This document shows, one piece after another, positions 1-39,874 of a DNA stretch of 39,874 nucleotides. Location of the stretch: positions 1 to 39,874 of the IMG/VR virus record IMGVR_UViG_3300031670_000004; one strand, 5' to 3'. The stretch comes from a virus. Within the stretch, counting starts at the first letter, position 1. Each line of letters starts with the position of its first letter. Below the pieces are notes generated by a model, which worked only from the letters and a program-made list of their open reading frames with translations, was not told the DNA's origin and made no database searches. A program made the position numbers and the translations under genes.

Positions 1-290
1 GCTGACCGTGCTGACCCTGCTGCTGACCGTGCTGCTGACCCTGCTGCTGACTCTGCTGCTGACCGTGCTGCTGACTCTGCTGCTGACTCTGCTGCTGACC
101 GTGCTGACCATGCTGCTGACCGTGCTGACCCTGCTGCTGACTCTGCTGCTGACCGTGCTGCTGACCCTGCTGCTGACTCTGCTGCTGACCGTGCTGCTGA
201 CTCTGCTGCTGACTCTGCTGCTGACCGTGCTGACCCTGCTGCTGACCATGCTGACCATGCTGCTGACCGTGCTGACCATGCTGCTGACCG
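1..290. repeat. Low-complexity coding tandem repeat (CTGCTGAC-type units)
   Basis: About 290 bp are built from units of 9 and 12 nt such as CTGCTGACC and CTGCTGACTCTG. The repeat is coding on the minus strand (S-A-A-x). The unit length is a multiple of three, so copy changes keep the frame. The window starts inside this array, which fits an assembly break in a repeat. Confidence 0.9.
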
Positions 291-695
291 ATTTTTAGCC
301 GTATCATGGGCTAGAACAGCCCTAGCTGCGTCTATAGCTTTGCGTGGTCTGTCGTCACCAGGATAGAGCTTCTCAAACTCTTTCAAACACAATTCAGCCG
401 AATAGATACTTGATGCGACTGAGTCTTTTTTAGTCCATTTATAGGCTTTAACAATCCGCATATCAGAATAAGCTGATTTATCGTCCTCATCATCATGCTT
501 GCCCTTGACTTCAACTTTAGCCAACACCGAGCCCTGGACATAACTAAAAGCTTGGTAAACTGTTTTAGAAGCGTGAAGTCCGTTCTCGCAACACTTCATT
601 TCACCATCAACGTGAACCCACTCGCCAATCTTCCACTTTTGATTACCGTGTTCAGAGACGATACTATTACCTTTTTGATTAAGAAATTTGTACAT
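1..695 (-). CDS. DUF7666-like protein with S-A-A-x repeat tail (partial at window edge)
   Basis: Start ATG at 695 follows GAAAGG on the minus strand; the frame is open to the window edge, so the C-terminus is missing. Residues 1 to about 134 form a compact domain with the sequence CCENGLHAS and a following AKVEVKG strand, which resembles the DUF7666 pattern of phage proteins. From about residue 135 the protein becomes a monotonous repeat of S-A-A-W, S-A-R, S-A-A-E, S-A-A-R and S-A-A-G units, likely a long alanine-rich helix or coil. Function is unknown. It is the last visible gene of the leftward early operon that begins at 1578. The family match is from memory of the motif, not from a search. 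Confidence 0.75.
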   Translation of the reverse strand, partial: MYKFLNQKGNSIVSEHGNQKWKIGEWVHVDGEMKCCENGLHASKTVYQAFSYVQGSVLAKVEVKGKHDDEDDKSAYSDMRIVKAYKWTKKDSVASSIYSAELCLKEFEKLYPGDDRPRKAIDAARAVLAHDTAKNRSAAWSARSAAWSAWSAAGSARSAAESAAESAARSAAESAAGSAARSAAESAAGSARSAAWSARSAAESAAESAARSAAESAAGSAARSAAGSARS

Positions 696-723
696 CTATT
701 TTCCTTTCGGGGTTATTGTTCAT
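679..723 (-). CDS. Possible 14-residue leader ORF
   Basis: An ATG at 723 sits behind a strong ribosome site (AAAGGAGCTACT) and opens a 14-codon frame, MNNNPERKIDVQIS, ending at 679. It overlaps the start of the DUF7666-like gene in another frame. It may only serve translational coupling, or it may be chance. No function can be assigned. Confidence 0.3.
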   Translation of the reverse strand: MNNNPERKIDVQIS

Positions 724-733
724 AGTAGCTCCT

Positions 734-808
734 TTATTCATTCCAATCTGGGTTTTGAGCTTTCCATATCTGGTCTTCTAGCCATTGGTCGAAATTATCG
801 TTATTCAT
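734..808 (-). CDS. Small early protein, 24 aa
   Basis: The ATG at 808 is preceded by a G-rich ribosome site (GGGGGGGAGTG). The product MNNDNFDQWLEDQIWKAQNP... is acidic and tryptophan-rich. It overlaps the stop of the upstream 44-aa gene (801-935) by 8 nt, a tight arrangement typical of co-translated phage early genes. Function unknown. Confidence 0.55.
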   Translation of the reverse strand: MNNDNFDQWLEDQIWKAQNPDWNE

Positions 809-935
809 CACTCCCCCCCATAATCTTAATTATCTGAGCTTTCTCAGCCTCGACTACCTTGAGGGCTATATAGTTGTCTAGCCACTCCATCTGAACTTTA
901 TTCAATTCAGGTAGATATAACTCTAATTCGGTCAT
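801..935 (-). CDS. Small early protein, 44 aa
   Basis: The ATG at 935 overlaps the TGA of the upstream 22-aa gene (ATGA overlap), and the gene ends inside the start of the 24-aa gene downstream. The product MTELELYLPELNKVQMEWLD... is a short, probably helical protein. Chained start/stop overlaps support real translation. Function unknown. Confidence 0.6.
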   Translation of the reverse strand: MTELELYLPELNKVQMEWLDNYIALKVVEAEKAQIIKIMGGSDE

Positions 936-1000
936 GATTCATCCCCGTAACATATCGGGCAATCACCGTTGGTACAATCTGCGTCACTGTCAGAGTTCAT
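932..1000 (-). CDS. Very small Cys-rich protein, 22 aa
   Basis: The frame encodes MNSDSDADCTNGDCPICYGDES, with Cys residues spaced C-x4-C-x2-C, which could bind one metal ion. It overlaps the next gene by ATGA. Similar tiny zinc-ribbon peptides are common in phage early regions. There is no clear ribosome site, so the call is moderate. Confidence 0.45.
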   Translation of the reverse strand: MNSDSDADCTNGDCPICYGDES

Positions 1001-1033
1001 AAATCATCCCGTAGAGGCTCTGTACGGCCATAT

Positions 1034-1186
1034 TTAAGTAACGATCGTAAGATTGTCGTCTTTGTAGGTTTCAAGGGCTTGTAGGGCTTCGTGGAAGCTC
1101 ACAAGCAAGTTTCTAATGCCGATCCTACGCCTGATTATTTCAGTCAGGTCAAATTGGCTTGGTTGATAATCGATTGCTATGTTCAT
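1034..1186 (-). CDS. Small early protein, 50 aa
   Basis: The ATG at 1186 follows a near-consensus ribosome site (GGGAGGTGAC). The product MNIAIDYQPSQFDLTEIIRR... is probably helical, with the segment LVSFHEALQALETY. It lies in the leftward early operon. Function unknown. Confidence 0.65.
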   Translation of the reverse strand: MNIAIDYQPSQFDLTEIIRRRIGIRNLLVSFHEALQALETYKDDNLTIVT

Positions 1187-1211
1187 GTCACCTCCCTAAA
1201 CTCCATCTCTC

Positions 1212-1436
1212 TTAAATTAGTTTCAGTAGCTTGGCTATCAGATACATATTCTCGAATAGTATCAGGTTGAACATCAGCACAACCCGGTGTCGCTTGATGA
1301 TGTACCACACTATAGTGCTGCTACTCAAGCGTTCCAGCTCGGCGATAGCTAGCTTTTTAGGTAGCTTTTCTACCAAACGTTTATTAGTTTTTTTGTTAAC
1401 TCGCCTTGGCAAGTCTTCGTAGGTCATACCGTCCAT
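1212..1436 (-). CDS. Small basic early protein with hydrophobic C-terminus, 74 aa
   Basis: I chose the ATG at 1436 because AAGGAAAAG lies just upstream; the longer frame to 1487 overlaps the leaderless gene at 1468-1578 and has no ribosome site. The N-terminal half is very basic (RRVNKKTNKR, EKLPKKLAIAELERL). The C-terminal half (VVLMFNLILFENMYLIAKLLKLI) is hydrophobic and could be an amphipathic or membrane segment. Family not recognised. Confidence 0.55.
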   Translation of the reverse strand: MDGMTYEDLPRRVNKKTNKRLVEKLPKKLAIAELERLSSSTIVWYIIKRHRVVLMFNLILFENMYLIAKLLKLI

Positions 1437-1467
1437 GGTATCTTTTCCTTGTTTATTGTTAGTATTG

Positions 1468-1578
1468 TTAAATCTGAGGTAGCGCAACCCTATTGGTTTT
1501 CGTCAGGCAGGAGTTTCGCCTACAGGCCACGCTTGTCAGATTGTTAATGTTACGCCGTTTGCTTGTAGCAGCCGACAT
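1468..1578 (-). CDS. Leaderless basic peptide, 36 aa
   Basis: The ATG at 1578 lies only 6 nt after the -10 box of the leftward promoter (1585-1590), so the transcript would start at or next to the start codon. The product begins MSAATSKRRNINNLTSV and is basic, with two cysteines. It is the first gene of the leftward early operon. The same geometry occurs at the heads of two other leftward transcripts (27794 and 37512), which is the main support. Function unknown. Confidence 0.5.
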   Translation of the reverse strand: MSAATSKRRNINNLTSVACRRNSCLTKTNRVALPQI

Positions 1579-1584
1579 GACTAG

Positions 1585-1614
1585 ATACTACCACAGCGAG
1601 CGATGTGCTGTCAA
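1585..1614 (-). promoter_or_regulatory. Leftward early promoter PL1
   Basis: On the minus strand: TTGACA (1614-1609), 18 nt, TAGTAT (1590-1585), then 6 nt to the ATG at 1578. The spacer contains CGCTGTGG, shared with the promoter at 37519-37548 and, as GCTGTGG, with the one at 27801-27829. Confidence 0.75.
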
Positions 1615-1619
1615 TAGAC

Positions 1620-1628
1620 TTATACACA
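1620..1628 (+). promoter_or_regulatory. DnaA-box match
   Basis: TTATACACA is a perfect match to the DnaA-box consensus TTATNCACA. It lies next to the -35 box of the leftward early promoter. Only one perfect box was seen, so chance occurrence is possible. Confidence 0.45.
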
Positions 1629-1630
1629 TA

Positions 1631-1659
1631 TTGAATACGCTAGATTTTTGTGGTAGCAT
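1631..1659 (+). promoter_or_regulatory. Possible rightward promoter, distal
   Basis: TTGAAT (1631-1636), 17 nt, TAGCAT (1654-1659). The -10 context TGTGGTAGCAT resembles the leftward early promoters (TGTGGTAGTAT). It has no open gene directly behind it and may instead be part of an operator. Confidence 0.35.
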
Positions 1660-1669
1660 CACAGCAAGG

Positions 1670-1751
1670 GTAGATCTTCGCAGATGCTGCCCATAATAAT
1701 TAACTTGACGGGCAGCTAATCTGTGCTACGCTAGATATTGCGAAGATCTAC
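1670..1751. repeat. Nested inverted repeats around the rightward promoter
   Basis: The outer arms are 13 bp and perfect: GTAGATCTTCGCA (1670-1682) and its complement (1739-1751). The inner arms are 7 bp: GCTGCCC (1686-1692) and GGGCAGC (1710-1716), the latter touching the -35 box. The layout suggests protein-binding operators or a cruciform. Confidence 0.7.
1705..1732 (+). promoter_or_regulatory. Rightward early promoter
   Basis: TTGACG (1705-1710), 16 nt, TACGCT (1727-1732) with an upstream TGc extended -10. The transcript would start near 1739, inside the right arm of the outer inverted repeat, and run into the hairpin at 1759-1781 before the replication genes. Confidence 0.6.
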
Positions 1752-1758
1752 ACAGAGA

Positions 1759-1781
1759 GGCACCAGCAACGGTGCCTTTTT
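1759..1781 (+). terminator. Terminator-like leader hairpin
   Basis: A perfect 6-bp stem GGCACC/GGTGCC with loop AGCAAC is followed by TTTTT. It lies about 20 nt after the inferred start of the rightward early transcript and before the first gene, so it could act as an attenuator or a 5' stabiliser. Confidence 0.65.
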
Positions 1782-1806
1782 GCTACCCTCTAGAGAGGAT
1801 ATAAAA

Positions 1807-1995
1807 GTGGAAGATACAAAAATAATAATCGAACGCTCGGCAAAAGACCGAGGGCTAATCATTGATCGCAGCGAACAACTTAAAAACCTTTCAAATAAAA
1901 AAACTATTACTGAGGCAGATTTGTATAGAGAATTTAGGTCGATGATCGGTGAATATATGGCCTTAGTTTTTGTTGAAGAGATCATGAAACCATGA
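1807..1995 (+). CDS. Small early protein, 62 aa (GTG start)
   Basis: I chose the GTG at 1807 because AGAGGATATAAAA precedes it; the in-frame upstream ATG at 1738 would sit on the promoter/hairpin leader. The product begins VEDTKIIIERSAKDRGLI and ends FVEEIMKP; it is charged and probably helical. It overlaps the next gene by 4 nt. The codons are more A/T-rich than those of the structural genes. Function unknown; its position as first gene of the replication operon suggests a regulatory or replication role. Confidence 0.6.
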   Translation: MEDTKIIIERSAKDRGLIIDRSEQLKNLSNKKTITEADLYREFRSMIGEYMALVFVEEIMKP

Positions 1996-2744
1996 AAGGC
2001 TTTTATATAGAGATCAGTAATGGTCTACTCGAACCAAAACATCAACAATCAATGGGCTCAGCGGTGTGGGAATTTATGTGGTGTCTTAATAAAATGACTT
2101 TAATCAAAGAAGATTACGGTTGGGTTCTAAGTAAAAAACCTATAAAATTAGAAGAAATAGCTAAAGATATTGGGAAAGCACGCAATAATATTTCGCAAAA
2201 TCTTATTAAATTAGAAAAATCTGGCTATTTAGAGCTTACTCACGCCCCATACGGGATAATTATTAAAATCAATAAAGCCAAAAAGAGGTTCAACCAAAAG
2301 GTAGAACCTAGGTTCAATGAAAACGTAGAACCTCGTAACGTTAGCGTAGAACCTAATAAAGACAAGACAGTAGACAAGACAGGTACTGCTGAGTTTAAAT
2401 CGAACTTCAAGCCTATTAAGCTTTCTAAGCCAAACAAAGCAAAGGGGCATATACTGGCTCAAGCCAAGCAAGTCTGCCAGATATTCAGTGATAACTTAGG
2501 CGGCTTCTATGTTGACAACCTACAACTACCGAAGTTGATTGGCTTATTAGAAATACATGGCATCGACATGGTGAGCGAGGTGGCGCTGTTCGCTTGCCAG
2601 CTTAAAGACAAGCCGTACCAAGTTAAGGTTAATAGCCCGGCCCAGCTAGCCGACAAGTGGTCACAGGTAATAAAACTAATGGACAACCCTGATGGCGATG
2701 AGCCACCAAGTGTTGTTAGACAACTAATGGGGGATAAACAATGA
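1992..2744 (+). CDS. Replication initiator-like protein with N-terminal winged helix
   Basis: 250 aa. Residues about 15-95 look like a winged helix-turn-helix: conserved AVWEFMWCLNKMT, then KLEEIAKDIGKARNNISQNLIKLEKSGYLEL, a classic recognition-helix and wing pattern seen in phage O-like and replication initiators. A linker of repeated x-VEPR/N motifs (VEPRFNENVEPRNVSVEPN) leads to a C-terminal helical domain (residues about 150-235). It is followed by a small overlapping gene and a DnaB-like helicase, the usual initiator-loader-helicase order. It could bind the control region at 1579-1806. The assignment rests on fold-like pattern and context. Confidence 0.6.
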   Translation: MKGFYIEISNGLLEPKHQQSMGSAVWEFMWCLNKMTLIKEDYGWVLSKKPIKLEEIAKDIGKARNNISQNLIKLEKSGYLELTHAPYGIIIKINKAKKRFNQKVEPRFNENVEPRNVSVEPNKDKTVDKTGTAEFKSNFKPIKLSKPNKAKGHILAQAKQVCQIFSDNLGGFYVDNLQLPKLIGLLEIHGIDMVSEVALFACQLKDKPYQVKVNSPAQLADKWSQVIKLMDNPDGDEPPSVVRQLMGDKQ

Positions 2745-3016
2745 GCTTAATAAACGCAAAATTATGGCAATCGACCTTTGATCCGCCAATGCCGGAAGCT
2801 ATGAACTATTGGGAGTTCGCTCGACTACGCAATATTCGTTGGCTTGGTAAAGACATCAAAGAACAGCTAGAACACTACCTAAAAGTAAAAAAGCTGTCCG
2901 AGTTATCGCCTGACAACAAAGACCTCGAAGAACTATGCCGATCCGAAGCGATTAGCCTAGGCAAGCTATACGTCGAACTTAAGAGAGCAGAGATCCAAGA
3001 AATTGACCATGAATGA
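2741..3016 (+). CDS. Putative helicase-loader-position protein, 91 aa
   Basis: It overlaps the initiator-like gene by 4 nt (ATGA) and the helicase start by 8 nt, so all three are co-translated. The product MSLINAKLWQSTFDPPMPEAMNYWEF... is acidic and helical, with no recognised motif. Its place between initiator and helicase suggests a loader or adaptor, but this is inference from gene order only. Confidence 0.5.
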   Translation: MSLINAKLWQSTFDPPMPEAMNYWEFARLRNIRWLGKDIKEQLEHYLKVKKLSELSPDNKDLEELCRSEAISLGKLYVELKRAEIQEIDHE

Positions 3017-3902
3017 CGATCAATATAGCCTAAAAACTCTAAAGCGTATATTTAGTAAGTTGCCCCAGACCCTCCAGCAAGCAGCTTGGTTAGACATGAG
3101 CAATGTCATGGAGGGCTACGCTGCCAATAAAAGCAAAGAGTTTGAGCTAGTAGCTATCGGTGAACTTGAAGACGATATCCTTGAGCATTATCATAATTTT
3201 GGCAAGATGCAGGGCTTGTCCAGTGGCTATGATGCTATCGATAAACTAACTAAGGGCTTTGTGCCGGGCGAGATTAGTGTCATTGCCGGCCGCACCAGCC
3301 ACGGTAAGTCGGCGCTGGCCTTAAACATGGCTGTCAATATTGCTAAAAATGGTACGACTGTGCTGTTTGTAACGCTTGAAATGACCAAGAAAGAGATCGG
3401 CTCACGTATCTACCACGTTTATCAGGACAGTCTCATTAAGCTGCCGATCCTATTTCAACTCCAAGACGAGCTAGACTGGCAATCAGTCGATGGGCTAATC
3501 AAGACGGCTAAAAAGAACGGCGCTGAGATTGTCTTCATCGACCATATTCACTACTTCAGTAGAGAGATTGAACACGCCGTTGAGAGCCTGAGTAACATAA
3601 CCAAAGAAATCAAAAAGAATGCCATACGCCATAATATCCCGATAGTTGTTATGAGCCACGTCCGTAAGTCTGGCACCAAATCTGCCGCCCTAGACAACGA
3701 TGAACTTAAGGGCAGTAGTTCGATAGCCCAGGACGCTGACATTGTGCTGTTTGTCCACCGGGATAAAGACATACCCGACAAGATAGCTGTGCAGATTACC
3801 AAGAACCGTAATAGAGGCTATGCCTATGATGATGACAAGGTTTTGCTAGAGTTTGTTGATACTAAGATTACCGAGGAGTGGTATGAATCCCTACCTAGGT
3901 GA
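3009..3902 (+). CDS. DnaB-like replicative helicase (RecA-fold ATPase)
   Basis: 297 aa from the ATG at 3009; a TTG at 3003 is a less likely start. Walker A is AGRTSHGKSA at residues about 93-102. The strand VLFVTLEM (about 118-125) holds the catalytic-Glu motif of DnaB enzymes. Walker B is EIVFIDHIHY, followed by PIVVMSHVRKSG (sensor-like) and ELKGSSSIAQDADIVLFVHRD, the arginine-finger region of the family. It lacks the usual large N-terminal DnaB collar domain, being about 170 residues shorter than bacterial DnaB. It probably unwinds phage DNA at the fork as a hexamer. Confidence 0.85.
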   Translation: MNDDQYSLKTLKRIFSKLPQTLQQAAWLDMSNVMEGYAANKSKEFELVAIGELEDDILEHYHNFGKMQGLSSGYDAIDKLTKGFVPGEISVIAGRTSHGKSALALNMAVNIAKNGTTVLFVTLEMTKKEIGSRIYHVYQDSLIKLPILFQLQDELDWQSVDGLIKTAKKNGAEIVFIDHIHYFSREIEHAVESLSNITKEIKKNAIRHNIPIVVMSHVRKSGTKSAALDNDELKGSSSIAQDADIVLFVHRDKDIPDKIAVQITKNRNRGYAYDDDKVLLEFVDTKITEEWYESLPR

Positions 3903-4140
3903 GGTCTGCTCTAAATGCGGACGCCCGGCTATTGGTCTAGCTACTAACTTCAAGATTGTCCGTTACTATTGCAACTCGCATTGGTGGGTCATGAATGCCA
4001 AATGGGACAAATGGGTAAAAACCCGTGAGGATAAGCAGTTTGCTGGACAAGCCTGGTATGATGAGGGCACGTCTAAAAAGTCTAAGCGTCGAACTAAAGC
4101 GACTAAAGAAATTGATATGTTTGAGGGGTTAAGGCATTAG
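3883..4140 (+). CDS. Zinc-ribbon protein, 85 aa
   Basis: I chose the ATG at 3883 because GAGGAGTGG lies just upstream, inside the helicase gene. Residues 8-35 contain CSKCGRP then YYCNSHWW, a C-x2-C...C-x2-H metal site. The C-terminal half is Lys/Arg-rich (KKSKRRTKATKE). It is likely a small nucleic-acid-binding accessory protein of the replication operon. The exact family is not recognised. Confidence 0.6.
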   Translation: MNPYLGEVCSKCGRPAIGLATNFKIVRYYCNSHWWVMNAKWDKWVKTREDKQFAGQAWYDEGTSKKSKRRTKATKEIDMFEGLRH

Positions 4141-4149
4141 TGGTATAAT
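4121..4149 (+). promoter_or_regulatory. Promoter for terminase operon, near-leaderless
   Basis: TTGAGG (4121-4126), 17 nt, TATAAT (4144-4149) with TGg upstream (extended -10). Only 8 nt separate the -10 box from the ATG at 4158, so the mRNA would have almost no leader. Confidence 0.8.
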
Positions 4150-4157
4150 CCCAACAA

Positions 4158-4553
4158 ATGGCAACCACTCGTCAAAAAATGGTCATAAAAGAAATAGTCG
4201 AAAATGGTGGCAACCTTAGTAAAGCAATGGTTAGAGCTGGTTACTCTCCAGCTACGGCAGAAAACCCCAAGAAAGTTACTAGCTCTATAGGTTTCCGTGA
4301 ACTCATAGAAAAAATGGGTATATCCGATGAAAAGCTGTCGCAAGTGTTAGATGATGGCTTAGGCGCTACTAAAGCTATAGTCATGGGCGTAAAGTCAGAA
4401 GAAAGTTTTGTTGATGTTCAGCCCGACTATTTAGTTAGGCATAAATATTTAGAAACCGCTTTAAAACTAAAAGGATATTCCAAAGAAACCATAACTAACA
4501 ATATTACTATTCAGCCAATCCTAGTAAAGTTCATCGATGGCCCTAACAGTTGA
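4158..4553 (+). CDS. Terminase small subunit
   Basis: 131 aa. The N-terminus, QKMVIKEIVENGGNLSKAMVRAGYSPATAENPKKVTSS, is the helix-turn-helix of the Terminase_2/P27-like small subunits, with the typical AMxxAGYSxxTA core. It recognises viral DNA and loads it on the motor. It overlaps the large-subunit start by 17 nt. No ribosome site precedes the ATG, which agrees with the leaderless promoter at 4121-4149. Confidence 0.8.
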   Translation: MATTRQKMVIKEIVENGGNLSKAMVRAGYSPATAENPKKVTSSIGFRELIEKMGISDEKLSQVLDDGLGATKAIVMGVKSEESFVDVQPDYLVRHKYLETALKLKGYSKETITNNITIQPILVKFIDGPNS

Positions 4554-5850
4554 GATACCGATTGAATATAAGCGGCTATTCGATAATGACTGGCATGAAG
4601 CCGCCGTCTATGGTGGACGCTATAGTTTAAAGTCACACACCGTTGCCCGAGTATTACTTGTTAGAGCCAGATCATCACAGAAGCGCATAGCCTGCTTTCG
4701 TGAATACCAGAACTCGATCGCTGACTCATCGTATCAGTTGCTGGTTGACTTGATACGCCAGTATGAACTAACCGACTTCAAGATAACCGATAAGACTATC
4801 GTTAATACAATCAACGGCTCGGACTTCTTATTCAAGGGGTTGCATCTAAACGAACAGAACATTAAGTCTACTGAGGGCATCGATATTGCGTGGTGTGAGG
4901 AAGCCCAGACGGTCTCCAGTTCATCGCTTGAGATACTTACCCCGACAATTAGAAAGCCAGGCAGCCAGATTATCTATACCTACAACCGACTGCTTGAAGA
5001 AGACCCAGTGCATACTCGCTTAGTATTGCAAGGTAGACCTAATACCTTAATAATCAACACCAACTACGATATAGCTGAGAAGTATGGCTGGATGCCTCAG
5101 GTTATCAAAGACGAGATCGAGAGCGATAAACTTAACCGACCGGGGCTATTCAAGCACAAATGGCTAGGCGAACCTATCAATCAAGAGTCTAGGATCTATA
5201 AAGATTGGGCAGAGATAAGTAGCATACCGGCCGATGCCGAGTTAATAGTCAGAGGGCTAGACTTCGGTTATTCTAACGACCCAACGGCTATCATAGATAT
5301 TTACTCATACAAGCGTGGGTTCATTCTTGACGAGATACTATACCGCAAGGGGCTTAGCAACAAGGTAATCGCTGACTTTATATTGTCCCAACCAGTACAA
5401 GTTCCTATTTGTGCCGACAGCTCAGAGCCTAAATCGATAGACGAGATAGCTTTCTATGGAGTGAACATCTACCCAGCCATCAAAGGTCAGGGGTCGGTTA
5501 ATATGGGTATTCAGTTTATCCAAGATCAGATGATTTACTATACCCAGCGGAGCATAAACCTAGGCAAAGAGTTTAGGAATTACTTATGGCAAACTGACCG
5601 GGATGGTAAGATTATCAATAAGCCCGAAGACATAGACAACCACTTGCTAGACGCTACACGCTACGGTCTGGAGCAGAATATGTACGAAGCCTTGCAGAAG
5701 AAAGAGATTATCCGTCAAAAACCACCAGGCGAGGATCGTTTCAAAACTCCGCACTCTGGTAACCCAGACGGCACTACTTCCAGTGTCGGCATAGACTTAA
5801 GCAAAGTTGTCAAAGAGCCACGGTTTAGAGACGAGTGGAGACGCAGGTGA
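4537..5850 (+). CDS. Terminase large subunit (Terminase_3/PBSX-like)
   Basis: 437 aa, the normal length. The ATPase has a Walker A GGRYSLKS (residues 26-33), unusual in having Tyr and Leu where most have small residues (GGRGSGKS). Walker B with the catalytic Glu is IDIAWCEEA (115-123). The RNase H-like nuclease shows GLDFGYSNDPTA (Asp 242), CADSSEPKSIDEI (Asp 294) and HLLDATRYGLE (Asp 372), three expected acidic metal ligands. It packages DNA through the portal and cuts it. Confidence 0.93.
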   Translation: MALTVEIPIEYKRLFDNDWHEAAVYGGRYSLKSHTVARVLLVRARSSQKRIACFREYQNSIADSSYQLLVDLIRQYELTDFKITDKTIVNTINGSDFLFKGLHLNEQNIKSTEGIDIAWCEEAQTVSSSSLEILTPTIRKPGSQIIYTYNRLLEEDPVHTRLVLQGRPNTLIINTNYDIAEKYGWMPQVIKDEIESDKLNRPGLFKHKWLGEPINQESRIYKDWAEISSIPADAELIVRGLDFGYSNDPTAIIDIYSYKRGFILDEILYRKGLSNKVIADFILSQPVQVPICADSSEPKSIDEIAFYGVNIYPAIKGQGSVNMGIQFIQDQMIYYTQRSINLGKEFRNYLWQTDRDGKIINKPEDIDNHLLDATRYGLEQNMYEALQKKEIIRQKPPGEDRFKTPHSGNPDGTTSSVGIDLSKVVKEPRFRDEWRRR

Positions 5851-6062
5851 AGATAGCCGTTATCTTAAGTCCTGTTAACCTGCCGGCAGATGTGCCGTTC
5901 TTCTGTATGCGCTGCCGCTACCGCCTGTTTCATATCAACCGGGACATCTTAGTAGTCAACTTTGGGGCCGAGTATCCAGCTAAAGAAATACCGCTGGGCA
6001 TGGGCGAGCTATTTGTAAAATGCCACTCATGCAAAGTCGATTATCGTTTCTACTGGCAATAA
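5847..6062 (+). CDS. Zinc-ribbon protein, 71 aa
   Basis: I chose the GTG at 5847, 6 nt after GGAG and overlapping the terminase stop. The product has CMRC (residues about 20-23) and CHSC (about 62-65), a four-Cys metal knuckle around beta strands. It lies between terminase and portal. Function unknown. Confidence 0.6.
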   Translation: MKIAVILSPVNLPADVPFFCMRCRYRLFHINRDILVVNFGAEYPAKEIPLGMGELFVKCHSCKVDYRFYWQ

Positions 6063-6063
6063 G

Positions 6064-6081
6064 TGGTATATTATTTATAAT
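6064..6081 (+). promoter_or_regulatory. Promoter before portal gene
   Basis: TGg-TATATT (6064-6072) is an extended -10, and TATAAT at 6076-6081 is a second candidate. No good -35 is visible. It is followed by GGAG at 6088-6091 and the inferred ATT start at 6099. Confidence 0.5.
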
Positions 6082-6098
6082 TATTATGGAGCATTACC

Positions 6099-8348
6099 AT
6101 TAACCCAAACCTATACTCACCACCACTATCAAACACCGTAGTCGATGATATCAGTAAGCGTGATGGACTACTAGAGAATGTACCGCTGCTTGACCTCAAC
6201 TTGCCCGATGAGTTTATTATTCAGAACTTGCATAACCGGATTAACGACTCGGTTGACTATTTCAATGGTCCACTGAACTTCAACCTGCGTAACAAGCGCA
6301 TCAAGAATATGCGTATGATACGGGGTGACCAGATAGACGAGAACATCCTCTATCACTACCAGACACCCTATAAGGACAACGAATTGTTTGTGGGTGTTGA
6401 CGCTATGATTGCCTACATCACGGCTAGTATCGCCCAGCCGGAGGTTTACCCGGCCGATAAGACTAAGTACGGCAAGATCCTAGCCGCTGACTTACTAACC
6501 TACATGAAGTGCCACAGCGAGATCATGGGGCTTGATGCTGAACTGGAAGCCGTAACGCTTGACTTACTAGCACAATATGTTGGTGTACTGACTATTGACT
6601 GGAATCCATTGTACGGCGGTAAGGGCGAGCTTATACCTAGACGGGTTAATCCTATCAACCTAATTGTCGATAAGAACGTCAGGCGTGGACAGAACCCAGC
6701 ATTTATCTGTGAGGTGATGAAAGACAGTATCGAGGGGTTGATTGCCAAGTTCCCTAAAAAAGAACAAGAGATAATGAAGATCTATGGCATCAAGCGTAAG
6801 GGTCTGGTCAATGTCAGCAAAGAACTGGCCTACCGCCAAGTTAAGTTCACCTACTATGAAGACAACAAGCCCGAGGAAGCTATTTGTTGGTACATTCAGA
6901 ACCTAGTCCTAGACAAGCGTAAGGACCCGAACTGGCTGTATGAGGGCGAAGGTGAGAACTTCCTGAACACTCACCACAAAATGTATATACCGTTCAACCT
7001 ATTCAATGAGGGATCACACTGGATAGACTTCACCTCGGCTGTTGAGAACGCTGTGCCAGTGCAGGACATATTGAACAAAGAAGGTCGGCAGATTATTGAT
7101 AACTTATCCACAGCCAATGGCTTTAGGATTGTGCTAGCTGGAGCAATGAGTGATGATGCGCTGGAGAACCTGACTGGCGATCCTAATCAATCAGTCATTG
7201 TTAAGGCTAAGCCGGGACAGTCGATCGATGACATTTACAAGCAGATCGAGCCACACCTAGTATCAGCCGAGCTTATAGCCGACAAGAACAACAACCGTGA
7301 TGTCCTGCACAGTATCCTCGGTACACCAAGCCAGTTTAGGGGCGATGATGCTGACCAGACTAAGACTGCTAGTGAAGCTATCCTTATCAAGAATCAGGCT
7401 AGTGGACGGCAAGATAAGATCATTAGAGCTATGAATCGTGGCCTAGGCGAGTATTACCGCTGCCTAGCCCAGATGATAACAGTTTGGTACACCGATGCTC
7501 ATACTGTCACAGCTGAGGGTGGTGACGGCACATTTGACTTTGTAGAAATGCATCAAGACAAGGTTAAGAAAGGCATGACTATCCGTGTCTACGACCAGCC
7601 GTCAGGCGATAAAGCTAGGCAAGAAGCTAAGGCCCAGAATGCAGCTGAGTTACAGTTCCTAGCCCCAGTTGATTACTACAAGCAGATGCACATGGATAAC
7701 CCACAGAAGCTCTATGACAACCTGGTTAAGTGGAAGACACAACCTCAAGAGCTGGCCATGGACATCAATAACCAAGATGAAGACCGTGAGGCTATTGCTG
7801 ACTTCGCCACCCTAATGAAAGGTGATAAGCCTGAACCCCGAGATGATATTACACCTGAATACCTAGACCAACTGCGTAAGGAAATGATAAGCGATGACTT
7901 CCTATTCCACACTAAAAAGAAGATACAGGACAGGATTATCCAGTTTGTCCAAGCCTCAGCCCTGCGACTAGGTATCCGTACTGAACTTGATGAAGTATCT
8001 GAACAACCAGAACCACTTGCACCGTTACCACCACAAATACAGGCCACTATCCCTGCTCCACCACAAGTGCCGATGCAACCACAAATGCCACAGACGGGAG
8101 GTATGCCATTACCTCAAGTTGGTCAAGCACCAATGCCCATGCCACCAGGCGCAGGTCAAGGACTGCCTGGTGCTCCAGCAGCCCCTCCAGGACCATTACC
8201 TCCTGCACCAATGGCTGGTGGCCCACAAATAGGTGTGCCCGGTATTCAAGGCATCATGCAGACAGTTGCACCGCAAGGCGCTCCTAATCTAAGCCCGACT
8301 GCTCAACCACAAGCACCAACTGATATAGGTAGTTTGACACCACGCTAA
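6099..8348 (+). CDS. Portal protein (probable ATT start)
   Basis: 749 aa from an inferred ATT start. The first canonical start (TTG at 6201) has no ribosome site and would drop a plausible N-terminus. The frame is open back to a TAA at 6078 and reads ITINPNLYSPPLSNTVVDDI. GGAG at 6088-6091 is 7 nt before this ATT, while other late genes have GGAGCATAAA-ATG and GGAGCATACA-ATG. The body has portal-like segments (helical core, GTPSQFRGDDADQTKTASEA, then MNRGLGEYYRCLAQMI). The last 130 residues are Pro/Gln/Gly-rich and disordered. It forms the dodecameric vertex for DNA passage. Size and place fit podovirus portals. Confidence 0.82.
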   Translation: MNPNLYSPPLSNTVVDDISKRDGLLENVPLLDLNLPDEFIIQNLHNRINDSVDYFNGPLNFNLRNKRIKNMRMIRGDQIDENILYHYQTPYKDNELFVGVDAMIAYITASIAQPEVYPADKTKYGKILAADLLTYMKCHSEIMGLDAELEAVTLDLLAQYVGVLTIDWNPLYGGKGELIPRRVNPINLIVDKNVRRGQNPAFICEVMKDSIEGLIAKFPKKEQEIMKIYGIKRKGLVNVSKELAYRQVKFTYYEDNKPEEAICWYIQNLVLDKRKDPNWLYEGEGENFLNTHHKMYIPFNLFNEGSHWIDFTSAVENAVPVQDILNKEGRQIIDNLSTANGFRIVLAGAMSDDALENLTGDPNQSVIVKAKPGQSIDDIYKQIEPHLVSAELIADKNNNRDVLHSILGTPSQFRGDDADQTKTASEAILIKNQASGRQDKIIRAMNRGLGEYYRCLAQMITVWYTDAHTVTAEGGDGTFDFVEMHQDKVKKGMTIRVYDQPSGDKARQEAKAQNAAELQFLAPVDYYKQMHMDNPQKLYDNLVKWKTQPQELAMDINNQDEDREAIADFATLMKGDKPEPRDDITPEYLDQLRKEMISDDFLFHTKKKIQDRIIQFVQASALRLGIRTELDEVSEQPEPLAPLPPQIQATIPAPPQVPMQPQMPQTGGMPLPQVGQAPMPMPPGAGQGLPGAPAAPPGPLPPAPMAGGPQIGVPGIQGIMQTVAPQGAPNLSPTAQPQAPTDIGSLTPR

Positions 8349-8350
8349 TG

Positions 8351-8359
8351 TGGTATACT
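8351..8359 (+). promoter_or_regulatory. Extended -10 promoter before scaffold gene
   Basis: TGg-TATACT (8351-8359) lies 7 nt before the ATG at 8367; no ribosome site is present. TTGACA at 8334-8339 is too close for a normal spacer (14 nt). Near-leaderless mRNA is expected. Confidence 0.65.
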
Positions 8360-8366
8360 ATAGCCA

Positions 8367-9401
8367 ATGAATACTGAAGCTCCAGTAGTAGCACCTCCAG
8401 CGCCAGCTGTACCCCCTACTGCTCCTGTTATCAATCTTAGGCAGGACTTAAGCTCTCAAGCCGCTAAGTTGACTGCTTTGTATCAGGCTAAGGGAGGACA
8501 GGCTGGAGTTGTTGAGCCACCAGCTGTAGTCACGCCCGTTGAACCAGTCACACCTACAACAGAAACTGTTGCTCCAACTGAAGCATCCCCTACTGGAACG
8601 GCGGTGCTCACCCCCTCCGTTCCAGTAGAGCCTGCTCCAGTCACGACAGCCCCTATCATTGAAGACGATGACGATGAGCCGGCCACACCAGCACCAGTCA
8701 ATCTAGGCACACCCACTGAGTATGTCATGGGTAGACTGCCGACTCTGACTACTCGAATTATGGACGGCGAGACTCAGAAGATAGTCCAGTTCAAAGATCC
8801 TAGTGAATTACCGATCGGCTTTAAGTTCGCTGATGACACAGCTGCCTCACAGTTCGCTATGGATGCTGCTGCCCAAGTTACGCGTGCTGATAAGTTGTTA
8901 ACCGAATACAACAACTCTATACTGCAACAGAATATACAGGCCTTTCAGACCCAAGAGGATCAAGATGTGGCTACTGACCTAGCCAGATTACAACGTCAGG
9001 GTGTGATACCAACCTTTAAGTTTGAGGAATCAGACCCGAACTTTAATACTGATCCAGCCGTTAAGACTGCTAATGAGATATACGATCTATTCAAGAAGAC
9101 CAATGAAGCCTATGCTAAGCGTTACGCTAACTCTAACCGAACATTCCGTATAAGTTATGCCGATGCCGCCGATAAATACTTTGCTGCCCAGAACCGAGCT
9201 AATGCTTCACAGGTCGCTAAAGACCAACCAGCACCAGCACCTAAGCCTGCCGAGAAGACTGCTGCCCAGAAAGAGCGTGAGCAAGTAGCTAGGCAGACAG
9301 GCTCACCAGCCAGTGCCGAGGCTACTAACGATAAGCCTAAAGTTAAGGCCGGTATGTCATTTGATGACATTAACCGTCTGGCTAGAGCTGGTAGGATCTA
9401 G
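8367..9401 (+). CDS. Probable scaffolding protein
   Basis: 344 aa, between portal and major capsid as usual for scaffolds. Residues 1-120 are Pro/Ala/Val/Thr-rich and disordered. There is an acidic patch EDDDDEP and a middle domain with charged helices (TRADKLLTEYNNSILQQNIQAFQTQEDQDVATDL). The end, KAGMSFDDINRLARAGRI, is a conserved-looking C-terminal motif that could contact the capsid protein. It directs capsid assembly and is later removed. The assignment is by composition and position. Confidence 0.7.
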   Translation: MNTEAPVVAPPAPAVPPTAPVINLRQDLSSQAAKLTALYQAKGGQAGVVEPPAVVTPVEPVTPTTETVAPTEASPTGTAVLTPSVPVEPAPVTTAPIIEDDDDEPATPAPVNLGTPTEYVMGRLPTLTTRIMDGETQKIVQFKDPSELPIGFKFADDTAASQFAMDAAAQVTRADKLLTEYNNSILQQNIQAFQTQEDQDVATDLARLQRQGVIPTFKFEESDPNFNTDPAVKTANEIYDLFKKTNEAYAKRYANSNRTFRISYADAADKYFAAQNRANASQVAKDQPAPAPKPAEKTAAQKEREQVARQTGSPASAEATNDKPKVKAGMSFDDINRLARAGRI

Positions 9402-9607
9402 TGAAACTGCCCGATAACCACTTTGCCGTTAACCTACGCCTGTTTGATATGCTTAAAGAGATCAAGGTAGAGATTGGCAAGTATGAGAATATAACTGTCA
9501 CTGACCTTAACCTGCCTCAGCTATTGACTGACTGCCGCAAGGCGTTCAACAAGACACTTAAACAGTTAGAAACAGAACTAGAGAACTTAAAGAAAGGTGT
9601 CCAATGA
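9401..9607 (+). CDS. Small helical protein, 68 aa (GTG start)
   Basis: The GTG at 9401 overlaps the scaffold stop by one base. The product VKLPDNHFAVNLRLFDML... is helical, and its C-terminal half (FNKTLKQLETELENLKKGVQ) is coiled-coil. It overlaps the next gene by 4 nt. Its function is unknown; it sits in the procapsid operon. Confidence 0.6.
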   Translation: MKLPDNHFAVNLRLFDMLKEIKVEIGKYENITVTDLNLPQLLTDCRKAFNKTLKQLETELENLKKGVQ

Positions 9608-9906
9608 ATAATTTTATCTTGTTACTAATCAACGCTCTGTCAGTAGTCGGAGTATTTACTAAAGAGGAAGCCGAATCATTATGGGATGAGATGCGCTATG
9701 CCACCTTGCCTGATAGTTTCGAGGGATCGTACCAGCTAATAGAGAAGATCTTTGCTAAGGTAGAAATCGATAAGAAAGTATCTACTAACCTGGATGATAA
9801 GGTCTTAGACATAGAGTCACGCCTTAAGGCTCTTGAAGCTACTAAAAAGGTTGTTGCAATTCCTGTTAAAGAATCTCCACAGAAAATAGTTGACACGCTA
9901 AAATAA
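9604..9906 (+). CDS. Head-module protein of unknown function, 100 aa
   Basis: The gene starts at ATG 9604 after GAAAGGTGTCC. The product has a hydrophobic start (NNFILLLINALSVVGVF) that looks like a short helix, then an acidic helix and a coiled-coil (LDDKVLDIESRLKALEATKK). Its stop is followed at once by the strong promoter for the capsid gene, whose -35 overlaps its last codons. Function unknown. Confidence 0.6.
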   Translation: MNNFILLLINALSVVGVFTKEEAESLWDEMRYATLPDSFEGSYQLIEKIFAKVEIDKKVSTNLDDKVLDIESRLKALEATKKVVAIPVKESPQKIVDTLK

Positions 9907-9958
9907 CTAACCTATAGTATTGCGTAGGTATCGAGCCACATCACGTGGCTCTTTTTTT
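9890..9958 (+). promoter_or_regulatory. Promoter-hairpin module 1 (major capsid)
   Basis: TTGACA (9890-9895), 17 nt, TATAGT (9913-9918), 7 nt, then AGGTAT at about +1 (9926). This is followed by stem GAGCCAC (9933-9939), loop ATCAC, stem GTGGCTC (9945-9951) and T7. A strong ribosome site AAGGAG (9974-9979) follows. First of six copies of this module. Confidence 0.85.
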
Positions 9959-9985
9959 ATAGCCTAAAACTTTAAGGAGCATAAA

Positions 9986-11077
9986 ATGGCAGGACAAGTT
10001 TTTAACGATCGACTTACAGACGTCACTTATCAGTACATTTTGCCCGTTCTAATTGACGGCGCATCTAACTCGAATGTTTGGACTGCCAAACTACTCAGCA
10101 ACTATCAAGACTGGGAGGGCGTAACATATAACGTACCTGTACAGACTGCCTTTAGCTCAACCGGTGGTGCATTCAACGGAATGGATACATTCTCTACTGC
10201 TGCTACTAACAACACTCGCCAGATGACTTTCTACATTACTGGTCAATACCAATCAATCGTTATCCCCGGCATCGAAGCTGCTGTTAACTCGAACGCTGAA
10301 TCACAAGTTATTAAACTTATGACAGCTAAGAGTGACGAAGCTAAAATCAGTTTAGCTGATGCAATCGGTACAGTAGAATACGGTTACGGACTTGGTAAAT
10401 CCTTTGACGGTCTTGGCAACATGATCGACTCAGGTTCAATCGTACCAAACTATGGTGGACTGGCTCGCTCAAACTACTCATTCTTAGTATCAGATGTTAC
10501 ATCAGTTGCTAACAACACCATTACCTTAGACTACCTTGGCTCAGAGTTCGATAACGCTTCTGCCGCTTCCAGCACTTCAGAAAGTCCAACCCTAGGTCTG
10601 ATGCAGAAGAATATCTGGACATTCCTAGAGGGCTTACTAATGCCTACTACCTCAGCTCGCTACGAAGCTATCAGCACCCGAGGCTATGACCGTGTTGACG
10701 GTAAGACTCCAGCTGGCACAAGCGTACCAGCAGGTGATGCAAGTCTTAGCGGTGCAGCCGGATTCATTAGTATCAGCTTCCGAGGCCGACCAATGGTTGC
10801 CGACGACAAAGCTACGGCACAGACATTCTACTGGGTCAACGAAAAGTACACCAACTTCCATGTCCAACGCTACTCTGAACTACGTGATATTAGCTCGACT
10901 GTCGAATCGATGGAAGGCTTCTACGAAGATGTACCTTTTCCATCAGCATTCCAGTTCCGAGATATGATGAGTTCTATCAACCAGCTTGGACAAGTCGGTG
11001 AAGTTATCTTACTAGGTAACGCTATCAACAAGCAGCCACGACGTTCGGCTAAGTTGATTGCTATAACCGGAAACTGA
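9986..11077 (+). CDS. Major capsid protein
   Basis: 363 aa. It has the strongest leader in the window (TTGACA promoter, 5' hairpin, AAGGAG), fitting the most abundant virion protein. It lies directly after scaffold and portal. The sequence is rich in small polar residues with no Cys, and shows N-terminal VFNDRLTDVTYQYILPVLI, then TFYITGQYQSIVIPGIEAAV and a C-terminal AFQFRDMMSSINQLGQVGEVILLGNAI. This is compatible with an HK97 or P22-like coat fold, but no diagnostic motif exists. Called on position, size and expression signals. Confidence 0.82.
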   Translation: MAGQVFNDRLTDVTYQYILPVLIDGASNSNVWTAKLLSNYQDWEGVTYNVPVQTAFSSTGGAFNGMDTFSTAATNNTRQMTFYITGQYQSIVIPGIEAAVNSNAESQVIKLMTAKSDEAKISLADAIGTVEYGYGLGKSFDGLGNMIDSGSIVPNYGGLARSNYSFLVSDVTSVANNTITLDYLGSEFDNASAASSTSESPTLGLMQKNIWTFLEGLLMPTTSARYEAISTRGYDRVDGKTPAGTSVPAGDASLSGAAGFISISFRGRPMVADDKATAQTFYWVNEKYTNFHVQRYSELRDISSTVESMEGFYEDVPFPSAFQFRDMMSSINQLGQVGEVILLGNAINKQPRRSAKLIAITGN

Positions 11078-11086
11078 AAATACTCA

Positions 11087-11116
11087 TTGCATTTACCCAT
11101 AGTCTAGCACTAGACT
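11087..11116 (+). promoter_or_regulatory. Leaderless promoter for HNH gene
   Basis: TTGCAT (11087-11092), 18 nt, TAGACT (11111-11116), then 6 nt to the ATG at 11123. No ribosome site is present. The HNH insert thus carries its own promoter. Confidence 0.6.
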
Positions 11117-11122
11117 AGACTC

Positions 11123-11674
11123 ATGTTACATATTCGAGATAGGATAGACGAAAAGCTTTTTAGACAGAAGTATTGTATTGATAGGTTAAATGGCGTAGAA
11201 ATGGCTACTTACTTTAAGGTGTCCAGAAAGACTATAAGCCGTTTGCTTAAACTCTACGGTATTCATGAGCGCAACATTTCTGAAACACGTAAACTGACAA
11301 AGTGGGGGCCAAGCGAGCAACAGAAGAAAAATATAGCTACTGCTGCTCGTAAAATGTATGGTGCAAATCATCCCTCGTGGCGTGGAGGTGAATATATCGA
11401 TGACTGGGGTTATAGACGCATCCGAGTAGATAGGCAATATGTTAAAGAGCATCGTTATGTTATGGAACAACATCTTGGACGTAAACTATTACACTCCGAG
11501 GAAGTACATCATATCGACCACGACAAACTGAACAATGCTATAGATAACTTACAGATCATGTCTGCCAGTGAACATGCGACATTACACTGGAGTGATCTGA
11601 CTAAACGCCAGAATCAATCTGATAAAATTAGAGAAATCCGTAGTAAAAAGTTTTGGAGTACAAAACCTAAATAA
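11123..11674 (+). CDS. Free-standing HNH homing-type endonuclease
   Basis: 183 aa. Residues about 20-55 (CIDRLNGVEMATYFKVSRKTISRLLKLYGI) form a helix-turn-helix. A linker with GANHPSWRGG follows. The catalytic HNH_3-type core is EHRYVMEQHLGRKLLHSEEVHHIDHDKLNNAIDNLQIMSASEHATLHW (about 112-160), with HH, N and H of the beta-beta-alpha metal fold. It splits the capsid gene from the decoration-like gene, a typical site for a selfish free-standing endonuclease that spreads by cutting related phages. The core is closely similar to that of the antisense intein endonuclease at 33347-33946. Confidence 0.88.
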   Translation: MLHIRDRIDEKLFRQKYCIDRLNGVEMATYFKVSRKTISRLLKLYGIHERNISETRKLTKWGPSEQQKKNIATAARKMYGANHPSWRGGEYIDDWGYRRIRVDRQYVKEHRYVMEQHLGRKLLHSEEVHHIDHDKLNNAIDNLQIMSASEHATLHWSDLTKRQNQSDKIREIRSKKFWSTKPK

Positions 11675-11679
11675 AATAC

Positions 11680-11746
11680 TTGCATTCATAATCAATACCA
11701 TTTACTATATTAGTAGGTATCGAGCCACTACAGGTGGCTTTTTTTT
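11680..11746 (+). promoter_or_regulatory. Promoter-hairpin module 2
   Basis: TTGCAT (11680-11685), 17 nt, TACTAT (11703-11708), 6 nt, AGGTAT (11715). The stem is AGCCAC (11723-11728)/GTGGCT (11734-11739) with a 5-nt loop, then a T-tract. It drives the gene at 11764, which has AAGGAG just before its start. Confidence 0.8.
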
Positions 11747-11763
11747 AATTCAAGGAGCATACA

Positions 11764-12498
11764 ATGGAATCAGGCGTACGAATACTAACCAGTGAAGATC
11801 TAAACACAGTACAGGCCGCTAAAGGTGAAACTCTAGGTGCAGTTGGCGTAACAGCCGATGGACGTAAGTTTGTCTATAGCTCATTCGGTGGCACAGCCAC
11901 TATCCCTGCCGGCACATTAGTTGTCGCATCAGCTTTGAGCGCAAACTCTAGCGGTTTAGCTCTTAGCAGCACTAACTTAGCTTCTCAACTTGTATCAGGC
12001 TCACGCAGTCTAGTAGTAACTAACGGCGCGACCGCAGTAACTCAAGACCAATTCGCTGACGGCTTTGTCGAAGTCCTTTGGAGCGGTGGAAGCTTCGCAG
12101 TACGTGTTAATGGAAACTCAGCAGCAGCCGCTGGTGCAGCCCTAACTCTATCCCTACAAGACCCACTAGCTAACAGCTCAGCTCTAGTAGTTGGCACAGA
12201 TACTGTCAACCTTACAGCTAGCCCATACGCTAATGTAAATAGCTCTGCTACCGCCGCTAACCCAGCAGGTGTCACTTATGTATCAGTTCCTAACACGGCA
12301 ACAGTAAGCAACTTCGGTTGGGTACAGGTTGCTGGACACGCAGTTGTCGCAGGATCAGGTACTAAGGGCCAACCAGTAGTTCAAAACACGACTACAGCTG
12401 GCAATGTAGTAGTTGCTTCAGCAGCTACCCAGGCAGTTGTCGGTGTAGCCAAAGAAACTGGCACGACTACTACTCCAGTAGAACTAAAATTAGCTTAA
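11764..12498 (+). CDS. Virion protein, decoration-like, 244 aa
   Basis: A promoter-hairpin module and AAGGAG predict high expression. The sequence is Ala/Ser/Thr/Val-rich with little charge (TATIPAGTLVVASALSANSSGLALS, VAGSGTKGQPVVQNTT), typical of beta-rich head decoration or fibre proteins. The DGRKFVYSSFGG and AGTLVV elements resemble phage head proteins that follow the capsid gene. An exact role cannot be assigned. Confidence 0.6.
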   Translation: MESGVRILTSEDLNTVQAAKGETLGAVGVTADGRKFVYSSFGGTATIPAGTLVVASALSANSSGLALSSTNLASQLVSGSRSLVVTNGATAVTQDQFADGFVEVLWSGGSFAVRVNGNSAAAAGAALTLSLQDPLANSSALVVGTDTVNLTASPYANVNSSATAANPAGVTYVSVPNTATVSNFGWVQVAGHAVVAGSGTKGQPVVQNTTTAGNVVVASAATQAVVGVAKETGTTTTPVELKLA

Positions 12499-12508
12499 GG
12501 AGTTTACT

Positions 12509-12982
12509 ATGCCAACAATGGACACCGGAAAATTCATCTACGGAATACGTGACAATGGTTTACGCCTATCTGCTAATGAGCCATTTGTGGCTAAAGGAAA
12601 CGTCACTCTAAATGCCCATGTTACATCCACAGTTCCTGCAGCTATCAACGCTACAGCTACTGCTACTGCCGCACAGGTTGCGTCGGGATATATTACCTCG
12701 ACATCTGCCGCTGCTACGAGCATTACACTCCCAACAGCTACAGCCCTTGCTACCCAGCTTGGGGCCAGTGCAGGTTCAGTCTTTGATCTATATGTCGATA
12801 ATACAGCTGGCGCTAACACGGTAACAGTTGTTGCTGGATCGGGCATCGGCGCATCAGCATTGGCTACAGCCTTTGCTACTTCTGCTGGGCTATTAACAGT
12901 TCCATCAGGTGCTACTGGACAGGCTTGCTTTAGATTTATGTTTAGCTCTGCTACAGCCGCTACATACACCCGTATCGCTTAA
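12509..12982 (+). CDS. Virion protein, possible head decoration or fibre, 157 aa
   Basis: The gene starts at ATG 12509, 8 nt after AAGGAG. The middle is dominated by alternating Thr/Ala (INATATATAAQVASGYITSTSAAATSITLPTATALATQLG), followed by FDLYVDNTAGANTVTVVAGSG, a beta-rich pattern found in phage head-fibre and decoration proteins. It is co-transcribed with the preceding gene. Function is inferred from composition and location. Confidence 0.55.
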   Translation: MPTMDTGKFIYGIRDNGLRLSANEPFVAKGNVTLNAHVTSTVPAAINATATATAAQVASGYITSTSAAATSITLPTATALATQLGASAGSVFDLYVDNTAGANTVTVVAGSGIGASALATAFATSAGLLTVPSGATGQACFRFMFSSATAATYTRIA

Positions 12983-13003
12983 GCTATTGCATTATAAGTT
13001 TTG

Positions 13004-13012
13004 TGCTATAAT
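13004..13012 (+). promoter_or_regulatory. Extended -10 promoter, near-leaderless
   Basis: TGc-TATAAT (13004-13012) lies 8 nt before the ATG at 13021. There is no ribosome site. TTGCAT lies upstream but with a short spacer. Confidence 0.65.
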
Positions 13013-13020
13013 TATCTTTA

Positions 13021-13317
13021 ATGAACAAAGATAAGCTCTTAGAACTTAAGGCTATTGCTGAATCTACATTTGAATCTATAGTTGCTGAAGTTAAGCAATT
13101 AGAGGCTGCTGTAGTTGAGAAGAATACCGAAGCTACTAAACTTCAGGGTGATTTTCGTACGCTTGAGAAGCTAATCCAAGACTGGGTTGATCCGTCAAGT
13201 GATGGTAGTGCCACAGAGATTGAAATACCAATGCCGCCCGAAACTAACGATAAACCTGAGGAAGAAATGGATAGTTTCCCTCAACCAACAGAAAGCGAGA
13301 CACCTGATGGCCAGTAG
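13021..13317 (+). CDS. Coiled-coil plus acidic protein, 98 aa
   Basis: The N-terminal 50 residues form a coiled coil (LLELKAIAESTFESIVAEVKQLEAAVVEKN). The C-terminal half is acidic and Pro-rich (MPPETNDKPEEEMDSFPQPTESE). It is expressed from a leaderless promoter and overlaps the next gene by 11 nt. It lies between the head and tail modules. Function unknown. Confidence 0.55.
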   Translation: MNKDKLLELKAIAESTFESIVAEVKQLEAAVVEKNTEATKLQGDFRTLEKLIQDWVDPSSDGSATEIEIPMPPETNDKPEEEMDSFPQPTESETPDGQ

Positions 13318-13828
13318 CTATTACGATAACCTAGATATGAATGTTAAGACGGTGGCCGAGCGTTGCCGTGAGTATTACAAGCCAGCTGACTTCGTAGTTA
13401 TTATGAACATTGACGATGAGGACTTTAGCTATACGATCCAACACCCGGAGAATGTGGTTATTAACCAACCCTCACCAGTTACTAAGGAACTGTACTACTC
13501 CAAAGAGCCTGACAATGTAACTATGAAGCCGGGGCAGACTCGCCTTGTCGCAGCTTATGAAGCCGACTGGATGATTAAGTCGCTCATGGACAAGATGATC
13601 TTTCGCAATCGAGCTAAGGTTATTGCCGAGGGTAATACGCCCAGTGAGTCAGCTGTAGATCCTGCTACCCAACACCGTTACATCAAACAGATTTATCAGG
13701 GTAAGAAAGACTTCATGGACGAATACAACAAACAATTAACACGTGAGAATGCTCAGCGTGAGTCTATAGGGAAAGAATTAGATGAGTCTGCAAAGCGACC
13801 TACTCGACAAGCGCAGCAAGCAGCTTGA
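13307..13828 (+). CDS. Conserved-looking structural-module protein, 173 aa
   Basis: I chose the ATG at 13307, which overlaps the previous stop; the frame extends upstream without a better start. The N-terminal part (VAERCREYYKPADFVVIMNIDDEDFSYTIQHPENVVI) is a beta-rich domain. The C-terminal part is basic and helical (RYIKQIYQGKKDFMDEYNKQLTRENAQRES). Phage proteins of this shape often lie beside capsid genes as minor virion components. Family not recognised. Confidence 0.55.
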   Translation: MASSYYDNLDMNVKTVAERCREYYKPADFVVIMNIDDEDFSYTIQHPENVVINQPSPVTKELYYSKEPDNVTMKPGQTRLVAAYEADWMIKSLMDKMIFRNRAKVIAEGNTPSESAVDPATQHRYIKQIYQGKKDFMDEYNKQLTRENAQRESIGKELDESAKRPTRQAQQAA

Positions 13829-14597
13829 TACTCGTGAACAGTGGATTGCCGAGAAAGAGAAGCTACTTGATGATGCCTCGCTCAGTAAACACCTAGAAGT
13901 ATTAGATAAGCAGATCGAGATCAAAGAGTCACAACTAGCTACTCTTGAAACACGGTTTACTCAGCAGGAAGACGATTATAACAAGCGTAAGTCTGATATG
14001 GCTGAGGAGCTGGAGAACTTAAATGCTCGTAAGCTAAAGAAAGAGCATGAGCTTAAAGACTCTGATACTAAATTGGGGATCTTAAATACCGGTCTTATAG
14101 AAGCCCGTAGAACGCTTGACACTCTCGGTAATGAAAAGAAATTATCAATTAAATATCTCAAAGAGCAAGAGAAAGCTGTCGATGAAACTATTGCCGAGTG
14201 GAACGCTCAACTAAGTGAGTTTGCGTCAGAGGGTAGAAGACTCGAGGAACAGAAAACTGACTTATTGACCGACCTTATTGAACTGGAGAAGTCTCGTCAA
14301 CCTGTCGAGGAGCAGAGAAAAGAAGCTGAAGATAAGCTGGAGAGTATTGAGGCAGTTTATCAGGAGCGTATGGCTTGTTGTAAGAAAGAGTTAGACAAGG
14401 TTAATGCACAAATACAATCGGCTAAGGATACACTCAAAGAGACTGAGCTACGCAATACTGCTGCTAGTAAGGTTCTAGCTTCACGTGAAAGATCGCTTAA
14501 TACCCGGGAAACTGCTTTGCAGACCCAAGAGTTACAACTAATGACCCGTGAGAAAGCCCTGAACGTCAAACTGGGTCTTTCAGGTATTCAGATATAG
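13782..14597 (+). CDS. Long coiled-coil protein, 271 aa
   Basis: The product is a nearly uninterrupted coiled coil, rich in Glu, Lys, Gln and Leu heptads (DTREQWIAEKEKLLDD, EELENLNARKLKKEHEL and so on). The C-terminus repeats the pattern R-E-R-S/T-L-N-x-R-E-T-A-L. The start ATG at 13782 lies within the end of the previous gene (47-nt overlap), behind GGGAAAG. It could be a virion fibre, scaffold or spacer protein. No catalytic motif is visible. Confidence 0.6.
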   Translation: MSLQSDLLDKRSKQLDTREQWIAEKEKLLDDASLSKHLEVLDKQIEIKESQLATLETRFTQQEDDYNKRKSDMAEELENLNARKLKKEHELKDSDTKLGILNTGLIEARRTLDTLGNEKKLSIKYLKEQEKAVDETIAEWNAQLSEFASEGRRLEEQKTDLLTDLIELEKSRQPVEEQRKEAEDKLESIEAVYQERMACCKKELDKVNAQIQSAKDTLKETELRNTAASKVLASRERSLNTRETALQTQELQLMTREKALNVKLGLSGIQI

Positions 14598-14600
14598 AAG

Positions 14601-14606
14601 TATACT
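14601..14606 (+). promoter_or_regulatory. -10 box, leaderless gene
   Basis: TATACT (14601-14606) is 6 nt before the ATG at 14613; no ribosome site is present and the -35 is poor. Confidence 0.5.
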
Positions 14607-14612
14607 TAAAAT

Positions 14613-15437
14613 ATGTCACTCCCAGCTGGTAACCGAAGTATTAGAGATAATAACCGTATTCCGCTACTTTATGCTGTATCTTATTTAAATCCTAATCAGG
14701 GAGTACAAGTTACTGCCGATCCTGCTACGGGAGCAATATTAACATCTGCCGCTGGAGGATCGTCTACGGTTACGGCTAATCAGGGAACACCCAATACAAA
14801 TGCGAACGCATGGCCGGTAAATATTGAGAACTTTCCAGGAACGCAACCCGTATCGCTTGCTGTTAACACCCCAACTATAGCCGCAGGTACGAATGCTATA
14901 GGGACAGTCGGTATTACAAGTTTACCGGCACTTCCGGCTGGGACTAATTCAATCGGTTCAATCAGTAATACTAGCTTCACGGCCACTCAAGCTACTGGAG
15001 CTAACTTGCATGTTGATGTAGATAATCTACCAGCTACTCAGCCTGTAAGCGGTACGGTAACAGCCAATGCTGGTACTAATCTTAATACTTCAACTCTGGC
15101 TTTAGAGGCGGGCGGTAACCTAGCCACATTAACAGCAGACAACAATCAACGCTATGGCGGTGGCCTGACTCCCTACGCTAAAATCCTAACCACCAGCGAT
15201 TCAATTACTCCAGCCACAGGTAAGTCTCTACAAGTTAATTGGGTAGCCTTTATCCCTGATTCCGATAACTCCTCGGCTAACCAAGTGACTGTTGGCTTTA
15301 ATGCTGGGGCTACACTATACATAGGGTATGCTATGAGCCACTGGGAACCTTTTACAGGAGCAGTAAACCAAGTCCTAGATATTACTCTAGCCAATGCACA
15401 ACCAGTCTCAGTAATGGTACAATATCGCTCCGTTTAA
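14613..15437 (+). CDS. Beta-rich virion protein, possible fibre, 274 aa
   Basis: The central part has repeats of the type x-NxPGTQPVSLAVNTPTIAAGTNAIGTVGITSLPALPAGTNSIGSI and VDVDNLPATQPVSGTV, characteristic of surface-exposed beta-structure in phage tail and head fibres. The C-terminal domain (residues about 190-274, KSLQVNWVAFIPDSDN...PVSVMVQYRSV) is compact. It is expressed from a leaderless promoter. The attachment site on the virion cannot be decided. Confidence 0.55.
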   Translation: MSLPAGNRSIRDNNRIPLLYAVSYLNPNQGVQVTADPATGAILTSAAGGSSTVTANQGTPNTNANAWPVNIENFPGTQPVSLAVNTPTIAAGTNAIGTVGITSLPALPAGTNSIGSISNTSFTATQATGANLHVDVDNLPATQPVSGTVTANAGTNLNTSTLALEAGGNLATLTADNNQRYGGGLTPYAKILTTSDSITPATGKSLQVNWVAFIPDSDNSSANQVTVGFNAGATLYIGYAMSHWEPFTGAVNQVLDITLANAQPVSVMVQYRSV

Positions 15438-15439
15438 GG

Positions 15440-15445
15440 TATAAT
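15440..15445 (+). promoter_or_regulatory. -10 box, near-leaderless gene
   Basis: TATAAT (15440-15445) lies 7 nt before the ATG at 15453, directly after the preceding stop codon. No clear -35. Confidence 0.55.
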
Positions 15446-15452
15446 GAAAAAT

Positions 15453-15605
15453 ATGATAAACAATACTATGAGTGGCAAATTAACCACAAATGCAATTATT
15501 ACTACCAATAAGGGCAAAGAGATAAACCTTGGTGTAATAGACAAGCGTTTTACCCCACGACTTTGGTTTTATAAGTATGTGACATATAAAATAAGGAGTA
15601 AATAA
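15453..15605 (+). CDS. Small protein, 50 aa
   Basis: The ATG at 15453 follows a TATAAT box by 7 nt, with no ribosome site. The product MINNTMSGKLTTNAIITTNK... ends with a basic aromatic tail (RFTPRLWFYKYVTYKIRSK). It ends just before the next gene, and its last codons contain that gene's AAGGAG ribosome site. Function unknown. Confidence 0.45.
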   Translation: MINNTMSGKLTTNAIITTNKGKEINLGVIDKRFTPRLWFYKYVTYKIRSK

Positions 15606-15606
15606 G

Positions 15607-15969
15607 ATGGCTAATGTGATAACGACAGTCGGAAAAGCATTTGTAACATTAACTTTATCAAGTTCTATAGGCAAGTATATTGGTTGGGGAACTGGAACTG
15701 GCACCGCAGCCGTAGGTGACACAGTTCTATTCACCGAAGCCGCTGAAACACGGGTATCTGGTACGCAGAGTCAGGTCACAACCACAACAACTAATGACAC
15801 TTATCAGTGTGCTGGAACATTAGTAAGTCTTTCAGGACAAACTATTACTAACGCTGGTGTACTTAGTGCATCTACATCAGGTACGTTAATCCTACACTCA
15901 GACTTTACTGGTGTACCGCTTTTGACGAACGACTCGATTGCGTTTACTTTCAAACTTCAGCAATCATAG
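15607..15969 (+). CDS. Small virion protein, 120 aa
   Basis: The ATG at 15607 has a good ribosome site (AAGGAG, 15594-15598 region). The N-terminus MANVITTVGKAFVTLTLSSS resembles a group of small phage proteins found near fibre genes. The sequence is Thr/Ser/Gly-rich and beta-prone (SGTQSQVTTTTTNDTYQCAG, SGTLILHSDFTG). It is probably a tail or tip component; exact role unknown. Confidence 0.6.
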   Translation: MANVITTVGKAFVTLTLSSSIGKYIGWGTGTGTAAVGDTVLFTEAAETRVSGTQSQVTTTTTNDTYQCAGTLVSLSGQTITNAGVLSASTSGTLILHSDFTGVPLLTNDSIAFTFKLQQS

Positions 15970-15979
15970 GAGGTTTAAC

Positions 15980-16135
15980 ATGGTTCTCAATGGCAACCTC
16001 ACACTAACCTGTGCCAATACTACTGAGTATAATCAGGCACTTGCTGATGCTACCGCCAACTCGTACTACACGGTTACTTCGCAAGACCCAAACACATTAA
16101 CCCTCTCAATAACGATTAACAATGCACCAAACTAA
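15980..16135 (+). CDS. Small virion-module protein, 51 aa
   Basis: I chose the ATG at 15980 because AGGAGG lies 6 nt upstream, the best ribosome site nearby; the longer in-frame start would overlap the previous gene. The product MVLNGNLTLTCANTTEYNQA... looks like a small beta protein. The next gene's ATG overlaps its stop (TAATG). Function unknown. Confidence 0.6.
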   Translation: MVLNGNLTLTCANTTEYNQALADATANSYYTVTSQDPNTLTLSITINNAPN

Positions 16136-17259
16136 TGTCTCACGTTGTTACCTTTACTACTGTCGGTTCTAGCAACTGGGTTGCACCGACAACCTCTGGG
16201 GGATTGACCGTCGCATCTATCACCGCTGAGATTGAGTGTTGGGGTGGCGGGGGCGGTGGCGGAAAAGGTAGTACGGCTGAGGTTGGTGGTGGAGGTGGTG
16301 GTGCAGCTTACGCCTCAAGTACTATATCTGTTACACCTGGCACAAGTTATCCTTATACCGTCGGGGCAGGTGGAGCAGCTTCAACAAACGGCAATCCCTC
16401 ATCTTTTAATACTTCAAATGTCGTAGCTGCTAGCGGAAGTACTGGTGGAGCAGCTGGAACATTAAACACTGGTGCTGGTGGTGCAGGTGGAACAACTGCT
16501 AGTTCTACGGGTACAACTACGGTTGCTGGTTCTGCTGGTGTGGCTGGTGGTGCTGGTGGTAATGGGGCTGGTGCTGGTGGTAGCTCAAGTGGTGGCGCTG
16601 GTGGAGCAGCTTCAGGCGGTATCGGAGTCCAACCTGGCGGTGGTGGAGGTGGTGGTGGAATTCTATCTGGTGCTGGTGGCCAAGCTGGTGCTGGACAAGT
16701 CCAAATTACCTACTCGATGGTACTTACCAATCCTCCTATAACTAATACGATGACAGGTTCATCAACTGTCCAAAAAGGTGTTGGGTTACACAGAACTTAC
16801 ACCATGACAGGAACGGCAATCTTTTCTAGACTTATAACCGCTGCTCGTACTTTCACTTACACCATGATGGGTACTGCTTTATTCGCTAGAGCGGTTATCG
16901 CTGCTCGAACCTTTACTTACACCATGACTGGGACTAATAGTGTTCTGAAGAAAGTCGGCAAACCTCTCGCCTATACCATGACGGGTACTTCTAGTCTAGT
17001 TAAGTCTGTCGGCAAACCACTCAAGATGACCATGACTGGCACAACTACCATAATCAAAGCCATTACTAAGGGTGCATTTACCTACACGATGACGGGTATA
17101 GCCTTATTCGCTAGAGCTGTTATCGCTGCTAGAACATTTACTTATACTATGACAGGCTCTCTGGTCACCTTTGTACAGTTCACGACTGTGGTTCTAAGTA
17201 GGATTACTGGTGGTGGGACAACTATAGTGAAGAAGATGATTACTTATTTATTTGATTAG
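16135..17259 (+). CDS. Glycine-rich tail protein with Y-T-M-T-G repeats, 374 aa
   Basis: Residues about 30-190 form a glycine-rich domain with runs such as WGGGGGGGKG and PGGGGGGGGIL, common in phage tail fibres and thought to form a polyglycine bundle. Residues about 200-360 contain eight repeats of about 19 residues that start (Y/T)-T-M-T-G and continue with a hydrophobic stretch such as TALFARAVIAARTF. Two repeats share the same block LFARAVIAARTFTYTM, showing recent internal duplication. It is probably host-contacting. Function is inferred from composition. Confidence 0.65.
   Translation: MSHVVTFTTVGSSNWVAPTTSGGLTVASITAEIECWGGGGGGGKGSTAEVGGGGGGAAYASSTISVTPGTSYPYTVGAGGAASTNGNPSSFNTSNVVAASGSTGGAAGTLNTGAGGAGGTTASSTGTTTVAGSAGVAGGAGGNGAGAGGSSSGGAGGAASGGIGVQPGGGGGGGGILSGAGGQAGAGQVQITYSMVLTNPPITNTMTGSSTVQKGVGLHRTYTMTGTAIFSRLITAARTFTYTMMGTALFARAVIAARTFTYTMTGTNSVLKKVGKPLAYTMTGTSSLVKSVGKPLKMTMTGTTTIIKAITKGAFTYTMTGIALFARAVIAARTFTYTMTGSLVTFVQFTTVVLSRITGGGTTIVKKMITYLFD
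16741..17162 (+). repeat. Coding repeat, about 57-60 nt units (T-M-T-G)
   Basis: Eight in-frame units each begin with a codon group for T-M-(T/M)-G. Units near 16864-16921 and 17092-17148 encode nearly identical hydrophobic blocks. Sequence differences are mostly at third codon positions. Confidence 0.7.
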
Positions 17260-17287
17260 CCAGTAATTGAGATAACCCAGTCCTAGA

Positions 17288-17337
17288 TTGTGATATACTA
17301 ATCATAGGTCTAGAGCCACAGGAAACTGTGGCTTTTT
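17288..17337 (+). promoter_or_regulatory. Promoter-hairpin module 3
   Basis: TGa-TATACT (17291-17299), 6 nt, AGGTCT (17306), stem GAGCCACAG (17313-17321), loop GAAA, stem CTGTGGCTT (17326-17334), then T5. It has the longest stem of the six modules, with a GNRA tetraloop. A ribosome site and the ATG at 17353 follow. Confidence 0.8.
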
Positions 17338-17352
17338 AAATAGGAGAAATAT

Positions 17353-17763
17353 ATGCCAGCATACACATTCACAGTAAAACCAGCACCAACAGAGCCAGGC
17401 GAGTTAAGCCTATTCGGTAATGTTAGACGTGACGGATCACATGAGGCTTTAACTGGCCCCCTAGGTAATGGTATTCAAACTACCGACAATACCCCTACAA
17501 CAGCCCAGAAGTCACCTCTATCGGTTACTACCTCAGCTATTGTTAATCTTGTCACTCCACCTAACGCTACTACCCTGCTTATTTATGCTACAAGTGCCAC
17601 CTCTACAGCTACCCTAAACGTATCGGAACTATCTGCTATGGGTAGTTACATGACTTATGGTCTAAACACGCTTATATCGCTTGATTGTGGCTTACAGAAT
17701 AACTTCTACCTAGAGGCTGTTGGTGCGACTGTAAGCTTGTCATTCTGTTATGTAATAGTTTAA
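17353..17763 (+). CDS. Tail-module virion protein, 136 aa
   Basis: The gene follows a promoter-hairpin module with AGGAGAAATAT before the ATG. The product is beta-prone and Thr/Leu-rich (PNATTLLIYATSATSTATLNVSEL) with two Cys in the last third. It lies in a run of fibre-like genes. Probably a structural or tip protein; family not recognised. Confidence 0.55.
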   Translation: MPAYTFTVKPAPTEPGELSLFGNVRRDGSHEALTGPLGNGIQTTDNTPTTAQKSPLSVTTSAIVNLVTPPNATTLLIYATSATSTATLNVSELSAMGSYMTYGLNTLISLDCGLQNNFYLEAVGATVSLSFCYVIV

Positions 17764-17773
17764 GGAGTTCTGA

Positions 17774-18019
17774 ATGGCTAACGCGAAGAACTTGACGAGC
17801 TGGACACCGACTACTAAGACTAATACATCTTGGGTTCATGGCAACGTGGTTAATGTTGGTACAGCTTTTACGGTTGATAACTCTAGTAACTTTCTGGTCG
17901 ATAACTCTGGTAATTTTCTAGTTACTAATCCGACTTACGTAACTGACTTTAAGTCGCCGGCCAGTTGGACACCGACTACTAAGACCCTAACATCGTGGTC
18001 AGATACGGCGGCAGTATGA
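17774..18019 (+). CDS. Small protein with duplicated S-W-T-P-T-T-K-T ends, 81 aa
   Basis: The motif SWTPTTKT-x-TSW occurs near both termini (residues about 8-20 and 64-76). The middle holds a smaller duplication (SSNFLVDN, SGNFLVTN). A good ribosome site (AAGGAG) precedes the ATG. It overlaps the next gene by ATGA. Probably a small structural or fibre-associated protein; function unknown. Confidence 0.55.
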   Translation: MANAKNLTSWTPTTKTNTSWVHGNVVNVGTAFTVDNSSNFLVDNSGNFLVTNPTYVTDFKSPASWTPTTKTLTSWSDTAAV

Positions 18020-18849
18020 GTGTCACGCCAGTTATTATCGATAACCTACCAACTCTAACTATCAATGGGCTTAATCCTGCGACAACTATTGACGGCGTTA
18101 ATGATCTTATCCCGATCTATACAGCTAGTGCCACTGCGACTCAAGGCATAAACAGACAAACATTACTCGGAGTGACGGGTCAACCTGCCGATATTAATTC
18201 GACTCAAACCTTAACCAATAAAACAATTACCGCCCCGACAATATCCGCCCCCACTTTGAGCGGTACAGTACTCGGTACTTATACATTGGGCGGTACGCCA
18301 ACATTTCCAGCTACCGTTTTAACTACTACCGGGACTCAGACTGTAACCAATAAGACGATCAACTTTAGTAATAACACTATCAGTAACGTCTCAGGGGGTA
18401 ATTTAACGGCTTTATCGGTCACAGCCACACAGATAGCCAACAATACTATCACAGCCACTCAGATAGCCAATGGGGGTGTCGATTACGCTAATCTTCTCTC
18501 TACTATATTTAGTGGACAGATAGTTAGTTATGCGAATACTGGAACGGCTGGAGGGTATATATATTACTTGAATATGGGTGGCTTTAAGGTCTACTTTGGT
18601 TATTCAGGGAATACTGTAACTTGTGCTGGTAATACTGGAACTTCTGTGACTTGGGTAACTAAGGGTGAAACAGCCAATATTGTCGGTGGTTCGGCAGCAG
18701 GTGCACCAACAGGCAATTTATTTGTTACATCTAGTGTAGACCGAGGAAATCCTACCATTACTCAAAACATTCTTAACCTTTCCGCTGCTGGTTCGGGTGG
18801 TGGAGTAGCTGGCTACGCAGGATTTTGGTTTATGGCCATAGGATATTAA
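18016..18849 (+). CDS. Phage fibre-like protein, 277 aa
   Basis: I chose the ATG at 18016, which overlaps the previous stop. The region STQTLTNKTITAPTISAPTLSGTVLGTYTLGG (residues about 55-95), repeated in shorter form as TQTVTNKTINFSNNTIS, is a widespread signature of phage tail-fibre shafts. The C-terminal domain (residues about 165-277) is Gly/Ser-rich and may be the receptor-binding head. It is probably a tail fibre or spike. Confidence 0.7.
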   Translation: MSVTPVIIDNLPTLTINGLNPATTIDGVNDLIPIYTASATATQGINRQTLLGVTGQPADINSTQTLTNKTITAPTISAPTLSGTVLGTYTLGGTPTFPATVLTTTGTQTVTNKTINFSNNTISNVSGGNLTALSVTATQIANNTITATQIANGGVDYANLLSTIFSGQIVSYANTGTAGGYIYYLNMGGFKVYFGYSGNTVTCAGNTGTSVTWVTKGETANIVGGSAAGAPTGNLFVTSSVDRGNPTITQNILNLSAAGSGGGVAGYAGFWFMAIGY

Positions 18850-18876
18850 CCATGACATTAACAAGGAATATATAAA

Positions 18877-19779
18877 ATGCTTACCCTCTCACAAATATCT
18901 GCAAGAGCCTACGATACACTTGGTTCGCCGAACGATAACGGTGTAACCCTCTTAAACATAGCTCAGGATATAAACCAAGGCCAACAGTTATTTAAGAACG
19001 CTGCTAGAAGTTATTGGACACGCCAACAGGTGACAGCTAACTTAGTAGACGGACAGCAGGACTATCAGATGCCTGCTAACTTTGTCAGAACTACGGAAGT
19101 CACTATTACGGCTAATGGTATTGTTTATCCTCTAGTACAAGTCTTGAGTGAACATAAATGGAATCAGTTAAATATAATCCCTGCAGTCACGATCTATATC
19201 CCTACCCGTTGTTTTGTTAAAGGCTTCAATGTCCTATCCGTCTGGCCAGCACCGAGCACTAATAACATCGGGACTTTAAGCGTATCGTTTGAACCACGCT
19301 CACGTGACTGGAACTCTAACCTGGCAGATATAACCGGAACGGCTGCGGTTAATAACGGTAATACCCTGGTCACAGACTCAGGTACATCATTTAAGAACTT
19401 TATGGTAGGCGATGCATTTACTGTAACTGATGGAACTGGTGGTAACTGGTATCCGATTAACAACATACCGACAGACAATACCCTGAACCTGCAGAACTAC
19501 TACATTGACCAGACTAACGCTACGGCTACCTATCTTATCGGGCAAGTACCAGATATCCCAGAGGATTATCAGATGGCACTTGTTTACTTCCCCTGCTATC
19601 AGTTCATGCTAAAAAGAGGTGATAGTGAAAGGGCAGATCACTTCTATGGGCTGTTTAATGACTTACTACAACGCTACATCGAGACTTATAACGTGAAGAC
19701 TACGGGGATTGTTCAGACTAAGCAACGTGGACAAAATTTCAGTATTATGGGGATACCACCCCAGAATTTAACTGGCTAG
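18877..19779 (+). CDS. Tail adaptor protein (gp11/tail tubular A-like)
   Basis: 300 aa. The N-terminal helices (LTLSQISARAYDTLG...ARSYWTRQQVTANL) followed by DGQQDYQMPANFVRTTEVTI, and the C-terminal PDIPEDYQMALVYFPCYQFMLKRGDSERADHFYGLFNDLLQRYIE, match the layout of podovirus head-tail adaptors (helix bundle, beta insertion, long C-terminal helices). The middle VNNGNTLVTDSGTSFKNF segment is an Ig-like insertion. It would join the portal to the tail hub. Assigned by pattern and by its position before the large hub gene. Confidence 0.65.
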   Translation: MLTLSQISARAYDTLGSPNDNGVTLLNIAQDINQGQQLFKNAARSYWTRQQVTANLVDGQQDYQMPANFVRTTEVTITANGIVYPLVQVLSEHKWNQLNIIPAVTIYIPTRCFVKGFNVLSVWPAPSTNNIGTLSVSFEPRSRDWNSNLADITGTAAVNNGNTLVTDSGTSFKNFMVGDAFTVTDGTGGNWYPINNIPTDNTLNLQNYYIDQTNATATYLIGQVPDIPEDYQMALVYFPCYQFMLKRGDSERADHFYGLFNDLLQRYIETYNVKTTGIVQTKQRGQNFSIMGIPPQNLTG

Positions 19780-19798
19780 TCAATACCAAAAAACTCTA

Positions 19799-19827
19799 TT
19801 GCTCTATCCTCTATTTTTTGATACAAT
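19799..19827 (+). promoter_or_regulatory. Leaderless promoter for second HNH gene
   Basis: TTGCTC (19799-19804), 17 nt, TACAAT (19822-19827) with TGa upstream, then 6 nt to the ATG at 19834. No ribosome site is present. This is the same geometry as at the first HNH gene. Confidence 0.65.
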
Positions 19828-19833
19828 AATAGT

Positions 19834-20625
19834 ATGCCAAAAGCTAGACATAAGGTTAAACGTATCTGTGAGACATGTAATAAAGAGTTTGAAAGATATC
19901 CTAGTCAAGCTAAACGATTCTGCTCTAAAAACTGTATGTTTATAGGGCAAAAGGGTAGTGGACACCCTAACTATATAGGGACTGTCGCTTGTGTGTGTGG
20001 ATATTGTGGCAAACATCTTGAGAAGCACGCTCGTTACATTGAGAAATATAAAACTACCTATTGTAATGCTCGCTGTCATGATAAAGCTCAAATAGGCGTT
20101 GAAATTGCTCCTAGACTAGAACTTAAATGTCAGCAGTGTGGAAATGTCTTTAGGGTTAAAAAGTCTGGGCTAGCTAATCATCACATGTTTTGCACTCCAC
20201 GCTGTCGTTACGACAGTCAAAAAGTGGCCAAGATAGAGCGTACATGCGAACATTGTCATAATATATTTTTAGCTTTTCCCTCGGCTATAAAATATCATGG
20301 CGCTAGATTTTGTAGCAATACCTGTAAAGATACATATAATCGAGGCTGGAATAATGTCAGATTTAAAGATGCTTCCTCTGAAGTAGAGAAGTTAAGACAA
20401 AGTCCAGCATATATAGCTTGGCGTACGTCTGTTTTTATTCGTGACGGTAAAAAGTGTATCTGGTGTGGCTCTACGAAAGATATTGAGGCTGACCACATTA
20501 AGCCACGCTACTTATTCCCTGAACTTACGCTTGAGTTGTCTAACGGGCGCACCCTCTGTAATAGTTGTCACCGCAAAACTCCATCTTATATGAATAGATA
20601 TATGAAACGCTCAGACTTCGAGTAG
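19834..20625 (+). CDS. Zinc-finger HNH endonuclease, free-standing
   Basis: 263 aa. Four Cys-rich modules of the type CETCNKEF...RFCSKNC occur in tandem (starting near residues 12, 47, 89 and 131), each a treble-clef-like DNA-binding knuckle. The C-terminal HNH domain (about residues 200-250) is CIWCGSTKDIEADHIKPRYLFPELTLELSNGRTLCNSCHRKT, with the DH, N and H catalytic pattern and two CxxC zinc pairs. It lies between adaptor and tail hub with its own leaderless promoter, so it is probably a selfish insertion. The N-terminal fingers resemble those of the antisense intein endonuclease. Confidence 0.88.
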   Translation: MPKARHKVKRICETCNKEFERYPSQAKRFCSKNCMFIGQKGSGHPNYIGTVACVCGYCGKHLEKHARYIEKYKTTYCNARCHDKAQIGVEIAPRLELKCQQCGNVFRVKKSGLANHHMFCTPRCRYDSQKVAKIERTCEHCHNIFLAFPSAIKYHGARFCSNTCKDTYNRGWNNVRFKDASSEVEKLRQSPAYIAWRTSVFIRDGKKCIWCGSTKDIEADHIKPRYLFPELTLELSNGRTLCNSCHRKTPSYMNRYMKRSDFE

Positions 20626-20671
20626 TGCTATAATAAAACTAGGTTTTGAGCCACTCTAATGTGGCTTTTTT
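20626..20671 (+). promoter_or_regulatory. Promoter-hairpin module 4
   Basis: TGc-TATAAT (20626-20634), 6 nt, AGGTTTT (20641), stem GAGCCAC (20648-20654), 6-nt loop, stem GTGGCT (20661-20666), then T6. The ATG at 20677 follows the T-tract after only a few bases, without a ribosome site. Confidence 0.78.
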
Positions 20672-20676
20672 ATTTT

Positions 20677-22752
20677 ATGGCAGATAACAGTTCAAACATC
20701 ATCGACATCAACCAGCAGTCATTCGTTGCTGGGCAATCACTTGACCCTAAGTTGGCGGTGGCTAATTCATACTACCAATCTATAGCTTTAGATAACCGTT
20801 CACTGCCATCGCAGATATCTGTACTTCCGGGGCCACAGAACATATCTAATTCACTAGGTGGTCTTATTACAGCTATGGAACAAGACTTGAATGGTGTCCG
20901 CTGGGGTTCAGGTGTAGATGGTGGCATTTATAAGATAGATACATCCGACGTTGTAACGCCTATAGATACGATGACCGAAGCAGGTTCGGCTGGTATGCTC
21001 TACTCTCAGGTTACCGACCAGTTATACATTCCTGGCCAGACAATGGTATCAATGTATGGTCAGGTGACTACCGGCAATCCAGGACAACCAGTTTTTAGGT
21101 CTAATCAATTCGCTCAGTCTGCCTCAACAGCTAATGGTTGCGTTAATCTATTCACTTCTACCGGCTTCTTTGATGGTTCAGCTCGCAATAACTCTCAGTC
21201 ACTAGCTACTGGCATTACCGAGAATACAGTAATAGGCGGTTCGGTCGTAACTAACTCTACAAATACCTACTCAGTGCCTACTACCGTTACATTAACTCCG
21301 ACTACTCAGTGTCCGTTCTCACCCGACATTGAACCGTTTTACTCAATCATGGTCTATATCAAGGCTAAGGGGACGGGTGACTGGACACTAACACTTTATA
21401 ATCAACTCCAGATCGTTATAGCCACCGTGACTGTTACTAACGCCAATCTTACATCTGGGGCATATAACAAGTTCGCATTCGGTAAACAGGTCAGAGCTTT
21501 AGTTAATGCCTCGCAGACTGGTACATCAGGTACTTATAGTTGGGTGGTAACCTCTACGGTTGCGGACGGTACGGTTGGCACTCTAACTAGTGGTGATTTA
21601 TCGACTGCCGACTTCCTATTATTCGCTTACCGTCTAGTCCAAACACACAATGGCTGGCATCCTACGGCTTACTTTAACGGTGCGGGTTTTGGTGCTTTAT
21701 GTATCGGTAATGGTCAGTATCTATCTCTATACAACTTTGGTAATGACTCTAACCCGACTAACTATCAGTGGGTCAGGCATTTCCTAACATTTAAGCAGGG
21801 GTATGAGGTCTGCGGTATTACAACCAATAACCAGTATCTAATCATAGCCTGTGAGCGTAGGTCTAATGAGCCTACTCGGAACGCTCAAGACGGGTGTCTG
21901 TACTTCTGGGACGGTACTACGAATGCGCCGGCTATGTTTATAGATGTACCAATGGGATCACCTTATGAGATTTACACGGCTAATAACGTGACTTATTTCA
22001 CGTGCGCAGGTTCACTGTTCGCTTGGTCAGGTGGACAGACGGTTATCAAGGTACGCAAACTAGCCTACCAACAGACTGACTACTTAGGTGCAGTTGACTC
22101 TACAATAACTAATCCAAACATGATGGCTATGCGTTACAACGTGCTGATGATTGGCTATCCAAGCTCGACTACTAATATAAACCTCAACTACGGGGTGTAC
22201 TCATGGGGTACGGTTGAGCTGACCTTCCCGAACTCACTAGCCTTATCTTACCTGTTGGCTAATCAGTATATGAATAACACCGGCAGTATCTCTAACTTAC
22301 AGATCGGTTGTGTATATAACTTCGTTGATGCCATGTATATCTCTTGGAGCTACACGGATGCCAGTTCAGTCACGCACTACGGGATGGATAGACTTAACAA
22401 TAGTTCACCCTCAGCACCGGCATTTAGCTTTACTTCGCTAATCTACGATGGTGGCTCGGTCTATAAGATCAAAGAGGGGCTGAGAGTTAAGCTGACTACC
22501 CTAGCACTTCCAGCAGGCTATACTATAAATATGTGGTACTCCCTCGATCGTGGCACTAAAGTATTTCCAACTGGTGCTACGTTAGGTACGGGTTCAACTG
22601 GAGCAACACTAGACATAAACCAACGCTACCACGAAGTTCAGTATGGGTTTACAGGTACATCTACTGGCGTAAACAGTCCAGCTGTTGTCTTGGGCATTAC
22701 TCACCAACTGGATACTCTGCCACGTGAACAAAACCTGATTGCGAGCCAATAA
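20677..22752 (+). CDS. Tail hub/stabilisation protein (beta-propeller-like)
   Basis: 691 aa from the ATG at 20677, which lies just behind a promoter hairpin. It has long Thr/Ser/Tyr/Asn-rich beta structure with repeated W and G motifs (YLIIACERRSNEPTRNAQDGCLYFWDG, YFTCAGSLFAWSGG), suggestive of propeller blades. The C-terminal jelly-roll-like part carries LREQ-like TLPREQNLIAS. Size and place after the adaptor match the tail hub/nozzle proteins of podoviruses (gp12 or P22 gp10-like). No enzymatic motif is visible. Called on size, composition and position. Confidence 0.62.
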   Translation: MADNSSNIIDINQQSFVAGQSLDPKLAVANSYYQSIALDNRSLPSQISVLPGPQNISNSLGGLITAMEQDLNGVRWGSGVDGGIYKIDTSDVVTPIDTMTEAGSAGMLYSQVTDQLYIPGQTMVSMYGQVTTGNPGQPVFRSNQFAQSASTANGCVNLFTSTGFFDGSARNNSQSLATGITENTVIGGSVVTNSTNTYSVPTTVTLTPTTQCPFSPDIEPFYSIMVYIKAKGTGDWTLTLYNQLQIVIATVTVTNANLTSGAYNKFAFGKQVRALVNASQTGTSGTYSWVVTSTVADGTVGTLTSGDLSTADFLLFAYRLVQTHNGWHPTAYFNGAGFGALCIGNGQYLSLYNFGNDSNPTNYQWVRHFLTFKQGYEVCGITTNNQYLIIACERRSNEPTRNAQDGCLYFWDGTTNAPAMFIDVPMGSPYEIYTANNVTYFTCAGSLFAWSGGQTVIKVRKLAYQQTDYLGAVDSTITNPNMMAMRYNVLMIGYPSSTTNINLNYGVYSWGTVELTFPNSLALSYLLANQYMNNTGSISNLQIGCVYNFVDAMYISWSYTDASSVTHYGMDRLNNSSPSAPAFSFTSLIYDGGSVYKIKEGLRVKLTTLALPAGYTINMWYSLDRGTKVFPTGATLGTGSTGATLDINQRYHEVQYGFTGTSTGVNSPAVVLGITHQLDTLPREQNLIASQ

Positions 22753-23087
22753 TGTATCCCGGAGGCTCACAATTTCAAAGTGATATGTACAGCAATGTAC
22801 CTAATATGTCGCTTATGTTCACTCTATACACTCCTATTTTCGGGAGTGGTTCATTTGTTATCCAACCAGCCACTCCTGGTCAAGTCCAAGATGGCTATCC
22901 AACTATACCTTATCTATCGCTAGAGGCGGTTTTATACGAAGCACAATCATCTAATCCGCAGGTTGCACCAGTAAATATACGAGGTGGTAGTAATACTGGT
23001 CAGCAAGTTATTTCTAGTAATCAAGTTAGCATGGACGGGACTGGTACGCCTAGAGCATTAAGCGGTTACCAGACAACAGGAGGTTAA
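22752..23087 (+). CDS. Small tail-module protein, 111 aa
   Basis: The ATG at 22752 overlaps the hub stop (TAATG), which suggests translational coupling with the hub. The product is Gly/Pro/Gln/Ser-rich (FVIQPATPGQVQDGYPTIPY, RGGSNTGQQVISSNQVSMDGTGTPRALSGYQ). Probably a minor tail protein; family not recognised. Confidence 0.55.
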   Translation: MYPGGSQFQSDMYSNVPNMSLMFTLYTPIFGSGSFVIQPATPGQVQDGYPTIPYLSLEAVLYEAQSSNPQVAPVNIRGGSNTGQQVISSNQVSMDGTGTPRALSGYQTTGG

Positions 23088-23088
23088 T

Positions 23089-23523
23089 ATGCCACCATCA
23101 CTTAGCAACACTCCACAAGGTAATCAGAATCAGTTCTTTGGTCAAAAAGTGTCTATACCCGGCATCAATGTTAATAATGCTGGCGATAATCAGCTAGTAT
23201 ATAAAAACGACTATTCTGCACAGACTTTCTACTCCGGTGGTAGTATCGCTATGTCTATCGGTAAGTTAAGTACTGGTGGATACGGTATAACTATTCCAAC
23301 TAATAATGGCACACTTAATCTTGGTGTACTCCCTGATGGAAACTTGGGTATTAGTACGATTGATAGTTCTGGATTTAAGTTATTCGAAATGACTGGTGCT
23401 ACTTGGTATTGGTATGATAAAAATACTGGCAAGAATGTTACGCAGGTTGGATTACTGCCAGACGGTAGTTATGGTATGGCTGTTGCTAAATATGGCTATA
23501 ATGTTAGTGATGGGATAACCTAG
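23089..23523 (+). CDS. Tail-tip/fibre-module protein, 144 aa
   Basis: The ATG at 23089 follows AGGAGGTTAAT, a near-perfect ribosome site. Repeating elements are visible: LSTGGYGITIPTNNGTLNLGVLPDGNLGIS and a later VGLLPDGSYGMAVAKYGYNVS, each L-P-D-G-x-x-G, typical of beta-turn-rich phage tip proteins. It starts a run of four small beta-rich genes. Function inferred. Confidence 0.58.
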   Translation: MPPSLSNTPQGNQNQFFGQKVSIPGINVNNAGDNQLVYKNDYSAQTFYSGGSIAMSIGKLSTGGYGITIPTNNGTLNLGVLPDGNLGISTIDSSGFKLFEMTGATWYWYDKNTGKNVTQVGLLPDGSYGMAVAKYGYNVSDGIT

Positions 23524-23844
23524 ATGACTGTAGATGCTACTAAAATTAATTATTATAGTGGCTGGGAGATTGACCAATTAATTGACCAAGGAACTATTTC
23601 TGTTGGCTCAGGCACTACTCTTGTTGCATCTCTATCCAATGCTGAAAATCCAAATGTTTATGAGGTACAATTTCGGCCGTCCGGTATGGCTCAATGGTTC
23701 AGAATCGGTCAAAATAGTACAAATGCAACTGTCGCTGGGGGATTTCAATTTTCGTCTTATGTAGACGGAGCAAATATTTATCTTACAACTTCGACATCAG
23801 GAACGGCTAGATTTTTCATCTGGTCTGATACGGTGGTTCACTAA
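23524..23844 (+). CDS. Small tail-tip-type protein A, 106 aa
   Basis: Begins directly after the previous stop. The product MTVDATKINYYSGWEIDQLI... has a beta-sandwich-like pattern, with VYEVQFRPSGMAQWFRIGQNS and a C-terminal TARFFIWSDTVVH. It is one of three consecutive genes with similar size and architecture, so they are probably paralogues or analogues, possibly receptor-contact proteins. Confidence 0.55.
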   Translation: MTVDATKINYYSGWEIDQLIDQGTISVGSGTTLVASLSNAENPNVYEVQFRPSGMAQWFRIGQNSTNATVAGGFQFSSYVDGANIYLTTSTSGTARFFIWSDTVVH

Positions 23845-24200
23845 TGTCTAACTTTAACGATATTGCTTTTACGTCAGAGTTTCGCTATGAGCATATAGCA
23901 TTAAAAGGAAATATAGCATTTTCTGTTAATCAAACATTTCCCACATCCGTTGTAACATATACGATTGCTCACAATCTTGGATATGCACCATATTTCACTG
24001 GGTTCTATACTTTTGGCGATGGCAAGTATTTTGGTTTATCTAGTGGGCCTGCGACCTATAATCTGGATGGGAATTTCTTTCAGGTAGATAATGTTTACTC
24101 TGATGCTACTAATATTTATTTTGTGGCAGATGGGAGCAACGGGACAACCACAATTAATGGAAACTTTTATTACAGAATATATGCGGAGCCACAATCATGA
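23844..24200 (+). CDS. Small tail-tip-type protein B, 118 aa
   Basis: The ATG at 23844 overlaps the previous stop (TAATG). The block TYTIAHNLGYAPYFTGFYTFGDGKYFG and the ending NGNFYYRIYAEPQS are a recurring pattern in small phage proteins beside fibres. The order of elements matches the next gene (ATIAHGYGSDDLLFQV..., ITYFYRILIP), suggesting tandem duplication. Function likely structural. Confidence 0.58.
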   Translation: MSNFNDIAFTSEFRYEHIALKGNIAFSVNQTFPTSVVTYTIAHNLGYAPYFTGFYTFGDGKYFGLSSGPATYNLDGNFFQVDNVYSDATNIYFVADGSNGTTTINGNFYYRIYAEPQS

Positions 24201-24550
24201 GTACTGACTTTACCAAAATAGCCCTTACTTCTGGTGCGAGTTCATTAAAAGTATGGAAACAGGGGACTGGTTCTTTTGTTGTGCCAGGACTTCCAGGACA
24301 AGGAGATACTTATGGGTCGGCAACTATTGCCCATGGTTATGGTAGCGATGATTTATTATTTCAAGTGGCTATGAATGGTGGCGAAAATAACGGAACGATT
24401 ATCCCATGGGAATCAAATGATGGTAGACAAATTCAATATGCAAATATAGACGGAACTAACCTAAACATATATTGTATATCTTCAAATTCAGGCACTGGAC
24501 CAGTAGCGTCTATTACTATTACATATTTCTATAGAATATTAATCCCATAG
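24197..24550 (+). CDS. Small tail-tip-type protein C, 117 aa
   Basis: Overlaps the previous gene by 4 nt (ATGA). The start DFTKIALTSGASSLKVWKQGTGSFVVPG, the central ATIAHGYGSDDLLFQV and the ending ITITYFYRILIP parallel the preceding gene. Its stop is followed at once by TGc-TATAAT of the next promoter. Probably a tail-tip or receptor-contact protein. Confidence 0.58.
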   Translation: MSTDFTKIALTSGASSLKVWKQGTGSFVVPGLPGQGDTYGSATIAHGYGSDDLLFQVAMNGGENNGTIIPWESNDGRQIQYANIDGTNLNIYCISSNSGTGPVASITITYFYRILIP

Positions 24551-24597
24551 TGCTATAATACCCATATAAAGGTATGAGCCGTAACGGCTCTATTTTT
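24551..24597 (+). promoter_or_regulatory. Promoter-hairpin module 5
   Basis: TGc-TATAAT (24551-24559), 10 nt, AGGTAT (24570), a shorter stem GAGCC (24576-24580), loop GTAAC, stem GGCTC (24586-24590), then TA and T6. It is the most diverged of the six copies (5-bp stem, longer gap). It drives the ejection-protein operon. Confidence 0.72.
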
Positions 24598-24613
24598 TAT
24601 ATAAGGATATATT

Positions 24614-25594
24614 ATGCCACCCACAACCCAAACATCAGCCGGAGCCAACGCCTTATCCCAGAATGCCTATAACCAAGGCCAGCAACTCCAGAATCAATAC
24701 AACACTCAATCTCAACAGGATCAGGGTCAGTACGGTCAAGCCTATAATCAGGCTAATCAGTCTCAGAGTGCCTTAACTGGCTTTACCCACAATATGATAA
24801 ATGGTAATCAGTTATATGGTCAGAACCTTGCCGGCGCTCAACAAATGTATGGCTTTGACCCCAGACAACTATTAATGGCTAATAAGAACTTAGCCCAGAC
24901 TCAGGACGTGTTGAATAACCTACCACAGGCTATTTCTCAGCAAGGTAACTACTCAGGTGCTACAGCTGGCTCAGTGGCTAGTAACTACGCTAATCAGGCT
25001 AATAATGTTAATGGCGTATTAGGTAACCAGACTAACGCTGTCAATGCTTATCAGAACGTCTTAGCGGCAACCCAGCAACAGGCTAATCAGCAAACCGGTC
25101 AAGCTCTAACTGGACAAGGACAACAGTTAGCTGGCTATACTTCGGCAGCTACTAATGCTACGGGTATTATGAATAATGCTTTGCAAACTATGAATAACAT
25201 CGAACAGCTTGCACAGAGTCAGGGAACAGTTACTGCGGGACAAATTGCTCAATACCAAAACGCTTATAGTCAATATGTATCAGCTCAAGCTGCTCAAACG
25301 AGTGCTAACGCTCAGGCTCAATTGGCTCAGGCCCAAACATCTGAGGCTGCTACGCAACAGAAAACATTGCAGAACACTATCGATCAGCAGAACGCTAAGA
25401 ATAAAGCTGTTACACCGACTGCTTCAACTTCAGGAGTTTCTAATATATTTAATCCTCAACACTTAAACCCTACTCAAATCGCTAATACTAATGGTGGAGC
25501 AGTTCCATCTAACTATAATCCAACTGGTTTACAACAGTGGTTTGGTACTGATGGATCTAATTTAATTCATAGTCTAGGAAAACTATTCAAATGA
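24614..25594 (+). CDS. Internal virion/ejection-type protein, Gln/Asn-rich
   Basis: 326 aa, dominated by Gln, Asn, Ala and Tyr (AYNQGQQLQNQYNTQSQQDQGQYGQAYNQANQSQS), with helical stretches such as AQAQTSEAATQQKTLQNTIDQQNAKNK. Q/N/A-rich helical proteins next to a large Gly/Ala-rich protein after the tail hub are typical ejection proteins of podoviruses (T7 gp14 and P22 gp7/gp20 type). It would leave the capsid with the DNA and help form a channel in the host envelope. Inferred by composition and order; overlaps the next gene by 4 nt. Confidence 0.55.
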   Translation: MPPTTQTSAGANALSQNAYNQGQQLQNQYNTQSQQDQGQYGQAYNQANQSQSALTGFTHNMINGNQLYGQNLAGAQQMYGFDPRQLLMANKNLAQTQDVLNNLPQAISQQGNYSGATAGSVASNYANQANNVNGVLGNQTNAVNAYQNVLAATQQQANQQTGQALTGQGQQLAGYTSAATNATGIMNNALQTMNNIEQLAQSQGTVTAGQIAQYQNAYSQYVSAQAAQTSANAQAQLAQAQTSEAATQQKTLQNTIDQQNAKNKAVTPTASTSGVSNIFNPQHLNPTQIANTNGGAVPSNYNPTGLQQWFGTDGSNLIHSLGKLFK

Positions 25595-27633
25595 ACCCGA
25601 ATATTGCCGACCCCAACAGTATCATTAGTCAGGGGGCTAATATAATGGGGCTTACGCCCGGCGGTTCACAAAGTCCCTATACTGCCTTGTCCCCAAGTAA
25701 TACTACCTCTATAGCTCAGACTATCGCCCAGGGTAATCAACTGGCTCAACCACAAGCGCCGACAGCCCCTGCTGGCCCACAGCCTAACTTCTTAGAACGG
25801 CTACTGCCAACTATCGGCGGTATTGGTGGTGGATTACTTGGTGGCGCACTTGACCTAGGAACTGGCGGCCTAGCTTTTGCCCTCGATCCTGCTCTAGCTG
25901 GTGCAGGTAGTGCTATCGGTAGAGGAGTAGAGAATGCTCTAATGGGTCAGAACCCCTTGCAGGCTAATGACCTAGCTTCAGGTGCTATGGGTGCATTAGG
26001 TCAGGGTGTCGGTATGGGAGCTAGTAAACTACTCGGTATGGGCGGGAATGCTTTAGCTGATTTCGGTGCTGGTGCTGCCGCTAAAGCTGCTGATGCTACA
26101 CAGGCCGCAACAGATTTTGCTCCTTACGCTAATGTAGCCAAGGGCGCAGATTTACAGGGCATGAAATCTCTGTTTAATGATCAACTAGGAACTCAAGATA
26201 TATCTCCAGCTAATGTTCATAATGTTACCAGTATGCTTACTGGTGGTGGTGCTAACGATACCCCCGACTTTATTAACGCTACTAAGAATCAATTAGTGGC
26301 CGGCGCTGGGCCTGTAGATATTAGTGGCATTAGCGATACACTCAAGAACTCCATAAATAATGAGAGTAACATAGCCGCCCTCGGTAATGCCGAAGCTAGA
26401 GGTTCAGCTGGTAACGGACTCTACAATTCTCTGATGAATAAAACTATGAGTCTATATGGCCCAGAGGGAGCCGCAACAGTGGCCAATGGATCGCCCGAAG
26501 CAAGTATAGATATGACAATCCACCCGACGGCCGTTCAAGATGCTATCCAAAGTACTCGTGATTCACTAGATAACCTAAATACTAACACTGATACTGGCCA
26601 AGCTACGGCTAATGTACTCAATGATTATAGAAACGCCCTGACTAAAGCTCTTGGTGATAGTGGCGGATTAAACCAAATAATCAAAGACTATACTGTCCCA
26701 GCTGAAGATGAAGCTGCCTTTAGAGCCGCTGTTGCCGCAAAAGGGCTTCCGTCCCAAGTGGCAGATTATGGGATTAACACCCTTAATAATGCTAAGAACT
26801 ATACCGATATTACCAAAGCCGAAGTACCTCTAGTTAAGGCTGGACAACTAGCTTCCGCTGCCGATAAATACCAAGCTGGCCCAGGAGTCGTTAAGGAAGC
26901 ACAAACTGCTGCTAAGAATGGTGGGCTAATGAGTAACCCTCTGAAATTAGCAGCCGATGCAGCTGGTGCTTATGGTGTAGCTACCGGCAAACCTCAAGAT
27001 GCTATCCCAGCTATCTTGTTAGGAGTTGGGGGCAACCCTGCGCTTATGCAAACTGTAGGTCATGGATTAAGTGGGCTTGGTGGTAGAATAGGTTCAGGTA
27101 TATTAGGAGCATTAGGAATAGCAGGCGGCAACTTACCTAACGATGTAGCAGGGCCAGCTGGCGCAGGTCAACAGATAACTAACCAAGGAGGCGATATGAA
27201 CGGTGGCATGAATGCGGGCAATTTAGCCTTAGAGATGGCAATGGAAACACCTATGCTTGGTGGTGGTAATGGTAACTTAGCTTCACTACTGCCGATAGCT
27301 CAGGCAGATAATGCTGCACAAGCGGCTACGCAGGGCCTAACACCCTACTTCAATGCAGCAGGTGGCGCACAAGGGCCTATCGGTGGCTTACTTAATAAGT
27401 TAGGCGCTGGTATGTTTACTGGTGGCCCAGCCGCTAATTATGCAGCCCAAGAGCAACAAGCGGCAGCCGCTATCGCTCGAGCTGAAAGTCTTGGAACTGG
27501 AACACAAGTTAATCCATCAACTGTAGCATTACCTCAAATAACTCAGAACCAGACATCTGCTCAACAGGCACTATCTAATATACAGACATTGATGCAGAAA
27601 TTGATGATGGTTCCGGGCGCAGCTGGCAGTTAA
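25591..27633 (+). CDS. Large internal virion/ejection-type protein, 680 aa
   Basis: The N-terminal 70 residues are polar. A glycine/alanine-rich hydrophobic segment follows (residues about 75-125, LLPTIGGIGGGLLGGALDLGTGG and ALDPALAGAGSAIGRG) that could insert in membranes like a glycine zipper. Further Gly/Ala-rich stretches recur near residue 450-530 (GHGLSGLGGRIGSGILGALGIAGG). The central part is mixed helical and ends with a Q/A-rich tail (QEQQAAAAIARAES). No transglycosylase motif was recognised. It is probably the channel-forming ejection protein. It converges with the leftward gene at 27630, overlapping by 4 nt. Confidence 0.58.
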   Translation: MNPNIADPNSIISQGANIMGLTPGGSQSPYTALSPSNTTSIAQTIAQGNQLAQPQAPTAPAGPQPNFLERLLPTIGGIGGGLLGGALDLGTGGLAFALDPALAGAGSAIGRGVENALMGQNPLQANDLASGAMGALGQGVGMGASKLLGMGGNALADFGAGAAAKAADATQAATDFAPYANVAKGADLQGMKSLFNDQLGTQDISPANVHNVTSMLTGGGANDTPDFINATKNQLVAGAGPVDISGISDTLKNSINNESNIAALGNAEARGSAGNGLYNSLMNKTMSLYGPEGAATVANGSPEASIDMTIHPTAVQDAIQSTRDSLDNLNTNTDTGQATANVLNDYRNALTKALGDSGGLNQIIKDYTVPAEDEAAFRAAVAAKGLPSQVADYGINTLNNAKNYTDITKAEVPLVKAGQLASAADKYQAGPGVVKEAQTAAKNGGLMSNPLKLAADAAGAYGVATGKPQDAIPAILLGVGGNPALMQTVGHGLSGLGGRIGSGILGALGIAGGNLPNDVAGPAGAGQQITNQGGDMNGGMNAGNLALEMAMETPMLGGGNGNLASLLPIAQADNAAQAATQGLTPYFNAAGGAQGPIGGLLNKLGAGMFTGGPAANYAAQEQQAAAAIARAESLGTGTQVNPSTVALPQITQNQTSAQQALSNIQTLMQKLMMVPGAAGS

Positions 27634-27794
27634 TAATTTTTACTAATACTTTTATTTATTTCAGCTATGGTGCGGTCAGGTTCTGTAGGCCCTACTGTTT
27701 GTTTAGGCTTAGGAGGAGTATATTTCTTTTCAATCCCGAATCCAGTAACCGACCATACAATTGTCATAATTACGATCATTATAAATTCAAACAT
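27630..27794 (-). CDS. Leaderless small membrane protein, 54 aa
   Basis: I chose the ATG at 27794, 6 nt behind a TATAGT box; the upstream in-frame start at 27812 would lie inside the promoter. The product MFEFIMIVIMTIVWSVTGFG... is a transmembrane helix, then a Pro/Lys-rich segment (EKKYTPPKPKQ) and a polar tail. It is the last gene of the inverted chaperonin cassette but has its own promoter. Function unknown. Confidence 0.6.
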   Translation of the reverse strand: MFEFIMIVIMTIVWSVTGFGIEKKYTPPKPKQTVGPTEPDRTIAEINKSISKNY

Positions 27795-27800
27795 AGCTAC

Positions 27801-27829
27801 ACTATACACCACAGCACCCGTTGTGTCAA
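27801..27829 (-). promoter_or_regulatory. Leftward promoter PL3
   Basis: On the minus strand: TTGACA (27829-27824), 17 nt, TATAGT (27806-27801), 6 nt to the ATG at 27794. The spacer carries GCTGTGG, shared with PL1 and PL2. The -35 overlaps the last codons of the preceding gene. Confidence 0.78.
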
Positions 27830-28125
27830 GGTTCTTGTCGAGGTGTGGGCGTATAGACCTCTGTAAAAGTTATCTCATGTTTGGGATCGTCTAAATCTAT
27901 CTCAAACTTTAAGTTCTGCTCCCGACGATAACCAAATCTTAGAGATATTTGTTTCATATACCCAGCCGACAGTTGATCCATATATATATCAAACGATCGC
28001 TTAACAGCATTCAAGTCTTTAAGGTAGTTAATCTCGTCTTGGCTTAAAGTGTAGCGTTTAACTATCTCCTTATCCTCATCAGGTAAGTTATCGATAGGTA
28101 TTTGCTGTTTGATTCTATCCGACAT
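27826..28125 (-). CDS. Chaperonin-cassette protein of unknown function, 99 aa
   Basis: The ATG at 28125 is preceded by TAGGAGGATTAACC, a strong ribosome site. The product is charged and helical (LPDEDKEIVKRYTLSQDEINYLKDLNAVKRSFDIYMDQL), then EIDLDDPKHEITFTEVYTPTP. It overlaps the 89-aa gene upstream by 11 nt. The family is not recognised. Confidence 0.6.
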   Translation of the reverse strand: MSDRIKQQIPIDNLPDEDKEIVKRYTLSQDEINYLKDLNAVKRSFDIYMDQLSAGYMKQISLRFGYRREQNLKFEIDLDDPKHEITFTEVYTPTPRQEP

Positions 28126-28384
28126 TGGTTAATCCTCCTAGGTTACGTTCTGCCTTATGGCGTTGTTCACTTGTAAAATACTTTTTAGACTCCTCAGGAT
28201 AGGCTTCTACAAACTCTCTGTTTGGTTTGCCTTTTACCCACGGCTGAGTAATATCTTTTTGGAATCGTTTGCGCTGGTTATCATGCGACCAAGACTTATA
28301 CTGCGAGCTGACATCGAAACCCATAGGCTTGTCCTTACCCTCAACATACTCACCATTAGAGTTTATATAGCCTAGATCACTCAT
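28115..28384 (-). CDS. Phage protein of unknown function, 89 aa
   Basis: The product has the pattern PMGFDVSSQYKSWSHDNQRKRFQKDITQPWVKGKPNREFVEAYPEESKKYFTSEQ, a conserved-looking block (a Y-K-S/R-x-E/D-x-x-R-x-x-F-Q-K/R-D-I-x-Q-P motif followed by G-K-P-N-x-x-F-x-x-x-Y-P-E) that I recall from small virion-associated phage proteins, although I cannot name a family. The ATG overlaps the previous gene's end by 8 nt. Confidence 0.58.
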   Translation of the reverse strand: MSDLGYINSNGEYVEGKDKPMGFDVSSQYKSWSHDNQRKRFQKDITQPWVKGKPNREFVEAYPEESKKYFTSEQRHKAERNLGGLTNVG

Positions 28385-28592
28385 CTGGCATATCCACTAA
28401 GATACAGTCTTGCCATAGGATAGATGGTGCGGTCTGCTCTGGGCGCAATGGTAACTCGGTAGTGTGTTTCAGTGGTTCAAGATAGTCATTGATTGCCTTA
28501 ACTTCCTCAGGGCTATGTTGAGTACCACGCTCACCAATCATAACGGCTACTTCCTTAGACTGGTCATGATTCAGCAAAATATAGGCTCTCAT
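28377..28592 (-). CDS. Small protein, 71 aa
   Basis: The ATG at 28592 follows GGAGCTAAAAG. The product MRAYILLNHDQSKEVAVMIG... is a small alpha/beta protein with no recognised motif. It overlaps both neighbours in the chaperonin cassette (28 nt with the 63-aa gene). Function unknown. Confidence 0.55.
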   Translation of the reverse strand: MRAYILLNHDQSKEVAVMIGERGTQHSPEEVKAINDYLEPLKHTTELPLRPEQTAPSILWQDCILVDMPDE

Positions 28593-28755
28593 CTTTTAGC
28601 TCCTCCGGCAGTGTCGATAACTGCTCCTTACGCTCAACGGCTACTTGTCTGGGGACTTTAGGCGTAACAATACCCTGCACCTTATGTACTTTATCTGGTG
28701 GCAACGGATTGACTATGCCGCCCTCTGAGTACTTAGTTACTGGTTCGTTGTTCAT
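28564..28755 (-). CDS. Small protein, 63 aa
   Basis: The ATG at 28755 overlaps the chaperonin stop (TAATG), so it is probably translated by coupling with it. The product is polar and Pro/Glu/Lys-rich (PLPPDKVHKVQGIVTPKVPRQVAVERKEQL). No recognised motif. Because it follows the chaperonin directly, it could be a client or cofactor, but there is no direct evidence. Confidence 0.55.
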   Translation of the reverse strand: MNNEPVTKYSEGGIVNPLPPDKVHKVQGIVTPKVPRQVAVERKEQLSTLPEELKDESLYFAES

Positions 28756-30281
28756 TACTCTTTACTATTATACGCTAGGGCTGTATCGGAGAGTATCAAA
28801 GCTGAGGCAACACTGATGGCGTTCCTGACTACTTCCTTAATAACTAGCGTTGGATCGACTACGCCTAGTTCTAGGGCGTCTTTAGGCTCAGATGTAATAT
28901 GTTTCAGGTTATAACCAAACCACGCTCCAGTGCCCTCTAAATGCGCCAAATAGGCATCAGGGTTCAAGCCGGAGTTTTCCATCAGGATTCTAAACGGTTG
29001 CTTAAATGTATCGTCAAACTCACTGCCGGCAACTCTAGCTAGGGTTACGCCACCGCCCGGCACAATGCCGTCTTTCATAGCTGACTGGACTGCACAGACA
29101 GCGTCTTGGATACGCAACTTAAGCTCATCACGTTCAAACTCTAATGCTCCACCGACTTTAATAATAGCCATCTTACCGCTTAGTCTGGCTAGGCGTTCTT
29201 TGGCATACTGGACATCTTGAGGGTTATCGTCTTTCTTAACCTGTTCACGCAGGGCTTTAATGCGTGATTCGACTTCTACAGTGTTAGCATCACCACCTAG
29301 TACGGTAGTAGCTGAACCGGTTATAAGTACCTCTTTAGCAAAGCCTAGATTCTCGCTAGGGTCAAAGTCTGCGCCGGTGTATAACCTAGCACCGGTAAGC
29401 AGGGCAATATCGTCTAGGAACAGCGTTTGGCTGCCGGCAATAAATGGTGGCTCGACCGGGACTATCATAATCTTACCGATAGACTTAACCTTTTGTAATA
29501 CGCCGATAGCATCTTCACCCATGTCAGCTATTAAGACTACCTCGGTAAAGTTGGAATCAATTAGCTTCTGCACGATCGGGGCTATGTCTACCTCGGTGGC
29601 AAACCGCTTAGAGCTGATTAGAATAGGTACGTCGGTATGTTGTGACTGGTTATTGGCAATATCATTTATAAGAGCAGTGTCTCTAAAGCCTTTGCCAAAG
29701 TAAAAGCCCTCGACAATCTCGGGGTGTACGCCTAGTCCCTCGTAAGACTCAATCATTACACCGCCGTCTTTGCCGACTGTTTCCATAACTTTAGAGATCA
29801 TCTTACCAAGCGCAGGATCGTTAGCCGATATAGTAGCCACCTTTTCCAGCAATCCCTCGCTGATTGGCTTACTAACAGAATCAATATAGTCTAAGGCTAA
29901 CTTCTCAGCCTCTTTAAGTTTAACCAGTACTTGCCGAGCGTGTAGTCCCTGACCCTCCATCTTCCGGGCAGATATATATAGGTGGTGGGCAAGTAGTACA
30001 ACGGCAGTTGTTCCATCACCGGCTTTCTGGTTATTGCGCTCACTGGATAATCTAACAGATTGGATAACATCATCAACAAAGGGATCGGCATCTCTAACCA
30101 TCTTTATGTTAGTCACGCCATCATGAGAAAACAAGGGCGCACCGTGTCCGAAACCCAATATCATGTTACCGCTTAGTGGGCCATAGGACTTACGGGATAT
30201 ATCGTATAACTTAGTCGTGGCTTCTTTAATCTTAGCCTGTACTGCTTCACGGTCAGTTATTATTTCAGGTATTCTTATCAT
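28755..30281 (-). CDS. groL: GroEL-like group I chaperonin, phage-encoded
   Basis: 508 aa, about 40 shorter than bacterial GroEL and without the GGM tail. Equatorial ATP-site motifs are present: YGPLSG (residues 33-38), HDGVTN (53-58), AGDGTTAVVLLA (87-98), RLSGKMAIIKVGG (366-378), RIQDAV with the hydrolysis Asp (393), VPGGGV (408-412) and VVDPTLV (474-480). The apical region keeps EIVEGFYFGKGF, but the hydrophobic client-binding triplet seen as Y..YF in GroEL is changed to F..AL (about 200-204). It folds proteins in a ring with a co-chaperonin lid and probably folds phage virion proteins. The cognate GroES-like gene lies directly upstream with a 17-nt overlap. Confidence 0.92.
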   Translation of the reverse strand: MIRIPEIITDREAVQAKIKEATTKLYDISRKSYGPLSGNMILGFGHGAPLFSHDGVTNIKMVRDADPFVDDVIQSVRLSSERNNQKAGDGTTAVVLLAHHLYISARKMEGQGLHARQVLVKLKEAEKLALDYIDSVSKPISEGLLEKVATISANDPALGKMISKVMETVGKDGGVMIESYEGLGVHPEIVEGFYFGKGFRDTALINDIANNQSQHTDVPILISSKRFATEVDIAPIVQKLIDSNFTEVVLIADMGEDAIGVLQKVKSIGKIMIVPVEPPFIAGSQTLFLDDIALLTGARLYTGADFDPSENLGFAKEVLITGSATTVLGGDANTVEVESRIKALREQVKKDDNPQDVQYAKERLARLSGKMAIIKVGGALEFERDELKLRIQDAVCAVQSAMKDGIVPGGGVTLARVAGSEFDDTFKQPFRILMENSGLNPDAYLAHLEGTGAWFGYNLKHITSEPKDALELGVVDPTLVIKEVVRNAISVASALILSDTALAYNSKE

Positions 30282-30549
30282 AGCTAGTCCCCAATATATC
30301 TTTAACTTCTACGAGAGCCATCTTGCGTGTGTCAGCCGAACCAGTTATACGAGCATCATCACGGAACTTATGCCAGTAACCTATTCTCCCTACCCAATGA
30401 CCGATCTTTTCCTCATCTTCTTTAGCCACACTCAGTATCTCCCCATTAGTAACGCTGTCGTAGGCTTTCTCCGTCAATACAACATCTCCATAGTCGCTCG
30501 GCGGAAGAGACACAAGCACATTACCCGCAGTTGGCTCGATGGTTATCAT
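30265..30549 (-). CDS. groS: GroES-like co-chaperonin
   Basis: 94 aa, the GroES size. The pattern starts TAGNVLVSLPPSD (core strand), a mobile-loop-like GDVVLTEKA (residues 21-29) with a V-V-L tripeptide analogous to the I-V-L contact of GroES, NGEILSVAKEDEE, then FRDDARI and RKMALVEVKDILG, matching the terminal strands KVALVKEEDILA-type. It caps the GroEL-like ring. Its ATG follows AAGGCA; a TATAGT box lies about 13 nt upstream, in a region that also holds the opposite-strand promoter at 30554-30620. Confidence 0.85.
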   Translation of the reverse strand: MITIEPTAGNVLVSLPPSDYGDVVLTEKAYDSVTNGEILSVAKEDEEKIGHWVGRIGYWHKFRDDARITGSADTRKMALVEVKDILGTSYDKNT

Positions 30550-30553
30550 TGCC

Positions 30554-30620
30554 TTGCATTTTACTATAATCCCTATTACAATTCAACTAGGTATTCGAGC
30601 CACATTATGTGGCTTTTTTT
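30554..30620 (+). promoter_or_regulatory. Promoter-hairpin module 6
   Basis: TTGCAT (30554-30559), 17 nt, TACAAT (30577-30582), 6 nt, AGGTAT (30589), stem GAGCCAC (30597-30603), loop ATTAT, stem GTGGCTT (30609-30615), then a T-tract. It is followed by CAGGAG and the ATG at 30637. It points away from the divergently expressed chaperonin cassette. Confidence 0.82.
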
Positions 30621-30636
30621 AATTACAGGAGCAATT

Positions 30637-30843
30637 ATGTCCGGGATCAAGTCCGTACTCACCAGAGCTAAAAAGTCCAAGATTGCTAAAGAGGCTCGTA
30701 AGGGTCATGACTTCGGGAAGAAGAACGTTAAGGGTAAGACAGGATTTAAGGCAGTTGTTGCTAATGCTGAAAAAGAGGGGAAGTCAGCGTCCAGTGCTAA
30801 GAAAATAGCTGGCGCTGCTTTTTGGAAACAACGAGGCAAGTAG
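30637..30843 (+). CDS. Small basic protein, 68 aa
   Basis: I chose the ATG at 30637 because a promoter-hairpin module and AGGAGC lie just upstream. The protein is very basic: SGIKSVLTRAKKSKIAKEARKGHDFGKKNVKGKTGFKAVV and the end KSASSAKKIAGAAFWKQRGK. The C-terminal K-x-x-x-A-K-K-I-A-G-A-x-F motif recalls small basic phage structural proteins. High predicted expression plus basic charge suggest a DNA-condensing or virion protein; this is inference. Confidence 0.6.
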   Translation: MSGIKSVLTRAKKSKIAKEARKGHDFGKKNVKGKTGFKAVVANAEKEGKSASSAKKIAGAAFWKQRGK

Positions 30844-30954
30844 ATGAGTATCAAGAAAATAATGAAGTCAGGTAAGAAACACTGCCCTACCTGCACTTGT
30901 GGTAATTCACCTAGTACGGGAGCAATCGGCGGAAGTACGGGAGGTATAGGGTAA
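30844..30954 (+). CDS. Small Cys-rich protein, 36 aa
   Basis: Follows the previous stop directly; the next ATG overlaps its stop (TAATG). The product MSIKKIMKSGKKHCPTCTCG... has C-x2-C-x-C, a possible metal site, and a Gly/Ser-rich end. The first ten residues resemble those of both neighbouring proteins. Function unknown. Confidence 0.5.
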   Translation: MSIKKIMKSGKKHCPTCTCGNSPSTGAIGGSTGGIG

Positions 30955-31244
30955 TGAGTGGCATAAAGTCAATTATCAAATCCACTAAATACTCTGACGG
31001 TAGCTCACCGGCTGATTGGCCACCCACTTACCAAGATGTCCAGATGCGTGTTAAGCATACGTCCGACTCTGTTGAGTATAACCTAGACCACTCCGAGGAT
31101 CACTTAGCCGAACTTGTTGCTCAGCTGGGTAAACTACAAGGCGTAGATCGGGGTAAAGCTGAAGTGCTAGCCCAGAAAGTCTGTGCTTACTTAGATAAAG
31201 TGTATGCCGAGGTAGAGAAGTTTAAGGGACATGATGGTAGCTAA
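30954..31244 (+). CDS. Small helical protein, 96 aa
   Basis: Begins at the TAATG overlap. The N-terminus MSGIKSIIKSTKYSDG is like that of the 68-aa gene at 30637. The rest is helical (HTSDSVEYNLDHSEDHLAELVAQLGKLQGVDRGKAEVLAQKVCAYLDKVYAEVEKF) with many His and acidic residues. It overlaps the next gene. Probably a virion or lysis-module accessory; function unknown. Confidence 0.55.
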   Translation: MSGIKSIIKSTKYSDGSSPADWPPTYQDVQMRVKHTSDSVEYNLDHSEDHLAELVAQLGKLQGVDRGKAEVLAQKVCAYLDKVYAEVEKFKGHDGS

Positions 31245-31611
31245 ACATCAAGCAACAGTCAAAATAGACTCTGTAGTATCGTCTGTACCCTTACCCAGTG
31301 CCGATTTAATAATCTACCGCTTTGACCAAATAGACGCTCAACTTGAGGCGACCAATCGAAAACTAGATTTTATGACCAACGCATTTATGACTAAAGAAGA
31401 TGGGGCGAACCAAAAAGCTGAACGATTGGCACAGATTAAGGCTCTTGAAACCAGAATTATAAATCTTGAAACCAACACAACCTACTTATCAAAAACCAAT
31501 GAACGTCAGCAAGGCTCTATAGACGTTACTCGTAGATTAACTAGTTTTGGGTTGGCGGTCATGGCAATTGCTATGTCGGCGCTGGCAGTTTACTTCGGAG
31601 TCCACAAATGA
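31231..31611 (+). CDS. Coiled-coil protein with C-terminal TM helix (XhlA/spanin-like)
   Basis: 126 aa from the first ATG (31231); a second ATG at 31234 has a better distance from AAGG. Residues about 30-95 are coiled-coil (FDQIDAQLEATNRKLDFMT, ALETRIINLETNTTYLSKTN). The C-terminal segment LTSFGLAVMAIAMSALAVYFGV is a clear membrane helix with a short basic end. Coiled coil plus C-terminal TM helix resembles XhlA-type lysis accessory proteins. It is followed by a holin and a lysozyme. Confidence 0.6.
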   Translation: MMVAKHQATVKIDSVVSSVPLPSADLIIYRFDQIDAQLEATNRKLDFMTNAFMTKEDGANQKAERLAQIKALETRIINLETNTTYLSKTNERQQGSIDVTRRLTSFGLAVMAIAMSALAVYFGVHK

Positions 31612-31922
31612 GCGATCCACAGAAAATCATCCACATTCATTATCATGTTCGCCAGGGATGGCTCAGTGCTTTATTAAATAAATTTAATACTGATCCTAAA
31701 CTTCAATACAAAATTCACATAACTATGACTTATGTCTGGGTAGTCAATATGATTGTAGCTATTGGTGTATTTGTTTTTGCACAAGGGCTATGGCAAAAAG
31801 CAAGCATTCTTTACTTGGTCCTCGTATCTCTTTACGCCAACTTCGCAACCGATTATGGTGCAGTTCCAGGATCCGAAGCGACTATAAGTGCCCAAAATGT
31901 AGAAGGAAGGGTTGGTAAATAG
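31608..31922 (+). CDS. Putative holin, 104 aa
   Basis: Overlaps the previous gene by 4 nt. The N-terminal 35 residues are basic/His-rich, then two strong hydrophobic segments follow: about 41-60 (TYVWVVNMIVAIGVFVFAQG) and about 66-82 (SILYLVLVSLYANFATD). The gene directly precedes the GH25 endolysin, the classical holin position. It would permeabilise the inner membrane at the end of infection. The two-TM layout suggests class II. Assigned by topology and context. Confidence 0.65.
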   Translation: MSDPQKIIHIHYHVRQGWLSALLNKFNTDPKLQYKIHITMTYVWVVNMIVAIGVFVFAQGLWQKASILYLVLVSLYANFATDYGAVPGSEATISAQNVEGRVGK

Positions 31923-32810
31923 ATGCTTCCGTTTGAAGATATATCATACGCTCAAGGTCCTTACAATATGTCAGCCAACACCGACCCTATGGTAATGATG
32001 AAGGCATCAGGCTACTATACTGGCAGCCTACAACCCTACCTCGATAGTCAATTAGATAGAAACTATGCCGATGCCAAACAGTACGGCAAGATACCGTACA
32101 TGTATCACTTCTTTGTTCCAGCCGTAGACCCAAATGTACAGGCTGCATGGTTCTTAAGAGCCGTATCACCACTAGCCGTCGGCGATGGCTATGCAGTAGA
32201 TGTAGAAATTGACGGTCCTAATCTAGTCGCAGATGTTTATACCTTTGTAACAGACCATCACAAGAATACTGGTTGTTATCCTTGGGTGTATATTAACCGT
32301 TACTTACGCCAGAAATACGACTGGTCAGCAGTCTTTGCTTTATGTAGCGAATGGATTGCTGCACCTGACGTTGCCTATACCGCCAATATCCCTGGCGTCG
32401 GTGTCTATGTAGCTCAACAGGGGCCAATAGTTAATGGTGTAGATACTGACGAATATTTTGGCACATTAGAATCAATAAAGAGTTATACTTATGGATATGT
32501 TAAACCACAGCCAGTCCCAGTTGCACAACCTACGCCAGCGTCGGTTCCGGCTACCCCCGTGGTTGTTTCCCCAACCCCGACGCCAACCCCTGTTCCGGTA
32601 ACGGTCACACCCTCCCCCACGGCTCCGGTTACAGTTGATACTCCCGTCTCAACCAGACCACCGGAGAGTTCTTTGAGTGTAGCTGCCGAAAACAAAAATA
32701 ATCCATCAAGAAACTCCACTCTCACACAAGCTACGGCAGCTACCCAAAATTCTAACCTTTTCACTTGGCTAATGAACATTCTAAAGGCTCTCGGGAGATT
32801 TTTTACATGA
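31923..32810 (+). CDS. GH25 lysozyme-type endolysin
   Basis: 295 aa. Residues 1-190 form a GH25 barrel: start FEDISYAQGPYN with the first catalytic-site Asp, KASGYY, IPYMYHFFVP (strand motif), GYAVDVEIDGPN with the D-x-E catalytic pair at about 96-98, CYPWVYINRY, and WIAAPDVAYT / GVYVAQQG. It would cut the beta-1,4 bond of peptidoglycan. A Pro/Thr/Val-rich linker (about 196-245) leads to a C-terminal amphipathic/hydrophobic stretch FTWLMNILKALGRFF that may help the enzyme cross or disturb the membrane. The next ATG overlaps its stop by 4 nt. Confidence 0.88.
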   Translation: MLPFEDISYAQGPYNMSANTDPMVMMKASGYYTGSLQPYLDSQLDRNYADAKQYGKIPYMYHFFVPAVDPNVQAAWFLRAVSPLAVGDGYAVDVEIDGPNLVADVYTFVTDHHKNTGCYPWVYINRYLRQKYDWSAVFALCSEWIAAPDVAYTANIPGVGVYVAQQGPIVNGVDTDEYFGTLESIKSYTYGYVKPQPVPVAQPTPASVPATPVVVSPTPTPTPVPVTVTPSPTAPVTVDTPVSTRPPESSLSVAAENKNNPSRNSTLTQATAATQNSNLFTWLMNILKALGRFFT

Positions 32811-34216
32811 GCGACTTGCCCGTCCACACCACGGTTGACGAAGAGACTAAAAACCTTTTAGAGTTCTATCCCCCGCATCCACCTCGTACCTCGACCCCTG
32901 AATATAACGCTACCCATGTTCTATTAACGCACACTCTAAATATGCCCTGTAGAGATTGTGGAGTGCGGCACACCACGCTTGCTGACCCTATCGCTAACCC
33001 TCTAGGAGCTAAAGACCTAGAAACCCACCACTGGCCATTGCAACGAGAGTTTGCCGACGCCATCGACCCCATGAAAGTCAATAAAGAATACCCTGAAGTT
33101 ACCGACAGGGACTCGTTAAACAAGTTTATTGACAGTCCTAAGAATATGTTGGTCCTTTGTGTAACTGGTGATACAAAAGTGATGATGGACAACGGTAAGT
33201 CTAAACCCATTAAAGACATTGTTGTTGGGGATATGGTGGTTGGCCACGATTTAGGTGCATACGAGGTAACCGCAATAATGAACCGTGAAGTAAACGAACC
33301 TCTTTATAATATTAACGGTGTTAAAATGACCCATAATCACCCAGTGCTAACTAGAAACGGTTTCGTCGAGGCATCTCTTCTGGAAGTAGGGCAAGTTATT
33401 TACCAAGTCGGGGTGTTCTTTCCTTATATGCTCCGTTTGCGACGGATAAAGTCTAAGGTTTTCAATAGCATTATTCGTCCTATTGCCATCGATATGATGA
33501 ATACGTTCCTCTGGCTTAAGTTTACGGCTAAGATGTTTCTCCATGACATATCGATGTTGTTGCATGGCACGATATTTACCGCTGCTTTCCCTGACACTAA
33601 TTCTTATATACCCCTTAGTCGTGACAGCAGGGGCAACGAACGGCTGGAAACTACGGGGTTTAGAGTTCAACAGTTTCAACCGACAAGTATTGGAACAGGT
33701 CTTTTTAATTCTTCGCTTAAGTTGCCAATCATAAACCGTGATTTCTTTACCGCAAATTTCACACTGGACAATACCCTTAGGAATACCCGCCTGTTGACGA
33801 CGCTTAGAAGAACACTCCTTGGAACAGGTTTTGTACCTAAACGCCAAATGGTTGACAATCCGAAAACTCGTGCCACAAATAACACATTTTTTAATCGTTT
33901 GTTGGTCAGGCTTACTCTTAAGACTGGGTGGATTTCTGTCAATCATATATCTATCTCTGATTATATAGGAAAGGTATACGACATACAAGTAGAAGGTTCG
34001 CATAGCTTTATAGCTAACAATATCGCTGTTCATAACTGTGACGTAGACCATCGTAGCCCTACTAGGGGCATTCATCACATTGGAGATGCTTTGGAAGCCT
34101 GTAAACGCTTTATTATAGATGGCTACATTCTAGATGATGTGGCCACTAATGCAGCGACAGACTTAGCCAAAGACGCTCAACTAACAGCGAGCGAAGTCCC
34201 TAACCAACAAATATAA
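32807..34216 (+). CDS. HNH nuclease-like protein interrupted by an intein
   Basis: 469 aa precursor from the ATG at 32807 (ATGA overlap with the lysozyme stop). Exteins are residues 1-117 and 411-469; spliced, they give 176 aa. The extein contains CRDCGVRHTT, an ETHH motif, NMLVL joined to CDVDHR, and GIHHI, giving an HNH arrangement. The intein (residues 118-410) sits exactly in this presumed active-site motif, as many inteins do. Excision would be needed to restore the protein. The role of the spliced protein is uncertain, possibly nuclease or recombination related. It follows the lysis module. Confidence 0.82.
   Translation: MSDLPVHTTVDEETKNLLEFYPPHPPRTSTPEYNATHVLLTHTLNMPCRDCGVRHTTLADPIANPLGAKDLETHHWPLQREFADAIDPMKVNKEYPEVTDRDSLNKFIDSPKNMLVLCVTGDTKVMMDNGKSKPIKDIVVGDMVVGHDLGAYEVTAIMNREVNEPLYNINGVKMTHNHPVLTRNGFVEASLLEVGQVIYQVGVFFPYMLRLRRIKSKVFNSIIRPIAIDMMNTFLWLKFTAKMFLHDISMLLHGTIFTAAFPDTNSYIPLSRDSRGNERLETTGFRVQQFQPTSIGTGLFNSSLKLPIINRDFFTANFTLDNTLRNTRLLTTLRRTLLGTGFVPKRQMVDNPKTRATNNTFFNRLLVRLTLKTGWISVNHISISDYIGKVYDIQVEGSHSFIANNIAVHNCDVDHRSPTRGIHHIGDALEACKRFIIDGYILDDVATNAATDLAKDAQLTASEVPNQQI
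33347..33946 (-). CDS. Antisense zinc-finger HNH homing endonuclease inside intein
   Basis: 199 aa from the ATG at 33946; the frame extends further upstream but the promoter and a weak AGAGATAG site favour this start. Two Cys-rich knuckles occur at residues about 21-49 (CVICGTSF...TCSKEC) and 62-90 (CEICGKEI...TCSNTC). A linker domain follows (VTTKGYIRISV). The HNH_3 core HRYVMEKHLSRKLKPEERIHHIDGNRTNNAIENLRLYPSQTEHIRKEH lies at about 130-177, with HH, N and H. It would cut intein-less alleles and promote copying of the intein. Its C-terminal codons overlap intein block B in antisense. All expected motifs are intact. Confidence 0.88.
   Translation of the reverse strand: MIDRNPPSLKSKPDQQTIKKCVICGTSFRIVNHLAFRYKTCSKECSSKRRQQAGIPKGIVQCEICGKEITVYDWQLKRRIKKTCSNTCRLKLLNSKPRSFQPFVAPAVTTKGYIRISVRESSGKYRAMQQHRYVMEKHLSRKLKPEERIHHIDGNRTNNAIENLRLYPSQTEHIRKEHPDLVNNLPYFQKRCLDETVSS
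33960..33988 (-). promoter_or_regulatory. Antisense promoter for the intein endonuclease
   Basis: On the minus strand: TTGTAT (33988-33983), 17 nt, TATAAT (33965-33960), then 13 nt to the ATG at 33946. It lies inside the intein block F coding sequence. A chance match is possible, but spacing and -10 are consensus. Confidence 0.55.
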
Positions 34217-34226
34217 GGAGAATAAT

Positions 34227-34412
34227 ATGAGTTTTACAAAATTAGTAGGCGCCTACGCCAAGTATGTACCGCTTGTCGTGCCAGTTTTACTGGTAGTCGT
34301 TCAGGCTCTAGTAGATAACGGTTATGTGTCGGTGAGCGGTCACACACTAGCCTTAGTCAATGTATTACTGGCTGCCGTCGGCTTTCACGCTCTGCACGTT
34401 AGGACGAAGTAA
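34227..34412 (+). CDS. Small two-helix membrane protein, possible second holin
   Basis: 61 aa with AAGGAGAATAAT before the ATG. Two hydrophobic segments are visible: residues about 13-29 (VPLVVPVLLVVVQALVD) and about 41-56 (LALVNVLLAAVGFHAL), joined by a short turn (NGYVSVSGHT). This is a holin-like hairpin. It lies after the intein-bearing gene and could serve lysis together with, or as an alternative to, the holin at 31608. Confidence 0.58.
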   Translation: MSFTKLVGAYAKYVPLVVPVLLVVVQALVDNGYVSVSGHTLALVNVLLAAVGFHALHVRTK

Positions 34413-34591
34413 TGGACTTCCTCGAGCGCCGATACCAACAACTAACGGTATCGGAGCTTGGGGAACAGTTAGCTAATCTAACCGAACAAATGTGGGACAC
34501 TATGGACTTTTTACACGCCATACAAATAGGACGCATTGCCCTTATGAACGAGATACAACGCCGTGGCAAACCACAACAAACAGTTCAATAG
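34412..34591 (+). CDS. Small helical protein, 59 aa
   Basis: The ATG at 34412 overlaps the previous stop (TAATG). The product MDFLERRYQQLTVSELGEQL... is helical, rich in Gln, Met and charged residues (LANLTEQMWDTMDFLHAIQIGRIALMNEIQRRG). It overlaps the next gene by 29 nt. No recognised motif. Confidence 0.55.
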   Translation: MDFLERRYQQLTVSELGEQLANLTEQMWDTMDFLHAIQIGRIALMNEIQRRGKPQQTVQ

Positions 34592-34925
34592 GCACCATGT
34601 GTTTTTCACGGGGCAAACCTACCGCAAGAACCCCCGCCTTAATGCCTTACGCAGCCAACCTGGGTTAGTAATCCCAATTTATAAACCAGACCACGCCCTA
34701 CTCCACTGTGAGATGAGACCAACGCCAGTACCAGACATTGATGCTGCCTACTGGTTCTATAAGTCTATCGTCACTCCCTACACCCCAGAACAGCCTAGAC
34801 TACAGACATTAGAGCAAGCTATCGGCTGGTTTGCTATGACCGACAATGAGCCGACAGCCGAACACCTACATGAACAGATGGGCTACTTCTTACTACATGA
34901 CGAACGGGAGGATAGGGCAGCATGA
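34563..34925 (+). CDS. HNH-like/unknown phage protein, 120 aa (GTG start)
   Basis: Starts at GTG 34563. The N-terminus FNRHHVFFTGQTYRKNPRLNALRSQPGLVIPIYKPDHALLHCEMRPTP has H-H...N...H-x3-H spacing that resembles a degenerate HNH-type motif seen in many small phage proteins. The C-terminal half is helical (AIGWFAMTDNEPTAEHLHEQMGYFLLHDE). Whether it is catalytic is not clear from the sequence. It is tightly packed with its neighbours. Confidence 0.5.
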   Translation: MANHNKQFNRHHVFFTGQTYRKNPRLNALRSQPGLVIPIYKPDHALLHCEMRPTPVPDIDAAYWFYKSIVTPYTPEQPRLQTLEQAIGWFAMTDNEPTAEHLHEQMGYFLLHDEREDRAA

Positions 34926-35104
34926 CTACCGATAGACCAGATAACCCCGAAGTAACTCTTTATCAGCTAGAGTGGTCGCAGCGCCCTAGATTAGACCTAG
35001 TTCAGAGACAGGCTTTTCTTAGAGAAGTAATCGGCAGTATGACCATTGAATTAGAGGTAATAGTAGGCGAAATCTGGCGGCAGGAAGACGAGAGTTTTTA
35101 TTGA
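34922..35104 (+). CDS. Small protein, 60 aa
   Basis: ATGA overlap with the previous gene. The product MTTDRPDNPEVTLYQLEWSQ... is acidic and probably helical in its second half (LDLVQRQAFLREVIGSMTIELEVIVGEIW). Function unknown. Its stop overlaps a possible ATT start of the next gene. Confidence 0.5.
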   Translation: MTTDRPDNPEVTLYQLEWSQRPRLDLVQRQAFLREVIGSMTIELEVIVGEIWRQEDESFY

Positions 35105-35186
35105 AGCCTATGACCCAGATAAAGACGTCAGTATTGATATTAACCTAGCTGGCGAGACGGCACATATCACCAGAGAGAATACTACG

Positions 35187-35456
35187 GTGTTCGGCTTTCT
35201 AGGGGCTTTGTCAATATATGACCACATCTTCTATGTCCCTGAAGACCAAGAGGAGACCGAGGATACGACCTGTACCTATATATTCAAGGACGTCGATGGC
35301 TACGATAAGTTTCTAGCTTACCTGTTAGATAACTACTACGAGGCACACTTGAACCTAGTTGAAGTGGCTGAGTGTGATGTTGAGGCGTGGGAAAACCACA
35401 CCTTTAAGGACGTAAGGGGTGAGGCTAGCTTCCCCCAGAAATGGGAAGTTGAGTAA
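35187..35456 (+). CDS. Acidic phage protein, 89 aa or more
   Basis: The GTG at 35187 is the first canonical start and has GAGAG upstream. The frame is open back to 35064 and appears coding (DPDKDVSIDINLAGETAHITRENTTV reads as a continuous beta-rich N-terminus), so the true start may be an ATT at 35100 that overlaps the preceding stop. The protein is acidic (EDQEETEDTTCTYIFKDVDG). Last rightward gene; converges with the leftward operon. Function unknown. Confidence 0.55.
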   Translation: MFGFLGALSIYDHIFYVPEDQEETEDTTCTYIFKDVDGYDKFLAYLLDNYYEAHLNLVEVAECDVEAWENHTFKDVRGEASFPQKWEVE

Positions 35457-35631
35457 GCGAAGAAGTAAGCCGGGAACTACGATTACTTTTATACTTACGG
35501 ACTAACTTATCCAATAGACGCTCGTACTTACCGCCTTGGATTTCGTAGTAGAGGGTGTAGGATATTGAGTTGTTTAATATTCTAGTCAAAGGCGAGTCTA
35601 GGTTCTCTTGCAGGGGGGTGCGACTCTTAAT
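35425..35631 (-). CDS. Possible small CDS without canonical start
   Basis: After the RusA stop, AGGAG is followed by an open frame of about 68 codons that reads like a protein (TRILNNSISYTLYYEIQGGKYERLLDKLVRKYKSNRSS) but has no ATG or GTG; ATT, CTG or an internal TTG are the only starts. It overlaps the end of the opposite-strand gene by 32 nt. It may be a real gene with a rare start, a decayed gene, or chance. Confidence 0.35.
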   Translation of the reverse strand: MKSRTPLQENLDSPLTRILNNSISYTLYYEIQGGKYERLLDKLVRKYKSNRSSRLTSSLTQLPISGGS

Positions 35632-35645
35632 CTCCTAGTTTTATA

Positions 35646-35996
35646 TTAGTCCTCTAACGAGTAAACATCAACCTCAACCCGAGGGTTTAACTTGTCCCAC
35701 TCCTTGAACGCTGTATACTGGCGGATCTGGCGGTCATTCTCATAGATGCCAGCCTTTTGCATTACATCAAACAGTAAGCTGGGATCAAGGTCATTGCGCT
35801 TACTAGGATACCAAACAGTCACTTCCACGCCCACATCACCTTTCAGGGGTTTCTTGCGCCATTGACGCTTTAATTGTAGGGTGGCTAGTGCCTCAAAGTC
35901 TAAGGCACTAGCTGACTTAATAGAGGCTATTTTAGAACCATAGCGGACGATCCGCCGGCTATTGCTCTTGCTCTGTAGGTGACCCAGTATTACCAT
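35646..35996 (-). CDS. RusA-like Holliday junction resolvase
   Basis: 116 aa. The motif KRNDLDPSLLFDVMQKAGIYENDRQI (residues about 67-91) has the spaced acidic residues (Asp 69, Asp 71, Asp 88) and the ND/DD-x-x-I pattern of RusA catalytic sites. The N-terminus provides basic strands (RRIVRYG, QWRKKPLKGDVGVEVTVWYP). It would resolve branched DNA produced by replication and recombination before packaging. It overlaps the 64-aa gene upstream. Last clear gene of the leftward replication/recombination operon. Confidence 0.8.
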   Translation of the reverse strand: MVILGHLQSKSNSRRIVRYGSKIASIKSASALDFEALATLQLKRQWRKKPLKGDVGVEVTVWYPSKRNDLDPSLLFDVMQKAGIYENDRQIRQYTAFKEWDKLNPRVEVDVYSLED

Positions 35997-36153
35997 CTCG
36001 CTCAGCTTTTTTTTTGGCTCTAGCTAGTACTGCTAGGGCACTCATCTTTTTAGCATATTCGGGATCTTTGAACGGCAGATATGGGTTCTTACGTTTCTTG
36101 GCTAGTTCCGAGAAATAGCCATCGGGTCTAATGGTGGTGTACTTAATGGTCAT
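35959..36153 (-). CDS. Small basic protein, 64 aa
   Basis: The product MTIKYTTIRPDGYFSELAKK... is Lys/Ala-rich (YAKKMSALAVLARAKKKAERDG) and ends with an acidic/Gln tail. It lies between the OB/SSB-like gene (3 nt upstream) and RusA (38-nt overlap). Probably DNA-associated; no recognised family. Confidence 0.55.
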   Translation of the reverse strand: MTIKYTTIRPDGYFSELAKKRKNPYLPFKDPEYAKKMSALAVLARAKKKAERDGNTGSPTEQEQ

Positions 36154-36156
36154 TTA

Positions 36157-36582
36157 TTACTCCAGGAAGTCAGATGGTATGGTATCGTCATCGGTATCTT
36201 CATTTACCTCTAGTTTACCATTAGCGTCAATACTACCAAGTTGGGTTTTAATTGACTTGCCGGCTTCAAAGCCCTCAAATGGTTTCCAAAAGACCTTGAA
36301 GTCCATATAGCTGCGACCAGTCTTTTCGGACTTAATCTCGCCCAAGGGTTCGATACGCACCTTACAGCCGATCTCGATCTCGCTGAACTTACTGTGCAAT
36401 ACAGTCGAGTCCCATACAGATACATCGCCCTTATCGGTCTTGATGACGTATAGGCGCGACTCATTAGCCCCGACGTTATCTTTCTTGCTAACATATACAC
36501 CCTCAATCGGTGACTCTCGATCCCAAGTTACACTATCGTTTATAGACACTTCATTCCACCCGTCTTTAGTTGTTGTTGCCAT
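36157..36582 (-). CDS. Putative ssDNA-binding/OB-fold protein
   Basis: 141 aa. The beta-rich core has VSINDSVTWDRESPIEGVYVSKKDN and GCKVRIEPLGEIKSEKTGRSYMDFKVFWKPF. It ends with an acidic tail and a short hydrophobic tip (NEDTDDDTIPSDFLE), similar to the protein-interaction tail of SSBs. It sits between nuclease and resolvase genes, so a role in recombination/replication is likely. The OB fold is inferred. A ribosome site (AAGGAGGAC) precedes the ATG. Confidence 0.55.
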   Translation of the reverse strand: MATTTKDGWNEVSINDSVTWDRESPIEGVYVSKKDNVGANESRLYVIKTDKGDVSVWDSTVLHSKFSEIEIGCKVRIEPLGEIKSEKTGRSYMDFKVFWKPFEGFEAGKSIKTQLGSIDANGKLEVNEDTDDDTIPSDFLE

Positions 36583-36592
36583 ATTGTCCTCC

Positions 36593-37393
36593 TTACTTTA
36601 ATTCACTTATTTTCTTAACATTCGGTGTAATAAACCGATACAAGCTAAGCACTTCCAAGAATTTGTCCTCACAGTCTTTAACAGTTAGATTGAGTTCACT
36701 AGCCTTAAGCGTGTTAAGCACACCATCCTTGCCGATACGCACTACCATTAAATCTGTAGGGTACTGTTTACTAAAATCAATCCCGGGCTTTAAGCGAGTG
36801 GCCTTTTCCTCTCGGTAAGCTAAGTTGTACGCTCCGAGTTGCATAAAGTTCTCTAAGTACACACCTTTAGGCGCAGTCCGACTAGAGTTGCTTGACTTCC
36901 AGTCCACCATCACGATCTGCCCGTCAATCTCTAGGATGGCATCAAATTTGCCAGCGTAGTTATACTTACGGGAATAACAGACCTTTTCGACTGACAGAAC
37001 TTTCGGGTCAACCGAGTCAAACCAAGCACCAAATGCTTCCAACGGTTTCTCGATCTCGGGCGTGATATCCATCGGTTCGCCTTTTAAGTAGGCTTCCACG
37101 GCAGCATGGATTAGTGTACCGGTGTCTTTGCCTTTGTCACCCTTAACAAGATAGGCTTTCTTGGCTGTCTCTAGTAGTTCCTCGGTTAATGGTTGACCGA
37201 TCTCTGGCGTTAGTTTCTTGACGGCTTCATTCAATGGCCAGAGCATTAGAGCAGGTTTGTTTAATACCGCACTAAGTACGCTAGTTACACCAACCGGGCT
37301 TTGTTTAGTTTCCTCGATAGTGTAGCGATTTCTGGCGTGTTCATTAAAGTGCAAGGTTACACTGTTGTTATACATTTTGGTTGTTTCACTCAT
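36593..37393 (-). CDS. PD-(D/E)XK exonuclease (Cas4/RecB-like family)
   Basis: 266 aa from the ATG at 37393, which has GGAGAGCG upstream and overlaps the stop of the 40-aa gene; the longer frame into that gene is not the start. The motifs are DTGTLIHAAVEAYLKGEP (His 96), AGKFDAILEIDG (Asp 151), MVDWKSS (Asp 164, Lys 166) and ENFMQLGAYNLAY (Gln 185, Tyr 189), the nuclease core of PDDEXK_1/Cas4-type enzymes. It would resect DNA ends. Recombination partner genes (SSB-like, RusA) follow. Confidence 0.82.
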   Translation of the reverse strand: MSETTKMYNNSVTLHFNEHARNRYTIEETKQSPVGVTSVLSAVLNKPALMLWPLNEAVKKLTPEIGQPLTEELLETAKKAYLVKGDKGKDTGTLIHAAVEAYLKGEPMDITPEIEKPLEAFGAWFDSVDPKVLSVEKVCYSRKYNYAGKFDAILEIDGQIVMVDWKSSNSSRTAPKGVYLENFMQLGAYNLAYREEKATRLKPGIDFSKQYPTDLMVVRIGKDGVLNTLKASELNLTVKDCEDKFLEVLSLYRFITPNVKKISELK

Positions 37394-37512
37394 GATCGCT
37401 CTCCAATCCACACACAGAAATCGCTCAGACTGCCACGGATACCTGAATGCTCGCAATCACTCAGGTATAGCTCGTAGTAGCGGCTAATTTCTTCGGCTGT
37501 TAGTTGTTCCAT
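37390..37512 (-). CDS. Leaderless small protein, 40 aa
   Basis: The ATG at 37512 lies 6 nt after the -10 box of promoter PL2, so the mRNA would be leaderless. The product MEQLTAEEISRYYELYLSDC... is helical and ends SDFCVWIGERS. ATGA overlap with the nuclease gene suggests coupled translation. Function unknown. Confidence 0.55.
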   Translation of the reverse strand: MEQLTAEEISRYYELYLSDCEHSGIRGSLSDFCVWIGERS

Positions 37513-37518
37513 GCCCTG

Positions 37519-37548
37519 ATGTTACCACAGCGGGCGTAGTGTTGTCAA
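37519..37548 (-). promoter_or_regulatory. Leftward promoter PL2
   Basis: On the minus strand: TTGACA (37548-37543), 18 nt, TAACAT (37524-37519), then 6 nt to the ATG at 37512. Spacer and -10 context (CGCTGTGGTA) are shared with PL1 at 1585-1614. Confidence 0.78.
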
Positions 37549-37604
37549 GGACATTATAGCTGGCTGTTTCTCGAGAGTAGGAGACATTTAACCACATTGA
37601 ATTA

Positions 37605-37618
37605 TGCCCAACCGGGCA
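37605..37618 (-). terminator. Weak hairpin after early-operon segment
   Basis: The 82-nt gap after the 51-aa gene holds a 5-bp hairpin TGCCC-GGTT-GGGCA on the minus strand, followed by TAATTC rather than a T-run. It is a weak terminator at best. Nothing else is seen in this gap except the promoter. Confidence 0.3.
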
Positions 37619-37630
37619 GGCGCCAGCAGT

Positions 37631-37786
37631 CTACTCTTCCCCACCGCTTAACTTCTTATACAACTCAATACCTAAATCACCCAGTAGGCGGACGATAGGA
37701 TAGCCACGCTCATAATATTCATCAGCCCATAACCTGAGTTTAAGTTCGTTAGTCAGTTCGATTAGTTCATCAACAACTTCGCTCAT
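37631..37786 (-). CDS. Small acidic protein, 51 aa
   Basis: ATGA overlap with the 43-aa gene and a GGAGG ribosome site upstream. The product MSEVVDELIELTNELKLRLW... is helical and acidic, with DEYYERGYPIVRLLGDLG. Function unknown; last gene of its operon segment before promoter PL2. Confidence 0.6.
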   Translation of the reverse strand: MSEVVDELIELTNELKLRLWADEYYERGYPIVRLLGDLGIELYKKLSGGEE

Positions 37787-37914
37787 GTAGTCCTCCACTG
37801 GCCTGATTTGTTACGTTCAATCTTACGCTTATCACCCTCAAAATACGTCCTAACCCACTGACTAGCTTTTTTAACATATTTAATGGCTGGATTAGTTTTG
37901 GTTGGTTTACTCAT
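37783..37914 (-). CDS. Small basic protein, 43 aa
   Basis: The ATG at 37914 overlaps the stop of the previous gene. The product MSKPTKTNPAIKYVKKASQW... is strongly basic (VRTYFEGDKRKIERNKSGQWR). Both ends overlap neighbouring genes, which supports translation. It may bind nucleic acid; function unknown. Confidence 0.58.
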   Translation of the reverse strand: MSKPTKTNPAIKYVKKASQWVRTYFEGDKRKIERNKSGQWRTT

Positions 37915-38282
37915 AGCTCTTTACCTACCCTTTCTATTAAATCTTTGACTGCTGATAGAGCGCCGTTGTAACCTTTTTGCTTATCTAAACTTTGTTCCTT
38001 TTCAAATGGATAGGCGTCTTCAAGGTCGGGGGTAACTTGTAGTGGCTGTTTCTCGGGCAACTCCCTCTCTATTCTCTCCAGCAGTTCCTTATTAGAGTCT
38101 TGGATAAGTTGATAAATGTCATCAACAGCATTTACAGTTTTACCGTTCGGGTCTAACATACCCATCATATTGCTAATTTCCTCCACAGGAATTAACTCAA
38201 CCAAACAATTAGTGATTTCCTGTTTTATCTTTTCTCTTAGCTCTTCATCTTTAGGGTTATTCCCTTTTACTTTATGTGTCAT
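37911..38282 (-). CDS. Acidic helical protein, 123 aa
   Basis: The product starts MTHKVKGNNPKDEELREKIK and continues as a charged helical protein (LVELIPVEEISNMMG, NAVDDIYQLIQDSNKELLERIERELPEK). No recognised domain. The first 18 bp of the gene region are duplicated at 38595-38612 as a short remnant. It overlaps both neighbours by 4 nt. Confidence 0.58.
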   Translation of the reverse strand: MTHKVKGNNPKDEELREKIKQEITNCLVELIPVEEISNMMGMLDPNGKTVNAVDDIYQLIQDSNKELLERIERELPEKQPLQVTPDLEDAYPFEKEQSLDKQKGYNGALSAVKDLIERVGKEL

Positions 38283-38612
38283 AACTCGTCTGCCAATTCT
38301 TTACCACCAAATCCCTCTGCTAATTCAATAACAGAGGCACGATTACAACCCTGCTTAATCTTACCTCGCAGAAAACCTAACATCTTATCTCTTGTTTCAT
38401 ATACTTCGCTGAGTAACGTAACGTGCTGAGGGCTGTTTTTAACCCAAAACGCTTTACAGATTGCTCCACCGCCGATAGAGGGCGTTAAAATGTCTCCATC
38501 ATCTAAGTAAGTTAGATTATTATGTGTATCTATATAGAAAAATGCTCTATCTTTTAACGCTTGTTTTATATCTTTACTCATTATCTCTTACTCCTTTACT
38601 TTATGTGTCATA
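38266..38612. repeat. Duplicated 18-bp gene-start sequence
   Basis: TTTACTTTATGTGTCATA occurs at 38266-38283 and again at 38595-38612. On the minus strand both contain ATGACACATAAAGTAAA. The first is the start of the 123-aa gene; the second opens only a seven-codon frame (MTHKVKE) that runs into the ribosome site of the 100-aa gene. A duplication or recombination scar. Confidence 0.65.
38279..38581 (-). CDS. Early protein of unknown function, 100 aa
   Basis: The ATG at 38581 is preceded by AAAGGAGTAAGAGATA. The product MSKDIKQALKDRAFFYIDTHNN... has a short alpha/beta start and a C-terminal helical part (CNRASVIELAEGFGGKELADEL). No recognised family. Overlaps the next gene by 4 nt. Confidence 0.58.
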   Translation of the reverse strand: MSKDIKQALKDRAFFYIDTHNNLTYLDDGDILTPSIGGGAICKAFWVKNSPQHVTLLSEVYETRDKMLGFLRGKIKQGCNRASVIELAEGFGGKELADEL

Positions 38613-38615
38613 GCT

Positions 38616-39263
38616 CTAATCCTCTACGAGTTTATATTTCTTGCCGTTAATCTCTACTTCTTTAGGAGTGCAGTCTTTGGACTTGGTCTCTACATCAATA
38701 CCCGTAATGTCTTTAAAAACTTCTGAATCGAAGTTTGGTAGGTCTAAGAATTTCTGTCTATTCTCCTTGCTTGTATCTTTCCAGAAGTTAGCCCACGCAT
38801 CAGTCCAAGAATAAGTCTTTAGATAACCTTGTCTTACGAAAAAGTTAGGGTAGGCTTTTTTCTCCTCATCAGTCATTTCTGATTCTGGTATCCATTTGGT
38901 TAAATAAAACTCATTAAAGTCTGGGTGGTCAATATCGTCCCATTTTAGATTGGTTTCCTTATTAAACATACGGACAGTAGTTTCAGTAGAGTTGAATATA
39001 CCCGACTGTCTATTAGAACTGTTCCCGTAGCCAGAGTTCCCGTCGCCAGAGTTCCTGTCGCCAGAGTTCCAGTAGCCAGAGTTCCTGTCGCCAGAGTTCC
39101 TGTTGCCAGAGTTCCCGTCGCCAGAGTTCCAGTCGCCATCGTTCCAGTAGCCAGAGTTCCTGTCGCCAGAGTTCCTGTTGCCAGAGTTCCTGTTGCCAGA
39201 GTTCCCGTAGCCAGAGTTATTTTCTCCCGTATTGTCTATACCTGTGTTAGTTGGTTGTTTCAT
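38616..39263 (-). CDS. Pentapeptide-repeat-like protein, 215 aa
   Basis: Residues about 15-92 are 15 to 16 tandem units of the type N-S-G-x-x (NSGNR, NSGDR, NSGYW), which suit a narrow beta-helix. The C-terminal domain (about 95-215) contains WDDIDHPDFNEFYLTKWIPESEMTDEEKKAYP and FVRQGYLKTYSWTDAWANFW...FLDLPNFDSEVFKDITGIDV, a block I recall from prophage and phage pentapeptide proteins; its function is unknown. Ribosome site: AAAGGAGAATAATT. Family assignment is from repeat pattern. Confidence 0.75.
   Translation of the reverse strand: MKQPTNTGIDNTGENNSGYGNSGNRNSGNRNSGDRNSGYWNDGDWNSGDGNSGNRNSGDRNSGYWNSGDRNSGDGNSGYGNSSNRQSGIFNSTETTVRMFNKETNLKWDDIDHPDFNEFYLTKWIPESEMTDEEKKAYPNFFVRQGYLKTYSWTDAWANFWKDTSKENRQKFLDLPNFDSEVFKDITGIDVETKSKDCTPKEVEINGKKYKLVED
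38999..39215. repeat. 15-nt coding tandem repeat (pentapeptide units)
   Basis: Units such as CCAGAGTTCCTGTCG and CCAGAGTTCCCGTAG are repeated about 14 times with few changes. Each is one N-S-G-x-x codon set on the minus strand. The high nucleotide identity suggests recent expansion or slippage. Confidence 0.85.
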
Positions 39264-39265
39264 AA

Positions 39266-39487
39266 TTATTCTCCTTTAATTACTTTATGTTCTGGGGTGG
39301 GCAAATTGCCTTTAATGGATTTGCCGCCTGATGTAGCAGGTTTTACCCAACTAAGAGTAATATCGCTCCAATAAATCACTTGACCACACTGGGGGCAGGA
39401 GTAGCATTGTAGACCTTTGCCTTTAGGCAGCGTTATCCAACAATGTTGCCCCGTATTCTTTAAGTTACACTTTTTAATTTCGTTCAT
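39266..39487 (-). CDS. Zinc-ribbon protein, 73 aa
   Basis: I chose the ATG at 39487 because AAGGGAGTGC precedes it; a longer in-frame start exists 21 nt upstream without a ribosome site. It has CNLKNTGQHC near the start and LQCYSCPQCGQVIYW (C-x2-C-x2-C) in the middle, which may bind zinc. Function unknown; early leftward operon. Confidence 0.6.
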   Translation of the reverse strand: MNEIKKCNLKNTGQHCWITLPKGKGLQCYSCPQCGQVIYWSDITLSWVKPATSGGKSIKGNLPTPEHKVIKGE

Positions 39488-39540
39488 TTTGCACTCCCTT
39501 ATGTTCATATAACTGGATAGGTGGGGTGGACGGATTAGAG

Positions 39541-39747
39541 TTAGTCATCTGAGTTTCTTCTGCCTCTATGGTGGTAGAATGTTTCAAGCACAGCCCATAA
39601 CTTAAATCTTGCATTAGTGCCGTAGCTAGCAAAATAAGCACCATCTTTATGCACTTCGGTATACCACCGCCTAGGGTGCGATAGCTTACCTCTAGTAATA
39701 TGAACTACCGTCTTACCGAACTTATACTTACTACTATTTTCCCACAT
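39541..39747 (-). CDS. Small basic protein, 68 aa
   Basis: I chose the ATG at 39747 because GGAGGGTGTT lies directly upstream (an ATG 12 nt earlier overlaps that site). The product MWENSSKYKFGKTVVHITRG... is basic and aromatic (HPRRWYTEVHKDGAYFASYGTNARFKLWAVLETFYHHRGRR). No recognised motif. Confidence 0.58.
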   Translation of the reverse strand: MWENSSKYKFGKTVVHITRGKLSHPRRWYTEVHKDGAYFASYGTNARFKLWAVLETFYHHRGRRNSDD

Positions 39748-39770
39748 AACACCCTCCATAATTAGCTAGA

Positions 39771-39874
39771 TTAGTTTTCATCTCTTACCTCGGTTTCTTT
39801 TAGGTGTGCCAAGCGTTCATACTTCTCTTGTGTTGTATGTCCGTCCCAATGGTCTTTACCTTTCTCTAAGTGGA
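39771..39874 (-). CDS. Partial CDS running in from right edge
   Basis: The frame is open from the window edge to a TAA at 39771 and reads HLEKGKDHWDGHTTQEKYER..., an acidic/basic helical C-terminus. Its start is outside the window. If the genome is circular, this gene would follow the DUF7666-like gene at the left edge. Confidence 0.5.
   Translation of the reverse strand, partial: HLEKGKDHWDGHTTQEKYERLAHLKETEVRDEN

Follow-up and report, generated by a model that had tools for sequence, protein, structure and literature searches.

The window analysed in this work is the whole stretch of 39,874 bp that makes up one virus record, and its gene content (terminase, portal, head protein, GH25 lysin, and chaperonin) identifies a tailed phage. 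An open reading frame of 469 aa (32807-34213) lies directly after the lysin gene on the plus strand and is uninterrupted along its length. This frame encodes a phage protein that carries an in-frame intein, and the DNA between the splicing blocks of that intein encodes an HNH protein on the minus strand. The coordinates of these features are listed in Table 1. The GroEL-type chaperonin of the phage (Cpn60, E-value 4e-39) is encoded at 28755-30281 on the minus strand, which is opposite to the late genes.

Table 1. Positions of the intein, the antisense HNH gene, and the flanking parts of the host protein in the window.
Feature	Coordinates	Strand	Basis
N-extein, HNH-like phage protein (PCRDC ... 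ETHHW ... NMLVL)	32807..33157	+	79% aa identity to the uninterrupted L001 protein
Intein, 293 aa, in-frame	33158..34036	+	PF14890, TIGR01443, precise insertion relative to L001, AlphaFold ends match inteins
Intein blocks A (C1 VTGDTKV) to B (T58-H-N-H61)	33158..33340	+	Sequence; alignment with other inteins
HNH homing endonuclease gene, 199 aa from ATG; stop codon 33347-33349	33350..33946	-	HNH_3, phrog_15471, catalytic columns, AlphaFold
Possible sigma-70 promoter, TTGTAT-17-TATAAT, within block F DNA	33960..33988	-	9/12 matches; weak
Intein blocks F and G (YIGKVYDIQVEGSHSF ... IAVHN)	33965..34036	+	TIGR01443 match; alignment
C-extein, starts with Cys+1 (CDVDHR, part of the HNH/zinc site of the host protein)	34037..34213	+	L001 alignment

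The sense frame matched the Pfam family Intein_splicing (PF14890) above the cut-off with an E-value of 3.4e-11 and TIGR01443, the C-terminal region of inteins, with an E-value of 5.9e-8. The splicing residues Cys1, T58-H-N-H61, and VHN|C+1 are present. Between blocks B and F, profile searches of the sense frame matched no endonuclease family, and no homologue of this sense linker was found. The AlphaFold model of the sense intein has pLDDT values of mostly 70-92 at its ends (72-92 across most of residues 1-84), and residues 85-255 are disordered. The best PDB matches of the model are all inteins or intein-like domains (E-values 9e-5 to 1e-3), and the sense ends are thus predicted to adopt a HINT or intein-like fold. 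This intein is predicted to splice. A split intein in a fractured gene was rejected for the window because the host gene is one open frame of 469 aa. A group I intron was also rejected since no Rfam match with an E-value up to 1 was obtained in 32800-34300.

The host protein itself is an HNH-like protein. The spliced extein matched the phrog_8048 HNH endonuclease with an E-value of 4.1e-5, and the unspliced protein gave 0.044. The intein is inserted immediately 5' of the Cys in the CDVDH site of the host protein. A related virus contig (L001) encodes the same host protein without the intein, and it was the only relative of the extein found. The DNA alignment between the window and this contig reaches the insertion point from both sides, which indicates a precise insertion.

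The antisense protein combines an HNH core (H131, HHIDGN...N...NL) with two zinc knuckles. It matched HNH_3 with an E-value of 1.2e-8 and the phrog_15471 HNH endonuclease with an E-value of 1.2e-20, and H131, H151, N159, and N163 occupy invariant catalytic columns in the HNH alignment. The AlphaFold model of the antisense product exhibits an HNH fold (pLDDT 85.5), and its best solved match is I-HmuI (E-value 5e-3, probability 1.00). The HNH gene thus occupies the interval between the splicing blocks: its stop codon comes directly after block B, and about seven codons separate its ATG from block F. The first-pass annotation had claimed that the sense frame holds intact intein blocks and no endonuclease domain, and that a complete zinc-knuckle HNH protein is encoded in antisense between blocks B and F. 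The profile searches, which could have contradicted these claims, bore them out, with an intein in the sense frame and an HNH nuclease in the antisense frame. Cleavage of the empty site by the HNH protein of the window would be consistent with its family and with the distribution described below. No close relatives of this HNH protein or of the intein were found in viral contigs, phage records, and GTDB genomes, where only distant HNH proteins were detected. A zinc-knuckle HNH protein related to that of the window is encoded in an annotated intron of the dUTPase gene of Carjivirus communis, a crAss-like phage (L010 2495-3349).

The HNH and intein frames of the window are in register, codon on codon, so that each TTA, CTA, or TCA codon of the HNH gene would be read as a stop codon in the sense frame. 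None of these codons occurs among the 13 Leu and 16 Ser codons of the HNH gene, and they make up 51% of Leu codons and 25% of Ser codons in the other genes of the phage. The probability of a stop-free sense frame by chance was 8e-7 analytically and 5e-6 by simulation, where 10.9 stops were expected; both estimates are built on the codon usage of this phage, and a recently acquired HNH gene may have had a different usage. Only one intein-bearing sequence of the window type is known, and the substitution counts given below are those of the terminase family.

The HNH relatives in viral contigs included three loci where the HNH gene lies wholly antisense inside an intein-bearing terminase ORF. At these loci the intein interrupts the terminase within its Walker A motif (GGNR|C...HN|SGKT). 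Follow-up of the three loci gave eight contigs of one family (L097-L104), and a scan with the HNH proteins of this terminase family gave 241 viral loci, of which 80 were retained and 79 entries were scored. The HNH gene is 100% embedded in antisense in an intein-bearing terminase ORF in 78 of the 79 scored entries, with one register throughout, and the C-terminal junction of the intein in those 78 entries reads [IV]HHN|S[GS]K[ST]. Two further cases of an antisense HNH in a terminase intein were identified in L024 and L034. The cultured phages with the same layout comprise nine records, which are Pectobacterium phage Ymer and its kin and Pseudoalteromonas phage PHS3. The total besides the window is at least 88 viral contigs and nine cultured phage records, all in the terminase large subunit; several of the contigs are from identical or near-identical phages, and the distinct terminase intein sequences number 65. 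Exactly one Terminase_6N match was obtained in 13 of the 18 searched records, and the other five were negative for Pfam terminase.

The annotation of these phages tends to conceal the layout. The open frame of the PHS3 terminase locus (L113, KX912252.1) spans 1625-3748 with the intein included, and the antisense HNH gene lies at 2890-3600. The terminase large subunit of PHS3 in GenBank covers 1622 to 2797 only, which is the part after the intein, probably because the antisense HNH gene was called. No intein is mentioned in the paper on phage Ymer, which states that the annotation of the large terminase was manual (PMC11445585).

The sense frame stays open throughout the terminase family. No sense stop was found in 16,154 overlapped codons across 64 distinct HNH-bearing terminase inteins, where random synonymous codons would give about 7.8 sense stops per HNH gene (range 4 to 12). 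The substitutions between 16 separate close pairs of terminase inteins were counted by codon position. The counts within the HNH region were 235, 214, and 655 at HNH positions 1, 2, and 3, and those outside it were 59, 26, and 160 at sense positions 1, 2, and 3. The excess at third positions indicates that the antisense frame of the terminase family is under protein-level selection. The pattern also indicates that the splicing ends are selected in the sense frame and that the sense linker mainly needs to stay open, and this linker could have a further function.

These counts bear on an alternative in which the true coding sequence is the sense linker, with an antisense ORF that is open by chance or has decayed. 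Chance openness of in-register antisense frames is common in G+C-rich DNA, and several such cases were seen: the antisense ORFs over HNH genes in L013, L015, L018, L052, L067, L079, L089, and L090 were taken as chance, with a G+C content of 0.55-0.67 and no intein motif. The G+C content of the window is 44%, the antisense frame matches an HNH profile at the E-value given above with an intact catalytic motif, the sense linker is without homologue and predicted to be disordered, and the substitutions in the terminase family follow the codons of the HNH gene. A chance or decayed antisense frame is therefore extremely improbable. The first-pass annotation had named, as evidence against its reading, homologues whose sense mid-region aligns with a known domain and whose antisense frame is not conserved; in the homologous layouts it is the antisense HNH frame that is conserved, and the sense mid-region is not.

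Expression signals for the antisense gene were found in the terminase family. A Shine-Dalgarno sequence is found 5' of the first antisense ATG in 33 of 53 cases and before internal in-frame starts in 16 of 615. Near-consensus sequences resembling sigma-70 promoters (at least 9/12 matches) lie just upstream of the antisense gene in 66% of cases compared with 3.5% of control windows; the control windows were taken from the same strand further upstream, so a codon-conservation bias of block F may contribute to this difference. The sequence in L147 is TTGACA-17-TATAAT. These sequences are predicted to act as antisense promoters. The candidate promoter of the window reaches a score that is also reached by 23 of 379 same-size windows of its genome, and a stricter promoter scan made no call at this site, so its assignment to the HNH gene is suggestive only. 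There is no clear Shine-Dalgarno site before the HNH gene of the window. The early gene cluster of the phage (35646-39263) is also on the minus strand, and read-through is thus another possible route to expression of the HNH gene. The proposal that endonuclease synthesis is independent of the host gene is therefore supported by promoter and ribosome-binding signals in the terminase family and stays tentative for the window.

The distribution of the terminase inteins exhibits a pattern of homing of the whole intein-HNH unit, as indicated by three observations. PHS3 and phage AL share the same host species and, with the intein left aside, have terminases of 98.5% identity, and comparison of the two genomes reveals a clean 900-bp insertion at GGAG|SGKS with flanks that are 97% and 95% identical. 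The intein DNA of L103 is 88-91% identical to that of L097 and L104, while the terminase flanks are 57-58% and 71-73% identical. Terminases without the intein were found in phage C75C1, Escherichia phage KW1E, and many Klebsiella phages. The same-layout homologues and intein-less alleles that the first-pass annotation had proposed to look for were thus both found, the former among the terminase inteins and the latter in L001 for the window site and in AL for the terminase site of PHS3.

The same observations are relevant to the possibility that a mini-intein was invaded by a free-standing HNH passenger, which homes for itself into inteins and is not the engine of the mobility of the intein. 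The nearest relatives of the HNH protein of the window are mostly free-standing or intron-encoded, and its subfamily was otherwise not found in inteins, which would fit such a passenger. However, the HNH gene and the intein of the terminase family are kept together with an unchanged register even where the terminases are highly diverged (in loci found via the HNH), and the empty sites of this family lack the whole intein. An invading passenger is thus considered unlikely, and mobility of the intein and the HNH gene as one unit is preferred.

The window and the terminase family differ in host gene, in register (0 in the window and 2 in the terminase family), in HNH subfamily (zinc knuckles in the window and a helix-turn-helix-like N-terminus in the terminase family), and in intein sequence, where no homology beyond the fold was detected between the window intein and the terminase inteins (best E-value 0.078). 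These differences argue for at least two origins, and by sequence comparison the window is most likely a case independent of the terminase family.

Splicing is supported by the cultured phages, which are viable with an interrupted terminase P-loop, and by the single Terminase_6N match in each of the 13 records mentioned above. The insertion might instead be an intron-like or ShiLan-type out-of-frame element, or might inactivate the host protein, with no splicing intein involved. ShiLan-type elements likewise leave an open host frame across a hidden HNH gene (PMC11855218), but the clear intein profiles with their catalytic residues, the lack of an Rfam intron match, the viability of the cultured phages with this layout, and the single terminase match in most searched records all speak against a non-splicing element, which is very unlikely.

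We consider it highly likely that the window carries a mobile intein whose two functions, splicing and homing, are each encoded by a different strand of one DNA segment. The continuous sense intein would splice itself out of the host protein, with its middle serving as a disordered linker whose main job would be to stay open. The product of the antisense gene would be a free HNH homing endonuclease. It would cut host-gene alleles that lack the intein, such as those of a co-infecting phage, and repair of the cut allele would copy the entire intein into it. Production of the endonuclease would then be independent of both host-gene translation and splicing.

Inteins have been reviewed as full-length, mini, or split, which are three configurations (PMC7765530). 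The inteins with an antisense endonuclease probably represent a fourth configuration that has at least two origins and is widespread in phage terminases, with an autonomous promoter, ribosome-binding site, and nuclease and with homing uncoupled from host-gene expression and splicing. The distinct homing architecture proposed in the first-pass annotation is thus supported as a layout, but it is recurrent and widespread and not unique to the window. An endonuclease encoded in antisense inside an intein was not described in the open-access literature searched; the layout is apparently undescribed, and its priority is uncertain.

Two strands of one stretch of DNA carry the two functions of the intein in this layout, which explains how an intein may home without a nuclease made as part of the host protein. 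The timing of nuclease expression may also differ from that of a late gene, for instance the terminase. The layout represents natural two-strand overlapping genes where one strand must encode a protein and the other mainly avoids stops. Gene callers hide it, as the terminase of PHS3 was annotated only after the intein and those of the Ymer phages were annotated by hand.

The layout is similar to canonical large inteins with an in-frame LAGLIDADG or HNH domain in that the splicing blocks are at the ends, the endonuclease lies between blocks B and F, the insertion is precise and in-frame, and the distribution is homing-like. It differs in that the endonuclease of the window is a separate protein from the other strand, outside the intein polypeptide. 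Fractured genes that have split inteins with a free-standing endonuclease were reportedly described by Dassa et al. in 2009. Those systems also have the endonuclease as a separate protein beside the intein halves, whereas the intein and host gene of the window form one continuous ORF. The HNH endonucleases of group I introns, such as I-HmuI, share the same nuclease fold, but splicing in the window would be performed by protein and not by RNA.

Other hidden HNH genes were observed on the same strand as their host genes. The 1471-aa ORF of L085 (729-5141) contains a same-strand HNH gene in another frame (2054-2728), and L086 is likewise arranged; in both, a host segment (KTFELNIGDPVL) occurs in two similar copies, one on either side of the HNH gene, which is a ShiLan-like hidden HNH gene with a duplication. 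The methyltransferase gene of Mycobacterium phage OwlsT2W (L007 1650-3566) contains a same-strand out-of-frame HNH gene that resembles the published ShiLan type, and another lies in an annotated gene of Gordonia phage GAL1 (L009 2371-3258), a gene that has a repeated motif (DPVNHPKHY / DPVNKPQHY). In L003 (3331-4720), an HNH gene lies after a dUTPase gene and terminates in another copy of the C-terminal dUTPase segment (IAQGIFQKYL...RRGGIGS), as though the HNH gene had inserted there and restored the 3' end of the dUTPase gene.

The ShiLan domain of phage methylases is a hidden HNH gene read in another frame of the host strand (Arsenault et al., 2025; PMC11855218), and the words antisense, opposite, and reverse are absent from the text of that paper. 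The ShiLan domain and the layout of the window both conceal an HNH gene in a host ORF that is open throughout, and the ShiLan domain also spreads like a homing element. A ShiLan-type insertion was rejected for the window because its HNH gene is antisense and a splicing domain is present. The ShiLan HNH gene is on the same strand in another frame, without splicing domains and with no ribosome-binding site reported (PMC11855218), whereas the HNH gene of the window is antisense within an intein, and its counterparts in the terminase family have promoter and ribosome-binding signals.
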